A DNA stretch of 64,000 nucleotides from Falsiroseomonas stagni DSM 19981 (lineage in GTDB: Bacteria > Pseudomonadota > Alphaproteobacteria > Acetobacterales > Acetobacteraceae), in NCBI RefSeq assembly GCF_900114315.1, contig NZ_FOSQ01000001.1, forward strand, positions 1,199,718-1,263,717, in the 5' to 3' direction. The position numbers and the translations under genes were made by a program. Shown in pieces: positions 1 to 64,000 of this stretch (positions are counted from its first letter, which is position 1; every line of letters starts with the position of its first letter). The notes under the pieces are model-generated. The model had not been told where the DNA came from. It searched no databases and saw nothing but the letters and a program-made list of their open reading frames with translations.

Positions 1-2963
1 TTGAGCGCTCCGGCGAGGTCGGGGAGGAAGGCGCCGCGGTTCTTCGCCACCAGCTCCCGATGGAGCGTGACCGCCTCCTCGCTCGCCGCCAGCGCTTCCT
101 CCCGGCGGCCGAGACGGGAGAGATCGCCGCCGAGGTTGTTGAGTGCGGAGGCGAGGTTGGGGAGGAAGGCGTCGCGGTTCTTCGCCACCAGCTCCCTTCG
201 GAGCGTGACCGCCCCCTCGCTCGCCGCCAGCGCCTCCTCCCGGCGGCCGAGATCGGACAGATGAGTGCTCAGGTTGTTGAGCGCTGCGGCGAGGGCGGGC
301 AGGAAGGCGTCGCGGTTCTGCGACGCCAACTCTTGATAGAGCCCGATCGCCTCCTCGCTCGCCGCCAGCGCCTCCTCCCGGCGGCCCGCATTGGATAGCA
401 GAACGCTGCGGTTGTTTGCGTCCCGCGCCCGCGTCTCCCTATCCGGCAGCATGTCCTCCGCCACCATGGCTGCGCCAGCCTCGGCGGCGATGGTGCCGAG
501 AACGCCGCGCAGGCGGACCGGTGCGGCATTGGCGCTGACAAGCTGGCCGGCGGCACGGGCCACCGCCCGCGCCGAACGCGCCCGCGCCGCGGCGTCGAGG
601 CCCAGCAGGGCATCGCGCAGATCCTCCTGCAATGTGCCGGTCTCGGCCTGGGCGGCGAACAGAACCGACGCGGCGAGCACTGGGTTCTCCAGCCGCGGTG
701 CCAAGGCGGCGCGCAGCGCTTCGCGGGTGGGCGAGACCACCTGAACCGCCTCATGGACGAAGTCGCCATCGGGGTTCTGCCGGCTGATCCGGTTCAGCCC
801 GACGAACACGATTGGCCAATCCTCGGGAAACGCATCGAGCAGCGCCGGCAGCAGGTCGCGCGCCTTCGCCAGCACCTCGCCGATGATCTGCTCGCCCAGA
901 AGGTCCGGCAGGATGGACCGTGCGGTGCCGTTCGGGCCGCCATAGAGAAGGCGCAGCGCGTCGAAGACCGCCTCCCGCGCCGCATCATCGACCGGGCGCC
1001 TGATCCTCTGCGCCGCCAGGTCGATCAGGCGGCGCAGCGCATCCTCCCCCTGTTCCGCGGAAAGGCCACCCAGCAGCGTCAGCCCGGCCGCGCCCTGCGT
1101 GGCGAGTTCCGCGACAGGCTCGCGCGCTTCCCCACCCAGGATGCCACGCAGGGCGCGCCGCAGATGCGCGCGCTCGTCATCGGCAAGCGTCGCGAGCGGT
1201 GAGACGACAACGGCGATGCCGCGCACCCGCAGATAGGCCCGGATCGCCAGGTCGAGCGGGCTTCCGCCTGCGCCCGGCTCCACCGGCCGCGCCTGCCAGT
1301 CGGCGGCCACCAGCCCTGCTTCCCCGGGCCGGCGCGGTGCTTGCGCAAGCCGCGCGGCGAAGGCGGAGCAGGCGGCATCGAGGAAAGCCGGGATCGCTGC
1401 TGGCGCGACGCCGAGATCGGCCGCGATGGCCGTCTCCTCGAAGGGCAGCCGCGTCGCGGTGTCGATCCCCTGCAGGAAGCCCCGCCACCAGGCATCCGTG
1501 CGCGCGAGCAGCAGCACGCGGATCGGGCCGCCTTCGGGCGCTTCCTCCAGCACCGCGGCCAGTGCCTGCAACTGGTCCTGCCGCGTCTCCGCATAGTCGA
1601 TGGCGATGAAGATGCCGCCCGCGCCCCGCCGCGCCAGCAGCGCCGCCAGCCGGTCCGCCCCCGGCGCCAGGGCGGCGGCGAGTTGCCCGTGGCCGAGCAG
1701 CCCGGCCTGCCAGCCCAGCCCCGCCGCGTTCAGCCGCGCGATGGCTTCCAGCGCGAGCCGCGTCTTGCCCTGCCCGCCTGCCGCATGGATCAGCCGGACG
1801 CGGACGTCGCCGCCATCCAGGATCCAGCCGAGCAGCGTCTCCTCCCCGCGATCCTCCAGCGTGCCGAGCAGCCCGCGACTGTCATCGAAGGGGATCAGCC
1901 CGTAATCCGCGACGATCATGGCGGTCGGCTTCCGCGCGATCGCGTCCGGCGGCAATTCCCGGTAGCCGCGCTGCATGCGCAGCCCGGTCATCAGCCGGAG
2001 GATTTCCGCCGTATTCGCCCGAATCTGCTGGACCGCCGCCGGCAGGCCGGCCAGCGCCGACGCCAGGCCATCGACGCGCGTCGCAAGGCCGTCGATGGCC
2101 CTGTCCTGGGCCTCGGCCAGGGCCTTCACGGCCGAGAGTTGCTCGGCCTGCCACAGGGTGTTGAACTCGGGCTTGCTGCGCAGCCGCTCTGCCGCATCGA
2201 GGATGAAGTCGTTGAACCAGCAGGCGACCTCGCCCGGCTTGCCGCGGAAGGCTGTCAGGAAGTCGTCGGGTAGTTCGAAGCTGGCGGAGGGCGAATCACC
2301 CGGGGTGGACAGGGGAGGGGGAACGTCGGCGGCGCCGCGTGCGTCCGCCTGCGACCGGGCCAGCAGCGTCGTGAGTTCGTCGAGCGCCACCGCTTCGATG
2401 CCCACCTTGAGCTTCTGCAGGGCTTTCGCTGCCTGCGCTTCCGCCTTTGGCTGGCGACGCTCCGCGAGCCCCGCGTCGAAGGCATCGGGCAACGCCTTGA
2501 GAAGCGATGTCCGGACCCGCTGCTCCGCCTCCGGGGTCGCTTCCGTGAATCCGAAGCGCAGGTCCCGTGCTTCATCCTCCTCCGCGCCGCAAAGTGCCCG
2601 GATGTGGCGGATCAGCGCGTCATCGGCCAGCTGCCGCGCGCGATCGTCGTGATGGTCCACGTCGCGCGTAAGCGCCTCGAACCGGCCGACCGCGGCGCGC
2701 AGGGCCCGCAGATGCGCCAGCCGCAACTCCATCAGAACAACGTGGTTCTGGTCGATGCCGGCCAGGCTGTCGAACCAGCGCTCGCCGGCTGCACGGTCGA
2801 AGTCCTTGAAGAGTTCAGTGGCAAGGTTGCCGGCGATGTTGCCCGTGATGCCGCCGGCAAAGGCGAGGCCGAGGGCGCCTGCGGTGATGGCAGGACCACC
2901 GCTGCAGGCCACCGCAGCCGCCGTGGCGCCCAGGCCAAGCACGGTCAGCAGCTTCCGGTTCAA
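1..2963 (-). CDS. STAND-like P-loop NTPase with C-terminal TPR repeats (3' end beyond the window)
   Basis: The frame stays open from an in-frame stop near 3078 to the left edge (at least 987 codons). The first plausible start is TTG at 2963, giving MNRKLLTVLGLG; no clear Shine-Dalgarno precedes it, so the start is uncertain. Residues about 5-45 form a glycine/alanine-rich hydrophobic stretch that could be a membrane anchor. A helical region follows, then a Walker A motif AAGGQGKT near residue 395 and a Walker B-like strand GIFIAIDYAE near 450. After about residue 848 come TPR-like units of 46 residues (NNL..LS.LGRREEALAASE) with a 138-base period. This order, sensor/effector N-terminus then NTPase then TPR, is that of STAND signalling ATPases. 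Such proteins often act as switches, some in phage defence; that role is inference. No operon partner is visible upstream. Confidence 0.8.
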   Translation of the reverse strand, partial: MNRKLLTVLGLGATAAAVACSGGPAITAGALGLAFAGGITGNIAGNLATELFKDFDRAAGERWFDSLAGIDQNHVVLMELRLAHLRALRAAVGRFEALTRDVDHHDDRARQLADDALIRHIRALCGAEEDEARDLRFGFTEATPEAEQRVRTSLLKALPDAFDAGLAERRQPKAEAQAAKALQKLKVGIEAVALDELTTLLARSQADARGAADVPPPLSTPGDSPSASFELPDDFLTAFRGKPGEVACWFNDFILDAAERLRSKPEFNTLWQAEQLSAVKALAEAQDRAIDGLATRVDGLASALAGLPAAVQQIRANTAEILRLMTGLRMQRGYRELPPDAIARKPTAMIVADYGLIPFDDSRGLLGTLEDRGEETLLGWILDGGDVRVRLIHAAGGQGKTRLALEAIARLNAAGLGWQAGLLGHGQLAAALAPGADRLAALLARRGAGGIFIAIDYAETRQDQLQALAAVLEEAPEGGPIRVLLLARTDAWWRGFLQGIDTATRLPFEETAIAADLGVAPAAIPAFLDAACSAFAARLAQAPRRPGEAGLVAADWQARPVEPGAGGSPLDLAIRAYLRVRGIAVVVSPLATLADDERAHLRRALRGILGGEAREPVAELATQGAAGLTLLGGLSAEQGEDALRRLIDLAAQRIRRPVDDAAREAVFDALRLLYGGPNGTARSILPDLLGEQIIGEVLAKARDLLPALLDAFPEDWPIVFVGLNRISRQNPDGDFVHEAVQVVSPTREALRAALAPRLENPVLAASVLFAAQAETGTLQEDLRDALLGLDAAARARSARAVARAAGQLVSANAAPVRLRGVLGTIAAEAGAAMVAEDMLPDRETRARDANNRSVLLSNAGRREEALAASEEAIGLYQELASQNRDAFLPALAAALNNLSTHLSDLGRREEALAASEGAVTLRRELVAKNRDAFLPNLASALNNLGGDLSRLGRREEALAASEEAVTLHRELVAKNRGAFLPDLAGAL

Positions 2964-3290
2964 CCATGGGGGCGCGGCGATTGGGATGGCTCGGAGCTCC
3001 CTTAACCGATTCGATGCTAAACCAGATTTACCGCGCGTCCACCGCGCCCGTCTTCCCGCTGGCGGGCAGGAAAAGAGCTACGGATTTCGAACGCGTCCTT
3101 CAACTAGCTTGCGGCGGCCGACATCGCCCGTTTTCCGCCCATGAGGACCTGCCGCAACTCGAAGCCCATTTGTCAGCGCTGCAGTCGGCTTGCGGTGCTG
3201 CCTCTTCCTGTTCTCCAGCTCCTGCATATCCCCGGGCAGCCCGCTCCCCACTCCCCCGTCGCCCCCATCTGCCCTATCGCTTCCCCCCAC
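2964..3290. other. Intergenic region between divergent STAND gene and hdaA
   Basis: These 327 bases separate two divergently oriented genes and must hold both promoters. Codon usage gives no support for a gene here, and the frames open across it are low-complexity shadows. No strong sigma-70 box, terminator or RNA gene was recognised. Confidence 0.5.
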
Positions 3291-4025
3291 ATGCTCCCCC
3301 CCACCCAGCTCCCGCTCCCCCTCGCGCGCCCGCCCTCCTCCGCCCGCGCGGACTGGGTGCCCGATGTCTCCAATGCCGAGGCCCTGGCCTGGCTGGCCGC
3401 CCCCGCCACCTGGCCGCTGCATCGCCTCGCCCTCTCCGGCCCCCCCGGCACCGGCAAGTCCCATCTCCTCGCCATCGCCGCGGCGGATCACGGCTGGCGC
3501 CACCTGCAAGGGCCGGCCCTGACGCAGGCGGAAGCCCTGGCCCCAGCCCCGGGCACTGTGCTGGACCAGGCCGACCAGGCGGAGGAATCCACCCTCTTCC
3601 ACCTCATCAACCAGGCCGCCGCCACCGGCGCGCCCCTGCTGCTGGCCGCCCGACTTCCCCCCGCCCGCTGGGCCACCACGCTGCCCGACCTCGCCAGCCG
3701 TCTCCGCGCCACCCATGCCGTCGGCCTGGCGGAGCCGAGCGACGGCCTCCTCGCCGCCCTGCTCACGAAGCACCTGGCCGACCGCCAGCTCCGCCTCGAC
3801 CCCGCCGTCCAGGCCTGGCTCCTCGCCCGCCTGCCGAGGGACGCCGCCAGCCTCGGCGCCGCCATCGCCGCGCTGGATGACGCCGCGCTGGCCCAGTCCG
3901 TCCCCATCACCCGCCCCTTCGCCCGCCAGATCCTCGGGCCCCGGCCTGGCGAGGACGACACGGATGATGACCGTTTCGGGAATGATTTCCCCGAAACCTC
4001 CCCGGATGCCGATAACCCGGGCTAG
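3291..4025 (+). CDS. hdaA: DnaA-related replication regulator HdaA
   Basis: 244-residue AAA+ protein with Walker A GPPGTGKSH near residue 50 and a DnaA-like lid region with SRLRATH. It lacks the DnaA C-terminal DNA-binding helix-turn-helix, as expected for Hda. In the cell Hda acts with the sliding clamp to promote hydrolysis of DnaA-bound ATP after initiation; that role is family knowledge. The start at 3291 was chosen because the open frame upstream has non-coding composition, and the protein then begins with MLPPTQLPLPL, which resembles a clamp-binding N-terminus. It is followed after 9 bases by ppk, and an hdaA-ppk-ppx order is common in related alphaproteobacteria. The C-terminus is acidic (EDDTDDD). 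Confidence 0.85.
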   Translation: MLPPTQLPLPLARPPSSARADWVPDVSNAEALAWLAAPATWPLHRLALSGPPGTGKSHLLAIAAADHGWRHLQGPALTQAEALAPAPGTVLDQADQAEESTLFHLINQAAATGAPLLLAARLPPARWATTLPDLASRLRATHAVGLAEPSDGLLAALLTKHLADRQLRLDPAVQAWLLARLPRDAASLGAAIAALDDAALAQSVPITRPFARQILGPRPGEDDTDDDRFGNDFPETSPDADNPG

Positions 4026-4034
4026 TCTCGGCGC

Positions 4035-6194
4035 ATGGACACGCACGCCCCCGCGACCCTCGCCGCCGACAGCCCGCAGCGCTTCATCAACCGCGAACTG
4101 TCCTGGCTCGCCTTCAACACGCGCGTGCTGGAGGAAGCGGCCAACCCCCGCCACCCGCTGCTGGAACGCCTGCGCTTCGTCGCCATCAGCGCCTCCAACC
4201 TCGATGAATTCTATTCCGTCCGCGTCGCCGGCCTCATCGGCCAGGACCGCGCCGGCATCTCCACCCCATCCCCCGATGGCCTGACCCCCGCCCAGCAGCT
4301 CGCCGCCATCCACGGCACGGCGCAGGGCCTCATCGCCGCCCAGCAATCCGCCTGGCATGAGCTCCGCGGCCTCCTCGCCACCGCCGGCCTGGTGGTCAGC
4401 GACCCCGAAGCCCTCTCCGCCCCCGACCGCGAATGGCTGGAGGGCTGGTTCATGGACCGAGTCTTCCCCGTCCTCACCCCGCTGGCGGTCGACCCCGCCC
4501 ACCCCTTCCCCTTCATCCAGAACCTCGCCCTCTGCATGGTCCTGAAGCTGGTGCGGGAGGAAGACGGCGGCACCATGCGCGCCCTTCTCCCCGTCCCCCC
4601 GCAGATCGAGCGCTTCATCCGCCTCCCCCCCACGCCGGACCGCGCCATCCGCTTCGTGATGCTGGAGGATCTGATCGTCCTCTTCCTCCGCCGCCTCTTC
4701 CCCGGCTTCATCACCGCGGAGCACGGCCTCTTCCGCCTGATCCGCGACACCGATGTGGAGTTCGAGGAAGAGGCCGAGGACCTGGTCCGCAGCTACGAAA
4801 CGGCCCTCAAGCGCCGCCGCCGCGGCCGCGCCATCCTGCTTTCCGTCGATGCCCGCATGTCCCCCGACATGATCGACCTCGTCGCCCGCGAACTCGACGC
4901 GGACCGCGCCAACGTCTTCACCCTCGATGGCCTGCTCGGCGTCACCGACCTCAAGCAGCTCATCGTCGACGACCGCCCCGACCTCCTCTTCACCCCCTAC
5001 ACGCCGCGCTTCCCCGAACGCATCCTCGATTTCGGCGGAGACTGCTTCGCCGCCATCGCCGCCAAGGACATCGTCGTCCACCACCCCTATGAATCATTCG
5101 ACGTCGTCGTCCAGTTCCTCCGCCAGGCCGCGCGGGACCCCAACGTCGTCGCCATCAAGCAGACGCTCTACCGCACCACCCGCGACAGCCCCATCGCCAA
5201 GGCCCTGATCGAGGCCGCGGAATCCGGCAAATCCGTCACCGGCATCGTGGAAATCAAGGCCCGCTTCGATGAGGAACGGAACATCGCCCTCGCCCGCGAA
5301 CTCGAAGCCGCCGGCGTCCAGGTCGTCTACGGCTTCGTCGAGCTGAAGACGCACGCCAAGGTGTCGCTCGTCGTCCGCCGAGAACGCGACGCCCTTCGCA
5401 GCTACGCCCATTTCGGCACCGGCAACTACCACCCCATCACCGCCCGCATCTACACGGACCTGTCCTTCTTCACCGCGGACCCGGCCCTGACGCGCGACGC
5501 CGCCAAGCTCTTCAACTACATGACCGGCTACGCCCGGCCCGAGACCATGGAAGGCCTGGCTTTCGCCCCCCTGACGATCCGCCCCGCCCTCCTCGGCCTC
5601 ATCGACCGGGAGATCGCCTTCGCCCGCGAAGGCAAGCCCGCCGCCATCTGGCTCAAGCTCAACTCCCTCGTCGACGAACAACTCATCGACGCGCTCTACC
5701 GTGCCTCCCAGGCCGGCGTGAAAGTGGATTGCGTCGTCCGCGGCATCTGCTGCCTCCGCCCCGGCATCCCCGGCCTTTCCGACTCCATCCGCGTCAAATC
5801 CATCGTCGGCCGCTTCCTCGAACACTCCCGAATCTACGTCTTCGGCAACGGCCACCGCCTGCCATCCCGCCGCGCCCGCGTCTTCATCAGCAGCGCGGAC
5901 CTCATGGCCCGCAACATGGACTGGCGCGTCGAAACCATGGTCCCGATCGAGAATGCGACCGTCCACGCCCAGATCCTCGACCAGGTCATGGTGGTGAACC
6001 TCCAGGACAGCATGCAAAGCTGGCAACTGGGACCCGACGGCACCTACCGCCGCCTGCCCCCCGGCACGAAACCCGTCTCCGCGCACGAATACTTCATGAC
6101 CAACCCCTCCCTCTCCGGCCGCGGCAGCGCGCTTCAGCAACGCCCCGCCGCCCCATCCCGCCGGTCCCGCCAGGACCGCGTGGCCCAGGACTGA
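4035..6194 (+). CDS. ppk: Polyphosphate kinase 1
   Basis: 719 residues, the normal PPK1 length. It polymerises the gamma-phosphate of ATP into inorganic polyphosphate, reversibly. The N-terminal signature [13 protein letters not shown] is present, as are the PLD-like catalytic segments with HFGTGNYHP (phosphohistidine region) and [15 protein letters not shown] near the C-terminus. The start ATG at 4035 sits 9 bases after hdaA. The exopolyphosphatase gene follows after 16 bases, so synthesis and breakdown of polyphosphate are encoded together. The last 25 residues are basic and of low complexity. Confidence 0.95.
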
Positions 6195-6210
6195 TCAGGA
6201 CAAACACCGC

Positions 6211-7725
6211 TTGGACCTCCCCCCGACCCACACCACCAGCCGCACCCACCCGCCCCGCCTCGGCGTCGTGGACCTCGGCTCCAACTCCGTCCGCCTGGTC
6301 ATCTTCGAAGGCCTGACCCGCAACCCCCTGACCATCTTCAACGAGAAAGCCGTCCTCGGCCTCGGCCGCGGCCTGCAACTCACCGGCCGCCTCAACGAAG
6401 CCGCCATCGACCCGGCGCTGACCGTCATGGCCCGCTACGCCGCCGTCGCCCGCGCCATGGGCGCCAACCCCGTCCAGGTCATCGCCACCGCCGCGGCGCG
6501 GGACGCGGAAAACGGCCCCGCCTTCATCGAAGCCATCCGCACCCGCCTGCCCGACATGCCCGTCCGCGTCCTGACCGGGGAGGAAGAAGGCCGCCTCTCC
6601 GCCGACGGCGTCCTCCTCGGCTTCCCCGGCGCCGACGGCATCCTCGGCGACCTCGGCGGCGGCTCCCTCGAACTCGTGGACCTGCGGCACGGCACCGCCG
6701 GCCCCGCCGCCTCCCTCCCCATCGGCGCCATCCGCCTGGCCGACCGCGCCGGCGGAGACCCGCTGCGCGCCCGCGCCATCGTCGAATCCGAACTCGCCCG
6801 CATCCCCTGGCTGCGGGAAGGTGAGGGCAGGGACCTCTACCTCGTCGGCGGCGCCTGGCGCGCTTTGGCCCGCATGCACATCGCCCAGACCGCCTACCCC
6901 CTCTCCATCGTCCACCACTACGTCCTGCGGCGGGAGGAAGCCCGCGACCTCGCCGGCCTCGTCGCCCAATCCCCCCGCAAGATCCTGGAGAAAATCCCCG
7001 GCGCCCCCGCCAAGCGCCTCGGCGACATGCCCTTCGCCGCCATCACGCTGCGGCGCCTGCTCCGCGCCACCGGCGCCCGCCGCGTCGTCTTCTCCGCCAA
7101 CGGCCTCCGCGAAGGCTGGTACGCCAACCTCCTGCCCGACCCCATCCGGCAGGAGGAACCCCTGCTCGCCGCCGGCCGCGAACTCGCCCAGCGCTGGGGC
7201 CGCGACACCGCCCTCGCCCCCGCCCTCCTCGCCTGGACCCACCCCCTGTTCGAGGATGAAGCCCCCGAACAACAGGACCTCCGCGAAGCCTCCTGCTGGA
7301 TCGCCGACATCGGCAGCCACGACCACCCGGACTACCGCGCCGAACAAGCCTTCTACCGCGTACTCCGCCAGCCCGGCGTCGGCCTGGACCACCACCAGCG
7401 CGCCTTCCTCGCGATGGTCGTGGCGCTGCGCTACGAAGCCGACACGACCATGGGCTTCCTCGCCACCGCCCGCGTGCTGCTGGACGCGAGCGCCGTGAAG
7501 CGCGCCGAGATCCTGGGCGCCGCCCTGCGCCTGGCCTTCACCCTGTCCGGTGGCACCCCGGTGCTGCTGCGCGGCACATCACTGCGCCGCCACGGCGGGG
7601 AATTGCAGTTGAGACTTGTGGAGGGCAGCGGCGTCTTCGCCGGGGAGAGCGTGCAGCGAAGGCTAGACGCGTTGGCCGCCGTGCTGGGGCTGACCGCAAC
7701 CGTCGAAGTCTCAACGGCGGGCTGA
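6211..7725 (+). CDS. ppx: Exopolyphosphatase (Ppx/GppA family)
   Basis: 504-residue ASKHA-fold enzyme that removes terminal phosphates from polyphosphate or hydrolyses pppGpp. The phosphate-1 motif VDLGSNSVRLV lies near residue 20, TGEEEGRLSADGV near 125 and the phosphate-2 motif GDLGGGSLELV near 145. An all-helical C-terminal domain follows. The start is TTG at 6211 with an AGGA sequence 11 bases upstream; a GTG at 6268 is possible but would cut very close to the first motif. It is the last gene of the hdaA-ppk-ppx run, and a hairpin repeat lies 9 bases after the stop. Confidence 0.9.
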   Translation: MDLPPTHTTSRTHPPRLGVVDLGSNSVRLVIFEGLTRNPLTIFNEKAVLGLGRGLQLTGRLNEAAIDPALTVMARYAAVARAMGANPVQVIATAAARDAENGPAFIEAIRTRLPDMPVRVLTGEEEGRLSADGVLLGFPGADGILGDLGGGSLELVDLRHGTAGPAASLPIGAIRLADRAGGDPLRARAIVESELARIPWLREGEGRDLYLVGGAWRALARMHIAQTAYPLSIVHHYVLRREEARDLAGLVAQSPRKILEKIPGAPAKRLGDMPFAAITLRRLLRATGARRVVFSANGLREGWYANLLPDPIRQEEPLLAAGRELAQRWGRDTALAPALLAWTHPLFEDEAPEQQDLREASCWIADIGSHDHPDYRAEQAFYRVLRQPGVGLDHHQRAFLAMVVALRYEADTTMGFLATARVLLDASAVKRAEILGAALRLAFTLSGGTPVLLRGTSLRRHGGELQLRLVEGSGVFAGESVQRRLDALAAVLGLTATVEVSTAG

Positions 7726-7733
7726 ACCCTAAA

Positions 7734-7781
7734 CCCTCCCCCGCGCTTGCGGGGGAGGGAGGGGCCCGTGCGAAGCACGGG
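7734..7781. repeat. Double hairpin repeat downstream of ppx
   Basis: The first hairpin has a perfect 11-base stem, 7734-7744 paired with 7749-7759, and a GCTT loop. The second has a perfect 7-base stem, 7765-7771 paired with 7775-7781, and a GAA loop. A G-rich tail follows. There is no T-run, so it is not a classical intrinsic terminator, although it could end or stabilise the ppx transcript. Elements of this CCCTCCCCCGC type recur between genes in GC-rich Acetobacteraceae genomes; that statement is from general knowledge. Confidence 0.7.
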
Positions 7782-7910
7782 AGGGTGGGGGACCGCGCAC
7801 CCCCGCAAACCCACAAGCAACAGCATCAAGATCGGGGCTCCGCCCCGAACCCCGCTGGGGACGATGATCGTCCCCAGACCCCACCCAAATTGGCGCCCCT
7901 CGCCGAATGC

Positions 7911-8324
7911 CTACCCGTCGAACCCCGCCACGAACTCCCCCGCCGACACCACCGCCACCCCGCGCCACGGGTTCAACACCAGCAGGTCCGCATCCCCCGA
8001 CACGATCACCCCCGCGCCACCCGCCAGCGCTGCCTCCAGCACCATGTTGTCCTTGGCATCCCGGCAATCCGTCACCGCCTCGACCGGCTCGACCCGATCC
8101 GCCCGCACCAGCAGCGCCCCCACGAACCCCGCCACCACCTCGGCCGAGGCGCCATACCGCCGGAACTTCGGCCGCATCAGCACCCCGCGAAGCTCCGCCT
8201 CCATCGCCGCGGAGAAGCACAACCGGAACCGCGCACGCGCCACCAGCAACGCCGTTGCCGCCACGCCACCCGGCGCGACGAAGGCACTCACCAGCAAATT
8301 CGTATCAAGGACGATCCGCGGCAC
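7911..8324 (-). CDS. PIN-domain toxin of a type II toxin-antitoxin pair
   Basis: About 137 residues with the PIN pattern: VLDTNLLVSAF at the N-terminus, a central acidic residue in the CRDAKDN segment and VSGDADLL near the C-terminus. PIN toxins are Mg-dependent RNases that cut tRNA, rRNA or mRNA. GTG at 8324 was preferred because it gives a start just before the first strand and a 20-base overlap with the antitoxin stop, typical of co-translated TA pairs. An ATG at 8357 would add a basic 11-residue leader. It is transcribed after the antitoxin gene at 8305-8550. Confidence 0.8.
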   Translation of the reverse strand: MPRIVLDTNLLVSAFVAPGGVAATALLVARARFRLCFSAAMEAELRGVLMRPKFRRYGASAEVVAGFVGALLVRADRVEPVEAVTDCRDAKDNMVLEAALAGGAGVIVSGDADLLVLNPWRGVAVVSAGEFVAGFDG

Positions 8325-8550
8325 GATAAGCGGCGATCTCCGCCTCGATCTCCGCATCCGTGAGGTCAGGCACCCCCGGCTCTCGCTTCAACCCCGCGAG
8401 CAGCGCCACCAGCGGATCAGCCTCCCCCGCCGGCGAATGCAGCAGCCGCGTGAGCATCTGCCCGGCCAGCGAAAGCTTGGCCGGATCATCCCGCAACATG
8501 TCCGCCGCCTCCTGCGAGAGCGGCACGGGCACCATGACCACCTGGTTCAT
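8305..8550 (-). CDS. Antitoxin of the PIN toxin pair
   Basis: 81 residues starting MNQVVMVPVPLS, with a perfect AGGAGG Shine-Dalgarno at 8556-8561. The N-terminus (VPVPLSQEAADMLRDDP) is the likely DNA-binding part and the acidic C-terminus (DLTDAEIEAEIAAYR) the likely toxin-binding tail. It overlaps the start of the PIN gene, and TA antitoxins normally repress their own promoter. A diverged copy lies just upstream at 8603-8842. The antitoxin family was not recognised with certainty; the call rests on size, position and the PIN partner. Confidence 0.75.
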   Translation of the reverse strand: MNQVVMVPVPLSQEAADMLRDDPAKLSLAGQMLTRLLHSPAGEADPLVALLAGLKREPGVPDLTDAEIEAEIAAYRAADRP

Positions 8551-8602
8551 CGGAACCTCCTGCGCCCCAGCATAACGCCAGAGCGCGCGACCTTCACGCG
8601 AA

Positions 8603-8842
8603 TCAACGCCGCTCCGCGTTCCAGGCGGCAAGCTCGGCATCCACATCTGCCTCGTTCAGCCCGGCCGCCTGCGCCTTGCGCCCTATCGCGTCCATCATCG
8701 CCAGCAGCGGATCGCCCGGCGCGGAGTCGCGCAGCAGATCATCAACCAAGCCCTCCACCATTGAGAGCTTCGCCGGACCGTTGCGCGATATGTCGCCTGC
8801 TTCTGGCGACAACGGTATTGCTCCCAGTATTGGCAATAGCAT
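8603..8842 (-). CDS. Second antitoxin-like protein, no toxin of its own
   Basis: 79 residues that align along their length with the product of 8305-8550: IPLSPEAGDISRNGPAKLS matches VPLSQEAADMLRDDPAKLS, and the tail ADVDAELAAWNAERR matches AEIEAEIAAYRAADR. It lies in tandem directly upstream of the pair on the same strand, with no second PIN gene between them. It may be an orphan left from a duplicated TA module or an anti-addiction decoy. The ATG at 8842 has no strong ribosome-binding site, so the start is uncertain. Confidence 0.6.
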   Translation of the reverse strand: MLLPILGAIPLSPEAGDISRNGPAKLSMVEGLVDDLLRDSAPGDPLLAMMDAIGRKAQAAGLNEADVDAELAAWNAERR

Positions 8843-8929
8843 GGGAGTGTCCCTACCTCCGCTCTGGCGCTTACTCAGCTACCTAATAAAGACTACGAAT
8901 GTCGAAAGGTTGTGAATCGCTTCAAGTTA

Positions 8930-10123
8930 TCAATTGGTATACGAGCTATTTTCCTGGGCAGGAGTCTTAACATTCATGTCTGGATTTCGGTATAATAGGG
9001 AGGCGTTGGTCGGAACGCGCTGACGTGGCATCCAATGATCAGACAATATTGTTTTCGATCTCCGGAGCTTGGCCACGAGCTTGTTTAGCTCAGCATGAGT
9101 AATGGCGCGGCGGGACAGAACCTGTGGCCATATCTCACCGTAGGCTGTCGCGTCTGTTGCGCTGCTCCCTATAAGCGCAAGCAGCATTTGTTCGGCGAGT
9201 TCTGCCTCGCGTTCAATAAATGCAGCTATCGCACTCGGCTTCATTTCCGCGGATGAAAATAGTTCTGTCTGCGATCCGCTCCGCGACTCCATTTTTACTC
9301 CGTCCCGAACGATCTCCTGTTCTTCTATGGTTTTTTGTTGAGCGTCGCGGAATTCCTTGACCCCGGCTCGGTGTCGGGTCGCGTAGACCAGTGAGTAGAT
9401 ATGTCGATCTATACTCGGCCGCAATATCGGTGTTTCAGCAACAAAGCTATAGCCCCCAACGTCGCGGAGTGTCTGAGCGAAAGCCTCAAGAATGATGGAC
9501 CGCCGCTCTTCGCTCGGCGCTGATAATAGTCGTTCGCGCCAACTTGTGGTTGTAATTAAATTATTAACTTTGCTGACAATATTGGAATCGTTCATCGAAA
9601 TGGCGCGATTGATAAAGTCAAACATGAAATTAAATAGAATTTCAGTGTTTGGCCGCCTTAGCAGTGGTACAATTTCTGAGGTATTGATTCCCCAACCCTT
9701 GGGATCAATAAATAAAAAGGTAAAAGTTGAGAATGATAGGCTGTTCATCAGGGCGGGGACAAGAGTTACAAAATCTCCCCTGAGTGGCGTAATTTCTATA
9801 TCTGGATACCGTTCGGGTACTTCGGTGAGCTTGGCAAACGCTTGAGCGTTCTTTTCAACTAAAAGTGCGCGCATTCTTATGTGGTGGCCGTGATTTGCCC
9901 AAGCTTGCTTCGCTTTGCGCATTTCCTCCAGCGCGATTCCGAAAGATGTATCTGAAAATGTGTCGCTACTACTTTGCCATGGGCCGGAAAATCCATCAAC
10001 ATATGTGAATTCTTGGAATGCCCCAGCAACCTTGTGTATCAAGCGCGAAAAATAATTCCTCAAGAGATAATGTTTTATGTATGCTTGTTCTCTTCCTTTA
10101 TAGTTTTCTGGCGGGTTTGCCAT
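8930..10123 (-). CDS. tcmP: Three-Cys-motif partner protein TcmP-like
   Basis: 397 residues. The N-terminal third resembles a Rossmann methyltransferase: a YVDGFSGPW strand-loop near residue 41 (compare the DxFaGpG motif I) and FLFIDPKGWGI near residue 137 (a DPxG-type motif IV). The C-terminal half is helical, with a winged-helix-like end. TcmP proteins are encoded beside DUF5131/Gp37-Gp68 three-Cys-motif proteins, and exactly such a gene ends 2 bases upstream. No reaction is established. Base composition is far more AT-rich than the neighbours, with long A/T-rich codon runs, indicating horizontal acquisition. The start ATG at 10123 directly follows the partner's stop. Confidence 0.8.
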   Translation of the reverse strand: MANPPENYKGREQAYIKHYLLRNYFSRLIHKVAGAFQEFTYVDGFSGPWQSSSDTFSDTSFGIALEEMRKAKQAWANHGHHIRMRALLVEKNAQAFAKLTEVPERYPDIEITPLRGDFVTLVPALMNSLSFSTFTFLFIDPKGWGINTSEIVPLLRRPNTEILFNFMFDFINRAISMNDSNIVSKVNNLITTTSWRERLLSAPSEERRSIILEAFAQTLRDVGGYSFVAETPILRPSIDRHIYSLVYATRHRAGVKEFRDAQQKTIEEQEIVRDGVKMESRSGSQTELFSSAEMKPSAIAAFIEREAELAEQMLLALIGSSATDATAYGEIWPQVLSRRAITHAELNKLVAKLRRSKTILSDHWMPRQRVPTNASLLYRNPDMNVKTPAQENSSYTN

Positions 10124-10125
10124 TT

Positions 10126-10869
10126 TTAAGCGACCTTCGCGCGAATGCTCGAGTCCGGTAGATCATTCCATTCCCGCCCATCAAGCGAACGACCTCCAGT
10201 TTTTGGTCGAAAGCCTCCCCACTGCTTGAAAAAAAAGGCTACGCCTTGTTCGGCGCACTGGTCACGAACCTCTCTTGCCCAATCGATATGCATCGGGCGG
10301 GCGTTAGGGCCACTTTCTCCACCCGCGATGACCCAATGTATGTCTCTCAAATCGAGCAGTCCAATGGACCCGATCAAGGGCTCTATTGACAAAAAGCGGA
10401 CGGCCGATGGCGATCCACGGAGATGCTCAATTCGGCTTTTGGCGCCCGCGTCCTCGACGGATACCCCCGTCCAGATATGCGCGGGTGGCGACGTTTTCTC
10501 GTACCGTCGCTTGAGATATGCGCGCATGGTCGAACTGCGCTTGGTCAGCACCTGAAAGACATGCCAGTGGGCTGTCTCCATCGTACTGAACACTTGATCG
10601 ATAAACGGGGCTGGGACTCGCTTGTGAAACAGGTCGCTCATCGAATTAACAAAAATCATGCGAGGACGGCGCCAAGATAAAGGCTGCGAAATCCGTTCCG
10701 GCCTGATGGTTAGATCAAAGCCGTTCTCAAACGGATGTCCCGCCACGCCACGGAATCGCTCTGAGAATCGCGCCGCGTAGCAGTTATCGCAGCCGCGCGT
10801 TATCTTCGTGCAACCCGTAACCGGATTCCACGTCGCATCTGTCCACTCAATGGTGCTGCCATCTGCCAT
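10126..10869 (-). CDS. Three-Cys-motif protein, DUF5131 / phage Gp37-Gp68 family
   Basis: 247 residues. The N-terminus carries IEWTDATWNPVTGC followed by two more cysteines, giving C20-x6-C27-x2-C30. This matches the family's presumed Fe-S binding motif and is reminiscent of radical-SAM-type folds. Later conserved-looking segments are FVNSMSDLFH, GVSVED and VIAGGESGPNARPMH. It is the first gene of a two-gene unit with the TcmP-like gene. The family occurs in phages, plasmids and genomic islands. Composition is AT-richer than the host. The biochemical role is unknown; RNA or nucleotide modification is a guess based on the paired methyltransferase-like protein. Confidence 0.8.
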   Translation of the reverse strand: MADGSTIEWTDATWNPVTGCTKITRGCDNCYAARFSERFRGVAGHPFENGFDLTIRPERISQPLSWRRPRMIFVNSMSDLFHKRVPAPFIDQVFSTMETAHWHVFQVLTKRSSTMRAYLKRRYEKTSPPAHIWTGVSVEDAGAKSRIEHLRGSPSAVRFLSIEPLIGSIGLLDLRDIHWVIAGGESGPNARPMHIDWAREVRDQCAEQGVAFFFKQWGGFRPKTGGRSLDGREWNDLPDSSIRAKVA

Positions 10870-11040
10870 GACGGTTACCTTGGAAGTACGTGCACAAGAC
10901 TAACTGGGCTCCTAAATCATGGCAATAAAAACGCGCAAGTGGCTGGTCAGCAACGAATCCCCTTCGCCGTAGGTAGCACCCCCTGACAGTTCGCATGGTG
11001 GTCACGAAAATCGTTGCGTGTAGGACGAAAATCTTATACG

Positions 11041-11703
11041 ATGGTAGGCTCTGGCACGTCGGATCCCCCCATGCTCCCCCTCCACCCCACCCCCTCCCAC
11101 CCCTGGTCCCCCCTGACCGACGAGGAGTGGCACTTCCTCGAACCCTATCTCCGCCCCACCAACAAGCGCACCGGACGCCCGCCGAGGGACCGCCGCGCCA
11201 CCTGGGACGCCATCTTCTGGCTCGCCGTCACCAACGCCCCCTGGACCGCCCTCCAGGCCAATCGGCGCGTCACCAAGGGCAACGCCCACAGCGCCCTCGC
11301 CACCACGGCCAGGACGGGCGTCCTATCCCGTCTCCTCCTCGCCGTCTCCCGTCATCCCTTCGCGGACCCGGCCCTCGCCTCCCTGGAATACCGCATCGCC
11401 ACCACCTTCCGGCGTGCGTCCCGGATCGTGCCGGCGGAGGATCTGCTCCTCGCCCGTACCCTCGGCATGGCCACCGCGCTGCCGCTCGATCCGGCCGATC
11501 TGCCGCCGCCGCCGAAGCCCGGCGCGCCCCTGCCGCCTGATCGCATCCGCCTGGTCCTGCGCATCCCGGCCCAGGCGCTGCGCGGCCTCCCGGCCCCGCC
11601 GCCCGCCCGCGTCCCGCGCCGCCCGCAGGCGCCCCTGCTGCCGATCGCGCACGCCACAGCGCAGCCCCGCCGGCGGCGGGGACAGCATGAAAAACGGTGC
11701 TAA
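11041..11703 (+). CDS. Stand-alone transposase-derived (DUF4096/IS5-type N-domain) protein
   Basis: 220 residues from ATG 11041; ATG 11071 is an equally good start. Residues about 20-75 look like the N-terminal domain of IS5-group transposases: WSPLTDEEWHFLEPYL, then GRPPRDRRATWDAIFWLAVTNAPW. After this the sequence diverges into a short helical region and a proline/arginine-rich tail (LPPPPKPGAPLPPD). No DDE catalytic domain and no second transposase frame follow, and no terminal inverted repeats were found. Host-like GC content argues for a resident, domesticated or decayed gene rather than a recent insertion. It borders the AT-rich tcm island. Confidence 0.6.
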   Translation: MVGSGTSDPPMLPLHPTPSHPWSPLTDEEWHFLEPYLRPTNKRTGRPPRDRRATWDAIFWLAVTNAPWTALQANRRVTKGNAHSALATTARTGVLSRLLLAVSRHPFADPALASLEYRIATTFRRASRIVPAEDLLLARTLGMATALPLDPADLPPPPKPGAPLPPDRIRLVLRIPAQALRGLPAPPPARVPRRPQAPLLPIAHATAQPRRRRGQHEKRC

Positions 11704-11751
11704 ATGCACCTAATCGGCTAAATGGGCTTTACGGCTCAGCCCCAACCCCTT

Positions 11752-11774
11752 GATTCCGAACGAAAGCCGGAATC
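11752..11774. terminator. Hairpin between convergent genes
   Basis: A 7-base perfect stem, GATTCCG at 11752-11758 paired with CGGAATC at 11768-11774, lies between the transposase-derived gene and rnd, which converge here. There is no strong T-run, so the terminator function is tentative. Confidence 0.4.
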
Positions 11775-11825
11775 GACCCCTAAAAATACTATGCCTAAAT
11801 CCGTAGTAGCGCCCGGACCCGCAAG

Positions 11826-13007
11826 CTAACCCGCTGAAATCAGCCGGATCTTCTTCCCGTCCACGCCCAGCGCCACCTTGCCCGCCTTCAGCGACAGCGC
11901 CGCTTCCCCGAACACGTCCCGCCGCCAGCCCACCAGCGCCGGCACATCGGTCTCCCCGGCCGCCAGGCGTTCCAGCTCATCCGTATTGGCCAGCAGGCGG
12001 GGCGCCACGTGGTGCTCCTCGCTCTTCGCCGCCAGCAGCACCTTCAGCAGTTGGACCAAAGCGGGGGAGGGGGCTGCCCCGCTCCGTTCCCGCGGCGCCT
12101 CGGGCAGGGCGCTGTCCGGCAGCCCCTTCGCCGCGGTGATCGCCGCCAGCAGGCTCGCGCCGGACTTGCCCTTGGCGAATCCCTCGGAGATGCCGCGCGC
12201 CCGCGCCAGGTCGTTCACCGTCTCCGGCGCCGTGGCCGCGATCTCCAGCAGGGTTTCGTCCTTCACCAGGCGCTGCCGGGGGATGTTGACGCGCTGCGCC
12301 TCCTTCTCCCGCCACGAAGCCGCGGCGCGCAGGATGCCGAGGAACCGGCGGTTATGCGTCCGCGGCCGCAGCCGCTCCCACGCCGTCTCGGGGTCCTGGC
12401 GATAGGTCGCGGGGTTCGCGAGTTCCCCCATCTCCTCCGCCACCCACCCGTCGCGGCCCTCGCGCGCCAGCTTGGATGTCAGCCCGGTATAGATGCGCCG
12501 GAGGTGCGTCACGTCGGCGGCGGCGTAGTTGATCTGGGCGGGGGAGAGCGGGCGCGCCGCCCAGTCGCTGAAGCGGTGGGCCTTGTCGATCTGCGCATTG
12601 GCGAGGGAGCGGGCGAGCTGGTCATAGCTCACCTGGTCGCCGAAGCCGGCCACGGTGGCGGCCACCTGCGTGTCGTACAGCGGAGTCGGCACCGCCCCGA
12701 ACTTCAGCAGGAAGATTTCCACGTCCTGCCGGGCCGCGTGGAACACCTTCACCACCGCGGGGTCCGCCAGCAGCGCCCCCAGCGGTGCCAAATCGAGCCC
12801 CGGCGCCAGCGCATCCACCACCGCGACCTCATTGTCGCCCGCAAGCTGGACGACGCAGAGTTCGGGCCAGTAGGTCCGCTCCCGCATGAATTCGGTGTCG
12901 ACCGTCACGAAGGCCTCGGCACGAAGCCGGGTGCACAGCGCGCTGAGGGTCTCGGTATCCGTGATCAGGTCAGGCGACGCGTCGGCGCCCGGGGTGCGGC
13001 GGCTCAT
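11826..13007 (-). CDS. rnd: Ribonuclease D
   Basis: 393 residues. This is a 3'-5' exoribonuclease of the DEDD family that trims tRNA and other RNA 3' ends. VTVDTEFMRERTYWP carries the Exo I Asp-Glu pair, FHAARQDVEIF the Exo II Asp, and the segment with QINYAAADVTHLRRIY the Exo III Tyr and Asp. An HRDC helical domain follows near residues 220-300. ATG at 13007 was chosen because the upstream open frame is basic and of low complexity. It is divergent from aspS, 125 bases away, an arrangement seen in other alphaproteobacteria. Confidence 0.92.
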   Translation of the reverse strand: MSRRTPGADASPDLITDTETLSALCTRLRAEAFVTVDTEFMRERTYWPELCVVQLAGDNEVAVVDALAPGLDLAPLGALLADPAVVKVFHAARQDVEIFLLKFGAVPTPLYDTQVAATVAGFGDQVSYDQLARSLANAQIDKAHRFSDWAARPLSPAQINYAAADVTHLRRIYTGLTSKLAREGRDGWVAEEMGELANPATYRQDPETAWERLRPRTHNRRFLGILRAAASWREKEAQRVNIPRQRLVKDETLLEIAATAPETVNDLARARGISEGFAKGKSGASLLAAITAAKGLPDSALPEAPRERSGAAPSPALVQLLKVLLAAKSEEHHVAPRLLANTDELERLAAGETDVPALVGWRRDVFGEAALSLKAGKVALGVDGKKIRLISAG

Positions 13008-13132
13008 GGGAACCCGTGTAGACCCGCGGAGGGGCCGGGGGAAGCCATGCTGGTCCCCTTGGGCCCTTGACAGGAGGGGCCCCGTGCGGCGCTTTCGCCC
13101 CGGAATCCTCATTTGCTCGCAGGCCCATACCC

Positions 13133-14950
13133 ATGCACGCCTATCGCACCCATACCTGCGGCGCCCTCCGCGCCACCGATGCCGGCAAGACCGTCCGCCT
13201 CTCCGGCTGGGTGCACCGCAAGCGGGACCATGGCAGCCTGCTGTTCGTGGACCTGCGCGACCATTACGGCCTGACCCAATGCGTGGTGGCCCAGGGCGCC
13301 CCGGGCTTCGACACCCTGGATAACGCCCGCCCCGAAAGCGTGGTGACCGTGACCGGAGAGGTCGTGCCCCGCGAGGGCAGCACCATCAACCCCAAGCTCC
13401 CGACCGGAGAGATCGAGCTTCGCGTGCGGGAGGTGACGGTCCAGTCCGCGGCGGAGGTCCTGCCCATCCAGGTCGCCGGAGAGCAGGAATTCCCGGAGGA
13501 TCTCCGCCTCCGCTACCGCTTCATCGACCTGCGGCGCGAACGTCAGCACCGCAACCTGATGCTCCGCGCCAGCGTCATCGCCAGCATCCGCCGGCGCATG
13601 ATCGATCAAGGGTTTACTGAGTTCCAGACCCCCATCCTGACGGCCAGCAGCCCGGAGGGTGCGCGAGACTTCCTCGTCCCCGCCCGCAACCACCCCGGCA
13701 AGTTCTACGCCCTGCCCCAGGCCCCCCAGCAGTTCAAGCAGCTGGCGATGGTCGCCGGCTTCGACCGTTATTTCCAGATCGCCCCCTGCTTCCGGGACGA
13801 GGCCAGCCGCGCGGACCGCTCGCCGGGTGAGTTCTACCAGCTTGACTTCGAGATGAGCTTCGTCACCCAGGAAGACGTCTTCGCCGCCATCGAGCCTGTT
13901 CTGGCCGGCGTGTTCGAGGAATTTTCGTCCTATTCCGGCACCAAGCGCGAAGTCACGCCGGCGCCCTTCCCCCGCATCCCCTATGACCAGGCGATGCTCG
14001 AATTCGGGTCGGACAAGCCGGACCTGCGCAACCCGCTGCGCATCGCCGATGTGACCGAACACTTCGCCGGCGGCTCCTTCGGTCTTTTCGCCAAGATCAC
14101 GGCCTCCGGCGGCGTCGTCCGCGCCATCCCCGCGCCGGGTGCCGCCAGCCAGCCCCGCCGCTTCTTCGACCAACTGAACGAATGGGCCCGCAGCGAGGGC
14201 GCCGGCGGCCTCGGCTACATGACGTTCGAGGGTGGTGTCGGCGCCGGCCCGATCGCCAAGAACCTGGAACCCGCCCGCGCCGCCGCGCTGCGCGACGCGA
14301 TGGGCCTGAAGGATGGCGACGCCGTCTTCTTCGCGGCGGGGAAGGTGGAGGACGCCGCCAAGCTCGCCGGCAAGGCCCGCACCCGCATCGGCACCGACCT
14401 CGGCCTGGTCGAGAAGGATGTCTATCGATTCTGCTGGGTGACGAACTTCCCCATGTATGAGCTGAACGAGGAAACCGGCCAGATCGACTTCAGCCACAAC
14501 CCCTTCTCCATGCCGCAGGGGGAGCTGGAGGCGCTGAACACGATGAACCCGTTGGATATCAAGGCCTACCAGTACGACATCGTCTGCAACGGCATCGAGC
14601 TGAGCTCAGGTGCCATCCGCAACCACCGCCCCGACATCATGCTCCGCGCCTTCGAGATCGCGGGCTATGGCGCGGAGGTCGTGGAACAGCGCTTCGGCGG
14701 CATGCTGAACGCCTTCCGCTACGGCGCCCCCCCCCACGGCGGCTCCGCCCCCGGCATCGACCGCATCGTCATGCTGCTGGCCGATGAGCCGAATATTCGT
14801 GAAGTAATTTTGTTTCCTATGAATCAGCAGGCGGAAGACCTGATGATGGGCGCCCCCGCGGCGGTGGAACCGGCCCGGCTGAAGGAGCTGTCGATCAAAC
14901 TCGACATCCCCCCCGCCAAGACGGGTGCGGCCGGGCCCAAGGCGTCCTAG
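13133..14950 (+). CDS. aspS: Aspartyl-tRNA synthetase
   Basis: 605-residue class II aminoacyl-tRNA synthetase charging tRNA-Asp. The N-terminal OB-fold anticodon-binding domain begins [10 protein letters not shown] and includes [20 protein letters not shown]. The catalytic core has motif 2 [10 protein letters not shown] and motif 3 [14 protein letters not shown], and the bacterial GAD insertion lies between them. Because many alphaproteobacterial AspRS enzymes also charge tRNA-Asn, the discriminating state is open. ATG 13133 matches the family N-terminus; upstream extension is non-coding in character. An eipB-like gene follows after 31 bases. Confidence 0.96.
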
Positions 14951-14981
14951 ATACCGGGGGCCAGCGCCTCCAGGAGCATCC

Positions 14982-15839
14982 ATGGCCCAGCCTCGCCGCC
15001 TCACGCTCGCCGCCGCCTTCTGCCTGATGGCGGCTCCTGCCTTCGCTCAGGGTCCCGTCACCACGGGCCCCCGCGCGGGTGTCAGCGAACAGGCGCTCTC
15101 GGCCGGCATCGCCCGGATGGCGGCCCATCGCGCCGCCTACCGGCTGGACCTCGGCGAGGCCCGCAATTCCGGCATCGCCTCCGTCCGCGGCGCCATGGTC
15201 TTCGACGTGGCCGATGCCTGCGAGGGTTGGGCCACCCGTCAGCGCATGACCATGACCGTCACGGATCGCGATGGGCAGGAGATCGAGACCGTCTCCGACT
15301 ACGCGACCTATGAGGCGAAGGACAATTCGCGCCTTCGCTTCTCCCTCACCCAGACGACGCAGGGCGCCGTCAGCCAGCGCGTCTCTGGTGAGGCGGAGTT
15401 GAACCCCGACGGTTCCGGCACCATCCGCTACGCCGAACCCGCGGGGAAGGAGGAGGCGCTGCCTGCCGGCACCCTGCTGCCCATGCGCCACACCGTCCTG
15501 GCTGTGGAGACTGCCCGCACCGGCCGCCGCCTGCTGACCTCGCCGCTGTTCGACGGCACCTCCGACGAAGGCCCGCAGGACACCACGACGATCATCTCCG
15601 CCTGGTCTCCCGCGGCCGCCCAGCCGCGCTTCCCGCTGATGGCGGACCAGGCCTCGGGCCGCATGCGCATCGCCTTCTTCGAACGCGGGGCCGGCGGCAA
15701 TGGCGCTTCCCAGCCGGAATACGAGGTCGGGCTGCGCTACTTCGAGAATGGCGTGGCGGACGAGATCATCATGGATTTCGGCGAATTCTCCGTCTCCGGC
15801 CAGGTGCTGGAACTGGCCGCTCTGCCCGCGGGCTGCTGA
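14982..15839 (+). CDS. EipB-like periplasmic protein (DUF1849)
   Basis: 285 residues with a cleavable signal peptide (LTLAAAFCLMAAPAFAQ) and a CAGGAG ribosome-binding site before ATG 14982. The mature part contains AAHRAAYRLDL, FDVADACEGW and EYEVGLRYFENGVADEI, which fit the DUF1849 family. The Brucella member EipB is a periplasmic beta-spiral protein needed for envelope integrity. Two cysteines (in DACEGW and at the extreme C-terminus, PAGC) could form the family disulfide. Its stop at 15839 abuts the stop of the convergent acyltransferase gene. Confidence 0.8.
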   Translation: MAQPRRLTLAAAFCLMAAPAFAQGPVTTGPRAGVSEQALSAGIARMAAHRAAYRLDLGEARNSGIASVRGAMVFDVADACEGWATRQRMTMTVTDRDGQEIETVSDYATYEAKDNSRLRFSLTQTTQGAVSQRVSGEAELNPDGSGTIRYAEPAGKEEALPAGTLLPMRHTVLAVETARTGRRLLTSPLFDGTSDEGPQDTTTIISAWSPAAAQPRFPLMADQASGRMRIAFFERGAGGNGASQPEYEVGLRYFENGVADEIIMDFGEFSVSGQVLELAALPAGC

Positions 15840-17066
15840 TCACGCCACGCGGCTCGGCATCCCGCCCTCCGGCGCCCAGTCCGGCACCGGGGCAGGGGAC
15901 CGCACCACCGGCGTGGCGAAGGATCGCCGCGCCAGCCGCTTCTCCACCCGCCGCGCCAGGCGGCGGGACGGCACTTCCACGCAGCGATACATCGGCAGCG
16001 CCGCCGTCAGGGCCAGCAGGGTCGCGAAGGCGGCCATCGCCTCCGGCGGCCAGTCATCGTGCAGCGCATGCATCGTCGCCACCAGCACCGGCACATGCAC
16101 GAGGTAGAGGCTGAAGGAGATTGCCCCCAGCCCGACCAGCAGCGATGACCGCAGCAGCGCCCTCAACCGGCCCGGCTGCCGCGCGATGACGATCAGCAGC
16201 GCGGAGGCCGCATAGACCGGCAGGTCGGAGGACATGCTGAACAGCGCCAGCGTCGCCATGCCAGCCGCGATCATCGCCTGCGGCGACAGCCGCGGCACAT
16301 CCTGCCCGAGGGCCAGCGCCAGCGCGGCGCCGGTGCCGATCCCGCCGGCGAAGTAGAAGCTGGCCGCGACGGTACTGTGCAGCTGCGGCCCCAGCAGCAC
16401 ACGGTTTTCCGTGGCGCCGCCCATGATGCCGATCGCCATCAGCGCCAGCACCGCCGCGACGAACAGCGCGACCCGCCCGCGGAACAGCAGCACCAGCGGC
16501 AGCAGCAGCGACAGCCGCCATTCATGCACCAGCGACCACAGCACCACGTTCAGTCGCATGTCGTCATTGTCGGCTATCAGCGCGATGTTGGACGCCACCT
16601 GGCCGAGCGTCGGTGGCTCCAGCCACGTGAACAGGCTGCGCTCCCGCCATTCAGCCGGCAGCGCCGGCTCCGCGAAGCCGGCATAGAGCGCGACCGACAG
16701 CAGCACGGACACCGCGACCGGCAGGCCGAGCCGGATGGTCCGTTGCGCGGCGAAGGCGCCGAGCCCCGGCGAGCCGTTCCGCAGCAGCGCGCGCACCAGC
16801 ACGTAGCCGGACAGCACGAAGAAGAAGAGGACGGCGGGCCGCCCCATTTCCACGATCCGCAGCGGCGTCAGCTGCGTCATCGTGTAGCGCAGCCAGCCCG
16901 CGCCGGTGATGGCGGGCGTCTCGTAGTGCGGGATCAGCTGGACCGCGTGGTGGATCAGTACCGCGAAAGCGGCCAGCCCCCGCAGCGCGTCGAGCTCCTC
17001 CAGCCGGTCGGTCGGCTGGCCGGGGCGCATCTCTCGTTGCATCGGCGTCTCCCCATGGGTGGTCAT
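15840..17066 (-). CDS. Acyltransferase 3 family integral membrane protein (OafA-like)
   Basis: 408 residues with about ten hydrophobic segments. The N-terminal family signature RLEELDALRGLAAFAVLIHH carries the conserved R..H pattern. These membrane enzymes transfer acetyl or other acyl groups to surface polysaccharides, peptidoglycan or lipids; the substrate cannot be told from sequence. It is transcribed alone, convergent with the eipB-like gene with no intervening base. Confidence 0.85.
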   Translation of the reverse strand: MTTHGETPMQREMRPGQPTDRLEELDALRGLAAFAVLIHHAVQLIPHYETPAITGAGWLRYTMTQLTPLRIVEMGRPAVLFFFVLSGYVLVRALLRNGSPGLGAFAAQRTIRLGLPVAVSVLLSVALYAGFAEPALPAEWRERSLFTWLEPPTLGQVASNIALIADNDDMRLNVVLWSLVHEWRLSLLLPLVLLFRGRVALFVAAVLALMAIGIMGGATENRVLLGPQLHSTVAASFYFAGGIGTGAALALALGQDVPRLSPQAMIAAGMATLALFSMSSDLPVYAASALLIVIARQPGRLRALLRSSLLVGLGAISFSLYLVHVPVLVATMHALHDDWPPEAMAAFATLLALTAALPMYRCVEVPSRRLARRVEKRLARRSFATPVVRSPAPVPDWAPEGGMPSRVA

Positions 17067-17185
17067 GAGGCGGGGCAGGCCGATGGGGGCTAGGGCGGAA
17101 GCATGGCGGGCTGTCGTCCGAGGCGGCTGACGGGGAAAACCTCCGGCGCCGCCCGGCGGTTCCCCGCCATGCTCAACTTCCTACT

Positions 17186-18190
17186 TCAACAAGCGTCGAA
17201 GATCGCCTGGATCGCGTCGCGATTGCGCGTGCGGGTCAGGGCCAGCATCAGCAGCACGCGGGCCTTCTGCGGCGTCAGGTTGTCCGCGTTGAGGAACCCC
17301 TCCGCCCGGTAGCGCTTGGCCGGGAAGGTGCGCCCCGACATGGCGCGGGAGGACAGGACCACGGTGCAGCCCGCTTCCATCGCCTCCGCCAGCGCCACGC
17401 GCTCCGCCGGCGTCGTAAAGCCCGGCGCGAAGGCCGCCGCCACGATCCCCTGCGCGCCGGCACCGAGGAAAGCCTTCACCGCCACGCCATCGCCACCGGC
17501 GACGGAGTAGATCACGTCGACGCGCGGCGGCGTCGCCATGCCCGCCACGTCGAAGCGGTCCGCCACCGGCAGCACGCGCATGGGGCGCCGCCAATAGGTG
17601 ATGCGGTCCGCATCGGCATGGCCGAGCACGCCGACATCGGGGCTGCGGAAGGTCTGCATCCTGCCGGTGGAGGTCTTGGTCACTTCCCGCGCGGCCTGGA
17701 TCTCATCGTTCAGCACGACGAGAGCGCCCATGCCGCGGCTGTCGGGGTGGCCCGCTACGCGCACCGCCTTCACCAGATTCATGTGCCCGTCGGTGGACAG
17801 GCCGGTGAAGGGCCGCTGCGCGCCGGTGACCACGATCGGGATGTCGCTGGGCACGGTGAGGGAGAGGAAATAGGCCGTCTCCTCCAGCGTCGCCGTCCCG
17901 TGGGTGATGACGATGCCATCGAGGTCGGGATGCGCCGCCCGCAGCGCCGCGATCCGCGCCAGCAGCGCCTGCCAGTCCGACCAGCCGACGGCGGTGGAGG
18001 GGATGGCGGAGTGCAGCACCGGGATGACCTCGGCCACCTGCTTCAGCGCGGGAATCCCCGCCACCAGCTCCTCCGCATTCAGGATCGGGCGGCCGGAGGA
18101 GGCGTAGTCCTGCACATCCAGCGGATCGAGGCCCTGGGAGGCGATGGTCCCCCCCGTCCCGATCACGGCAACCTTCGGCAGCCCGCTCAT
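17186..18190 (-). CDS. Type II-like L-asparaginase
   Basis: 334 residues. It has the first catalytic Thr motif VIGTGGTIAS at residues 9-18 and the second triad TDG-like region in GIVITHGTATLEETA; GLSTDGHMNLVKAVR follows. The enzyme hydrolyses L-asparagine to aspartate and ammonia. No signal peptide is visible, so it is probably cytoplasmic despite the type II-like sequence. Its ATG overlaps the stop of the thioesterase gene (ATGA), implying translational coupling. Confidence 0.9.
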   Translation of the reverse strand: MSGLPKVAVIGTGGTIASQGLDPLDVQDYASSGRPILNAEELVAGIPALKQVAEVIPVLHSAIPSTAVGWSDWQALLARIAALRAAHPDLDGIVITHGTATLEETAYFLSLTVPSDIPIVVTGAQRPFTGLSTDGHMNLVKAVRVAGHPDSRGMGALVVLNDEIQAAREVTKTSTGRMQTFRSPDVGVLGHADADRITYWRRPMRVLPVADRFDVAGMATPPRVDVIYSVAGGDGVAVKAFLGAGAQGIVAAAFAPGFTTPAERVALAEAMEAGCTVVLSSRAMSGRTFPAKRYRAEGFLNADNLTPQKARVLLMLALTRTRNRDAIQAIFDAC

Positions 18191-18618
18191 GCGGCATTTC
18201 CTTCTACGACAGCGGTGGTGAGGCGGGAGACGCAGGCGAGCTTCCCGTCGGCACGGCGGATCTCGGTCTGCCAGACCTGGGTGCGGCGCCCGGTATGCAG
18301 GGGCCGGCAGATGGCGGTCACGGTCTGGCCCTTCGGCACGCCCGCCATGTGGTTGGCATTCACCTCGATCCCGACCGCAAGTTGCCCTTCCGGCAGGGTC
18401 ATGATGCTGGCCAGGGTGCCGAGCGATTCGGACAGCACCACGCTGGCGCCGCCATGCAGCAGGCCGAAGGGCTGGGCGGTGCGGTCGTCCACCGGCATTT
18501 CCGCCTGCAGCGAATCCTCGGTGATGGCGGTGATGCGGATGCCGAGATGGCCGGACATGTTGCCCACCATCCGCGCGTTGATCTGTTCCGCCGTCCAGTC
18601 GCGCTTCCAGAGAGCCAT
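18187..18618 (-). CDS. Hotdog-fold thioesterase (PaaI/EntH type)
   Basis: 143 residues starting MALWKRDWTAEQINARM. The PaaI-type motif FGLLHGGASVVLSES contains the HGG loop and the likely catalytic acidic residue on the following helix; CRPLHTGRRTQVWQTEI is a typical hotdog strand pair. The probable reaction is hydrolysis of aromatic or short acyl-CoA esters. It lies between a MATE gene (29 bases upstream) and L-asparaginase, which it overlaps by 4 bases. Confidence 0.85.
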   Translation of the reverse strand: MALWKRDWTAEQINARMVGNMSGHLGIRITAITEDSLQAEMPVDDRTAQPFGLLHGGASVVLSESLGTLASIMTLPEGQLAVGIEVNANHMAGVPKGQTVTAICRPLHTGRRTQVWQTEIRRADGKLACVSRLTTAVVEGNAA

Positions 18619-18647
18619 GGCGATCCTCGTCCGATGAAGCCGCGAAG

Positions 18648-20051
18648 TCAGCGCGGCCAGCGGCGCGTGGTCAACCCACCCGCCCGGGACAGCCTGACCC
18701 AGCGCGCCAGCATCAGCCCCGCCACGATGAACAGCCCGATCGCGAGGCCGAGCCAGATGCCGATGGGCCCGAGCCCGCCGGGGAAGGCCAGCGCCAGGCC
18801 GCAGGGCAGGCCGATGACCCAGTAGCCGAGGCCCGCCAGCAGCATCGGCACGCGCGTATCCTTCAGCCCGCGCAGCGCGCCCGCCGCCACCGCCTGGACG
18901 CCATCCGCCAGCTGGAACAGCCCCGCCACCAGCAGCAGGGTGGTGGCCAGTGCCGCCGTCTCCGCGGCGCCCGGATTGGCGGCATCCAGGAACAGCCAGG
19001 CGATCGGCCCGCCCGCCAGCAGCAGCAGCGTGGCCGCGAAGGCCATGAACCCCGCCCCGAAGCCGATCGCGACCCAGCCGGCCCGGGACGCGGCGCTGGC
19101 GCGCCCGGCGCCCGTCGCCAGCCCGACCCGCGCCGTGGCGGCCTGGCCCACGCCCATCGGCACCATGAAGGTCATGGCCGCCACCTGCACCGCGATGGCA
19201 TGCGCCGCGACGGCCAGCGCCCCCATCCAGCCCATGGCGATGGCGGCGGCGGAGAAGACCGCGATCTCCAGCGCCATGGCGCCGGCGATGGGCAGGCCGA
19301 TCGCCGCCACCTCCCTCAGCCGGGCCGCATCGAATCGCCAGAGCCGGCCGAACAGATGGTAGCGCCGCAGCCGCCGGTCCCGCGCGATCATCGCCACCAG
19401 GCCCGCCAGCATCGCGAGGTTGCAGAGCGCGGAGGCCAGCCCCGCCCCCGCCACGCCCAGCGCCGGAACGCCGAAGCCGCCATGGATCAGCCAGTAGTTG
19501 AGCGGGATGTTCAGCGCGATGCCGAAGCCGGAGACAACAAGCGCGGCGTTCGGCCGCTGCTCCGCCGCCAGGAAGCCGCGCAGCACGATGAAGCCGCAGA
19601 ACAGCGGCATCCCCCACATCATGGCGCGGACATACTCGGCGGCGAGCGCCGCCAGCGCTGCCTCCTGCCCGAGGGCCAGCAGCACGGCTTCCGTGTTCCA
19701 CAGAAGAACCCAGGTCGGCAGCGTGCCCGCGGCCACGGCCCAGAAGGCGGCGCGCACATCCCGCCGCATGCCCCGCAGATGCCCGCGCCCCCGCCCGCGC
19801 GTCTGCGCGCAGAGCGGCGCCGCGGCCAGCGCCAGGCCGAAGGTCGGCGCCAGGGCGGCGAAGTAGAGGTTGCTGCCGAGCGTCGCCGCCGCCAGTTCCA
19901 GCGTGCCGACGCGGCCGAGGAACACCGAATCGGTCAGGCCGAGCGCGAACTGGCTGAGATTGGTCAGCACCAGCGGCCAGGCCAGCGCCAGCATCGCCCG
20001 CCATTCGGCGGACCACGCGCGCCCCTGCTTCCCCCCGGCATTCTCGTCCAT
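18648..20051 (-). CDS. MATE family multidrug efflux transporter
   Basis: 467 residues in twelve hydrophobic segments arranged as two homologous halves. The call rests on MLALAWPLVLTNLSQFALGL and GRVGTLELAAATLG in the N-terminal bundle and QAVAAGALRGLKDTRVPM in the second half. MATE pumps (NorM/DinF) export cationic compounds in exchange for Na+ or H+. ATG 20051 gives a short cytosolic N-terminus; the longer open frame upstream is a composition artefact. It is probably co-transcribed with the thioesterase and asparaginase genes. Confidence 0.9.
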   Translation of the reverse strand: MDENAGGKQGRAWSAEWRAMLALAWPLVLTNLSQFALGLTDSVFLGRVGTLELAAATLGSNLYFAALAPTFGLALAAAPLCAQTRGRGRGHLRGMRRDVRAAFWAVAAGTLPTWVLLWNTEAVLLALGQEAALAALAAEYVRAMMWGMPLFCGFIVLRGFLAAEQRPNAALVVSGFGIALNIPLNYWLIHGGFGVPALGVAGAGLASALCNLAMLAGLVAMIARDRRLRRYHLFGRLWRFDAARLREVAAIGLPIAGAMALEIAVFSAAAIAMGWMGALAVAAHAIAVQVAAMTFMVPMGVGQAATARVGLATGAGRASAASRAGWVAIGFGAGFMAFAATLLLLAGGPIAWLFLDAANPGAAETAALATTLLLVAGLFQLADGVQAVAAGALRGLKDTRVPMLLAGLGYWVIGLPCGLALAFPGGLGPIGIWLGLAIGLFIVAGLMLARWVRLSRAGGLTTRRWPR

Positions 20052-20154
20052 GGGCCGGGCATAGCGCGTCGCGCCTGCCCTGTCGCATGACCACGCTTGG
20101 GGCGGCGCCATGGCTGCGTTTAGGATGCGCGCAACAGACCCGGAGACACGGTCC

Positions 20155-21198
20155 ATGAAGCGTCGCAACATCCTGGCCGCGCCCGCCCTCGTGGCCGGCG
20201 CAGCCGCCCTGCCGGCCGCCGCCCAGGCGCAGCCCCGCATCGTCACCGAGGAATTCATGGTGCCGGCCACTGACGGCCAGGGTGAGATCTTCGTCCGCAG
20301 CAAGCGGCCGGAGGGCCTGGCGGCCTCCGCCAGCCGCACCATCCTGTTCGTGCATGGCGCGACCTATCCCGCCCATACCGCCTTCGACCTGCCGCTCGGC
20401 GGCCTGTCCTGGATGGACTACATCGCCGGCCGCGGCTTCGACGTGTGGTGCATGGATCTGCGCGGCTATGGCCGCAGCACCCGCCCCGCCGCGATGGCGG
20501 AGCCGCCGGAAGCCAACCCGCCCCTGATGCGTGGCGATGCCGCGGTGGCCGATGTCGCCGCCGTGGCCGCCTTCATCCGCCAGCGCCGCGCGGTGCCCCG
20601 GATGGTGCACATGGCCTGGTCCTGGGGCTGCTCGCTGATGGCGCGCTACGCCACCGACAACCCCGGCATGGTGGACCGCCTGGTCCTGTTTGCGCCGCAA
20701 TGGCTGCGCCAGGGCGCGACCCCGGCCTCCGTGGGGGCGGGCGCGCAGCTCGGCGCCTATCGGAGCGTGACGCAGGCCCAGGCCCGCGACCGCTGGATGG
20801 CCGGCGTGCCGGAGGCGGCGCGCGCCGGCCTTATCCCGCCCGGCTGGTTCGAGCATTGGTCCGGCGTGACCTGGGCGACGGACCCGGAGGGCATGCGGCG
20901 CAACCCTTCGGTGCTGCGCGCACCCAATGGCGTGCTGGCCGACAGCGCGGAGTTCTGGCAGTCGGGCCGGCCCTTCTGGGACCCCGCGCGCGTCACCGTG
21001 CCGACCCTGCTGGTGGTGGCGGAGTGGGACCGCGACACGCCGCCCGCCATGGCCACCACCATCTTCCCGCTGCTGACGGCAAGCCCGGGCAAGCGCCTGG
21101 TGCTGCTGGGCGAGGGGACGCACACCATGCTGATGGAACGAAACCGCGGCGCGCTGTTCCAGGCCGTGCAGGTCTTTCTCGAAGAAGCGGCGGCCTGA
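20155..21198 (+). CDS. Exported alpha/beta hydrolase
   Basis: 347 residues. The N-terminus MKRRNILAAPALVAGAA is a signal peptide with a basic KRR start that may be Tat-like. The hydrolase fold is shown by ILFVHGATYPAH (oxyanion loop), the nucleophile elbow MAWSWGCS (A-x-S-x-G), an acid in VVAEWDRDTP and a histidine in GEGTHTML. This is a complete Ser-Asp-His set. The substrate is unknown. A longer start at 20110 would bury the signal peptide. The stop at 21196-21198 overlaps a remnant coding segment in another frame. Confidence 0.85.
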   Translation: MKRRNILAAPALVAGAAALPAAAQAQPRIVTEEFMVPATDGQGEIFVRSKRPEGLAASASRTILFVHGATYPAHTAFDLPLGGLSWMDYIAGRGFDVWCMDLRGYGRSTRPAAMAEPPEANPPLMRGDAAVADVAAVAAFIRQRRAVPRMVHMAWSWGCSLMARYATDNPGMVDRLVLFAPQWLRQGATPASVGAGAQLGAYRSVTQAQARDRWMAGVPEAARAGLIPPGWFEHWSGVTWATDPEGMRRNPSVLRAPNGVLADSAEFWQSGRPFWDPARVTVPTLLVVAEWDRDTPPAMATTIFPLLTASPGKRLVLLGEGTHTMLMERNRGALFQAVQVFLEEAAA

Positions 21199-21317
21199 CG
21201 ATCCGCCTGCCCGACGGGCAATGCGTGAACGACATCAAGGTGGTCTATCCCGATGGCCGGTCGCAGGAATGGATGCGCCAGAACACCTGCGCGCTGACGG
21301 ACATCAACATCCAGTAG
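21195..21317 (+). pseudogene. C-terminal remnant of a small exported-protein gene
   Basis: Read in a frame different from the hydrolase, this stretch encodes IRLPDGQCVNDIKVVYPDG, then a C in RQNTCALTDINIQ, and a stop. No upstream start or signal peptide exists in that frame. The pattern of two cysteines around a YxDG turn resembles the C-terminal half of small secreted proteins found repeatedly in Acetobacteraceae (recognised from memory only). It looks like the tail of a deleted gene, or a GTG-started peptide of 30 residues. Confidence 0.45.
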
Positions 21318-21456
21318 CCGGAACGGCCGCGGCGCGCATCGGCGGGCCGCGCCGGAGCTTTCCATGGCACCTCGCCGCCGCCCGCGGCGTTGACAGGCGC
21401 GCGGCCCGGCCCCTCACTCCCGATCAAGGCGGTCAACCCGCAGGAGGAGCCCGGCC

Positions 21457-24014
<2,558 letters not shown>

Positions 24015-24055
24015 CCTCTTCGCGCCCCCGCAGCTTTCTTCTATAGGCGTCCCCC

Positions 24056-24901
24056 ATGAAGCTCCTCCGCTACGGCCCCTCGGGCCAGGAAAAACCCGGC
24101 CTGCTCGATGCCTCGGGCACCATCCGCGACCTGTCGGGCGTAATCCCGGATTTGGCCGGGGATGCGCTCTCCGCCGCTGGCCTCGCGAAGCTGGCGGCGC
24201 TGGACCCGGCCAGCCTGCCGGCGGTCCCCGGCAGCCCGCGGCTTGGCCCGCCGGTCTCCGGCATGAAGAACTTCGTTTGCATCGGGCTGAACTACGCCGA
24301 CCACGCGGCGGAGACGGGGGCGGCCATCCCGAAGGAGCCGATCGTCTTCCTGAAGTCGCTGGGCGCCCTCTGCGGCCCGAATGACGACGTGATGATCCCG
24401 AAAAACTCCGTGAAGACGGATTGGGAAGTCGAACTCGCCATCATCATCGGCAGCACCGCCAAGTGCGTGTCGGAGGATGAGGCGATGAACCATGTCGCGG
24501 GCTACGCCGTCTGCAACGACGTCTCCGAGCGCGAATGGCAGATCGAGCGCGGCGGATCCTGGGACAAGGGCAAGGGCTGCGACACCTTCGGCCCCCTCGG
24601 CCCCTGGCTGGTCACGAAGGACGAGGTGGCCGATCCCCAGGACCTGGCGATGACGCTGGACGTGGACGGGGTTCGGATGCAGGACGGGTCCACCCGGACC
24701 ATGATCTTCGGCGTCCGGCACCTCGTGCACTACGTCTCCCACTTCATCACGCTTCATCCCGGAGATGTGATCTCCACCGGCACGCCGCCGGGCGTCGGGC
24801 TCGGTAAGAAGCCGCCGATGTTCCTCAAGCCCGGGCAGACCATGAAGCTGTCCATCAAGGGCCTTGGCGAGCAGACGCAGCGCACCGTGGCCTACGAATA
24901 A
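24056..24901 (+). CDS. Fumarylacetoacetate hydrolase-family 2,4-diketo-3-deoxy acid hydrolase
   Basis: 281 residues with the FAH core: FVCIGLNYADHAAE, metal-binding glutamates around DWEVELAIIIG, NDVSEREWQ, and the DVISTGTPPGVG loop. FAH enzymes cleave C-C bonds of diketo acids in a Mg-dependent reaction. With the preceding dehydratase and SDR genes it would complete the route to pyruvate plus a hydroxy acid, as in L-rhamnonate or L-fuconate diketo pathways. Which sugar acid is used cannot be read from the sequence. Confidence 0.88.
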   Translation: MKLLRYGPSGQEKPGLLDASGTIRDLSGVIPDLAGDALSAAGLAKLAALDPASLPAVPGSPRLGPPVSGMKNFVCIGLNYADHAAETGAAIPKEPIVFLKSLGALCGPNDDVMIPKNSVKTDWEVELAIIIGSTAKCVSEDEAMNHVAGYAVCNDVSEREWQIERGGSWDKGKGCDTFGPLGPWLVTKDEVADPQDLAMTLDVDGVRMQDGSTRTMIFGVRHLVHYVSHFITLHPGDVISTGTPPGVGLGKKPPMFLKPGQTMKLSIKGLGEQTQRTVAYE

Positions 24902-24925
24902 GCGACCATCAGGGGAATCGAGAGC

Positions 24926-25117
24926 ATGGCCGACAGCAGCGAGAACGGACGTTACCAGGTCGTCGCCTGCCCGGTGGGCACGGGGATGTTCGTGGTCCTG
25001 GTGGACAGCGTGAATGGCCGTTCCTGGAAGCTGAGCTTCGAGGCGAACAACGTCTCCGGCTGGCGGCCGCTGAAGTTCCTGGACCTGAACGCCCCGGCAG
25101 CGCCGCCGGCCCCCTGA
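24926..25117 (+). CDS. Small conserved-looking protein of unknown function
   Basis: 63 residues starting MADSSENGRYQVVACPVG. It is a compact beta-rich sequence (GMFVVLVDSVNGRSWKLSF) with a proline/alanine tail. AGGGGA lies about 15 bases upstream of the ATG. Spacing to the neighbouring same-strand genes (24 and 4 bases) supports an operon and a real gene. The product was not recognised; no catalytic motif or membrane segment is visible. Confidence 0.6.
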   Translation: MADSSENGRYQVVACPVGTGMFVVLVDSVNGRSWKLSFEANNVSGWRPLKFLDLNAPAAPPAP

Positions 25118-25121
25118 GCCG

Positions 25122-25433
25122 ATGAGCGACGGCCCGGTCGTCATCTTCGTCGACTTCGCCAACCACGACTTCAGCGCCGAGCGGACCGAGGCGCTGAAGC
25201 CGATGGCGGAGGAGATCGGCCGCGCGCCGGGCTTCCTGTGGAAGATCTGGACCGAGGACCGCGCGGCCGGCCGCGCCGGCGGGGTCTATCTGTTCGAAAG
25301 CCGCGCGCTGGCGGAGACCTATGTGGAGGCGCACCGCGTGCGCCTGGCGAAGCGCGGCGTGCATGAGATGGTCGCTGAATACCGCACCATCAATCCGGCG
25401 CTGAGCGCCATCAACGGCGCGCCGCTCGGCTGA
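25122..25433 (+). CDS. YdhR-type putative monooxygenase
   Basis: 103 residues. VVIFVDFANHDFSAERTEAL, followed by GFLWKIWTEDRAAGRAGGVYLF and AEYRTINPALS, matches the YdhR/Dabb-like small ferredoxin-fold family. Members are thought to act as cofactor-free monooxygenases or to bind aromatic compounds. It starts 4 bases after the small gene upstream and is probably the last gene of the sugar-acid operon. Its stop abuts that of the convergent small gene. Confidence 0.75.
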   Translation: MSDGPVVIFVDFANHDFSAERTEALKPMAEEIGRAPGFLWKIWTEDRAAGRAGGVYLFESRALAETYVEAHRVRLAKRGVHEMVAEYRTINPALSAINGAPLG

Positions 25434-25625
25434 TCAGAACTTCGCCGGCCAGGGCTTCTGGCCGCGTTCCTCGGCCAGTTCCTGCAGGCGCTTCAGTATC
25501 TCCCGCTTCTCCGGCGTGCGGCGGCGGCCGGAATTCATCATCGCCTCCGCGGGCGGGATGACGGCGCCTTCGGCGATTTTATGACGGATCTGCGCGCGGC
25601 GTTCGGCGGGGTTGATGCGATTCAT
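25434..25625 (-). CDS. Small basic protein of unknown function
   Basis: 63 residues: MNRINPAERRAQIRHKIAEG, then a PPAEAMM segment and a basic helix with TPEKREILKRLQELAEERG. It is highly charged and probably helical. Host-like codon usage and exact abutment with the convergent ydhR-like stop support it as a gene. Not recognised; no partner is evident. Confidence 0.5.
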   Translation of the reverse strand: MNRINPAERRAQIRHKIAEGAVIPPAEAMMNSGRRRTPEKREILKRLQELAEERGQKPWPAKF

Positions 25626-25809
25626 GGTCCCTTCCCGTGAACTGTCGCCAGATCGGCAGTGCCTGCTGTCCGCTCGATGATCCGGCAGTCAAGCCGGGCT
25701 TCCTCGATGTGCATGGCCGGTCCAAGCAACAGACCTGCCTGAGCGAGCCCCATTCCCTTGCGCTTGCCGTGATAGGGCGGCGTGTCTGTGGCATCCTGGC
25801 GCCACAGCA

Positions 25810-26712
25810 TCACGTCTGCTTTTCTGCCTCGTGCGGCATCATGTACTGGTTCAGCACGGGGCCTTTCCGGACTCTGGCGTTGTTGTCCATGACCCACATC
25901 AGTCTACGACGATGAAACCGGAAAACCGAATAGGGCGTTCCCGCATTCGTGCCCGCAATTTCGTTCCAGTCTTGTCTGGCATAAATCTCCAGCGTGGCGC
26001 CCGCCCCCGCCCTACCTCCCACAATTTTCCACGCGAATTCATTCTCATTGCCATTTTTCGTGATCAGCGAGCGTGTCAGGTGAGAGTCGCTATTTCCAAA
26101 ACGCAGTATCTTAAACTGCGTCGGCGAATCCGGAAAGAAAACAAATTTCTGTTCCGATACCGTCAGATATCGTTCCAGCTTCGCTGGGTCGGTCTCGAAG
26201 GGGCCTTCACGGAATTCCTGCACATACTGAGCGATGACATGCACGCCGCTCGTGAATCGAAGGCATGTCGAGATCAACGAATAGGCGATCGCCAGGAAGC
26301 CGGCTGTGCCGATAATGAAAATCAGGACATACTCGTTGAATTCCTTAACCGTGGCCTGCTTCTGTGATTTCATGAGAAACTCGAAGCCGCGTACGGGCCA
26401 ATAACAGGCTACGACGAGGATGGCGAAACAAAGGGTCAGGGAAAAATCAACGATCTCGGTCGAATTTTTTCTCAGCTCGGTCGGCTGCGAATGCCAGTCG
26501 AACGCTAGGCGAATCATCGATACGATGAGTATCGCGGACAGGAAATCGGCCAGCCTGACAGAGGTATCGATCCTGATGACGCCCAGCACAGTGCTTCCAT
26601 CGGCTATGGTGACATTGAGGATCCATGTGAGGATGTTGACGATCGCGAGCACCAACACCGTCCGCTTGAGGCGGTGGAAGTCGTTTCCGATCAGTGCTGC
26701 ATCAAGGCTCAT
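25810..26712 (-). CDS. Orphan integral membrane protein with soluble C-terminal domain
   Basis: 300 residues. Hydrophobic segments lie near residues 18-36 (TVLVLAIVNILTWILNV), 55-70, 88-105 (LTLCFAILVVACYW) and 130-150 (VLIFIIGTAGFLAIAYS). A soluble domain of about 130 residues follows. No family was recognised. Base composition is clearly AT-richer than both neighbours and codon use is relaxed, so it was probably acquired horizontally. It stands alone: the next gene upstream is 138 bases away and the one downstream is convergent in composition only. A pore-forming or sensor role would be speculation. Confidence 0.7.
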   Translation of the reverse strand: MSLDAALIGNDFHRLKRTVLVLAIVNILTWILNVTIADGSTVLGVIRIDTSVRLADFLSAILIVSMIRLAFDWHSQPTELRKNSTEIVDFSLTLCFAILVVACYWPVRGFEFLMKSQKQATVKEFNEYVLIFIIGTAGFLAIAYSLISTCLRFTSGVHVIAQYVQEFREGPFETDPAKLERYLTVSEQKFVFFPDSPTQFKILRFGNSDSHLTRSLITKNGNENEFAWKIVGGRAGAGATLEIYARQDWNEIAGTNAGTPYSVFRFHRRRLMWVMDNNARVRKGPVLNQYMMPHEAEKQT

Positions 26713-26850
26713 GTCGAACGGGCGGTCGCCAAAGGTTTAGCGAGGGATGACGCTAGCCCGCCATTCTGTCGTCGCCAAGATGTTTTGATATCGTATCCAA
26801 AGGCTGATGGTGCGCGCCCATCCGGGGAACGCTACCACCGCCCCCCGCAC

Positions 26851-28386
26851 TCACATCGTCGCGCCGAGCGTCCATGGCGCGAACTCCGCCCCCCCGAAAT
26901 CATACGCCTCGCTCATCGTCCGCTCCCCGCTCGCCACCCGCAGGATCAGCTCGAAGATGCGCTGGCCGCATTCCGCGACGCTTTCCTCCCCCGTGACGAT
27001 GCCGCCGCAATTGATGTCCATGTCCTCCGACATGCGCTCATACATCGCGGAATTGGTCGCCAGCTTGATGGAGGGTGCGGGCTTGCAGCCGAAGACGCTC
27101 CCCCGCCCGGTGGTGAAGCACACCAGGTTGGCACCCCCCGCCACCTGGCCCGTCGCCGCCACCGGGTCGTAGCCCGGCGTGTCCATGAAGACGAAGCCCT
27201 TCGCGGTCACGGGCTCCGCGTAGCGATAGACCTCGACCAGATTGGTGCTGCCCGCCTTGGCCATGGCGCCGAGCGACTTTTCCAGGATGGTCGTCAGCCC
27301 GCCCGCCTTGTTGCCGGGGCTGGGGTTGGCGTTCATCTCGGCGCCCTCGCGCTCGGTGTATTCCTCCCACCAGCGCATCAGGCCGACCAGCTTCTCGCCA
27401 ACCTCCCGCGACACGGCGCGGCGCGTCAGCAGGTGCTCGGCGCCATAGGTCTCCGGCGTCTCGGACAGGATCACGGTGCCGCCATGCCGCACCAGCAGGT
27501 CCGATGCCACGCCCAGCGCCGGGTTGGCCGTGATGCCGGAATAGCCGTCGGAGCCCCCGCATTGCAGGGCGATGGTCAATTCGCTGGCCGGGATCGTCTC
27601 CCGCACCGCCTGGTTGGCCTCGGCCAGCACTTCGCGGACGAAGGCGATGCCGGCTTCCACGGTCTTCCGCGTGCCGCCCATCTCCTGGATGTCCATGTTC
27701 CGCAGCCGCCCGGCCAGGCGCTGTTCCTCCAGCATCGGGCCGAGCTGGTTGACCTCGCAGCCCAGGCCGATGGCGATGACGTGGCTGAAATTCACATGCC
27801 TCGCGAAGCCCGCCAGCGTCCGGCGCAGCAGCTTCAGCGGCTCCCCCATCGTCATGCCGCAGCCCGTCTTGTGGGTCAGCGCCACCACGCCGTCGACATT
27901 GGGGAAATCGGCGAGCGGATCGGTGCCAGTGAAGGGGTTCTTCTTGAAGGCGTCGGCGATCAGCTCCGCGACATGGGCGGAGCAGTTCACGCTGGTCACG
28001 ATGCCGATGTAGTTGCGCGTCGCCGCCCGCCCATCCGCGCGACGGAAGCCCTGGAAGGTGGCGGCTGGGGTGACGAATTGCGTCGGCTTCGCATCCACGC
28101 CCCAGCCGTAATCCTTGGCGAAGTCGCCCATGGCGCAGTTATGGGTGTGCACCCAATCCCCGGGCTGGATCACCTCCGTCGCGAAGCCGATGATCTGGCC
28201 GTAGCGCCGGATGGCATCCCCCACCGCATGGGCGCGCACCGCCACCTTGTGGCCGGGCGGCACGCGGCGGTCCCGCACCGCGACGCCTTCCATCACCGGC
28301 GTGCCGGGGGGCAGGCCGATGCGGGCGATCAGGACGGTATCATCGTCGCCGAGGCGGATGACGGGGGGCAGGGTGCGGACGTCCAT
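26851..28386 (-). CDS. UxaA-family altronate/galactarate-type hydrolyase
   Basis: 511 residues comprising a SAF domain at the N-terminus (DDTVLIARIGLPPGTPV, THNCAMGDFAKDYGW) and the D-galactarate/altronate dehydratase core (HKTGCGMTMGEP, LQCGGSDGYSGITANP, NPSPGNKAGGLTTILEKSLG). It would dehydrate a hexonate or hexarate to a 2-keto-3-deoxy acid. It is a single transcription unit, not joined to the sugar-acid operon at 21457-24901, though both feed 2-keto-3-deoxy acid metabolism. The exact substrate is unassigned. Confidence 0.88.
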   Translation of the reverse strand: MDVRTLPPVIRLGDDDTVLIARIGLPPGTPVMEGVAVRDRRVPPGHKVAVRAHAVGDAIRRYGQIIGFATEVIQPGDWVHTHNCAMGDFAKDYGWGVDAKPTQFVTPAATFQGFRRADGRAATRNYIGIVTSVNCSAHVAELIADAFKKNPFTGTDPLADFPNVDGVVALTHKTGCGMTMGEPLKLLRRTLAGFARHVNFSHVIAIGLGCEVNQLGPMLEEQRLAGRLRNMDIQEMGGTRKTVEAGIAFVREVLAEANQAVRETIPASELTIALQCGGSDGYSGITANPALGVASDLLVRHGGTVILSETPETYGAEHLLTRRAVSREVGEKLVGLMRWWEEYTEREGAEMNANPSPGNKAGGLTTILEKSLGAMAKAGSTNLVEVYRYAEPVTAKGFVFMDTPGYDPVAATGQVAGGANLVCFTTGRGSVFGCKPAPSIKLATNSAMYERMSEDMDINCGGIVTGEESVAECGQRIFELILRVASGERTMSEAYDFGGAEFAPWTLGATM

Positions 28387-28446
28387 GGCAGCGTTCCTCT
28401 TTGCGCGCAGCTTACGCCAGACGGGGCGCGCGCCAAGTCGGAAGCG

Positions 28447-31400
28447 CTACGCCGCCGGCCGCATGCCCGCCGGTACCGGCAATTCCCGCACCACCACCCC
28501 CGGCAGGCGGGCGGCCAGGGCGGCCAGATGCGCGTGGTGGGTGAACAGGATCGCCTGGGTGCTGGCGCCCAGCCCTGCCAGCAGCCGGAGGCCCGCGCTG
28601 GCGCGGCGATCGTCGAAGGTCGCCAGCAGGTCGTCGGCGATGAAGGGCAGGGGCTCCGCCCGCGCGGCCTGGGCTTCCACCGCCGCGACGCGCAGCGCCA
28701 GGAACAGCTGGTCCCGGGTGCCCTCGCTCAGCCCGTCCACCGGGCATTCGCTGCCATCGCCGCGCCGGGCACGGATCAGGGTCCGGCGCGCCTCATCCTC
28801 ATCCACCGTCAGGCCGGCGTAGCGGCCTTCCGTCAGCTGGGCGAAATGCGCGCTGGCGGCGCGCAGCAGCGGGCCCTGGCTTTCCTGGCGGATGCGCTCG
28901 ATCCCCGCCTGGAGCAGCGTGCGCGCCACATGCAGCCGGGCGTAGCGTTCCGCGGCGTGCTGCGCCTCCGCCAAATGGTGCCGGGCCTCCTGCGCATGGG
29001 CCGCCGCGTCCCGCCCTGCTTCCAGGGCGGCGCGGCGGCTTTCCGCCTCCTGCCGCGCGGCGCCCGATGCCGTCAGCCGGTCGCGCAGCGCCGCCTGCTC
29101 CGCCTCGATGGCCGCGATCCGCGCCGCCGCCTGGTCGGGGTCCACCGCCTCGGCCTCCGCCCGCAGCGCCTCCTCGGGCTGCCCGTCGCCCTGGCGCAGC
29201 AACTCCGCCTCCAGCCCCGCGACGGAGGCAGCCAGCGCATCCCGCGCGGCGGCGCGGCGGATCGCCTCCTCCAGCGCCGGGATGTCATCCGTGCCCGCCT
29301 GGTCGCCGAGGTCCCGCAGCGCCGCCCCTGCCGCCTCCTGCCGCGCCAGCGCCTTCGTCACCGCTTCATCCCGTTCGGCGATGCGCTTGCCGAGTGCCGC
29401 CACGCTGCCCGCTGCCAGCCGCGCTTCCGCCAGGCGTCGTGCCAGCCGGGCGGCGAGGATCGATGGGGCTTCCGCTGCCTCCCCCGCCGCCGCGCCCAGC
29501 GCCGCCGCTTCCTGCCCGAAGGCAGAGAGGGCCGCCTGCATCGCGGCCACCCGCCCCTCATCGTTCCGCCAGGCCCGCGCGGCCTCCGCGATCCGGGTCC
29601 AGGCGCCGAGTGCCGCCTCCACCGCCTCCGCCCCCGAACCCTCGGGCAGGGAGAGCGCCTGCGCGGCGGCGCCCCATTCGGGCTCGAACCCCGCCAAATC
29701 GGCCGTCGCGGCGCGCAGCCGCGATTGCGCCTCCGTCACCTGGTCCCCGCCCTGGGCCAGCCGGTCCGACAGGCGCCGATGCGCCTGCGCCGTCGCCTCC
29801 GCCTGTTCCATCGCATCCAGCGCCAGCGCCAGCAGCGCGGCGAGGGAGGCATCGGGCGCGGCGCCCGGCAGCAGCGGCCGCAGCGCGGCGCGGGCCTGGT
29901 CGCGGCGTTCGGTCAGCCCGTCCCGGCGCGCCCGGGCCTCGGCCTGCAGCGCCGCCAGGCGCAGCGCCTCCTCCCGCGCCCGTCGCCATTCCGCCATGGC
30001 GGCGGGGGTGTCGGGGGTGATGCCGGCGGGGGACCACAGTGCGGCCCAGGCGGCCTGCGCGGCCGTGGCCTCCGCGCCGGTGGCCTCGATCGCGGTGGCG
30101 GCTTCGGCCTGGCGGCCGCGCAGCAGCGCCAGGCGGGCCTGCTTGGCCGCGTAGTCGTTCACGCGCTGGGCGTCGTCGGCGCGGGCATCGGCCAGGCGAT
30201 CGGCCTCGTCGCGGAGCGCCTCGAAGCGTGGCGCTTCATCGGCCGCGCCATCGCGGAAGGCGGCCCAGGCGGCATCGCGGCGCGCCCGGGCGGCGGCGAT
30301 CACGTCCCGCGTCGGCACCACCTCGCCGCGCGCCAGATGCTCCACCGCCTCCTCCAGCGCAGCCACCTCCGCCGCCAGGGCGGTGGCGGCGCGGCGCGCG
30401 GCGTCCAGCGCCTCCGCGGTGGATTGCAGCCGCGCGCTTGCGGCGTCTGCCATCGGCCGCAGCGGCAGCGGGCAGGCGGCGAGGGCGGCGGCATCGCCGG
30501 ACCACAGCGGCAGCGCGGCCAGCGCGGCGCTTGCCTGGGCTGTGGCCGCTGCCAGCGCGCGCTCCGCCGCCAGCCATTCCTGCTCCACCTTGCCCTCGGC
30601 CTGCGCGGCCTCGATCGCGCGCTTCAGCGGCCCGGCGGCGGGTGGTGCTGGGGCTGCGGCCAACTGCGCCGCCACCAGGTCCCGCCGGCGCGTCGCCTCC
30701 CGCAGCGCCTCCTCCGCGCTGCGCAGCGCGGTGGCGTATTCGGTGCGGCGGCGGATCAGCTTCTGCGCGCGGTCCCGCGCGGCGGGGGAGGGGAGGGCAT
30801 CGCGCAGGGATTCCGGCGGCGCTTCGCTGCCGATCGTCCCCGCGGCCTCCGCCACCGCGGCGCGATACCCCGCCACCTGGCGCAGCACGCCGGGCAGGTC
30901 GCGCTCGGCCTCCGTCATCGCCACGCGCTGCGCGGCCAGGGCGTCGATCCGGTCCTGCAGGGCCAGCACCGCGGCATCGGGCGCGATGGCGTCGCGCTCC
31001 GCCCGCAGGCGCGCGCCCTCCGCCGCTTCCCGCCGCGCATCCTCCGCCCCCTGGCGCAGCGCGTCCTGGCCGGCGGCCAGGCGGGTGGCGGCATCGGCGG
31101 GCAGGCGGGGGGCATCGGCCACCCGGGCCAGTTCCTGCCGTTGCCGGGCGAGCGGCGCCAGGATGGGCAGCACGCGGCGCAGCCGTTGCAGGCGCGCGGC
31201 CTCCGCCGCCAGGTCGGCGGCGGCTGTCGTGTCGGCCTCGATCCGCGCGCGGATATCGGCCAGCGCCGCCTCCGCCTCCGCCCATTCGCGCGGGCGGATG
31301 GCGGCTTCCTCGGCCTGGCGGCGGGCCTCGTTCCAGGCCTCGGTGGCGACGGACAGCGCGCGGCGGCCGCGGCCATCGCCATGCAGGGCCTTGGCTTCGT

Positions 31401-31893
31401 CATCCAGGCGCTTGAGCGCGTGGCGGAGATGCGGCAGGCCCATGCCGGCCAGCAGGCTTTCCCCGGCCTCCCCGCCGCTGCCCAGCAGCGCCTCCGCGCC
31501 CCGGCGCAGCGTGGCGCTGTCCAGGCCGTGGGCGGTCTCGAACAGCTTGCGGTCGGCGCCGCCCATCAGGCGCAGCAGCGCTTCCTCCGGCACCGCCGTG
31601 CCATCGGCGTCCAGCAGCGTGTCGCGCCGTCCCTTGCGGCGGATGAAGGCGCCGCGCCGCCCGTCCCGCGCCGCCACGGTGAAGCCGATGCGCAGCGCCG
31701 TGCCCTGGTGCAGGAAGGCGAAGGGGGATCGTTCGGGGAAGCCGAACAGCGCATCGCCGATCGCCGACAGCGCGGTGGATTTCCCCGCCTCGTTCGCGCC
31801 CAGCACCACGGTCAGGGCCGCATCCGCCGGGAAGTCGATCCGCACATCGGACAAATGCCCGTAGCGCAGCAGGTCGAGCGTGAGGAGCCTCAT
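28447..31893 (-). CDS. YhaN-type AAA ATPase (SbcC/Rad50-like)
   Basis: 1148 residues. Walker A VVLGANEAGKSTALSA lies near residue 33, followed by a very long alanine/arginine/glutamate-rich region with coiled-coil character (about residues 180-1000). The C-terminal head has the ABC-type signature LSEGTRDQLFLALR, Walker B PFIADDLLATFDD and a histidine in ILFTHHAHL. This is SMC/Rad50 architecture. Its ATG overlaps the stop of the exonuclease gene upstream (ATGA at 31890-31893), so the two probably form a DNA-end processing complex like YhaN-YhaO. The antisense strand is open over this gene only because of its composition. Confidence 0.88.
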   Translation of the reverse strand: MRLLTLDLLRYGHLSDVRIDFPADAALTVVLGANEAGKSTALSAIGDALFGFPERSPFAFLHQGTALRIGFTVAARDGRRGAFIRRKGRRDTLLDADGTAVPEEALLRLMGGADRKLFETAHGLDSATLRRGAEALLGSGGEAGESLLAGMGLPHLRHALKRLDDEAKALHGDGRGRRALSVATEAWNEARRQAEEAAIRPREWAEAEAALADIRARIEADTTAAADLAAEAARLQRLRRVLPILAPLARQRQELARVADAPRLPADAATRLAAGQDALRQGAEDARREAAEGARLRAERDAIAPDAAVLALQDRIDALAAQRVAMTEAERDLPGVLRQVAGYRAAVAEAAGTIGSEAPPESLRDALPSPAARDRAQKLIRRRTEYATALRSAEEALREATRRRDLVAAQLAAAPAPPAAGPLKRAIEAAQAEGKVEQEWLAAERALAAATAQASAALAALPLWSGDAAALAACPLPLRPMADAASARLQSTAEALDAARRAATALAAEVAALEEAVEHLARGEVVPTRDVIAAARARRDAAWAAFRDGAADEAPRFEALRDEADRLADARADDAQRVNDYAAKQARLALLRGRQAEAATAIEATGAEATAAQAAWAALWSPAGITPDTPAAMAEWRRAREEALRLAALQAEARARRDGLTERRDQARAALRPLLPGAAPDASLAALLALALDAMEQAEATAQAHRRLSDRLAQGGDQVTEAQSRLRAATADLAGFEPEWGAAAQALSLPEGSGAEAVEAALGAWTRIAEAARAWRNDEGRVAAMQAALSAFGQEAAALGAAAGEAAEAPSILAARLARRLAEARLAAGSVAALGKRIAERDEAVTKALARQEAAGAALRDLGDQAGTDDIPALEEAIRRAAARDALAASVAGLEAELLRQGDGQPEEALRAEAEAVDPDQAAARIAAIEAEQAALRDRLTASGAARQEAESRRAALEAGRDAAAHAQEARHHLAEAQHAAERYARLHVARTLLQAGIERIRQESQGPLLRAASAHFAQLTEGRYAGLTVDEDEARRTLIRARRGDGSECPVDGLSEGTRDQLFLALRVAAVEAQAARAEPLPFIADDLLATFDDRRASAGLRLLAGLGASTQAILFTHHAHLAALAARLPGVVVRELPVPAGMRPAA

Positions 31894-33116
31894 CCCCGTT
31901 CCTCCGCCGTGATGGCGGCTTCCGCCACCTGCCAGGCTTCCTCGAGCAATCGGCCGAGCCCTTCCTCATCGGCCGGCACATCCAGCGCGTCCCGCCCCGG
32001 CGGCGGCACCTTGGCGCGCAGCGCCGCCATCTCCGCCAGCAGCGCCTGCACCCGGGCGGGGTCTGACAGCCCCGCGGCGAAGGCGGCGCGCAGCGGGTCG
32101 AGCATCCCCTCCGCCCGGCTTTTCGGCGCCGAGGTCCGCACCCGCACCGCCTCCACCCACAATCGCCCGCCCGCCGCGATGGCGGCGCCGCGGCATTCGG
32201 CGGCCAGGCGTTCGCCATCGCTCGCCAGCGCGGCGTGCAGATCGGTCTCCCCGCGCAGTACCAGGCGGGCCAGCACGGGCAGGTCATCGGCCGCCGCGAT
32301 CGCCTCCTGCACCGCATCGCCGATCCGCCCGGTCAGCGTGACGATGTCGGCGCCTTCCGCATCCACGTCGAGCAGCGCCCAGCGCAGCGTGTCGAGGTTG
32401 CGGTGCTCCACCGCCACCACGCGGCCATCCTCCACCGTCACCAGGCTGCATCCCTTGGCGCCGGTCTCCCTGATGTGGCGGCCCTGGATGTTGCCGGGGA
32501 AGACGATCCAGGGGCGTTCATGCAGCACGCGCCGCGCATGGATGTGGCCGAGCGCCCAGTAGTCATAGCCCTTCAGCCGCAACTGCCCGGGTTCGCAGGG
32601 GGCATAGGTCTCATGCTCGCCGGCATCCTGGGCGGAGGTGTGCAGCACGCCGATATTGAGGCGCCCGCGGAGCGGTTCGCAGTAACTGAGGGAAATATCC
32701 TCCGGCACCGCGCGGTTCGGGAAGGAATGGCCGTGCAGCGCCACGCCGAGTTCGGCCACGTCATGCGTCTGGCAGCTGCGCGTGGAGAATTCGCGGACAT
32801 TGGCGGGCAGGCGCAGGTCCTTGGTGATGATCGACTTCGCGTCGTGATTGCCGCGCAGCAGGAAACACGGGCGCGGTGCCAGGCGCTTCATCTGCTCGGC
32901 GAAGAACAGCCCGGTGGAGAAATCCTTCCAGTCCCCGTCATAGAGATCGCCGGCGATGACGATGAAGGCCACGTCCTCCGCGATCGCCAGGTCGACAAGG
33001 GCGATGAAGGCGCGGCGCGTGCTGTCGCGCAGCAGGCCGGCGGGGAGGTCCTGCCGTGCGTGCAGGCCGGCGAGTGGAGAGTCGAGGTGGATATCGGCCG
33101 CGTGCAGGAATTTCAT
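31890..33116 (-). CDS. YhaO-type metallophosphoesterase, DNA repair exonuclease
   Basis: 408 residues with all five calcineurin-type metal motifs: HAADIHLDSP at residue 5, GDLYDGD, RGNHDAKS, VLHTSAQD and LGHIHARR. The C-terminal 150 residues are the helical SbcD-like cap. Like Mre11/SbcD it should be a Mn-dependent nuclease working with the ATPase encoded downstream, which it overlaps by 4 bases. It is divergent from the HD hydrolase gene, with about 100 bases between them. Confidence 0.9.
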   Translation of the reverse strand: MKFLHAADIHLDSPLAGLHARQDLPAGLLRDSTRRAFIALVDLAIAEDVAFIVIAGDLYDGDWKDFSTGLFFAEQMKRLAPRPCFLLRGNHDAKSIITKDLRLPANVREFSTRSCQTHDVAELGVALHGHSFPNRAVPEDISLSYCEPLRGRLNIGVLHTSAQDAGEHETYAPCEPGQLRLKGYDYWALGHIHARRVLHERPWIVFPGNIQGRHIRETGAKGCSLVTVEDGRVVAVEHRNLDTLRWALLDVDAEGADIVTLTGRIGDAVQEAIAAADDLPVLARLVLRGETDLHAALASDGERLAAECRGAAIAAGGRLWVEAVRVRTSAPKSRAEGMLDPLRAAFAAGLSDPARVQALLAEMAALRAKVPPPGRDALDVPADEEGLGRLLEEAWQVAEAAITAEERG

Positions 33117-33216
33117 GCCGGCCCCGTTACGGTGGATTCTCTTGTGTTTTCATCGCGCGGCTTGGCGGCTGGTGCAACCCCGCTATCAAGGGACGCTATC
33201 GGCAGGAGGGTTGCGC

Positions 33217-33837
33217 ATGGTTGCGAAGGCGAAGGAGGCGCGCGCCTGGGTCCGCCTGCCATCCGGAAGGCGGCTCGACCTGCTGGCGCCCACCCCCTTC
33301 GACTGGACGGATGAGGATCTGGCCACCGGCCTCGCCCGCACCTTCCGCTGGGGCGGCCATTCGGTGTGGCCGGGCGCGCCGCTTTCCGTCGCGCAGCATT
33401 CGCTGGCCGTGCTGGCGCTGCGCCGGGCCACGAAGCCCGCGCCGACGCGCGCGGAGGCCAGGCGCGAGTTGCTGCATGACGCGGAGGAAGGGCTGACCAA
33501 TTTCGACTGCATCTCCCCCCTCAAGCCCTTTCTCGGCCCCGGTTTTCTCCAGTTGCAGGAACGGCTCTCCGCGGCGATCGCCACCCGCTACGCGCTGCCC
33601 GCCTGGGAGCCCGAGTCGAAGAAGCTCCACAAGAAGCTCGACATCGCGATGGCGGCGGCGGAGGCGGTGCATGTCGCGGGCTGGTCGGTGGCGGAGGTGC
33701 GCGACACGCTTGGCATCCGCGCCGCCGTGATGGCAACGGACCCCCTGGCCGCGATCCATGGCGGCGATCCCTGGCGCCCCTGGCCGCCGGAACTGGCGGC
33801 GGAGCGGTTCCTCGCGGAATTGCGCCGGGTCGCCTGA
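33217..33837 (+). CDS. HD-domain phosphohydrolase
   Basis: 206 residues from ATG 33217, preceded by GCAGGAGGG. The metal-binding histidines and aspartate are visible in SVAQHSLAVLAL and LLHDAEEGLTNF (H...HD). A proline-containing SPLKPFLG segment and a helical C-terminus follow. It resembles the YfbR-like HD hydrolases of alphaproteobacteria, some of which are 5'-nucleotidases. The substrate is unknown. A DUF3297 gene follows after 39 bases on the same strand. Confidence 0.8.
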   Translation: MVAKAKEARAWVRLPSGRRLDLLAPTPFDWTDEDLATGLARTFRWGGHSVWPGAPLSVAQHSLAVLALRRATKPAPTRAEARRELLHDAEEGLTNFDCISPLKPFLGPGFLQLQERLSAAIATRYALPAWEPESKKLHKKLDIAMAAAEAVHVAGWSVAEVRDTLGIRAAVMATDPLAAIHGGDPWRPWPPELAAERFLAELRRVA

Positions 33838-33876
33838 ACCCTTGGCAGGCGGCTTCGGGGGGGTTAGTGGGGCCGC

Positions 33877-34122
33877 ATGACCGATACCCTGCCCGACCGC
33901 CTCTCCGTCGATCCGCGCAGCCCCTTCTACCAGGAGGCGCTGCTGGCCCGCGGTGTCGGCATCCGCTTCAACGGCACCGAGAAGACCAATGTCGAGGAAT
34001 ACTGCGTCAGCGAAGGCTGGGTGCGGGTGTCCGTCGGCAAGGCCGTGGACCGCCGTGGGATGCCGCTGACGCTCAAGCTCAAGGGCACCGTCGAGCCCTA
34101 TTTCCGCGACGAGCCCGCGTGA
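33877..34122 (+). CDS. DUF3297 family small protein
   Basis: 81 residues matching the DUF3297 pattern: LSVDPRSPFYQEALLARGVG, GIRFNGTEKTNVEEYCVSEGW and a C-terminal KLKGTVEPYF. It has no signal peptide or membrane segment. The function of the family is unknown; some database entries call members glutathione peroxidase without support in the sequence. A terminator-like hairpin follows the stop. Confidence 0.85.
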   Translation: MTDTLPDRLSVDPRSPFYQEALLARGVGIRFNGTEKTNVEEYCVSEGWVRVSVGKAVDRRGMPLTLKLKGTVEPYFRDEPA

Positions 34123-34130
34123 CCGTTTGA

Positions 34131-34162
34131 GAACAGCGGCGGGTCGGTTTCGCCGTTCTTTT
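34131..34162 (+). terminator. Rho-independent-type terminator after DUF3297 gene
   Basis: GC stem CGGCG (34137-34141) pairs with CGCCG (34151-34155). An outer GAA/TTC extension and a TTCTTTT run at 34156-34162 follow. The position just after the stop of the small gene supports termination of the HD-DUF3297 unit. Confidence 0.6.
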
Positions 34163-34275
34163 CCGCCCTGGGTGCGTTGCAGGGCTTGCCGATGCAACCA
34201 GCATCGGCGGCGCCCAGCGCCTTCCCAGGCCGAAAAATCCCTGGCGAACCCTCAGCCGCCGCCATTCCCAAACGG

Positions 34276-35397
34276 TCACCAAGCCGGCAGCCTGACGCAG
34301 CGATCCGCGGGCGCCGGCCGGCAGGCCGCATCCCGCAGCGCCCGCAGGCGGGACGCATCGAGGGGATGGGTCGGCGCCAGCCAGCCGCCCTCGTCATTCT
34401 CGTTCCAGGCATAGATCAGCGCCATGCGCGGGGATTGCCCCGCCGCGAAGGCGATGGCGCGCCGAAGATGCGCCGTCAGTTCCGCCGGCGTGGGCGCCGC
34501 GTAGAACCGGTCCATCCCCTCGCCGGGCCTTTGCCAGGCTTCCCAGGGGACGGGGTTCTGCACGCGCGGGCGCCGGTCCCAGCCCGTCATCGCCGTCGGC
34601 ACCACGGGCAGGCCGAGTGCCGCCTGCGCCGCCCAGCCGCGTTCCGCCACCTGCGCCAGCGCCGCATAGGGTGCCGCCCGCGCCCCGGCCTGCCAGGCAT
34701 AGGCGGAGACGCCATCCAGGCCGAGCAGCGGCACCCAGCGCCGCGCCTGGTCCGGCACCGGCGTCATCAGCACCATGAAGGGATCGCCGGCGCCCGCATC
34801 CCGCGCCCGCTGGCGGAAGCCGTCCACCGCCGCGCGCAGCCCCGCAATCCCGCCCCAGGCTTCCACGATCAGGTCATCCGACAGGAAGCCGAGGAAATAG
34901 AGCGGCCGCCCGGCCACGCGCTGGCAATCCGGGTCCGCCAGCAGCGCGGGATGGGTGGACAGCGCCTCCCCGGGCGCATCGCGACGGCCCCAGCGCACGG
35001 CCTCGCAGACCAGGGCGAACTTCACGCGGTGGCGCAGCGCGCTGGCGCGATACAGTTGGAAACCCGCGCTCATCGATGCCGCGGCCGGGTAGCTGACGAA
35101 GGCCCAGTAATCGATCCCGGCCTCCGCCGCCCAGTCGATCTGGCGGTCCATCACCGCCTGGCTCGGCGCCGGCATCCGCACCGGCCCGCCATCCGCCGGC
35201 ACCTCCGCGAAGAAGGGCGCGCGGTGGCGCCAGGCGGGGGGGCTGAGCGCGCGTTCCACCGCCGCGGTGGGGACGGAGCGCGGCGCATACCAGGCATCCC
35301 AGCGGATGGCGCCGATGGCGACAGGCCGCGCCTGCGCGCGGGCCGGCATCGGGAGGGCCGCCAGCCCTGCCAGCAGCGCCCGGCGCGCGATCATCAT
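34276..35397 (-). CDS. Exported GH99-like / WbsX-type domain protein
   Basis: 373 residues beginning [21 protein letters not shown], a signal peptide. The mature protein has WDAWYAPRSVP, then DRQIDWAAEAGIDYWAFVSY, MTGWDRRPRV and YAWNENDEGGWLAPTHP. These match the (beta/alpha)8 GH99-like/WbsX fold seen in surface polysaccharide loci. The activity is unproven; the conserved WNE and D..R residues suggest a glycan-active enzyme. The start overlaps the stop of the DUF3592 gene (ATGATGA), so the two are co-translated. Confidence 0.75.
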   Translation of the reverse strand: MMIARRALLAGLAALPMPARAQARPVAIGAIRWDAWYAPRSVPTAAVERALSPPAWRHRAPFFAEVPADGGPVRMPAPSQAVMDRQIDWAAEAGIDYWAFVSYPAAASMSAGFQLYRASALRHRVKFALVCEAVRWGRRDAPGEALSTHPALLADPDCQRVAGRPLYFLGFLSDDLIVEAWGGIAGLRAAVDGFRQRARDAGAGDPFMVLMTPVPDQARRWVPLLGLDGVSAYAWQAGARAAPYAALAQVAERGWAAQAALGLPVVPTAMTGWDRRPRVQNPVPWEAWQRPGEGMDRFYAAPTPAELTAHLRRAIAFAAGQSPRMALIYAWNENDEGGWLAPTHPLDASRLRALRDAACRPAPADRCVRLPAW

Positions 35398-35909
35398 CCG
35401 CGCCAGGGCCAGAGCGGCCAGAAGCGCAGCAGCCCGCCCCACATTGCCCGCCACAGCGGCGGGATCAGCACCCAGCCGAAGCCGAGGATGCCGATCGCCT
35501 GCACCAGCAGGTCCCAATTCGACCCCTGCACCACGCTGCGCGCCGGGGCGCTCGGGTCGTAGCGAATCGGAATCCGGGCGCCTTCCGATGGCCATTGCCG
35601 CAGCGAGGCGTTCTCCGCCTCCACCACCACGCCGTCGCGCGTTTCGAAGCGCAGCGTGAACAGCGGCACGGGCAGCCAGGCGGGCAGGTCCTCGCCCCGC
35701 GTGACCGGCTCCCCATTCGCCTTGCGCAGCGGCACGACGGTCGCGACCGTGGTGTCGGTGCCCTGCCAGATCGTCACCTTCTCCACGAGGCCGGCCGCCA
35801 TCACCAGCGCGCAGGCCAGCAGCGCCAGCGCGAAGCGCTTGCGGAAATGGGGTGGCGGCCATGCCGCGCCGCCGCCGCGCCGTGCCGTCCAGGGATTGGG
35901 CGCCGTCAT
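35394..35909 (-). CDS. DUF3592 membrane protein
   Basis: 171 residues with an N-terminal membrane helix ([20 protein letters not shown]) and a second near the C-terminus ([20 protein letters not shown]). Between them is an extracytoplasmic beta domain with the DUF3592 hallmark [20 protein letters not shown]. Function unknown. ATG 35909 was chosen over 35948 by composition. It overlaps the GH99-like gene by 4 bases, which suggests a joint envelope or glycan-related role. Confidence 0.75.
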
Positions 35910-35992
35910 TGCAGGGGAGACCTGCCCGCGCCGGGCGGCTGCGGTCAAGCAGCGGCCTTGCCAGCGCGACCATTCGGGCTAGGGTGCCGTCG

Positions 35993-36493
35993 ATGGCGGC
36001 CTCCGATCCCTTCTGGCGCAGGAAGACCCTCGGCGCGATGACGCGCCCGGAATGGGAAAGCCTGTGCGATGGCTGCGGCCGCTGCTGCCTGCACAAGCTG
36101 CGGGACGGGGAGACGGAAGAACTCCTCTGGACCCATGTCGCCTGCCGCCTGCTGGACAGCCAGTCCTGCCAGTGCAGCGACTACGCCAACCGCAAGGCCC
36201 GTGTGCCTGACTGCGTCAAGCTGACACCCGCCAAGGTGGCCGCGATCGACTGGCTGCCGCCGACCTGCGCCTATCGCCTGCTGGCGGAAGGCCGCGACCT
36301 GCCCTGGTGGCACCCCCTCGTCTCCGGCGATCCGGAGACGGTGCACCAGGCCGGCGTTTCCGTCCGCGGCCGCGCGGTCGCGGAACGGGATGCGGGTGCG
36401 CTGGAAGACCATGTCGTCGCCTGGCCGGGCCGCGTGCCCAAGGCGGCGCGGCCGATCCCGCCCCTCAAGCGTGGATCGGATACCGAACTTTGA
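35993..36493 (+). CDS. YcgN family cysteine-cluster protein (UPF0260)
   Basis: 166 residues. The cysteine cluster near the N-terminus, [11 protein letters not shown], is followed by further cysteines in [14 protein letters not shown] and DCVKL, the arrangement of the YcgN/CxxCxxxCC zinc- or iron-binding family. The reaction is unknown. It precedes the DapA-like gene by 19 bases and is probably co-transcribed. Confidence 0.85.
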
Positions 36494-36512
36494 AGGGAAG
36501 GACCCGGATCTC

Positions 36513-37451
36513 ATGAAGGACGCGCTTTTCGGCGGCATCAACGCCGCAGCCCTGACGGCGATGAACCCCGACCTCTCGCCGGACCTCGACACCTATGCCG
36601 CGCATTGCAAGTGGCTGCTGGCCAATGGCTGCAACGGCCTCGGCATCCTCGGCACGACCGGTGAGGCCAACAGCTTCGGCTTCAATGAGCGGAAGGAGAT
36701 CCTGGAAGGGATCGTGGCGCGCGGCGTGCCCGCGACGCGCCTGATGCCCGGCACGGGCTGCGCCTCCCTCACCGATACGGTGGAGCTGACGAAGCACGCC
36801 AAGGCGCAGGGCTGCCGCGGCGTGCTAGTGCTGCCGCCTTTCTACTACAAGGCACCGACGGATGACGGCCTCTTCGCCTATTTCAGCGAGGTCGTGAACC
36901 GCACCGGCGGCGGCATCGCCCTCTACCTGTACCATTTCCCGCAGCAATCGGCCGTGCCCTTCAGCCTCGACCTCATCGGCCGGCTGCTGAAGGCCTTCCC
37001 CGGCGTCATCAAGGGCGTGAAGGATTCCTCGGGCGACTACGCCAACATGAAGGCGATGATCGACCACTTCGCGAAGGATGGGTTCGAGGTCTATTCGGGC
37101 GCCGACAATTTCGTGCAGAAGATCCTGGCCGAGGGCGGCGCCGGCTGCATCACCGCCGCCGCCAACGTCAATGCCCGCTTCGGCCAGATCGTCTACCAGA
37201 AGCGCACGGGGCCGGAAGCCGATGCCGCTCAGGCCGTGCTGGACGCGACGCGCAAGGCCGCGACCGCGGTCGCCCTCATCCCCGGGCTGCGGGAGATCAT
37301 CGCCCGCAGCACCGGCCATGATGGCTGGCGCGTGATCCGCCCGCCGCATCTGCCGCTGGTGGGCGATGAAGGCCAGAAGGCGTGGGATGCGATGCAGGCC
37401 GCCGGCGCGCTGCCGCTGGCGGGCATGGGCATGAAGGCCGCGGCGGAGTGA
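36513..37451 (+). CDS. DapA-family aldolase/lyase (dihydrodipicolinate synthase-like)
   Basis: 312-residue TIM-barrel enzyme. GILGTTGEANSF is the GTTGE motif, YLYHFPQQ provides the tyrosine, and VIKGVKDSSGDY contains the Schiff-base lysine. It is more likely a 2-keto-3-deoxy acid aldolase or related lyase than the lysine-biosynthesis enzyme, because it sits beside YcgN and cupin genes and uses LYHFP instead of the DapA YNVP loop; this is inference. The stop overlaps the cupin start. Confidence 0.85.
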   Translation: MKDALFGGINAAALTAMNPDLSPDLDTYAAHCKWLLANGCNGLGILGTTGEANSFGFNERKEILEGIVARGVPATRLMPGTGCASLTDTVELTKHAKAQGCRGVLVLPPFYYKAPTDDGLFAYFSEVVNRTGGGIALYLYHFPQQSAVPFSLDLIGRLLKAFPGVIKGVKDSSGDYANMKAMIDHFAKDGFEVYSGADNFVQKILAEGGAGCITAAANVNARFGQIVYQKRTGPEADAAQAVLDATRKAATAVALIPGLREIIARSTGHDGWRVIRPPHLPLVGDEGQKAWDAMQAAGALPLAGMGMKAAAE

Positions 37452-37762
37452 GCACGCCGCTGACATGCCGTGCCCCCGCCACGGGCACGGTACAGATCGA
37501 CGACGACAAGGTGCGCGTCACGCGCTGGGATTTCGATCCCGGCGCGGAGACCGGCTGGCACCGCCACGGCATGTCCTATGTGGTCACGCCCATCACCGAC
37601 GGCACGCTGCTGCTGGAACTGCCGGGCGGCCAGACCGCGACGGCGGAACTCAAGGCCGGCGTCAGCTACGCCCGCGCCTTCGGCGTGGAGCACAATGTGG
37701 TCAATGCCGGCACCGCGCCGCTGTCCTTCGTCGAGGTCGAGCTGAAGGCCTATGCCGGCTGA
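37448..37762 (+). CDS. Small cupin-domain protein
   Basis: 104 residues from GTG 37448, which overlaps the TGA of the DapA-like gene. The cupin barrel is shown by GAETGWHRHGMSYVV (metal-binding His-x-His) and a final histidine in FGVEHNVVN. Single-domain cupins bind metal and act as isomerases, dioxygenases or sensors; no substrate can be assigned. The 3' end overlaps the convergent EamA gene by 13 bases. Confidence 0.8.
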   Translation: MSTPLTCRAPATGTVQIDDDKVRVTRWDFDPGAETGWHRHGMSYVVTPITDGTLLLELPGGQTATAELKAGVSYARAFGVEHNVVNAGTAPLSFVEVELKAYAG

Positions 37763-38634
37763 CGCTTCGAAAGCGTCACCAGCGCCAGGCCTGAGAAGAT
37801 GAGCGCCGCGGCTGGCAAGGTCAGCCAGCCCGGCACCTCCCCGAACAGCAGGAAGCCGTAGATCAGCCCGGCGAGCGTGATGAGGTAGGAGACCTGGCTG
37901 GTCACCATCCCGCCCGCGCTGACCAGCAGGCGGAAATAGATCAGATAGGCCGCGGCCGTGATCACGCCCTGCGCCAGCAGCAGCAGCGCGATGCCGAGGC
38001 TCGGCGGCGGACCCAGATGGCCGAGGGCGAGCGCCATCAGCAGCACCGATCCCGACGCGCCCACCAGCGTGCCCGCCGCCTGTGCCAGCGGCGAACTCCC
38101 CGGCACGGCAAGCTTTACCGACAGCAGGTTGGACGCGGCATAGCAGACCGGCGTCAGCACCATCAGCGCCGCCCAGGGCAGCAGCGCGGGATCGGGCAGC
38201 GCCGCCCCCGGCGCCATCGCCAGCGCGACGCCCGCCACGCCCAGCAGCGTGCCCGCGACGATGCGCGGCGTCGCGCGTTCGATTCCCGCCATGGCGAAGA
38301 ACACCGTGCTGAGCAGCCCGGACAGCGGCACCAGCAGCGCGAAGAGCCCGGCCGGCGCGCGCATCAGCCCCGTGAAGGCGAAGAGGTTCGCGCAGGCCAG
38401 CCCGATGAAGCCGCCGCTGACGTAATGCACCCAGTGCGGCCGCGTCCATCGCGGCATGTCGCGGCTTCGCACGCAGACCAGCAGCAGCGTGATGGCGCTG
38501 ATCACCGCCGCGATGGTGGCGACGCCGAGCGGCTTCATCCCTTGCGCCATCGCGAGTTTCGCCATCGCCGGCGTCAGCCCCCAGATGGCGCCGAGGGCAA
38601 GCAGCGCGAGGGCGATGGAAAGGCGTTGGGGCAT
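37750..38634 (-). CDS. EamA/DMT family transporter
   Basis: 294 residues with ten predicted membrane helices in two EamA repeats: LALLALGAIWGLTPAMAKLA at the N-terminus and SSPLAQAAGTLVGASGSVLL starting the second half. DMT proteins export small metabolites. It is likely monocistronic. ATG 38634 was chosen because it starts directly before the first helix. The last codons overlap the cupin gene tail-to-tail. Confidence 0.88.
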   Translation of the reverse strand: MPQRLSIALALLALGAIWGLTPAMAKLAMAQGMKPLGVATIAAVISAITLLLVCVRSRDMPRWTRPHWVHYVSGGFIGLACANLFAFTGLMRAPAGLFALLVPLSGLLSTVFFAMAGIERATPRIVAGTLLGVAGVALAMAPGAALPDPALLPWAALMVLTPVCYAASNLLSVKLAVPGSSPLAQAAGTLVGASGSVLLMALALGHLGPPPSLGIALLLLAQGVITAAAYLIYFRLLVSAGGMVTSQVSYLITLAGLIYGFLLFGEVPGWLTLPAAALIFSGLALVTLSKRQPA

Positions 38635-38709
38635 CCCCGTTAACACCGTGTCAGGACAAAGGATGTCAAGCGGTTGAATCGCGAAGGCCCTTCGCGCCAT
38701 GGTGGGGCG

Positions 38710-39432
38710 ATGCTCCCCGAATCGGAACTGATCACGCTGCCCGCCGCGAAGGGCCATCTGGCGCCGCCGGCGCGTTGCCTGGTGCGCTGGCAGCCTTCCA
38801 CCCGCGCGCGCCGCGTTTCCATGCGCATCTGCCCGAAGCATGGCGCCGTCGTCGTCATCCTGCCGCCGGGCAAGGGGCGCCGCGCCGGCCTCGCGCTGCT
38901 GCGCGAACATGCGGACTGGGTGATGGAACGCCTGGCCGCCCTGGCCCCCGCCACGCCGTTCGAGGCCGATGCAACGGTGCTGCTGGGCGGCGCGCCGCAT
39001 CGCATCCGCCATGATCCGGCGGCGCTGGGTGGCGCCTTCCTCGATGGCAGCAGCATCATCGTCGCCGGCGATCCCGCCTTCCTGCGCCGCCGCGTCGGCG
39101 ATTTCATGCGGGCCGAAGCGCGGCGCCGCATCCGCGCCCTGCTCGCCCCGCATGCCGCGGCGCTGGGCGTGAAGCCGCGCGCGCTGCGGCTGAAGGACAC
39201 GCGCAGCCGCTGGGGCAGCTGCGCGCCGGATGGCACGCTCGCCTTCTCCTGGCGCCTGGTCATGGCGCCGGAATGGGTGCTGGACTACGTCGTGGCGCAT
39301 GAGGTCGCGCATCTGAAGGAGCTGAACCACTCCGCCCGCTTCTGGGCGCATGTGTCGCGGCTGACGCCCAATCGCGACGATGCGGTGGAATGGCTGCGGC
39401 TGGAGGGGCCGGCGCTCTTGCGCGTCGGCTGA
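38710..39432 (+). CDS. YgjP/DUF45 family zinc metallopeptidase
   Basis: 240 residues. The HExxH zinc motif is in YVVAHEVAHLKELNHS, and DTRSRWGSC upstream is a diagnostic YgjP segment. A further histidine lies in ARFWAHVSRL. Related proteins are annotated as M48-like peptidases, though a UTP pyrophosphatase activity has been reported for one member. ATG 38710 was preferred to TTG 38674. It is divergent from EamA, and an SDR gene follows after 41 bases. Confidence 0.85.
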   Translation: MLPESELITLPAAKGHLAPPARCLVRWQPSTRARRVSMRICPKHGAVVVILPPGKGRRAGLALLREHADWVMERLAALAPATPFEADATVLLGGAPHRIRHDPAALGGAFLDGSSIIVAGDPAFLRRRVGDFMRAEARRRIRALLAPHAAALGVKPRALRLKDTRSRWGSCAPDGTLAFSWRLVMAPEWVLDYVVAHEVAHLKELNHSARFWAHVSRLTPNRDDAVEWLRLEGPALLRVG

Positions 39433-39473
39433 AACCGGGGCGACATCGATCGCCGCAACGACAGGGAACGGCC

Positions 39474-40232
39474 ATGACCGAGCGCACCATCCTCGTCACC
39501 GGCGCGACCGCGGGCTTTGGCCTGGCCATCGCCCGCCGCTTCGCCGCCGATGGCTGGCGCATCATCGCGACCGGCCGGCGTGGCGACCGCCTGGCCTCGC
39601 TGGTCGAGGAACTTGGCCCCGCGCGCTGCCATTCCGTGCCGCTGGATGTGCGGGACCGGAAGGCCGTGCTGGCGGAGATCGATGCCCTGCCCGGCAGCTT
39701 CCGCGTGATCGACGTCGTGGTGAACAATGCGGGCCTGGCCGCCGGGCTCGATCCCGCACAGGGCGCCGACCTCGATGACTGGGACGCGATGGTCGACACC
39801 AACTGCAAGGGGCTGATGTATGTGACGCGCGCCGTGCTGCCGGGGATGGTGGCGCGGGATCGCGGGCACATCGTGAACATCGGCTCCACCGCCGGCGAAT
39901 GGCCCTATCCCGGCGGCAATGTCTATGGCGCCACCAAGGCCTTCGTCCGCCAGTTCAGCCACAACCTGCGCGCCGACCTCTTCGGCACGCAGATCCGCGT
40001 GACGGAGATCGAGCCCGGCCTGGTGGGCGGCACGGAATTCAGCGCCGTGCGCTTCAAGGGCGATGCCGCCAAGGCCGCCGCCCCCTATGCGGGGACGGAT
40101 CCGCTGACGCCGGAGGATATCGCGGATGCCGTCCACTGGTCCGTCTCCCGCCCCGCGCGCGTCAACATCAACACCATGCAGCTGATGCCGGTGGCGCAGA
40201 GCTTCGGCCCGCTGCGCGTCCACAAGGGCTGA
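39474..40232 (+). CDS. YdfG-type NADP-dependent 3-hydroxy acid dehydrogenase (SDR)
   Basis: 252 residues. VTGATAGFGLAIAR is the cofactor loop, NNAGLA the conserved turn, IGSTAGEWPYPGGNVYGATK carries the Ser/Tyr/Lys active site, and EPGLVGGTEFS is typical of YdfG. The basic residue in ATGRRGDRL suggests NADP preference. It oxidises L-allo-threonine, serine or other 3-hydroxy acids. The ATG at 39474 is followed 5 bases past its stop by the small membrane gene. Confidence 0.88.
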   Translation: MTERTILVTGATAGFGLAIARRFAADGWRIIATGRRGDRLASLVEELGPARCHSVPLDVRDRKAVLAEIDALPGSFRVIDVVVNNAGLAAGLDPAQGADLDDWDAMVDTNCKGLMYVTRAVLPGMVARDRGHIVNIGSTAGEWPYPGGNVYGATKAFVRQFSHNLRADLFGTQIRVTEIEPGLVGGTEFSAVRFKGDAAKAAAPYAGTDPLTPEDIADAVHWSVSRPARVNINTMQLMPVAQSFGPLRVHKG

Positions 40233-40237
40233 CCCGC

Positions 40238-40615
40238 GTGGCGCCGGAGCAGGGATCGCGCGCGCTGCGCCGCGTGGTGCAGGGCTTCACCGCCGCCACC
40301 ATCGCCGCCATGGTGGCGGGCATCTGGCTGTCCATCGCGACCACGGACTGGATGTGGTTCGCGCGGTCGGGCGCCATCATCACGGCATTCGGCCTGGTGC
40401 TGGCCAGCCGGAAGGTGCTGATCGCGCGCGCCGATTTGATGGCGCTGCTGCAGGACATGGAACGGGTGGACGGCGCGGAACGCACCGTGCGGCTGGAGAG
40501 CTTCAAGCGCCTGCAACGCGACCTCGACCGCCAGATCATGGAGAAGGCGGGCTTCGCGCTGCTGATCCTGGGCACGCTGGTCTGGGGCTTCGGGGATCTG
40601 ATCGGGCGGCTCTGA
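40238..40615 (+). CDS. Small two-helix membrane protein
   Basis: 125 residues from GTG 40238. Hydrophobic helices lie near residues 17-32 (TAATIAAMVAGIWLS) and 42-55 (GAIITAFGLVLASR). A charged helical segment with RTVRLESFKRLQRDLDRQ follows, and a C-terminal membrane helix (FALLILGTLVWGFGDLI). No family was recognised. It is co-directional with the SDR gene, 5 bases away. The stop coincides with the left end of an inverted-repeat element. Confidence 0.6.
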   Translation: MAPEQGSRALRRVVQGFTAATIAAMVAGIWLSIATTDWMWFARSGAIITAFGLVLASRKVLIARADLMALLQDMERVDGAERTVRLESFKRLQRDLDRQIMEKAGFALLILGTLVWGFGDLIGRL

Positions 40616-40714
40616 GAGCTTGTGAATTAATGCCCGAAAGCGCTGGAATCCGAGGAAAAAGCCCGATGATTTCAACGGGCATTAATGCTCAAGCTCGATT
40701 CTTTCACAGGCTCT
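40615..40714. repeat. MITE-like element with terminal inverted repeats
   Basis: AGAGCTTGTGAA at 40615-40626 is repeated inverted with one mismatch as TTCACAGGCTCT at 40703-40714. A second, perfect 10-base inverted repeat TTAATGCCCG/CGGGCATTAA lies inside it (40627-40636 and 40676-40685). The interior is AT-richer and has no coding frame. Size (about 100 bases) and nested repeats suggest a miniature transposable element, or the fused ends of an insertion sequence. It also lies where the small membrane gene and xerD converge, so it may act as a bidirectional terminator. Confidence 0.55.
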
Positions 40715-40723
40715 GAGGCTCCC

Positions 40724-41617
40724 TCACGCCAGCGGGTGGTGTTCCTCCACCAGGCGCTTCAGCCGTTCCTCCAGCACCTTGGTGTAGATCTGCGTCGTCG
40801 CGATGTCCGCATGGCCCAGCAGGATCTGCAGGCTGCGGAGGTCGGCGCCATGTCCCAGCAGATGCGACGCGAAGCTGTGCCGCAGCACATGCGGGCTGAC
40901 GCGATCCTCGTCGAGCCCCGCCGCCTTCGCGGCATCCTTCAGGATCAGCCCCACATTCTGCCGCGTGATGTGCCCGCCCGCGGCGCGGGAGGGGAACAGC
41001 CAGCGGCTGGGCTTCGCACCCTTCGGCAATTCCTTCATCGTCGCCAGCGCCGCTTCCCGCGCGCGGGCGGAGATCGGCACCAGCCTTTCCTTGTTGCCCT
41101 TGCCCGTCACCGCCACCAGCGGCTGCCCCGGCCGCAGCGCATTGGCCGGCAGCGCGATCAATTCACTGACGCGCAGCCCGCTGCTGTAGAGCAGTTCCAC
41201 CAGCGCCACCGCCAGGTGCCCCCGCGCGCCCGGCAGCCCCGCCGCCCCTTCCAGCAGCGCGGTCACATCCGCCTCGCTCAGCGCCTTGGGCAGGCTGGCG
41301 GGCAGGCGCGGGCCCTGGAGGAGGTCGGTCGGGTCATCCGCCCGGATGCCCTCTCGCGCCAGGAAGCGGAAATACTGCCGCAGGGCGGATAGCCGCCGCG
41401 CCCCCGTGCGTGCCGCGAGCCCCGCGGCCGAAAGACCCTGGAGGTAGGATCGCACCACCTCCACATCGGCCTCCGCCGGCGCCACACCCTGCTGCCGGCA
41501 ATGCACCCCGAAATCCTCGAGGTCCGCGGCATAGGCGCTGATCGTGTTGCGCGCCGCGCCGCGTTCCGCGGCCAGCATCTCCAGGAAGGATTCGGTGTGC
41601 CGGTCCCAGGACGCCAT
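40724..41617 (-). CDS. xerD: Tyrosine recombinase XerD
   Basis: 297 residues, the usual Xer length. The N-terminal SAM-like core-binding domain precedes the catalytic domain, which has R in YSSGLRVSELI, K in VTGKGNKERLVP, HVLRHSFASHLL (H-x2-R) and LLGHADIATTQIYT (H and nucleophile Tyr). With XerC it resolves chromosome dimers at dif. Position beside the divergent aroKB gene is a common alphaproteobacterial arrangement and supports chromosomal XerD rather than an integrase. Confidence 0.92.
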   Translation of the reverse strand: MASWDRHTESFLEMLAAERGAARNTISAYAADLEDFGVHCRQQGVAPAEADVEVVRSYLQGLSAAGLAARTGARRLSALRQYFRFLAREGIRADDPTDLLQGPRLPASLPKALSEADVTALLEGAAGLPGARGHLAVALVELLYSSGLRVSELIALPANALRPGQPLVAVTGKGNKERLVPISARAREAALATMKELPKGAKPSRWLFPSRAAGGHITRQNVGLILKDAAKAAGLDEDRVSPHVLRHSFASHLLGHGADLRSLQILLGHADIATTQIYTKVLEERLKRLVEEHHPLA

Positions 41618-41623
41618 CGGCGG

Positions 41624-41770
41624 TCAGCGCGTGCCGAAGCGCTCCGCCGGCACGGTCCGCTCCACCGGTTGCGGCGTCACGGTGGGCGGGAAGGCGCCGA
41701 TCGCCAGCAGGCCGAGCACGACCACCCCGAACAGCAGCACGAGCAGCAGCAGGATGGGGTGGCGGAACAT
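41624..41770 (-). CDS. Small single-pass membrane protein upstream of xerD
   Basis: 48 residues beginning MFRHPILLLLVLLFGVVVLG: one membrane helix, followed by a short proline-rich external tail. It ends 6 bases before the xerD start on the same strand, so it is probably translated from the same transcript. It is too short for family assignment. The unlikely chance occurrence of such a clean helix with a good start favours a real gene. Confidence 0.55.
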   Translation of the reverse strand: MFRHPILLLLVLLFGVVVLGLLAIGAFPPTVTPQPVERTVPAERFGTR

Positions 41771-41819
41771 CGGTCGGGCGGATCCTCGCACGGGCAAGGC
41801 TGTGCTAGCGTTGCGCATC

Positions 41820-43565
41820 GTGTCACGCAACACCGTCCTTCCGGCCTGGCCGCTCCTCGATGCCAGCCCCATCCCGGCCCCCCCCGCGCCCTTCGGCGCG
41901 GAGGCAGCCCCCCATGCGCCCCCCCATCCGGCGGCCGCTCGCAGCATCGTGCTGGTCGGCATGCCGGGGGCCGGCAAATCCTCCATCGGCCGGCGCCTGG
42001 CGACAAAACTGGGCCTGCCCTTCATCGATGCGGATACGGAGATCGAGGCCGCCGCCGGCCTGCCGATCACCGAGATCTTCACGCGATACGGGGAGCCGCA
42101 TTTCCGGGATGGCGAACGCCGCGTCATCGCCCGGCTGCTGGCCGGGCCGCCTTTGGTGCTGGCCACCGGTGGGGGCGCCTTCTCCGATGCCCGGACCCGC
42201 GCCGCGGTCGCGGCTTCCGGCGCCGTCGCGGTCTGGCTGCGCTGTTCCCTGCCCACCCTGCTCCGCCGCGTCGCGGGCCGCGAACACCGGCCCCTCTTCC
42301 TCAACAAGGACCCGCGTGAGGTGCTGGAGCGCCTGATGACGGCGCGCCACCCCACCTTTGCCGAGGCCCCCGTGATCGTGGACTGCACCGACGAACCGCC
42401 GGAGACGACGACCCGCCGGGTGATGGAGGCGCTGGCCGCCCATCGCGACCCCTCCCGCCTGCCGGTCCGGCTCGGCGACCGGGCCTATGACATCTTGGTG
42501 GGCGAGGGGCTGGTCGCCCGCGCCGGCGCCCTCATCGCCCCCGTCCTGCCGGCGCGGCGCGTCGTGGTCATCACGGATGAGAATGTCGCCGCGCTGCATT
42601 TGCCCACCCTGACCGCGGGGCTGGCGGAGGCCGGGATCACCATCGTCTCCGCCATCACCGTCCCGCCCGGGGAGGCGAGCAAATCCTTCGCCCAGTTCCA
42701 ATCCGTGCTGGAAGCCGCGCTGGCCGCCGGGGCGGATCGCCGCACCGCGGTGGTGGCGCTGGGCGGCGGCGTGGTGGGTGACCTGGCGGGCTTCGCGGCC
42801 GCGGTGGCGCTGCGCGGCCTCACCTTCATCCAGATCCCGACCACCCTGCTGGCGCAGGTCGACAGCTCGGTGGGTGGCAAGACGGGCATCAATCTCAGCC
42901 TCGGCAAGAACCTGGTCGGCGCCTTCCACCAGCCCCGGCTGGTGCTGGCCGATACCGGCGTGCTGGGCACCCTGCCGCCCCGCGAACTCCGCGCCGGCTA
43001 CGCGGAAGTCGCGAAGCATGGCCTGCTGCAAGGCGAACTCTGGAACTGGTGCGAGGCCGAGGGCGCGCGGGCCGTGGCCGGCGACCCGGCCGCGCTGGCC
43101 CATGCCGTGATGGAATCCTGCCGCCTGAAATCCGCCGTCGTCGCGGCGGATGAACGGGAGGAGAGCGAGGAAGGCGGCCGCGCGCTGCTCAACCTCGGCC
43201 ACACCTTCGGCCACGCGCTGGAAGCGGAATGCGGCTATGGCGGCGAATTGCTGCATGGGGAGGGCGTGGCCGTCGGCCTTGGCCTCGCCGCCGCGCTCTC
43301 CGCGCGCCTCGGCCATTGCAGCCAGGAACTGCCGGGGCGGGTGATCTCCCACCTCCAGGAAGTCGGGCTGCCGGCGCGGATCGGCGACCTCGGGCGAAAG
43401 TTCTCGGCGGAGGCGCTGATGGGCCGCATGCGCAAGGACAAGAAGGCGCGGGAAGGGGCGATGCGCTTCATCCTGCTGCGCGCCCCGGGCGACTGTTTCA
43501 CCACGAGTGACGTGGCGCCGCTGGCGGTGCAGACGCTGCTGCGGGATGAGGGGTGCGGGGAGTAG
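41820..43565 (+). CDS. aroKB: Bifunctional shikimate kinase / 3-dehydroquinate synthase
   Basis: About 581 residues combining two shikimate-pathway enzymes. Residues about 40-210 are AroK: Walker A VGMPGAGKSSIGRR, FIDADTEIEAAAG, ATGGGAFSD and the lid RPLF. Residues about 215-581 are AroB: VALGGGVVGDLAGFAAA, IPTTLLAQVDSSVGGKTGIN, and metal ligands in LNLGHTFGHALE and HGEGVAVG. AroB makes dehydroquinate from DAHP; AroK phosphorylates shikimate three steps later. GTG 41820 is a tentative start; TTG 41811 is possible. It is divergent from the small membrane protein and xerD. Confidence 0.92.
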   Translation: MSRNTVLPAWPLLDASPIPAPPAPFGAEAAPHAPPHPAAARSIVLVGMPGAGKSSIGRRLATKLGLPFIDADTEIEAAAGLPITEIFTRYGEPHFRDGERRVIARLLAGPPLVLATGGGAFSDARTRAAVAASGAVAVWLRCSLPTLLRRVAGREHRPLFLNKDPREVLERLMTARHPTFAEAPVIVDCTDEPPETTTRRVMEALAAHRDPSRLPVRLGDRAYDILVGEGLVARAGALIAPVLPARRVVVITDENVAALHLPTLTAGLAEAGITIVSAITVPPGEASKSFAQFQSVLEAALAAGADRRTAVVALGGGVVGDLAGFAAAVALRGLTFIQIPTTLLAQVDSSVGGKTGINLSLGKNLVGAFHQPRLVLADTGVLGTLPPRELRAGYAEVAKHGLLQGELWNWCEAEGARAVAGDPAALAHAVMESCRLKSAVVAADEREESEEGGRALLNLGHTFGHALEAECGYGGELLHGEGVAVGLGLAAALSARLGHCSQELPGRVISHLQEVGLPARIGDLGRKFSAEALMGRMRKDKKAREGAMRFILLRAPGDCFTTSDVAPLAVQTLLRDEGCGE

Positions 43566-43655
43566 GCGGCGCGCCGCCATTCCCGCCCCGGCATTCCCGC
43601 CTTGTCCCCCAGCCGCTAGGGTCATCCCGCACCGCACCATCGCCGGGGGACCCCC

Positions 43656-44234
43656 ATGCCGCTGTCCGCGCCCGAAACCGATCGTCGCCTCATCCACACC
43701 CGAGCGATCGAGATGCAGGGTTTCGCGCGCGCGGATGGCCTCTACGACATCGAAGCCCACCTGGTGGACACCAAGACCTACGCCTTCGAGAACATGGACC
43801 GCGGCGCCATCCCCGCCGGCGAACCCCTGCACGGCATGTGGCTTCGCCTGGTGGTGGGGGAGGACATGGTGATCCGCGCCTGCGAAGCCTCCACCGACTT
43901 CGCCCCCTACGCCGTCTGCCCCGGCGCCGCACCCAATTTTTCCGCATTGGCCGGCGTTTCCATCGGCGTCGGCTTCAATCGCGCGGTGAAGGACAGGGTG
44001 GGCGGGTCCGTCGGCTGCACCCACCTCCGCGAATTGCTGGCGCAGATGGCGACGGTGGCGTTCCAGACCATCGGCCCGTTGAAATGGCGCAAGGCAAGGG
44101 AGGAAGCGGCGCGGCTGAAGGAAGCGGGCCTGCCGCCGCCCGGCCCCATCCGCAAGCTGCCGATCGGCTCCTGCCTCGCCTATGCGCCGGACAGCCCCGT
44201 GGTCGCCCGCCACCAGGCGGCGATGGAGGAATAG
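43656..44234 (+). CDS. DUF2889 family protein
   Basis: 192 residues. The family pattern is clear: RLIHTRAIEMQGFARADGLYD at the start, then IEAHLVDTK, GEPLHGMWLRLVV and VGGSVGCTHLRELL with the conserved Cys-x-His. Function is unknown. There is no signal peptide or membrane helix. The gene lies downstream of aroKB and its stop is 1 base from that of the convergent bolA gene. Confidence 0.85.
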   Translation: MPLSAPETDRRLIHTRAIEMQGFARADGLYDIEAHLVDTKTYAFENMDRGAIPAGEPLHGMWLRLVVGEDMVIRACEASTDFAPYAVCPGAAPNFSALAGVSIGVGFNRAVKDRVGGSVGCTHLRELLAQMATVAFQTIGPLKWRKAREEAARLKEAGLPPPGPIRKLPIGSCLAYAPDSPVVARHQAAMEE

Positions 44235-44235
44235 G

Positions 44236-44532
44236 CTAGGTCCGGGACGCTTCCTCCGGCGTCAGCAGCCGGAGGGAGAGGGCGTGCAGCCCGGCCTCGA
44301 ACTCCGGCGCCAGCGCCGCATGGACGGCGCGGGACCGCGCGACGCGGCTCTGCCCGGCAAAGGCATCGGCGACGATGCGCAGCGTGTAGTGCGTCTCGCC
44401 CCCCGGCCGCGCGCCGGCATGGCCCGCATGCAGCGCGCTGTCGTCCTGCACGGTGATCTCGCGCGCGGCGAAGGCGGTGCGGATCGCGGCCTCGATGCGG
44501 GCGGCGCGGTTCTGCGTGTTCATGGCTGTCAT
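44236..44532 (-). CDS. bolA: BolA family protein
   Basis: 98 residues from ATG 44532, with AGGA 9 bases upstream; ATG 44523 is an alternative. The BolA fold is visible in the first helix RAARIEAAIRTAF, then ETHYTLRIVADAFAGQSRVAR and the invariant RSRAVHAAL. BolA proteins partner with monothiol glutaredoxins in Fe-S cluster handling and some bind DNA. It is divergent from the J-domain gene, the standard neighbourhood of cobS/cobT in alphaproteobacteria. Confidence 0.9.
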   Translation of the reverse strand: MTAMNTQNRAARIEAAIRTAFAAREITVQDDSALHAGHAGARPGGETHYTLRIVADAFAGQSRVARSRAVHAALAPEFEAGLHALSLRLLTPEEASRT

Positions 44533-44620
44533 GTGGGGCTTCCTGCCGCCGCGTGAAGCCCCGCGCAAGGCATGACGGGTCTGCCTTGCGCACCCCGGAT
44601 GCCGCGACCATAAGTCCCGC

Positions 44621-45232
44621 ATGGCGCGACGAGGCGACCGTATCGGATTGGCGACCGCGGAGCCGGAAGCGCCCGCGCGTCCCTGTGAATCGCCGGGCTG
44701 TGCGGAGCCCGGGGGCTTCCGCGCGCCCCGCGATCGCGCCGCGCTGAACCAGTACCGCTGGTTCTGCCTGGAGCATGTGCGCGAATACAATCGCGCCTGG
44801 GACTACTACAAAGGCATGGCGCCCGGGGAGATCGAGGCGAATATCCGCAACGATGCCGGCTGGCAGCGCCCCACCTGGCCGCTCGGCCGGCTCGGCGGCG
44901 CCAACCCCTTCGACCACCCGGAGATGTTCCGCGACCCGCTCGGGATGCTGAAGGATACGCCGCTCCATGCCCAGCGCCGCCGCCCGGCGCCCCGGGCGGA
45001 TGAACCGCCGCCCGAACTGCGCGCGGCGCTCGACGTTCTCGGCCTGGCATGGCCCATCGATGCGGTGACGCTGCGCGGGCGCTACAAGGAACTCGCCAAG
45101 CGCTACCATCCCGATGCCAATGGCGGCGACCGCCAGGGGGAGGAACGGCTGAAGGATATCAGCCGCGCCTACAGCCTGCTCCGCCGCGCCCTTCCCGGCC
45201 GCGCCGCCACTCCCGCCGCCAAGCAGGGCTGA
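44621..45232 (+). CDS. J-domain (DnaJ-like) protein
   Basis: 203 residues. The C-terminal 65 residues form a J-domain with AALDVLGL, LRGRYKELAKRYHPDANGGD (HPD motif) and EERLKDISRAYSLLR. The N-terminal part contains CESPGCAEPGGFRAP and YRWFCLEHVREYN, a cysteine/histidine pattern that may bind zinc. It is a specialised Hsp70 co-chaperone, not DnaJ itself. It is 41 bases upstream of cobS on the same strand; the bolA/J-protein/cobS/cobT order is conserved in the class. Confidence 0.9.
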   Translation: MARRGDRIGLATAEPEAPARPCESPGCAEPGGFRAPRDRAALNQYRWFCLEHVREYNRAWDYYKGMAPGEIEANIRNDAGWQRPTWPLGRLGGANPFDHPEMFRDPLGMLKDTPLHAQRRRPAPRADEPPPELRAALDVLGLAWPIDAVTLRGRYKELAKRYHPDANGGDRQGEERLKDISRAYSLLRRALPGRAATPAAKQG

Positions 45233-45273
45233 GTGGGTAGCCGCGCCGCCGCCACCGCCCTAGGATCAACCCG

Positions 45274-46305
45274 ATGCCACAGCCGGACCCAGAGATGACC
45301 AAGGCCGCCAGCCCCACCGAGACCCGTCCCACCGCCGCGATCGACATGCCCGACACCAGCGTGAATGTGCGCGAGGTCTTCGGCATCGACAGCGACCTGA
45401 CGGTCCCGGCCTTCTCGCTTCGCACCGAACATGTGCCGGAGATCGACAGCTCCTACCGCTTCGACCGGGAGACGACGCTCGCGATCCTCGCGGGCTTCGC
45501 GCATAACCGCCGCGTGATGGTCCAGGGCTATCACGGCACGGGCAAGTCCACGCATATCGAACAGGTCGCTGCACGGCTGAACTGGCCCTGCATCCGCGTG
45601 AACCTGGACAGCCACATCAGCCGCATCGACCTGATCGGCAAGGACGCCATCGTCCTCAAGGACGGCAAGCAGATCACGGAATTCCGCGAAGGCATCCTGC
45701 CCTGGGCGCTGCAGCACCCCTGCGCGCTGGTCTTCGACGAATACGATGCCGGCCGGCCTGACGTGATGTTCGTGATCCAGCGCGTGCTGGAAGTCGAAGG
45801 CAAGCTGACGCTGCTGGACCAGAACAAGGTCATCCGCCCGCATCGCGGCTTCCGCCTGTTCGCGACCGCCAATACCGTCGGCCTCGGCGATACGACCGGC
45901 CTCTATCACGGCACGCAGCAGATCAACCAGGGCCAGATGGACCGCTGGAACATCGTGGCGACGCTGAACTACCTGCCGCATGCGCAGGAGACGCAGATCG
46001 TCATGGCCAAGCTCGGCCTGGACGAGAAGGACGCCAAGGCGAAGCGCCAGACGGAAGCCATGGTGGCGCTGGCGGACCTGACGCGCGCGGGCTTCATCGC
46101 CGGCGACATCTCCACCGTGATGTCGCCCCGCACCGTCATCACCTGGGCCGAGAACGCCAAGATCTTCGGCGATGTCGGCTTCGCCTTCCGCCTCAGCTTC
46201 CTCAACAAATGCGACGAGGCCGAGCGCGGCACGGTGGCGGAGTACTACCAGCGCTGCTTCAACGAGGAACTGCCGAGCGGCAGCCTGCTCCGCAAGGCGG
46301 GGTGA
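45274..46305 (+). CDS. cobS: Cobaltochelatase subunit CobS
   Basis: 343-residue AAA+ protein: Walker [16 protein letters not shown] near residue 90, Walker [15 protein letters not shown], and sensor segment [12 protein letters not shown]. Together with CobT it powers the ATP-dependent insertion of cobalt into hydrogenobyrinic diamide by CobN. No cobN or other cob gene lies in the window, which is normal for these genes in alphaproteobacteria. ATG 45274 agrees with the family N-terminus. Confidence 0.94.
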
Positions 46306-46366
46306 GGCTTCCGGCCTGGGGCAGCAGCCCCGGGCCGGCTAATCGTTGATGGCGGAGCGGAGCCCC

Positions 46367-48235
46367 ATGGCAAACACCAAGGACCAGACCCGGCAGGAGG
46401 AGTTCAAGCGCGCCACCGCCGGGGCGCTGCGCGCCATGGCGCAGGTGCCGGAAGTGCAGGTGGCCTACCAGCCCGGCCCCTCCGGCCTGGCCGGCAAGCG
46501 CGCCCGCCTGCCGCTGCCGACGCGCGCCTTGCCGCCCAGCGAGATGGCGAAACTCCGCGGTGCCGCGGATGCCATCGCGCTGAAGCTCCGCCACCACGAC
46601 GAAGGCGTCCACAACGCCCGCGTGCCGCAGCGGCGTGAGGCGCGGGAGGTCTTCGACGCGCTGGAGGATGTGCGCGTCGAGGTCATCGGCAGCCAGCACA
46701 TGGCCGGCGTCGCCGCCAACCTCCGCGCCCGCCTGTCGGAACAGTGCGAGGCCGAGGGCTACGACCGGATGACGCGGAAGGACCAGCTGCCGCTGCCCGC
46801 GGCGCTGGGCCTGCTCGCGCGCGAACGCCTCTCCGGCGAACCCGTCCCCCCCGCCGCCCGCCGGGTGCTCGACCTCTGGCGCGACTCCGTGGGCGAAAAG
46901 GGCGAATCCGCATTGGCGGAAATGGCCGCCGCCCAGGGCAACCAGGACGCCTTCGGCAGGGCCGCCCGCAAGCTGCTGGCGGCGCTGGACCTGGCGGAGG
47001 CCGAGGTCGAGGCCGAGGCCGAGCAGGATGAGGAAGAAGGGGAGGGCGGCGAGACCTCCTCCCAGCAGGATCAGTCCGGGGAGGGCGAGGCCCAGGCCCA
47101 GGACACGGAAAGCATGCTCGGCGCGCAGCCCGAGACCATGCAGGGCGACGCCGCCGAGGATGAGACTGAGGAGGGCGAGGAGGAAGGCGCCGCCGCCGAG
47201 GGCGATGACCGCCCGGGCGGCCCGCAGCAGCGGCGCGAGGTGCCGCAGGTGGACGACGCCTCCGTCTACCGCGCCTACAACCGCAGCTTCGACGAGGTGG
47301 TGGACGCCGACGACCTCTGCGATGCGGAGGAACTGGCCCGGCTGCGCCAGCAGCTCGACCAGCAGCTCTCCCACCTCCAGGGCGTCGTCTCCAAGCTCGC
47401 CAACCGCCTCCAGCGCCGGCTGATGGCGCAGCAGCAGCGCGCCTGGGAATTCGACCTCGAGGAAGGCATCCTCGACGTCTCCCGCCTGGCCCGCGTGGTC
47501 GTGAACCCGATGCTGTCGCTGTCCTACAAGCGGGAGCGCGAGGCCGATTTCCGCGACACGGTCGTGACGCTGCTGATCGATAATTCGGGGTCCATGCGCG
47601 GCCGGCCGATCACGGTCGCCGCCATGTGCTGCGACATCCTGGCCCGCACGCTGGAACGCTGCGCGGTGAAGACGGAAATCCTGGGTTTCACCACCCGCGC
47701 CTGGAAGGGCGGGCAGAGCCGCGAACGCTGGGTGCAGGAAGGCAAGCCGCGCAATCCGGGCCGCCTGAACGACCTCCGCCACGTCGTCTACAAGGCCGCC
47801 GATGCCCCCTGGCGCCGCGCGCGCAAGAATCTGGGCCTGATGCTGCGCGAGGGGCTGCTGAAGGAGAACATCGACGGCGAGGCGCTGGAATGGGCCTATA
47901 AGCGCCTGCTCCAGCGGTCCGAACACCGCCGCATCCTGATGGTGATCAGCGATGGCGCGCCGGTCGATGACAGCACGCTCTCCGTGAACCCCGGCAACTA
48001 CCTGGAACGCCATCTGCGCAAGGTGATCGGGGAGATCGAGGGGCGGGAGGCGGTGGAGCTGATCGCCATCGGCATCGGCCACGACGTCACCCGCTACTAC
48101 CGCCGCGCCGTCACCATCGTGGATGCCGAGGAACTGGGCGGCACCATGATGAAGAAGCTCGCCGAACTCTTCGATGAGGATGCGGCGATGGCCTGGCAGA
48201 GGGCCGCGGCGGAGCGGTCCCCGCTCGTCGCCTGA
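46367..48235 (+). CDS. cobT: Cobaltochelatase subunit CobT
   Basis: 622 residues. An N-terminal helical domain is followed by a long acidic linker (about residues 210-300, runs such as [15 protein letters not shown]). The C-terminal von Willebrand A domain has the MIDAS motif [13 protein letters not shown] and [13 protein letters not shown]. CobT forms a two-tiered ring with CobS that acts on CobN. ATG 46367 is preceded by GGAG at suitable distance; ATG 46349 is less well placed. It follows cobS after 61 bases. Confidence 0.94.
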
Positions 48236-48243
48236 TCCCCGGG

Positions 48244-49200
48244 ATGGCGACCCGCCGCGGGCTGCTTGCGCTCGCGGCGGCGATGCTCCCCGGCTGCATG
48301 CCGGGGGCGGAGGCCGGGGCGCTCAGCCGGACGCTGGACCTGCCGCCGCTGCCGCCGGGCGGGCCGATCCGCGTCCTGGGCGGGCTTGAGATCGACACGC
48401 GGGTGCTGGGCTTCGGCGGGCTGTCGGCGCTGCATCTGGCGGATGACCTGACCCTCACGGCGGTGTCGGATTTCGGCCGATTCGCGGAGATGCGGCTGGC
48501 GCTGGATGCGGGGCTGCGGCCGGTCTCGCTCAGCCTGCTGCGGGCCGGGCCGCTGCGCGATGGCGCCGGACAGCCGCTGGCGCGGGGCCATGCCGGCGAT
48601 TCCGAGTCGCTCGTTCGCCTGCCCGACGGCACCTGGCTGGTGGGGTTCGAGCGCTGGCACCGCATCCGCGCCTATCGCACCCTGTCATCGCCCGGCACCT
48701 ATGTGGAGGCACCGCCGCGGCTGGAGCTGGCGCCGGCCAATGCGGGGCTGGAATCGCTGGCGGTGCTGCCGGATGGAAGGCTGGTGGCGATCGCGGAGGA
48801 GTTTCCGCCGGGGCAGGACCCCACCGTCACGGCCGCCTGGATCGGCCGGCCCGGCGCCTGGCGCCCCATCGCCTATCGCCCCGGCGCGGGCCTGCTGCCA
48901 GTGGATGCGGCCGCGCTGCCGGATGGCGCGCTGCTGGTGCTGGAACGCAGCTTCTCGATCTTCGGGGGTTTTTCCGGCCGCCTGGTCCGGGTGCCGCCCG
49001 CCCAGCTTGCCGCCCCCGCCATCGGCGCGGTGCTGCAGGGGGAGGAATTGCTGCGCCTGTCCGCCCCCATCCCCAGCGACAATTACGAGGGGCTGGCGGT
49101 GCTGCGGCGGGAGGGCCGGACGCTGCTGGCCATCATCTCCGACGACAACGAGAACCGGTTGCAGCGGACCTTGCTGCTGGTCCTCGAACTGCCGGGCTGA
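48244..49200 (+). CDS. Exported esterase-like (phytase-family) protein
   Basis: 318 residues with a signal peptide (RRGLLALAAAMLPGCMPG) whose LPGC may be a lipobox, so it could be a lipoprotein. The beta-propeller-like repeats LSALHLADDLTLTAVSDFGRF, GDSESLVRLPDGTWLVGF, GLESLAVLPDGRLVAIAEE and NYEGLAVL match the esterase-like activity of phytase family. It is 8 bases after cobT and probably co-transcribed. Its stop abuts that of the convergent kinase-like gene. Confidence 0.8.
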   Translation: MATRRGLLALAAAMLPGCMPGAEAGALSRTLDLPPLPPGGPIRVLGGLEIDTRVLGFGGLSALHLADDLTLTAVSDFGRFAEMRLALDAGLRPVSLSLLRAGPLRDGAGQPLARGHAGDSESLVRLPDGTWLVGFERWHRIRAYRTLSSPGTYVEAPPRLELAPANAGLESLAVLPDGRLVAIAEEFPPGQDPTVTAAWIGRPGAWRPIAYRPGAGLLPVDAAALPDGALLVLERSFSIFGGFSGRLVRVPPAQLAAPAIGAVLQGEELLRLSAPIPSDNYEGLAVLRREGRTLLAIISDDNENRLQRTLLLVLELPG

Positions 49201-49986
49201 TCAGGCGACTTCCATCAGCCTTTCGCGGGGCAGGGTGAGCCAGGCGCGGGCACCGATGCCGGGCGCGCTTTCCAGGCGGATGTCGCCGCCATGGGCCGCG
49301 GCCAGGGACCGCGCGAGGGTCAGGCCTAGGTCGAGTCCCCGCGTGCCGGCGACGGGGCTGGCCGCATCCATCACCAGGTCATGGGCCGGCAGGCCATCGC
49401 CCTCATCCTCGACGACGATGGCGACGGTTTCCGCCCCCAGCACATGGCGCAGGGCCACCACGTCGCCGTCGCGGGAATGGCGCGCGGCCCGGCGCAGCAG
49501 GGCGGCCAGCGCGCCTTCCAGCGCGCGGCGATCGGCCTTCACGGTCAGGCTGCGCAGGCCGGGATCGACCTGCCAGTGGCGACGGCCCGGCCGGATCTGC
49601 GCGGCCACGGCGGCGATGGCGGCATCCACCACGGGGCCGAGCAGGGCCGGTGCCTCATGCAGCGTGCGGGGGGAGGGTTCGGTGGCGAAGTCGGCCAGGT
49701 CATCGGCCAGCCGCAGCAATTGCTGGGCAACGCCTTCGAGTGGCGTCTCCTCCCCGTCCCGGCGCGGGCCGGGCACCATCTGGGCCGCCTGGGCCATCAG
49801 CGCCAGGCCGGGCCCGCGCAGTTCCTGCGCGGCGAGGGAGAGGCACCGACCCCGCGCGGCCGCCAGCCGTTCGGAAGCCGCGACGCGGTTGCGCGCGTCG
49901 ATCAGGATCGATCGCATCCAAAGCGCCACGGCAAGGGCCGCGGCCGCCGGCAGGACGGCGATCAGAAGGAGGGACTCGGGCGTCAT
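49201..49986 (-). CDS. Histidine-kinase-like protein lacking the phospho-accepting His
   Basis: 261 residues. An N-terminal membrane helix (LLLIAVLPAAAALAVALWM) is followed by a dimerisation-type segment in which the H-box reads SLAAQELRGPG: Gln54 stands where the phosphorylated His should be. The ATP-binding domain keeps G1 (VEDEGDGLPAHD) and G2 (LDLGLTLARSLAAAHGG), but the N-box asparagine is replaced (LAALLRRAARHS). It has no sensor domain. It may be a pseudokinase regulating another two-component system, comparable in logic to DivL. No response regulator gene lies nearby. Confidence 0.75.
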   Translation of the reverse strand: MTPESLLLIAVLPAAAALAVALWMRSILIDARNRVAASERLAAARGRCLSLAAQELRGPGLALMAQAAQMVPGPRRDGEETPLEGVAQQLLRLADDLADFATEPSPRTLHEAPALLGPVVDAAIAAVAAQIRPGRRHWQVDPGLRSLTVKADRRALEGALAALLRRAARHSRDGDVVALRHVLGAETVAIVVEDEGDGLPAHDLVMDAASPVAGTRGLDLGLTLARSLAAAHGGDIRLESAPGIGARAWLTLPRERLMEVA

Positions 49987-50118
49987 CGGCGCGACAGTGG
50001 AACCGATTTGGTTTCCGAACGGTAAACGTCGGAGCCTTAATGCCGGTCCATGTCATGTAAAAACGTCAAACTGAGTTGACGCTTTCGTGAGGAGCCCGCT
50101 GTCGGGCGGGAAGAGCGG

Positions 50119-50178
50119 GTGTCCGGGACCGTCAAGGCAACCGGACACGCCGTGAACGGCGCGGCGTGATGCCGCGCC
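50119..50178 (-). terminator. Two hairpins downstream of rpmB
   Basis: A perfect 8-base stem with a 5-base loop (50158-50165 / 50171-50178) lies 10 bases past the rpmB stop. A second perfect 8-base stem with a 14-base loop is at 50119-50126 / 50141-50148. Neither has a T-run, so termination is likely but not certain. Confidence 0.55.
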
Positions 50179-50187
50179 ATACCGTCG

Positions 50188-50487
50188 TCAGGCGGCGACG
50201 GCCTTCTTCGCCTGGGCACGCGCCAGGCGGCGCTTCAGCACCTGCGCCTCGACCGGCAGGTCGCGGTTCGGGGTGTTGAGCAGGAAGGCGTCGAAGCCGC
50301 CATTGTGCTCCACCGTCCGGATACCGTTGACGGACAGGCGCATGCGCACCGGCGTGCCAAGGATATCGGAGAAGAACGACGTTTCCTGCAGGTTCGGCAG
50401 GAAGCGGCGACGGGTCTTGTTGTTGGCGTGGCTGACGTTGTTACCCGTCAGCACGCCCTTGCCGGTGATTCCGCAGCGGCGGGCCAT
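50188..50487 (-). CDS. rpmB: 50S ribosomal protein L28
   Basis: 99 residues starting [20 protein letters not shown], the canonical L28 N-terminus with the Cys and GKGVLTGN pattern. [19 protein letters not shown] and [16 protein letters not shown] follow. It is a component of the large ribosomal subunit. ATG 50487 was chosen against a longer frame upstream, which is non-coding in character. It has an alanine/lysine-rich C-terminal tail. Confidence 0.96.
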
Positions 50488-50636
50488 GACATGTATCCCG
50501 AGAAAGCGCGCGCACGGGGGCCTGGGACGGAGTGGCCAGGCTGCCGCACGCGGAGTGGTCCGGAGAGGGGGCCATATCGCGGATCGCCCCCGCGGCGTCA
50601 AGCCTTGGCGCGGCGATCGCGCCAGAGATTGGCGCG

Positions 50637-50909
50637 CTAAAGGTTGGCAGCGTGCGGAGGCTCGCCGGCCGCGCGGCGCATCTCCGCCAGCTCACCGGCC
50701 TCGACGGAGGACAGCGCGCTGCGCAGCACGCCCGCCACCGCGCGGTCATCCATGCTGCGCGACAGCATGCCGAGCGCGCCGCCCAGCAGGGCGGAGGCGA
50801 TGGAGATCGGCGCGATGCCCTGCTCGATCATGTATTCGATGGCCTTGTCGACCACCGAACCGGCGTGGCTGAGGTCTTCCGGGGCCACGCCCTGGGGGTC
50901 GAACTGCAT
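50637..50909 (-). CDS. Small helical protein of unknown function
   Basis: 90 residues starting [20 protein letters not shown]. The helical pattern includes [20 protein letters not shown] and [19 protein letters not shown]. Moderately amphipathic, with no signal peptide. Host-like codon use and a position between the Atm1 and rpmB genes on the same strand support a real gene. No family was recognised. Confidence 0.6.
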
Positions 50910-50986
50910 GCGGCGTCTTCCTTGAATGATCTGCGACATAGGCAGCGACTCGCCCCGAGGGAAGCCCCGGGGCGGCCGAAGATGGC

Positions 50987-52849
50987 TCAGGCGGGCGCCG
51001 CCAGCGCCGCCGAGGTGTCCTCCGCGGCAGCCTGGGCGGCCGCCGCCGCTTCCGCGGCGGCCACCGCCTCCGACTGCCGGCGCCACATGGCGGCGTAGAG
51101 GCCATCGGCGGCGATCAGCTGGCCGTGGGAGCCACGCTCCGCCACCTGACCGTCCTGCAGCACCAGGATCTCATCCGCATCCACCACGGTGGAGAGGCGG
51201 TGCGCGATCACCAGGGTGGTCCGGCCGCGGGCGGCATCGCGGAGCGCGGCCTGGATGTCCTGCTCCGTCCGCGTATCCAGCGCGCTGGTGGCCTCGTCCA
51301 GGATCAGCAGGCGCGGGTTCTTCAGCAGGGTGCGGGCGATGGCGACGCGCTGCTTCTCCCCGCCCGAGAGCTTGAGGCCCCGCTCCCCCACCTTGGTGTC
51401 GTAGCCATCCGGCAGGCGGAGCACGAAATCATGCACCTGCGCCAGGCGGGCGGCATTCTCCACCTCCTCCTGGCTGGCACTCGGCCGGCCATAGGCGATG
51501 TTGTAGCGGATGGTGTCGTTGAACAGCACCGTGTCCTGCGGCACCACGCCGATGGCGGCGCGGACGCTGTCCTGCGTCACGTCCCGCACATCCTGCCCAT
51601 CGATCATCACGCGGCCGCCTGACGTGTCGTAGAAGCGGAACAGCAGCCGGCTGATGGTGGATTTGCCGGCGCCGGTCGGGCCGACGATGGCCAGCGTCCG
51701 GCCAGGGGGCACGGTGAAGCTGACGCCCTTCAGGATGGTGCGGTCCGGGCGGTAGCCGAAGCGCACATCCTCGAACCGGATCTCCCCCTGCGTGACGGCC
51801 AGCGCCGGCGCGCCGGGCTTGTCGGCGACCTCCCGCTCCTCCCGCATCAGGCGGAACATGGCTTCCATGTCCGTCAGCCCCTGCTTGATCTCGCGATAGG
51901 CGAAACCGAGGATGTTCAGCGGCTGGAACAGCTGGATCATATAGGTGTTGACCAGCACGAAGTCGCCGACGCTCATCCCCCCATTCGCCACGCGCCCCGC
52001 CGCCATCAGCATGACGATGGTCAGGCCGAGGCCGATGATGGCCTGCTGGCCGAAATTGAGGCCGTTCAGGCTGACCTCGGACCGGACATAGGCCTTCTCG
52101 TAGCGCTCCAGGCTGCCGTCGTAGCGGCGGGCCTCGTGCGCCTCGTTGCCGAAATACTTGACCGTCTCGTAGTTCAGCAGGCTGTCGATGGCGCGCGTAT
52201 TGGCCTCGGTATCCGTCTCGTTCATCGCGCGGCGGAAGCGCAGCCGCCATTCCGTGAAGAGCAGCGTGTAGGCGATGTAGACGCCGACGGTGCCGAGGAT
52301 GACGACGGTGAAGGTCACGTCGAACATCCCCCACAGGATCAGGGAGACCAGCAGGATCTCGAAGATCGTGGGAATGATGTTGAACAGCAGGAAGTCGAGG
52401 ACGAAGGTCATGCCCCGCGTGCCGCGTTCCAGCACGCGGGACAGGCCGCCGGTCTGGCGATCGAGGTGGAAGCGCAGCGACAGCGCGTGCAGATGCTGGA
52501 AGACCTGTAGCGCGATGCGCCGCGTGGCGCGGCCCTGCACGCGGGCGAAGATGGCGTCCCGCAATTCATTGAAGCCGCTGCTGGTGATGCGCATCAGCCC
52601 GTAGCCAAGGACGAGCGCGATCGGCACCGCCGCGATCGCCCCCGCACCCCCGGCTTGCGGGGCGAGTGCATCCACGGCGCGGGCGAAGGCGATGGGCACC
52701 AGCACATTTGCGGCCTTGGCGAAGACCAGCAGCGCCAGGCTGATGACGACGCGCGCGCGCAGCCCGGGCTCGCCCGGCGGCCAGAGATAGGGGGCCATGT
52801 TCATCAGCGTGCGCAGATGGCTGCGCTCACCGGGGATATTCATCTGCAC
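50987..52849 (-). CDS. Atm1/HMT1-type ABC exporter (fused permease-ATPase)
   Basis: 620 residues. An N-terminal six-helix exporter domain (about residues 30-340) is followed by an ATP-binding domain with Walker A VGPTGAGKSTIS, LSGGEKQRVAIA and LLILDEATSALD. The Atm1-type features NYETVKYFGNEAHEARRYD and FNIIPTIFEILLVSLIL are clear. Alphaproteobacterial Atm1 exports glutathione persulfide or metal-glutathione conjugates. It is divergent from the Nudix gene, about 105 bases away. Confidence 0.9.
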   Translation of the reverse strand: MQMNIPGERSHLRTLMNMAPYLWPPGEPGLRARVVISLALLVFAKAANVLVPIAFARAVDALAPQAGGAGAIAAVPIALVLGYGLMRITSSGFNELRDAIFARVQGRATRRIALQVFQHLHALSLRFHLDRQTGGLSRVLERGTRGMTFVLDFLLFNIIPTIFEILLVSLILWGMFDVTFTVVILGTVGVYIAYTLLFTEWRLRFRRAMNETDTEANTRAIDSLLNYETVKYFGNEAHEARRYDGSLERYEKAYVRSEVSLNGLNFGQQAIIGLGLTIVMLMAAGRVANGGMSVGDFVLVNTYMIQLFQPLNILGFAYREIKQGLTDMEAMFRLMREEREVADKPGAPALAVTQGEIRFEDVRFGYRPDRTILKGVSFTVPPGRTLAIVGPTGAGKSTISRLLFRFYDTSGGRVMIDGQDVRDVTQDSVRAAIGVVPQDTVLFNDTIRYNIAYGRPSASQEEVENAARLAQVHDFVLRLPDGYDTKVGERGLKLSGGEKQRVAIARTLLKNPRLLILDEATSALDTRTEQDIQAALRDAARGRTTLVIAHRLSTVVDADEILVLQDGQVAERGSHGQLIAADGLYAAMWRRQSEAVAAAEAAAAAQAAAEDTSAALAAPA

Positions 52850-52955
52850 TCAAGGGCTCCGGAGGCGCGTTCCTTTCATAAGTGGGGCGTGACGCAGGTC
52901 GCGCAAACCGGCAAGTGGTCTTCCGTGCCATGCGCTGCGCGCGCTACTGGGAGGG

Positions 52956-53819
52956 ATGGACGCGCTCGCCCCCTATGAGCGGCACATCGCCGCCTGCAAC
53001 AACATCGCCTCCCCCTCCCACCTCATCCGCTTCCGGATCGGGGAGGAACAGGTGGGGTGGCTCGGCGCCGAACTCGCCAGGGCGCTGGCCTTCTATCCCC
53101 GGGAGTTCCACTTCGACGATCGCGGCGTGGCGCTGGCCGGGCGGCTGCGCGCGCCGGGGGCGCGGAGCGAGGCGCTGGCGACGGCGGTGAAGGGCCTGGC
53201 CGGCCGCGGGCACCTGACCATCCGGCAGGAGGCCTTCGACGTTCGGGCCACGCCCGATGGCCCGGCGCTGGCGACGATCGACCGCGGCGCGCTGCCGGCC
53301 TTCGGGATCATGTCCCAGGGCGTGCATGTGAACGGCTTCGTCCGCCGGGCGAACGGGCTGCACCTCTGGGTGGGGTGGCGATCCCGCGTCAAGCCGGTGG
53401 CGCCGGGGCAGATGGACAATGTGGTGGCGGGTGGCATCCCGGCCGGCCTCTCCCCCGCGGAATGCCTGGTGAAGGAGGCGGCCGAGGAAGCCTCCATCCC
53501 GCCGGAACTGGCGGGGCAGGCGGTCTTCGCGGGCCGCGTCTCCTACATCATGGCGACACCAGAAGGGCTGCGCCGGGACGTGCTGCATTGCTACGACCTG
53601 GAACTCCCCGACGGCTTCACCCCCACGCCGCATGATGACGAGGTGGAGCGCTTCGAACTGCTGCCGGTGGAGGCGGTGGCCCGCGCGGTGCGGGAGACGG
53701 ACCGGGTGAAGTTCAACGTGAACCTGGTGCTGATCGACTTCTTCCTGCGCCACGGCCTGATCGACCCCGGCGCGCCGGGCGCGGAGGCGCTGCGCGCCGG
53801 GCTCGATCAGGTCGCCTGA
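52956..53819 (+). CDS. Nudix hydrolase with DUF4743 N-domain (thiamine pyrophosphokinase-related)
   Basis: 287 residues. The N-terminal DUF4743 region (YERHIAACNNIASPSHLIRF) precedes a Nudix fold. The Nudix box GGIPAGLSPAECLVKEAAEE is recognisable, with KEAAEE in place of REUxEE. Related fungal and plant proteins hydrolyse damaged thiamine diphosphate forms. Metabolite repair is therefore the likely role. The C-terminal 13 bases overlap the convergent Rrf2-type gene. Confidence 0.85.
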   Translation: MDALAPYERHIAACNNIASPSHLIRFRIGEEQVGWLGAELARALAFYPREFHFDDRGVALAGRLRAPGARSEALATAVKGLAGRGHLTIRQEAFDVRATPDGPALATIDRGALPAFGIMSQGVHVNGFVRRANGLHLWVGWRSRVKPVAPGQMDNVVAGGIPAGLSPAECLVKEAAEEASIPPELAGQAVFAGRVSYIMATPEGLRRDVLHCYDLELPDGFTPTPHDDEVERFELLPVEAVARAVRETDRVKFNVNLVLIDFFLRHGLIDPGAPGAEALRAGLDQVA

Positions 53820-54232
53820 GCGGCCGCCAGCTGCCGGCACAGATCAGCGACCGTCACGCCGGCCAGGCGCGATTCCAGCGCCGCCTCCGCGGCATCGAAG
53901 ACCTCCCGCAGCAAGGCGGGCGCGCCGCGGCCGATGGCATCGCCGTTGTTGGGGGCGCGATGGATCGGCAGTAGCGGCAGGCCGTTGCGGCGCATGGCCT
54001 GCCAGATCTCGGCCAGCGTGATCTCCGCCGCCGGCCGGGCGAGTTCCGCACCGCCCGGGCCGCGGCGGATGCGGATCAGCCCGGCGCGGGCCAGCTGACC
54101 CGCCAGCCGCCGGATGACGACGGGGTTGGTGCCCACGCTGTCGGCCAGGCGGCCGCTGGTGGCCTGCCCGCCGGGTTCCGTGGCGAGGAGGAGAAGGATG
54201 TGGATGGCGACGGCAAACCGTGTTGCGACCAT
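53807..54232 (-). CDS. Rrf2-family transcription regulator without Fe-S cysteines
   Basis: 141 residues with a winged helix typical of Rrf2: FAVAIHILLLLATEPG, then SGRLADSVGTNPVVIRRLAG and IRIRRGPGGAELARPA. The three cysteines that hold the Fe-S cluster in IscR/NsrR are absent; only a single Cys near the C-terminus remains. It resembles the YwnA-type cluster-free branch. It is divergent from mmcB, with 84 bases between them, and may regulate that gene or itself. Confidence 0.85.
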   Translation of the reverse strand: MVATRFAVAIHILLLLATEPGGQATSGRLADSVGTNPVVIRRLAGQLARAGLIRIRRGPGGAELARPAAEITLAEIWQAMRRNGLPLLPIHRAPNNGDAIGRGAPALLREVFDAAEAALESRLAGVTVADLCRQLAAAQAT

Positions 54233-54316
54233 GACTGTAACACGCGCCGCGGCCTTGCCGGTTCCTCACGCTGCCGACGGATTGACTGTTGCGTGAACGA
54301 AGCCCGAACATGAGGC

Positions 54317-54790
54317 ATGTCCGCCGCCATCACCACGCCTGAGCGCACCGTCGCCGTCTGCCGTGCCGCCAGCCTGTTCTGTGGCCTCCGCGGCTGGGCG
54401 CCGGTGCGGGAGATGCCGCTGCCGAATGGGCGGCGGGCCGATATCCTGGCGCTGCTGCCCGATGGCCGCTTCGCGGTGGTGGAGGTGAAGTCCTGCGCGC
54501 GGGATTTCCTCAGTGACGCCAAATGGCCGGAATACCGGGATTTCTGCGACCTGCTCTACTTCGCCGTGGACCTCGACTTCCCCATCGAATTGCTGCCGCC
54601 GGATGCCGGGCTGCTGGTGGTGGAGGGGCGGGAGGCCGCGCTGGTGCGGGAGGCGTCTTCCCATCCCCTGGCCCCGGCGCGACGCCGCGCCCTGCTGCAT
54701 CGCTATGCCGTGACGGCGGCGGGGCGGCTGGCGGCCTTGCAGGACCCGGCGGGGCTGGCGGAGATGCGGGCGGCGCTGCGGGTGGAGTGA
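54317..54790 (+). CDS. mmcB: MmcB family DNA repair protein
   Basis: 157 residues. The PD-(D/E)xK-type core is visible as RRADILALLPDGRFAVVEVK (Asp...Glu-x-Lys), followed by DAKWPEYRDFCDLLYFAVD. Caulobacter MmcB is damage-induced and acts with translesion polymerase ImuB; function here is by family. ATG 54317 is 84 bases from the divergent Rrf2 gene. The C-terminal part is alanine/leucine-rich. Confidence 0.85.
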   Translation: MSAAITTPERTVAVCRAASLFCGLRGWAPVREMPLPNGRRADILALLPDGRFAVVEVKSCARDFLSDAKWPEYRDFCDLLYFAVDLDFPIELLPPDAGLLVVEGREAALVREASSHPLAPARRRALLHRYAVTAAGRLAALQDPAGLAEMRAALRVE

Positions 54791-54964
54791 TGCCGTGGCA
54801 TTTTAGCCACTAACCCGTTTAAGCCGATTAGCCGATTTATGCGCATTTAGTCGCGTTTTTCGGGGGGCGGTGGGTGACGGCGCCCGGCCCCGGGCATGGA
54901 TCACCCCCGTGGCGACGGGATCATAGCAGGAACATCGGCGGGAAAGCCAGTGGAACCCGCGGCC

Positions 54965-56455
54965 TCAGCCGCGGATGCGGGCCACCGTGGCGGTGGTGCT
55001 CTGCCCCGGGAGGAGCTGCGCCAGGCGCACCTGGCCGCCCCATTCCGTGACCAGGTCGCCGCCTACCACCTTGTCCACGGTGTAGTCGGCGCCCTTCACC
55101 AGCACATCCGGCCGCAGCAGCTTGATGAGGTCGACGGGGGTGTCTTCCTCGAACACGCTGACCAGGTCGACGGAGGAGACGGAGGCCAGGACGGCGGCGC
55201 GGGCGGCCTCCCCCTGGATGGGGCGGGTTTCCCCCTTCAGGCGCTTGACGCTGGAATCGGCGTTGAGCCCGACCACCAGCCGGTCGCACCAGGACCGCGC
55301 CTGTTCCAGCAGATGGACATGGCCGGGATGCAGCAGGTCGAAGCAGCCATTGGTGAAGCCGATCCGGTAGCCGCGGCGGCGCCAGCGTTCCACCTGTTCC
55401 ATGGCGGTGGCGCGGGAGACGACCTTGCGCAGCGCGCCGCGCTCCGGCGTCAGGGCCTCCGCCAGGTCGCTTTCGCGCGCCACGGCGGTGCCGACCTTGC
55501 CCACCACGATGCCGGCCGCGATGTTGGCCAGCCGCGCCGCGACGGGGGCGGTGAGGCCCGCGGCCAGGCCCGCGGCCACCACGGCGACCACCGTATCCCC
55601 GGCGCCGGAGACGTCATGCACCTCCGGCGCCTCGGCCGGGAAATGGCGGATGCCCTGGGCATCGACCAGGGTCATCCCATCCTCGCTTCGCGTCACCAGC
55701 ACGGCGCCGAAGCGGTAGGTGTCGCGAAGGTGCTGGGCGGCGGCGACGATGGCTTCTTCCGTATCGACCGCCATGCCGGTGGCCAGGGCCAGTTCGGCGC
55801 GGTTCGGCGTGACCATGTCCGCGCCGGCGTAGCGGGCGTAGTCCACGCCCTTGGGGTCCACCACCACGCGGCGGCCGGCGGCGCGGGCTGCGGCGATCAG
55901 GCGCTGCGCGACATCCCCGGCGAGCACGCCCTTCTGGTAGTCGGACAGCACCATGACGGTGGTCGCGGCCACGGCATCGGCGGCGATCCGCACCATGCGG
56001 TCCGCGAGGCGGGCATTGATCGGCCCCGCCATCTCATGGTCCGCGCGCAGCAATTGCTGGCCGGCGGCGATGAAGCGGGTCTTGGTGGTGGTGGCGCGGC
56101 CGCCCTGGACCAGCAGCCAGGGCTCCACATTGGGCTGGCCGCCGATCAGGCCCGTCAGGTCGCTGCCCGCCTGGTCGTCGCCGACCACGGAGACGAAGGC
56201 GACGGCGGCGCCGAGCGCGGTCAGGTTGCGCACCACATTGCCGGCACCGCCGGGCATGGCGAGTTCGCGTTCCACCGCCAGCACGGCCACCGGGGCCTCC
56301 GGGCTGACGCGCTGGACCTGGCCATAGACGTAGCGGTCGAGCATGGCGTCGCCGACCACGAGGACGGAGGCGCGCTTCAACAGGCGCACCGCCTCCGTCA
56401 GGTCACCGACGGGGATTTCGGGGGTCGGCAGGTCGGCGGGCGCGGGGCCTTGCAT
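54965..56455 (-). CDS. hldE: Bifunctional heptose-7-phosphate kinase / heptose-1-phosphate adenylyltransferase
   Basis: 496 residues. The N-terminal ribokinase-like domain has VVGDAMLDRYVYG, the GGAGNVVRNL loop and the DVSGAGDTVVAVVA anion hole. The C-terminal cytidylyltransferase-like domain starts at GFTNGCFDLLHPGHVHLL. It makes ADP-D-glycero-beta-D-manno-heptose for the LPS inner core. It is transcribed alone; convergent with mmcB. A 160-base structured repeat lies upstream of it. Confidence 0.94.
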   Translation of the reverse strand: MQGPAPADLPTPEIPVGDLTEAVRLLKRASVLVVGDAMLDRYVYGQVQRVSPEAPVAVLAVERELAMPGGAGNVVRNLTALGAAVAFVSVVGDDQAGSDLTGLIGGQPNVEPWLLVQGGRATTTKTRFIAAGQQLLRADHEMAGPINARLADRMVRIAADAVAATTVMVLSDYQKGVLAGDVAQRLIAAARAAGRRVVVDPKGVDYARYAGADMVTPNRAELALATGMAVDTEEAIVAAAQHLRDTYRFGAVLVTRSEDGMTLVDAQGIRHFPAEAPEVHDVSGAGDTVVAVVAAGLAAGLTAPVAARLANIAAGIVVGKVGTAVARESDLAEALTPERGALRKVVSRATAMEQVERWRRRGYRIGFTNGCFDLLHPGHVHLLEQARSWCDRLVVGLNADSSVKRLKGETRPIQGEAARAAVLASVSSVDLVSVFEEDTPVDLIKLLRPDVLVKGADYTVDKVVGGDLVTEWGGQVRLAQLLPGQSTTATVARIRG

Positions 56456-56540
56456 GCAATCGCCCTACCCCAATCGCGCCATCGGGCGCAAGGCACGCCC
56501 GCGCGGGTGGGCAATAAAGTAGGAAGTGGCCGGCGGTCTC

Positions 56541-56700
56541 ATGCCAACGGCGCGATGGCATGATCTGCGGCCGGCGTAGCCGGCCGAGGGCGCGAACGCG
56601 GCCCGCGGCCAGTGCCGCGGGCCCAGCGGCCGGAGGCCGCGCCCGGCGCTTGAGGGCGAAAAGCGAACACCAACGAGTCGCTGCAAGCGGCCGTTGGTAT
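56541..56700. repeat. IR-bounded element with five internal hairpins
   Basis: ATGCCAACGGC at 56541-56551 is repeated inverted, with one mismatch, at 56690-56700. Inside are perfect hairpins: 56541-56546/56556-56561, 56569-56575/56579-56585, 56600-56609/56614-56623, 56626-56631/56635-56640 and 56669-56675/56692-56698. It contains no coding frame. It lies between the phosphatase stop and the hldE start on the same strand, so it would be transcribed in the 3' region of one gene or the 5' region of the other. It looks like a BIME/REP-type repeat or a structured RNA. Confidence 0.65.
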
Positions 56701-57413
56701 CAAGCCATCAGGAAGCCGATGCGGTCATCCTGCAGCACCGCGCAGGTCAGGTCGCCGCCGAAGACGGCGCCGGTATCGATACCGATGCGGTGGCCGCGGA
56801 TCTCCGGCGCCTTGCAGGGGGTGTGGCCATGCACCACCACCGCCGGCACCGGGCCGCGCCAGGACAGGAAGGGCTCGCGGATCCAGGTCAGGTCCATCAC
56901 GTCCTGCGCGGCCAGGGGCACATCGGGCCGGATGCCGGCATGGGCGAAGAAATAGCCGCCCGCGGCGTGGCTGGCCCGGCAGCCCCGCAGGAAGGCCAGG
57001 TGGTCGTCCGGCACTGCGGCCCAGCCCGTGGGATCGCGCGGCGACAGGCCGTAGCTTTCCAGCGTCGCGCCGCCGCCATTGTCCAGCCAGAAATCCAGCA
57101 CCGCATCCGGCGCGGTGGGGGACAGCGCGGCCAGCATCATCTGTTCATGGTTGCCGACCAGGTTCACCACCTGCATCCCGTGCAGCGGTGGCGGGCCCAG
57201 CAGCAGGTCGATCACCGCCGCGCTGTCCGGCCCGCGATCGACATAATCGCCGAGGTGGATGAGCGTGGCGCGTTCCACCGGGTGGTCCAGCAGGTGTTCG
57301 GCGATCCGGTCGTGCAGCGCCTCCAGCCGCCCCACGCAGCCATGGGGATCGCCGATCGCGTAGATGCGCTGGCCGTGCGGAAGCCGGGCCGGCGCTAAGA
57401 ATTCCGTAAGCAT
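56700..57413 (-). CDS. PPP-type metallophosphoesterase (serine/threonine phosphatase-like)
   Basis: 237 residues with the PPP signature motifs: YAIGDPHGCVGRLEAL (usually GDxHG), HLGDYVDRGPDS and NLVGNHEQMM, then FFAHAGIRPD and VVHGHTP. The enzyme resembles bacteriophage lambda PP and PrpA, which remove phosphate from proteins or nucleotides in a Mn-dependent way. It is divergent from the EAL-like gene pair, with 66 bases between starts. Its stop codon touches the repeat element. Confidence 0.88.
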   Translation of the reverse strand: MLTEFLAPARLPHGQRIYAIGDPHGCVGRLEALHDRIAEHLLDHPVERATLIHLGDYVDRGPDSAAVIDLLLGPPPLHGMQVVNLVGNHEQMMLAALSPTAPDAVLDFWLDNGGGATLESYGLSPRDPTGWAAVPDDHLAFLRGCRASHAAGGYFFAHAGIRPDVPLAAQDVMDLTWIREPFLSWRGPVPAVVVHGHTPCKAPEIRGHRIGIDTGAVFGGDLTCAVLQDDRIGFLMA

Positions 57414-57479
57414 GCCGGGAGGAACCTAGCGCGAAGGGGGGCGCACGTCGCCCTCCGGCCCCCCGGTGGTCCCATCAAC

Positions 57480-58691
57480 ATGCCCGAAGGTCCAACGTTC
57501 CGAGAGACGGTGCCAGACACGGCCGCCCCGGCCGCCGCGGGTGGGGCGTCGCCCGGGCCCGGGGCGGGGCCCCCGATCGGCGTGGTGATGCGGGAGGCGC
57601 TGCGCGCCCCCGCGGGGCGGGTGGTGCTGCGCGTGCGGGACCTGCCGGCGCACCGGCGCCGCGTGGCGCGGGCGCTGCTGCTGGAAGGCGCGCTGGCCGC
57701 GGGCGGCACGGTGACGGAAGGCCATGGCGGCGACCTGCTGCTGGTGGGGGCGGAGGCGGCGCGGGCGGAACGGCTGCGCCTGCTGCTCGACCGCCTGCTG
57801 GGCGGGGGCGCGCCGGGGGCGGTCCATGCCGGGCTGTGGTCGCTGGAACGCGATGCCCCGGCGCTGCTGGACTACGCCGCGGGGCGGGACGGGCTGGCGG
57901 AGCCGATCGCGGCCTCCGCGGGGCCGGAACTGGCGGGACTCGATGACTGGCTGAAGCGCCTGGCGCTGGAGGGCGTGGTGGCGCGGCACGTCGGCTGGCG
58001 GCTGGCGGAGGGCCAGGCGGCGCCCCGCCCGGCCTTCCTGCGCCTGGACGTGGCGCGGGATGCGCTGGCGCGGAAGATGGGCGTGCTGGGGCAGGACCGG
58101 GACCTGGTGGAACATGCGGCGCGGGCCATCGCGGGGCGGTTGCTGCGCGCCATCGGGGATCCCGCGCAATGCGGCCCGCTGATCGGGGACCGGCTGCCGG
58201 GCCCGCTGCACCTGCCCGTGCCGCCCGCCGCGCTGACCGGGCGCGATGGCGGCCGGCGGGGCGGTGCCATGCTGGTGGCCGCCGTGACGCTGGAGGAAGC
58301 GGCGGACCCGCGCGCGCTGGCCGCGCGGCGGGCATTGCTGGCCGGCATGGGCTGGCTGCTGGAAGTGGATGGGCTGACGGCGGAGGCGCTGGGCCTGCTG
58401 GCGCCGGACGACCTGCCGGCGGACCTGCTGCGCCTGCATTGGAGTGAGGCGCTGCTGGCGCCCGCCTGCCACGCCGCGCTGCGCCGGGTCGACCCCGCGC
58501 GGCTGACCCTGGCGGGGGTGCGGGATGCCGATGCGCTGGCCTGGGCGCGCAGCCTGGGCGTGACGCGGATCGAACCCGCTCCGGCGCTGGCGGCGGCGCT
58601 GGCGATGCCGGTGCCCGCCCCCGTGGCCTTCCGGCCGCCGGCCCCGGTGCCGTCCCTGGTGCCGCCCCCGGTCCTGAGCCCGGCGGCATGA
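57480..58691 (+). CDS. Degenerate EAL-like protein A
   Basis: 403 residues, unusually rich in Ala, Leu and Arg. No family matches strongly. The C-terminal half carries the skeleton of an EAL barrel (AAVTLEEAADPRALAARRALL, then a strand with DLLRLHWSEAL, and DADALAWARSLGVTRIEP), but the catalytic E-A-L and metal-binding acidic residues are missing. The N-terminal part (LRVRDLPAHRRRVARALL) is unassigned. It overlaps the next gene, which encodes a protein of similar plan, by 4 bases (ATGA). It is probably a catalytically dead signalling or binding protein. Confidence 0.65.
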   Translation: MPEGPTFRETVPDTAAPAAAGGASPGPGAGPPIGVVMREALRAPAGRVVLRVRDLPAHRRRVARALLLEGALAAGGTVTEGHGGDLLLVGAEAARAERLRLLLDRLLGGGAPGAVHAGLWSLERDAPALLDYAAGRDGLAEPIAASAGPELAGLDDWLKRLALEGVVARHVGWRLAEGQAAPRPAFLRLDVARDALARKMGVLGQDRDLVEHAARAIAGRLLRAIGDPAQCGPLIGDRLPGPLHLPVPPAALTGRDGGRRGGAMLVAAVTLEEAADPRALAARRALLAGMGWLLEVDGLTAEALGLLAPDDLPADLLRLHWSEALLAPACHAALRRVDPARLTLAGVRDADALAWARSLGVTRIEPAPALAAALAMPVPAPVAFRPPAPVPSLVPPPVLSPAA

Positions 58692-59863
58692 GCGGCCTCG
58701 ACACCGACCGCCGCCCCTCCACCATCCGCGCCGCGGCCGAACTCGCGGCCTTCGTGCGGGAGACGGTGGCGGCGAATGCGTCGCGGGATGTGCTGCACCT
58801 GCGCATGGCGGGGCTGTCGCCGGCCATGCGGCGGCCGCATCACCAGCGGATGCTGCGGGATGCGCTGGGCCCGGCGCTGTCCGGCGCCCGCACCCGCGTC
58901 TTCGACCTGCCGAATGGCGATGTGGTGGCGGTCGCGCCGCCGCCGGCCCTGGCCCTGGAGAACACCCGCGCCGCGCTGGCGCGGACGCTGGACGCCGCGG
59001 CGCAGGATGCGGTGAGGAGCCTGCGGCTGCCGGAAGCGGCGGCGCAATTGCTGGCGGCGGCGTCGGAAAGCCTCGGCCTGGATCCGGCGCCGGAGGAGCC
59101 CGATGCCGCGGAGCCGCGGCCACCCGTGACCACCGCCCAGATCGCCGCGGCGGAACGCGCGCTGGCGCGGGCGGATCTGGACCCCGTGACGGCCCGCCAG
59201 GCGGTCTGCCGGATGGACCCCGATGGCGCGCCGGCGGAACCGCTGTGGGAGGACCGGCGCATCGCCTGGCCGGCGCTGTCGGCCCTGGTGCTGGAAGGCG
59301 CGGATACCGGCGCATCCTCCGCCCTGCGGCGGCGCCTGGCGCGACTGGCGGAAGCGCGGATGCTGGCGGAGATCGTGCGCCCCGCGGCGCAGATGGGCTG
59401 GAAGCCGGTCGGCCTGCCGTTGGCGCCGGCGACCATCGCCTCCCCGGCCTTCGACCGCTTCGATGCCGGGCTGCCGGCTGGGCGGCGCAAGGAGATCACG
59501 ATCAGCTTCCGGGCGGCGGATGTGCTGGCGGACCCCGTCGGCTTCGTGGCGGCGCGGGACCTGGTGCGGCCACGCGGCTATGGCTTGGCACTGGACGATG
59601 CGCCGGCCGGGCTGCTGGCGGTGCTGCCCATGGCGCGGCTCGGGCTGGACCTGCTGCGGCTGCGCTGGTCACCGGAATTGCCGATGACGGTGCCATCCGG
59701 CCTGGCCAGTTTCCTGGCCGAGGGGCAGGCGGCCGAAGGCCGGGGCGCGGAGGCGGTGGTGCTGGTGGGCGTCGATCGCCCCGCCGCCATCGCCTGGGGG
59801 TGGGAGGTCGGCATCCGGCGCTTCCAGGGGCCGCTGGTGGAGCGGCGGCGCCGGGGACACTGA
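58688..59863 (+). CDS. Degenerate EAL-like protein B
   Basis: 391 residues. The C-terminal 150 residues follow the EAL order: ITISFRAADVLADP, then GYGLALDDAPAGLLAVL, LGLDLLRLRWSPEL and AWGWEVGIRRFQGPLVERRR. The last of these matches the QGxxf end of EAL domains. The EAL motif and most metal ligands are absent. The N-terminal region (VRETVAANASRDVLHLRMAG) resembles a PAS-like or helical domain only weakly. Translationally coupled to protein A, so they may form a heterodimer. The role is unknown. Confidence 0.65.
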   Translation: MSGLDTDRRPSTIRAAAELAAFVRETVAANASRDVLHLRMAGLSPAMRRPHHQRMLRDALGPALSGARTRVFDLPNGDVVAVAPPPALALENTRAALARTLDAAAQDAVRSLRLPEAAAQLLAAASESLGLDPAPEEPDAAEPRPPVTTAQIAAAERALARADLDPVTARQAVCRMDPDGAPAEPLWEDRRIAWPALSALVLEGADTGASSALRRRLARLAEARMLAEIVRPAAQMGWKPVGLPLAPATIASPAFDRFDAGLPAGRRKEITISFRAADVLADPVGFVAARDLVRPRGYGLALDDAPAGLLAVLPMARLGLDLLRLRWSPELPMTVPSGLASFLAEGQAAEGRGAEAVVLVGVDRPAAIAWGWEVGIRRFQGPLVERRRRGH

Positions 59864-59917
59864 GCAGGCCCAGGCCCGTGCGCTTGCCCTGGCCGGGCCG
59901 CCGCGCATATCGGTGGG

Positions 59918-60706
59918 ATGATCACCGATGACAACGCGGCCCTTGCCGTCCAGGGCCTGACCAAGCGCTACAGGCCCGAAGGCGCCCCCGCCGTCGTGGA
60001 CCTGTCCTTCACCCTGCCGCGCGGCGCCACCTGGGGGCTGCTGGGGGGCAATGGCGCGGGCAAGACGACGACCATCGCCATGCTGCTCGGCCTGCTGGTG
60101 CCGAGTGGCGGGCGCATCCTGGCGCTGGGGCATGACATGGCGGTGGATCGCTTCGCGGCACTGGCGCGGATGAACTTCTCCTCCCCCTATGTCGCGCTGC
60201 CGCACCGGCTTTCCGTGGCGGAGAATTTGATGGTCTATGCGCATCTCTACGGTGTGCCGAAGCCTCGGCAGCGGATCGAGGAACTGGCGGAACAGCTTCA
60301 ACTGACAGACCTGCTGAAGCGGCCGGCGGGGGAACTCTCCGCGGGGCAGAAGACGCGCGTGGCGCTGGCGAAATCGCTGGTGAACCGGCCGGATCTGCTG
60401 CTGCTGGATGAGCCGACGGCGAGCCTCGACCCGGATACGGGCGACTGGGTGCGGTCCTGGCTGGAACGCTACCGGGCGGAAAGCGGCTGCGCGATCCTGC
60501 TGGCGAGCCACAACATGGCGGAGGTCGAGCGGTTGTGCGCGGAGGTGCTGGTGCTGCGCGCGGGGCGGGTGGTGGATCGGGGCAGCCCCTCGGCGCTGCT
60601 GGAACGCTACGGGCGGGACGATCTGGAGGAGGTGTTTCTCGATATTGCGCGTGAACGCGGAAACGCGGCGGAGCGCGCCGACGGGTCGGCGGAGCAGATG
60701 GCATGA
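59918..60706 (+). CDS. ABC transporter ATP-binding protein (ABC-2 type)
   Basis: 262 residues with Walker A LLGGNGAGKTTTIAML near residue 45, signature LSAGQKTRVALAKS, Walker B LLLLDEPTASLDP and an H-loop in LLASHNMAEVERLC. The DLEEVFLDIARE end is typical of drug/antibiotic-type exporters. It overlaps the permease gene by 4 bases. The start 55 bases after the EAL-like pair leaves co-transcription possible. Confidence 0.92.
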   Translation: MITDDNAALAVQGLTKRYRPEGAPAVVDLSFTLPRGATWGLLGGNGAGKTTTIAMLLGLLVPSGGRILALGHDMAVDRFAALARMNFSSPYVALPHRLSVAENLMVYAHLYGVPKPRQRIEELAEQLQLTDLLKRPAGELSAGQKTRVALAKSLVNRPDLLLLDEPTASLDPDTGDWVRSWLERYRAESGCAILLASHNMAEVERLCAEVLVLRAGRVVDRGSPSALLERYGRDDLEEVFLDIARERGNAAERADGSAEQMA

Positions 60707-61509
60707 GCGGGGCGTCTGCGGGCCGGCGCGTCTGGGGGCTGATGTACCGGCACCTGGCGCTCTATCGCCGGTCCTGGCCGCGGGTGCTGGAACTGGCCTA
60801 TTGGCCGGTGCTGCAGATGGTGGTGTGGGGCTTCGTCACCGCCTACCTCGCGGGGGTGCAGAACAACGTGGCCAGCGTGGCGGCGGGGGTGCTGCTGGGC
60901 GGCGTGCTGCTGTGGGAGGTCGCGATCCGCAGCCAGATGGGCTTCGCGATATCGTTCCTTGAGGAGGTGTGGAGCCGCAACCTAGGCCATGTCTTCGTCA
61001 GCCCGCTGCGCCCGATGGAACTGGTGGCGGCGCTGGTGGCGATGAGCGCGCTGCGCATGTTCGCGGGCGTGCTGCCGGCGGTGGGCCTGGCCTGGCTGCT
61101 CTACGGCTTCGGGCTGTGGACGCTGGGGCCCGTCATCGTGCTGTTCTTCGCGGGGCTGATGATGATGGGCTGGGCGGTGGCGCTGGCCGTCACGGCGCTG
61201 ATCCTGCGGCATGGGGCGGGGGCGGAGCCGCTGGCGTGGAGCGTGCTGTTCGGGCTGACGCCCTTCGCGGCCGTGTTCTACCCCGTCTCCGTCCTGCCGG
61301 GCTGGTTGCAGCCGGTGGCGCTGATGGTGCCGGCGGCGCATGTGTTCGAGGGCATGCGCGGCGTGCTGCTGGACGGCACCATCGCCTGGGGCCATCTGGC
61401 CGCGGCCTTCGGGTTGAACCTGGTGTGGCTGGCGGGCGCGGTGGCGCTGTTCCTGCGGCAGTTCCAGGCGGCGCGGGAGCGGGGCGCGCTGTTGAGCATC
61501 GGGGAGTAG
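60703..61509 (+). CDS. ABC-2 type transporter permease
   Basis: 268 residues with six membrane segments of the ABC-2 family: AYWPVLQMVVWGFVTAYLA, VAAGVLLGGVLLWEVA and the C-terminal VFEGMRGVLLDG followed by two helices. SRNLGHVFVSPLRPMELVAA is the characteristic cytosolic loop. It forms an exporter with the ATPase gene that it overlaps. The substrate is unknown. Confidence 0.88.
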   Translation: MSGASAGRRVWGLMYRHLALYRRSWPRVLELAYWPVLQMVVWGFVTAYLAGVQNNVASVAAGVLLGGVLLWEVAIRSQMGFAISFLEEVWSRNLGHVFVSPLRPMELVAALVAMSALRMFAGVLPAVGLAWLLYGFGLWTLGPVIVLFFAGLMMMGWAVALAVTALILRHGAGAEPLAWSVLFGLTPFAAVFYPVSVLPGWLQPVALMVPAAHVFEGMRGVLLDGTIAWGHLAAAFGLNLVWLAGAVALFLRQFQAARERGALLSIGE

Positions 61510-61543
61510 GCCAACCCGAAGCGCTGGTGGGCGTTGCGGCTGC

Positions 61544-62830
61544 ATGAGCACGCCCCCCGCCTTCCTCTTCGCCACCGGCATCGAGAACAGCATCCCCCGC
61601 ATCAAGGGCGGCACGGTGCGCGTGGACCAGATGGCGCGCTGTGGCCATTACGAGCGATGGCGGGAGGATTTCGCGCTGGTGCAGGAGATGGGGCTGAGTT
61701 TCCTGCGCTACGGCCCGCCGCTGCACACCACGCTGATCGGCCCCGGCCGGCACGATTGGGACTTCGCCGACCAGACCTTCGGGGAGTTGCATCGCCGCGA
61801 CATCGTGCCGATCGTCGATCTCTGCCATTTCGGCGTGCCGGACTGGATCGGGGATTTCCAGAATCCGGACTTCCCGAATCTCTTCGCGGCCTATGCGGGC
61901 GCCTTCGCGCGGCGCTTTCCCTGGGTGCAGCTCTATACGCCGGTCAATGAGATGTACATCTGCGCGCTCTTCTCCGCGCGCTATGGCTGGTGGAACGAAC
62001 AGCTTTCCACCGACCGCGGCTTCGTCACCGCGCTGAAGCACATCGTCGCCGCCAATGTGCTGGCGATGCGCGCGATCCTGGCGGTGCGGCCCGACGCGAT
62101 CTTCATCCAGTCCGAGAGCACGGAGTATTTCCACGCGGAGAGCCCGGCCGCGATCGGGCCGGCGGAGCTGCGCAACCAGGAACGCTTCCTGTCGCTCGAC
62201 CTCAACTACGGGCGGCGCGTGGACAGCGGGATGTACGAATACCTGATGGACAACGGCATGACACGAGCGGAATACCATTTCTTCCTGAGCCACAGCCCGC
62301 TGAAGCGCCACTGCATCATGGGCAATGACTACTACTGGACCAACGAGCACCTGGTTATGCCGGATGGCGCGACGCGCGCCTCGGGCGAGGTCTTCGGCTA
62401 TGCCGTGCTGACGCACCAGTACCATGACCGCTACGCGCTGCCGGTGATGCATACCGAGACCAACATCCGCGAGGATGGCGAGGGCGCCGCGGAACGCTGG
62501 CTGTGGAAGCAATGGGCGAATGTGCTGCGCGTGCGGAATGACGGCGTGCCGGTGGTGGGCTTCACCTGGTATTCGCTGACGGACCAGGTGGATTGGGACA
62601 GCGCGCTGCGGGAGGAGAACGGGCATGTCGATCCCGTCGGCCTCTATGACCTGGACCGGAAGATCCGACCCGTCGGGCGCGCCTACAAGCAACTGGTGGA
62701 ACAGTGGCGGGATGTGCTGCCGGCGCAGTCGCTCTGCCTCCAGGTGCCGGTGGTGATGCCGAGCGCGCACCAGGTGGATGGGCTGCCGGAGGCCTATTGG
62801 GTGGGGCAGGCGCGCCAACGGGCGCGATAG
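61544..62830 (+). CDS. Glycoside hydrolase family 1-like protein
   Basis: 428 residues with a (beta/alpha)8 pattern: FLRYGPPLHTTLIGPGRHDW, then VDLCHFGVPDWIGDF. The acid/base motif is YTPVNEMYICALFS (NE kept, P replaced by M) and the nucleophile region is PVMHTETNI, in place of the usual TENG. The likely activity is beta-glycosidase, but divergence at both sites makes the substrate uncertain. No signal peptide, so it is cytosolic. It is 34 bases downstream of the ABC permease gene. Confidence 0.82.
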   Translation: MSTPPAFLFATGIENSIPRIKGGTVRVDQMARCGHYERWREDFALVQEMGLSFLRYGPPLHTTLIGPGRHDWDFADQTFGELHRRDIVPIVDLCHFGVPDWIGDFQNPDFPNLFAAYAGAFARRFPWVQLYTPVNEMYICALFSARYGWWNEQLSTDRGFVTALKHIVAANVLAMRAILAVRPDAIFIQSESTEYFHAESPAAIGPAELRNQERFLSLDLNYGRRVDSGMYEYLMDNGMTRAEYHFFLSHSPLKRHCIMGNDYYWTNEHLVMPDGATRASGEVFGYAVLTHQYHDRYALPVMHTETNIREDGEGAAERWLWKQWANVLRVRNDGVPVVGFTWYSLTDQVDWDSALREENGHVDPVGLYDLDRKIRPVGRAYKQLVEQWRDVLPAQSLCLQVPVVMPSAHQVDGLPEAYWVGQARQRAR

Positions 62831-62872
62831 GGGGCCTTCCGGCGCGCGGATGCCGGCGCTAGACCCGGCAAC

Positions 62873-63505
62873 GTGACGAACACCCGCATCTTCCTCGTCC
62901 GGCATGCGCTGGTCGAGCCTTCGGCCCGCGCGCTGATCTATGGCAGCATGGACGTGCCGCTCTGCGACCTGGCGCTTCAGCAGGAGGCGCTGTCCTACCG
63001 CTGGCTGGCCGCCCGGCTGCCGGCCGGGGCGCGCTGGGTGGTGACGAGCCTGTCCCGCACCCGCGCCACCGCCGCCGCCATCTTCGCGGCGGGCTATCCG
63101 GAGGCGCCCTTGCAGACGGAGCCGGACCTGGCGGAACAGCACCTCGGCGAATGGCAGGGCCTGTCGCATGAGGCTTTCGCCGAGAAGCTCCGCCACCCGC
63201 CGCACCCCTTCTGGCCGCATGGGGCGGATGAGAAGCCGCCCGGCGGGGAATCCTTCAGCGAGATGGTGGAGCGCGTGGCGCCGGTGCTGGAGCGGCTGGC
63301 GGCGGAAACGCCGGGCGGCGATATCGTGATCGTGGCCCATGGCGGGTCGATCCGCGCCGCCATCGCCCATGCGATGGGACTGACGCCGCACCAGGCGCTG
63401 ATCTTCTCCATCAAGAACCTGTCCCTGACCCGGCTGGAGAAGCAGGGGGCGGATTGGCGGGTGGCGGCGGTGAACGAGGAACCCTTCACTCCCGTGGCGG
63501 CGTAG
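62873..63505 (+). CDS. Histidine phosphatase family protein
   Basis: 210 residues from GTG 62873. The RHG-type motif is FLVRHALVEPS (R-H with A in place of G), with SLSRTRATAAAIF (second Arg), EQHLGEWQGL and IVAHGGSIRAA (second His). These enzymes use a phosphohistidine intermediate; relatives include phosphoglycerate mutase and CobC (alpha-ribazole phosphatase). The substrate is unassigned. It follows the GH1-like gene by 42 bases. Confidence 0.85.
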   Translation: MTNTRIFLVRHALVEPSARALIYGSMDVPLCDLALQQEALSYRWLAARLPAGARWVVTSLSRTRATAAAIFAAGYPEAPLQTEPDLAEQHLGEWQGLSHEAFAEKLRHPPHPFWPHGADEKPPGGESFSEMVERVAPVLERLAAETPGGDIVIVAHGGSIRAAIAHAMGLTPHQALIFSIKNLSLTRLEKQGADWRVAAVNEEPFTPVAA

Positions 63506-63638
63506 CCGCTCACGCCCGTGGCGGGTCGTCCGGGCCTCCGCCACCAAAACACCCCGAGGCCGCCACAGCTTGCCCTTGGACACCCGAGTCGCGGACGGGT
63601 AGAACCTTGACCCTCATAGGGTTGGAGGAGGTCGTTCA

Positions 63639-64000
63639 TGCTCCGTGGCATCATCGTGGCACTCAGCCTGCTGATCGCGCTGCCGGCGGCCGCGCAGCAG
63701 GAGGAACAGGCCCTCGTCGACCGGGCGACGCTCGCGGTGCAGGAACTGATGTCGACCGGGGAGAATACGGCCGATGCGCTGAGCTTCCTGCGCCGGTCGC
63801 GCGCCGTCATGGTCTGCCCGCGGCTGTTCCGCGCCGGCTTCATCCTGGGGGGTGAGGGCGGGTCCTGCGTGCTGGTCGGGCGGGACGGGGCCGGGTCCTG
63901 GTCCTCGCCGGCCTTCTACACGGTGGGGTCGGGCAGCGTCGGCCTGCAGATCGGCGTGCAGGACGCCATGGTCATCATGATGATCATGACGGATCGCGGC
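63639..64000 (+). CDS. SYLF/Ysc84 lipid-binding domain protein (3' end beyond the window)
   Basis: Open frame of 120 codons reaching the right edge. A signal peptide (GIIVALSLLIALPAAAQ) precedes a mature part with RSRAVMVCPRLFRAGFILG, GSCVLVGRDGAGSWSSPAFY and GLQIGVQDAMVIMMIMTDRG, the start of the SYLF domain that binds phosphoinositides or other lipids in eukaryotes. A very strong ribosome-binding site, GGAGGAGG, lies at 63625-63632. The role of the bacterial family is poorly known. Confidence 0.88.

Follow-up and report, generated by a model that had tools for sequence, protein, structure and literature searches.

Spore photoproduct lyase (SplB) is a radical-SAM enzyme of DNA repair, and the viperin-like enzymes, also of the radical-SAM type, are antiviral in animals. 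Among methyltransferases, RlmJ modifies A2030 of 23S rRNA and Trm1 modifies tRNA, both being enzymes of RNA and not of DNA. Adjacent genes for a DUF5131 protein and a TcmP-type protein are held in PADLOC-DB as a candidate defence system under the names PDC-M30 and PDC-M41; the initial annotation had taken such a pair for a candidate undescribed module, and the label 'undescribed' was rejected on account of these entries. The literature search, with subscription journals mostly outside its reach, returned no function for DUF5131 or TcmP and no occurrence of the word 'DUF5131', and the term 'three-Cys-motif partner' appeared in three papers, only as list or table entries in the accessible portions, and 'PDC-M30' in two. 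Likewise, the pair was not mentioned in PMC10853773, PMC7159879 and PMC12839542, as judged by word searches with DUF5131, Gp37, TcmP, photoproduct lyase and similar terms, in sets that differed between papers.

The window, i.e. the whole stretch of 64,000 nucleotides from Falsiroseomonas stagni DSM 19981 that was analysed, carries one such pair (Table 1). Two co-directional, AT-rich open reading frames 2 bases apart had been described there, one for a three-Cys DUF5131 protein and one for a TcmP-like protein with methyltransferase-like motifs, and all of these features were recovered: both genes are on the minus strand with DUF5131 first, 2 bases separate its stop codon from the ATG of TcmP, the motifs are present, and the G+C content of the pair is 0.505 as against 0.709 for the remaining window. 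A scan of the 44 contigs of the assembly yielded one member of each family. Low G+C content was rejected as a peculiarity of this locus and is rather a trait of the family, since in 64 of the 69 related loci whose flanks were long enough the flanks exceeded the pair in G+C (median difference, 10 points). A second AT-rich patch of the window (25810-26712, minus strand, 56% G+C) holds a 300-aa membrane-protein-like ORF.

Table 1. Coordinates of the pair, its surroundings and the lyase-containing locus L065 (positions in the window, or in the L065 stretch where indicated)
Feature	Position	Strand	Remarks
DUF5131 (Gp37/Gp68) gene	10126-10869	-	247 aa; predicted radical-SAM-like barrel
Three-Cys motif C20-x6-C27-x2-C30	10780-10812	-	proposed [4Fe-4S]/SAM site; cluster binding putative
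TcmP-type gene	8930-10123	-	397 aa; predicted class I Rossmann methyltransferase fold and C-terminal helical/winged-helix-like part
Motif I VDGFSGPW, expected SAM loop	9977-10000	-	D43, F45, G47, P48, W49 invariant in 84/84 rows of alignment A3
Motif IV IDPKGW, expected catalytic loop	9692-9709	-	D140, P141 invariant; G143, W144 in at least 90% of A3
C-terminal winged-helix-like segment, residues ~298-362	9038-9232	-	helices and strand pair in model; putative nucleic-acid binding
Variable cargo segment of hotspot	8819-11038	.	boundaries by alignment with G013: flanks align to 8818 and from 11039
PIN-domain toxin gene (flank)	7911-8357	-	PIN_3 E 1.4e-17; TIGR00305 E 6.8e-20
Two small tandem ORFs, presumed antitoxins (flank)	8305-8646, 8603-8842	-	upstream of PIN toxin gene; mutual similarity judged by eye
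DUF4096 ORF, IS4/5-family (flank)	11014-11703	+	PF13340 E 5.8e-13; without rest of transposase
L065 LexA gene	8252-8902		S24 peptidase E 2.9e-29; LexA DNA-binding domain E 1.9e-10
L065 spore-photoproduct-lyase protein	8881-9978		PF20903 E 1.3e-22; C-x3-C-x2-C; directly after LexA gene
L065 TcmP	9998-11161		follows lyase gene
L065 Cas3	11221-13923		follows TcmP

The DUF5131 protein of the window matched PF07505 with 319.1 bits (E 2.4e-95; Pfam cut-off 28.9) and the NCBIfam model 'radical SAM mobile pair protein A' with 61.4 bits, far under its cut-off of 355 bits. The three motif cysteines and a fourth one, C205, were invariant in all 79 rows of alignment A4 (rows with fewer than 200 aligned residues were left out), and the x6/x2 spacing, checked by regular expression, was recovered in 77 of them. 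The canonical C-x3-C-x2-C motif was absent and the Pfam scan gave no match to PF04055 at E 0.1; the protein is for this reason called radical-SAM-like here. Its predicted model was assigned a radical-SAM barrel fold by VIA-align (rows 1-28) and is spore-photoproduct-lyase-like, with no match at E <0.001 when Foldseek was used alone. PF20903, the spore photoproduct lyase family, was absent from the Pfam scan of the window proteins at E 0.1, and sequence searches against solved structures with both proteins and both profiles of the pair gave nothing usable.

The TcmP-type protein scored 135.6 bits against TIGR04474 (curated cut-off 53) and matched no Pfam family at E 0.1, RlmJ (PF04378) included. 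A methyltransferase fold, proposed earlier as a point to be checked, was found in its predicted structure, which is of the Rossmann type with motifs I and IV; on this model the protein may be given a class I SAM methyltransferase fold, with SAM binding and methyl transfer as predicted activities. Foldseek placed EgtD at the top with low TM-scores, the best match of the TcmP profile among solved structures was a Hop2 chain (E 0.07), and profile comparison with an RlmJ protein was not significant (probability 0.5%). Together with the residues given as invariant in Table 1, E90 was conserved in all 84 rows of A3; the invariance of motif I was partly selected, because VDGF[SA]GPW served as one of the two patterns used to find the A3 loci. 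Motif IV is replaced by DPFG or DQYG in other subfamilies, these labels and that of DPxGW, to which the window protein belongs, being derived from our own regular expressions. The closest TcmP in the named collection was that of L046, a Roseomonas MAG.

Both families are widespread. Their matches were scattered among 146 relative genomes (DUF5131 in 23, TcmP in 15), and of 398 genomes sampled evenly across the phylum, 24 had a TcmP above its cut-off. From a search with the TcmP alignment, 80 of 97 candidate genome loci were kept, and DUF5131 adjoined TcmP in 76 of these: 64 had DUF5131 first on the same strand, six had TcmP first, four were divergent and two convergent. In three of the other four (L049, L078 and L115) the contig ends close to TcmP, and the last one, L065, is considered below. 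Likewise, a DUF5131 partner was found in all 22 loci of the phylum sample (L161-L182). The sequences are related and these counts do not represent independent events. That the genes stay adjacent in four different arrangements argues strongly for a joint action of their products, very probably as a methyltransferase fold with a radical-SAM-like partner.

DUF5131 also exists without detectable TcmP, above all in phages: searches with the window proteins found it in 161 phage records and TcmP in four. Sixteen plasmid records carried TcmP, eight of them typed as conjugative. Variants with more than two genes, holding two different TcmP paralogues, occurred in L061 (7785-9689, minus strand), G403, G459, G375 and an ICE-like plasmid of P. 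aeruginosa (locus entries L061, L165, L169, L161 and L190); a paralogue in L061 matched GMT-wHTH (PF22560) at E 1e-5 with 26.3 bits, for a cut-off of 27, which bears on the winged-helix-like segment of the window TcmP. In Gordonia phage Fairfaxidum (L189), TcmP, annotated as a methyltransferase, and DUF5131 are convergent and lie between the immunity repressor and a serine integrase.

In the window, the pair lies in an interval between ppx and rnd (7725-11826; L148, L193, L155 and L151) whose content is variable across the genus. A neighbouring toxin-antitoxin (TA) module and a transposase-derived gene had been pointed out beforehand and were both confirmed, as a PIN-domain toxin gene of the TIGR00305 type on one side and a DUF4096 ORF on the other; the two small ORFs of the module matched no family in the Pfam and NCBIfam scans. 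The TA flank (7911-8842) was also present in G013 and G005, and the DUF4096 ORF had DNA matches in G013, G012 and G005 and a weak one in G001. This stand-alone ORF corresponds to the N-terminal part of an IS5-type transposase and could represent either a relic or a gene that was domesticated.

Both island flanks are common to G013 and the window (87-92% identity), and a SIR2 gene (PF13289, E 2.2e-26; PDC-S25, E 4.9e-80) lies between the TA module and the DUF4096 ORF of G013. In G005, the TA module and the DUF4096-rnd flank (90% identity) are on one contig and enclose a different DUF5131/TcmP pair in the opposite orientation, its DUF5131 being 41% identical to that of the window and its TcmP reaching 27.5% identity over 69 residues by BLASTP (E 0.052). 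The interval holds a DNA methylase with a restriction-like domain in G001 and a similar methylase in G003. The occurrence of SIR2, methylases and a different pair at one site indicates that cargo of the defence type accumulates there, with apparently two or more separate arrivals of the pair. No tRNA accounts for the hotspot, as scans of the window for Rfam families and tRNAs were negative.

Locus L065, from the Desulfarculaceae MAG JdFR-95, has no DUF5131 before TcmP and a spore-photoproduct-lyase protein in its place, encoded next to a LexA gene. Downstream of the Cas3 gene there are cas-like ORFs, recognized by eye, and a CRISPR array with 15 repeats within the stretch (the whole arrangement lies at 8252-13923 and 20245-21138). 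This replacement, seen at a single locus, fits the predicted fold and links TcmP with LexA, and the CRISPR neighbour links TcmP with defence surroundings. Profile comparison of DUF5131 with this lyase was not significant (probability 2%).

The LexA gene of L065 prompted a search for SOS boxes in the pair loci, for which an upstream region of at least 150 to 200 bases was required; identical upstream sequences were removed from the counts over all loci and by subfamily. The sequence GTTC-N7-GTTC, given as the Caulobacter SOS box in the accessible parts of PMC9578287 and PMC4211646, was found in exact form before DUF5131 in 40 of the 68 loci with DUF5131 first (loci with another order were left out of this count), and its half-sites, when set apart by another number of bases between 3 and 13, in none to two of the 68. 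The box was located 10-32 bases before the profile-placed start at 36 of the 40 sites and its seven spacer bases vary, which argues for a real site and not for general similarity. Over all loci, 44 of 118 had the exact box, as against one of 198 genes near the pair, one of 196 genes of control stretches and none of 96 upstream regions of TcmP as second gene; with either orientation accepted, the former two controls rose to 2/198 and 6/196. Within 70 bases of DUF5131, the box was exact in 36 of 82 cases and matched at 7 of 8 positions in six more (controls, 1/395 and 5/395). Its distribution followed the TcmP subfamilies, with 38 of 82 loci for DPxGW (less than half), one of ten for DPFG, none of ten for DQYG and five of 23 for mixed or unclassified loci; none of eight stretches with DUF5131 and no TcmP had it. 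These sequence data suggest LexA control of the pair in many alphaproteobacteria, through presumed binding of LexA to the box.

In the genus of the window, the exact box was present near lexA in all 14 genomes with a lexA match, but near recA in only one of 15 (recA loci L288-L302). The window copy is without a LexA box: its best match within 70 bases covers 5 of 8 positions, and a single match at 7 of 8 positions is found some 120 bases off, a level attained by 78 of 500 shuffles. Of its relatives, the one closest to it in the tree (L046) has the exact box and the next one (L051) a 7 of 8 match. The window copy has either lost LexA control or is run otherwise. Among beta- and gammaproteobacterial loci, a palindrome around CGAAC-N4-GTTCG, which the same review table gives as the Bacillus-type SOS box in the part available, preceded TcmP in four of seven, these four being alike and not independent. 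Before TcmP in L095, L112, L114 and L115, the palindrome surrounds CGAACGATCGTTCG and is perfect in L112 and L114. The motif CTGT-N8-ACAG gave no signal before the pair genes (2/118, 1/96, 0/44 and 0/14, against 4/198 and 0/196 in controls).

A mycobacterial homologue bears on the same question. In M. bovis BCG, the accessible text of PMC7387457 gives BCG_2748c as a TcmP-domain gene and BCG_2749c as recX, and its biofilm listing has opposite signs for recX (+1.79) and BCG_2748c (-3.02), so that the two need not move together. In M. tuberculosis, Rv2735c, the gene after recX, is co-transcribed with recA and recX according to the part available of PMC3062782. In the excerpted text of PMC5057432, no cluster of mitomycin-responsive genes is larger than that of Rv2734, Rv2735c, recX and recA, in a condition where 128 genes went up and only rrs and two ncRNAs down. 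From position and numbering, Rv2735c would be the counterpart of BCG_2748c, with Rv2734 as a putative DUF5131.

The best explanation of the pair is a mobile two-gene module for nucleic-acid repair or modification that belongs to the DNA-damage response, a proposition to which we give an even chance. It leads because the LexA sites, the replacement by a lyase after LexA and the mitomycin-answering homologue of the recA operon agree with the lyase-like fold. Its basis in our data consists of the genes themselves, their near-obligate adjacency, the predicted folds, the conserved cysteines and motifs, the LexA boxes of relatives and the turnover of the hotspot. In such a module, DUF5131 would bind a [4Fe-4S] cluster on C20, C27 and C30, cleave S-adenosylmethionine and take hydrogen from a presumed substrate, namely a base that is damaged or altered, in a way similar to that of spore photoproduct lyase; Fe-S/radical chemistry is probable for this mobile accessory pair. 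TcmP, RlmJ/Trm1-like with a winged-helix-like tail, would bind the same nucleic acid in a putative complex, and its methylation would complete or mark the repair. In many alphaproteobacteria, LexA would keep the operon off until induction by DNA damage, and the pair would move as low-G+C cargo among hotspots, plasmids and prophages, the window copy presumably serving the same role despite its missing box.

Several observations stand against a damage response: the boxless window copy, the rarity of the recA box in the genus and the confinement of the box mainly to DPxGW; the lack of a significant sequence link of DUF5131 to the lyase or of TcmP to RlmJ, the weak Foldseek results for both proteins and the RNA substrates of RlmJ and Trm1; the mapping of the mycobacterial gene by position, with its biofilm values opposite in sign to those of recX; and the Gordonia phage copy, at a typical place of lysogen-expressed cargo such as defence, as well as the SIR2 gene at the same site in G013. 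Prophages make use of SOS control as well, and such control could also be in the service of defence. A bolder form, which we hold tentatively and with more doubt than belief, is that of an undescribed DNA-damage repair machine, LexA-controlled, horizontally spread and borrowed by phages, in which a radical-SAM-like enzyme of lyase-like fold and its near-obligate methyltransferase would mend or mark a lesion or crosslink for which no other enzyme is known, and which has so far been catalogued as candidate phage defence.

Anti-phage defence, by which the pair would modify or damage phage nucleic acid or mark self, perhaps upon induction by DNA damage from the phage, is the main rival, though in our opinion rather unlikely. 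In its favour, the PADLOC models PDC-M41B (E 2.4e-101) and PDC-M30B (E 1.3e-99) matched the window DUF5131 strongly, and TcmP matched PDC-M30A (1.6e-12) and M41A (1e-6), weakly to both, all of these being component models only of systems whose anti-phage role has candidate status. At 1e-15, 54 PADLOC models fired on 140 ORFs beside 35 pair loci, against four on 138 control ORFs. The ORFs, picked by length and codon-position G+C, represented 140 of 203 cases and 138 of 198 controls and were each cut at 520 residues; control stretches came from the same genomes, with contig C1 or C2 of the same genome used where the home contig was short. The enrichment of defence genes beside the pair, proposed earlier as a check, is weakly positive and only suggestive, because the number of distinct proteins does not emerge from the table, related models are multiply counted and hits of mad models occur among cases and controls alike (mad3 in two case and seven control ORFs), the best 25 of the 54 case models being listed. 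The Pfam families of the same 140 ORFs were largely metabolic or housekeeping, among the 25 of 163 listed, which counts against a defence role.

Individual plasmid copies had varied neighbours. Shedu, AbiGi and restriction-modification genes surround the copy of R. phaseoli, which again favours defence, and a LexA-family regulator and a restriction endonuclease are near that of Pseudochrobactrum. Two Sulfitobacter plasmids have RadC near the pair and one has a single-strand-binding protein; other copies lie among ICE genes (P. aeruginosa), an integrase and a GIY-YIG nuclease (Agrobacterium), a toxin-antitoxin pair (S. americanum) or IS66 and DUF3644 genes (R. leguminosarum). In P. aeruginosa, PDC-M30 was present in 32 of 100 strains and 68.8% of carriers belonged to the resistant group, in the part available of PMC10855318, and the S. 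meliloti tcmP gene SMa2243 is listed together with hna (SMa2245) in the accessible part of PMC12445080. The SIR2 gene and the different pair at the same site, the immunity repressor beside the phage copy and Cas3 at L065 point in the same direction. However, LexA boxes and a lyase-like fold are not predicted by defence, and the literature search, within its reach as given above, found no defence test of the pair. The accessory island of the initial annotation was retained as regards location and a mobile accessory pair, whereas for its defence role the family-specific evidence points to DNA damage instead. The two roles could overlap should processing induced by damage strike phage DNA as well.

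RNA modification, with an RlmJ/Trm1-like methyltransferase and a radical-SAM-like partner acting on rRNA or tRNA in stress translation or in resistance to RNA-targeting toxins, is improbable. Selfish phage or plasmid cargo that modifies the element's own DNA to escape host restriction would suit the phage and plasmid records but is very improbable, as the TcmP query returned 97 genome and only seven viral stretches, a weak comparison between collections of different size, and the window copy is on a contig of at least 1.26 Mb among ppx, the TA module, DUF4096 and rnd.

With the LexA boxes, the replacement by a lyase and the homologue in the recA operon, a loosely defined 'defence candidate' gives way to a precise question, namely whether DNA damage induces the pair and cells need it to survive such damage. 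If this is the case, one of the catalogued defence systems is in fact a system of repair, and a new chemistry of radical-SAM enzyme and methyltransferase on nucleic acid opens for study. The window copy is an ordinary family member without a box, and the interest is greater for the family than for the locus.

Compared with known systems, DUF5131 differs from SplB (PF20903) in having C-x6-C-x2-C and not C-x3-C-x2-C, and in the lack of a significant sequence match. Viperin-like enzymes had a lower Z to DUF5131 than the lyase, differ in cysteine spacing, and are set apart by the fixed methyltransferase partner of DUF5131. TcmP is distinguished from RlmJ and Trm1 by its DPKGW motif, its C-terminal winged-helix-like part and the lack of a profile match. 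PDC-M30 and PDC-M41 are the closest counterparts, with a strong match to DUF5131 and a weak one to TcmP, adjacent genes, the three-Cys motif and a scattered distribution as in the pair of TIGR04474 and PF07505, and the window TcmP, of subfamily DPxGW, is nearer to PDC-M30A than to M41A.
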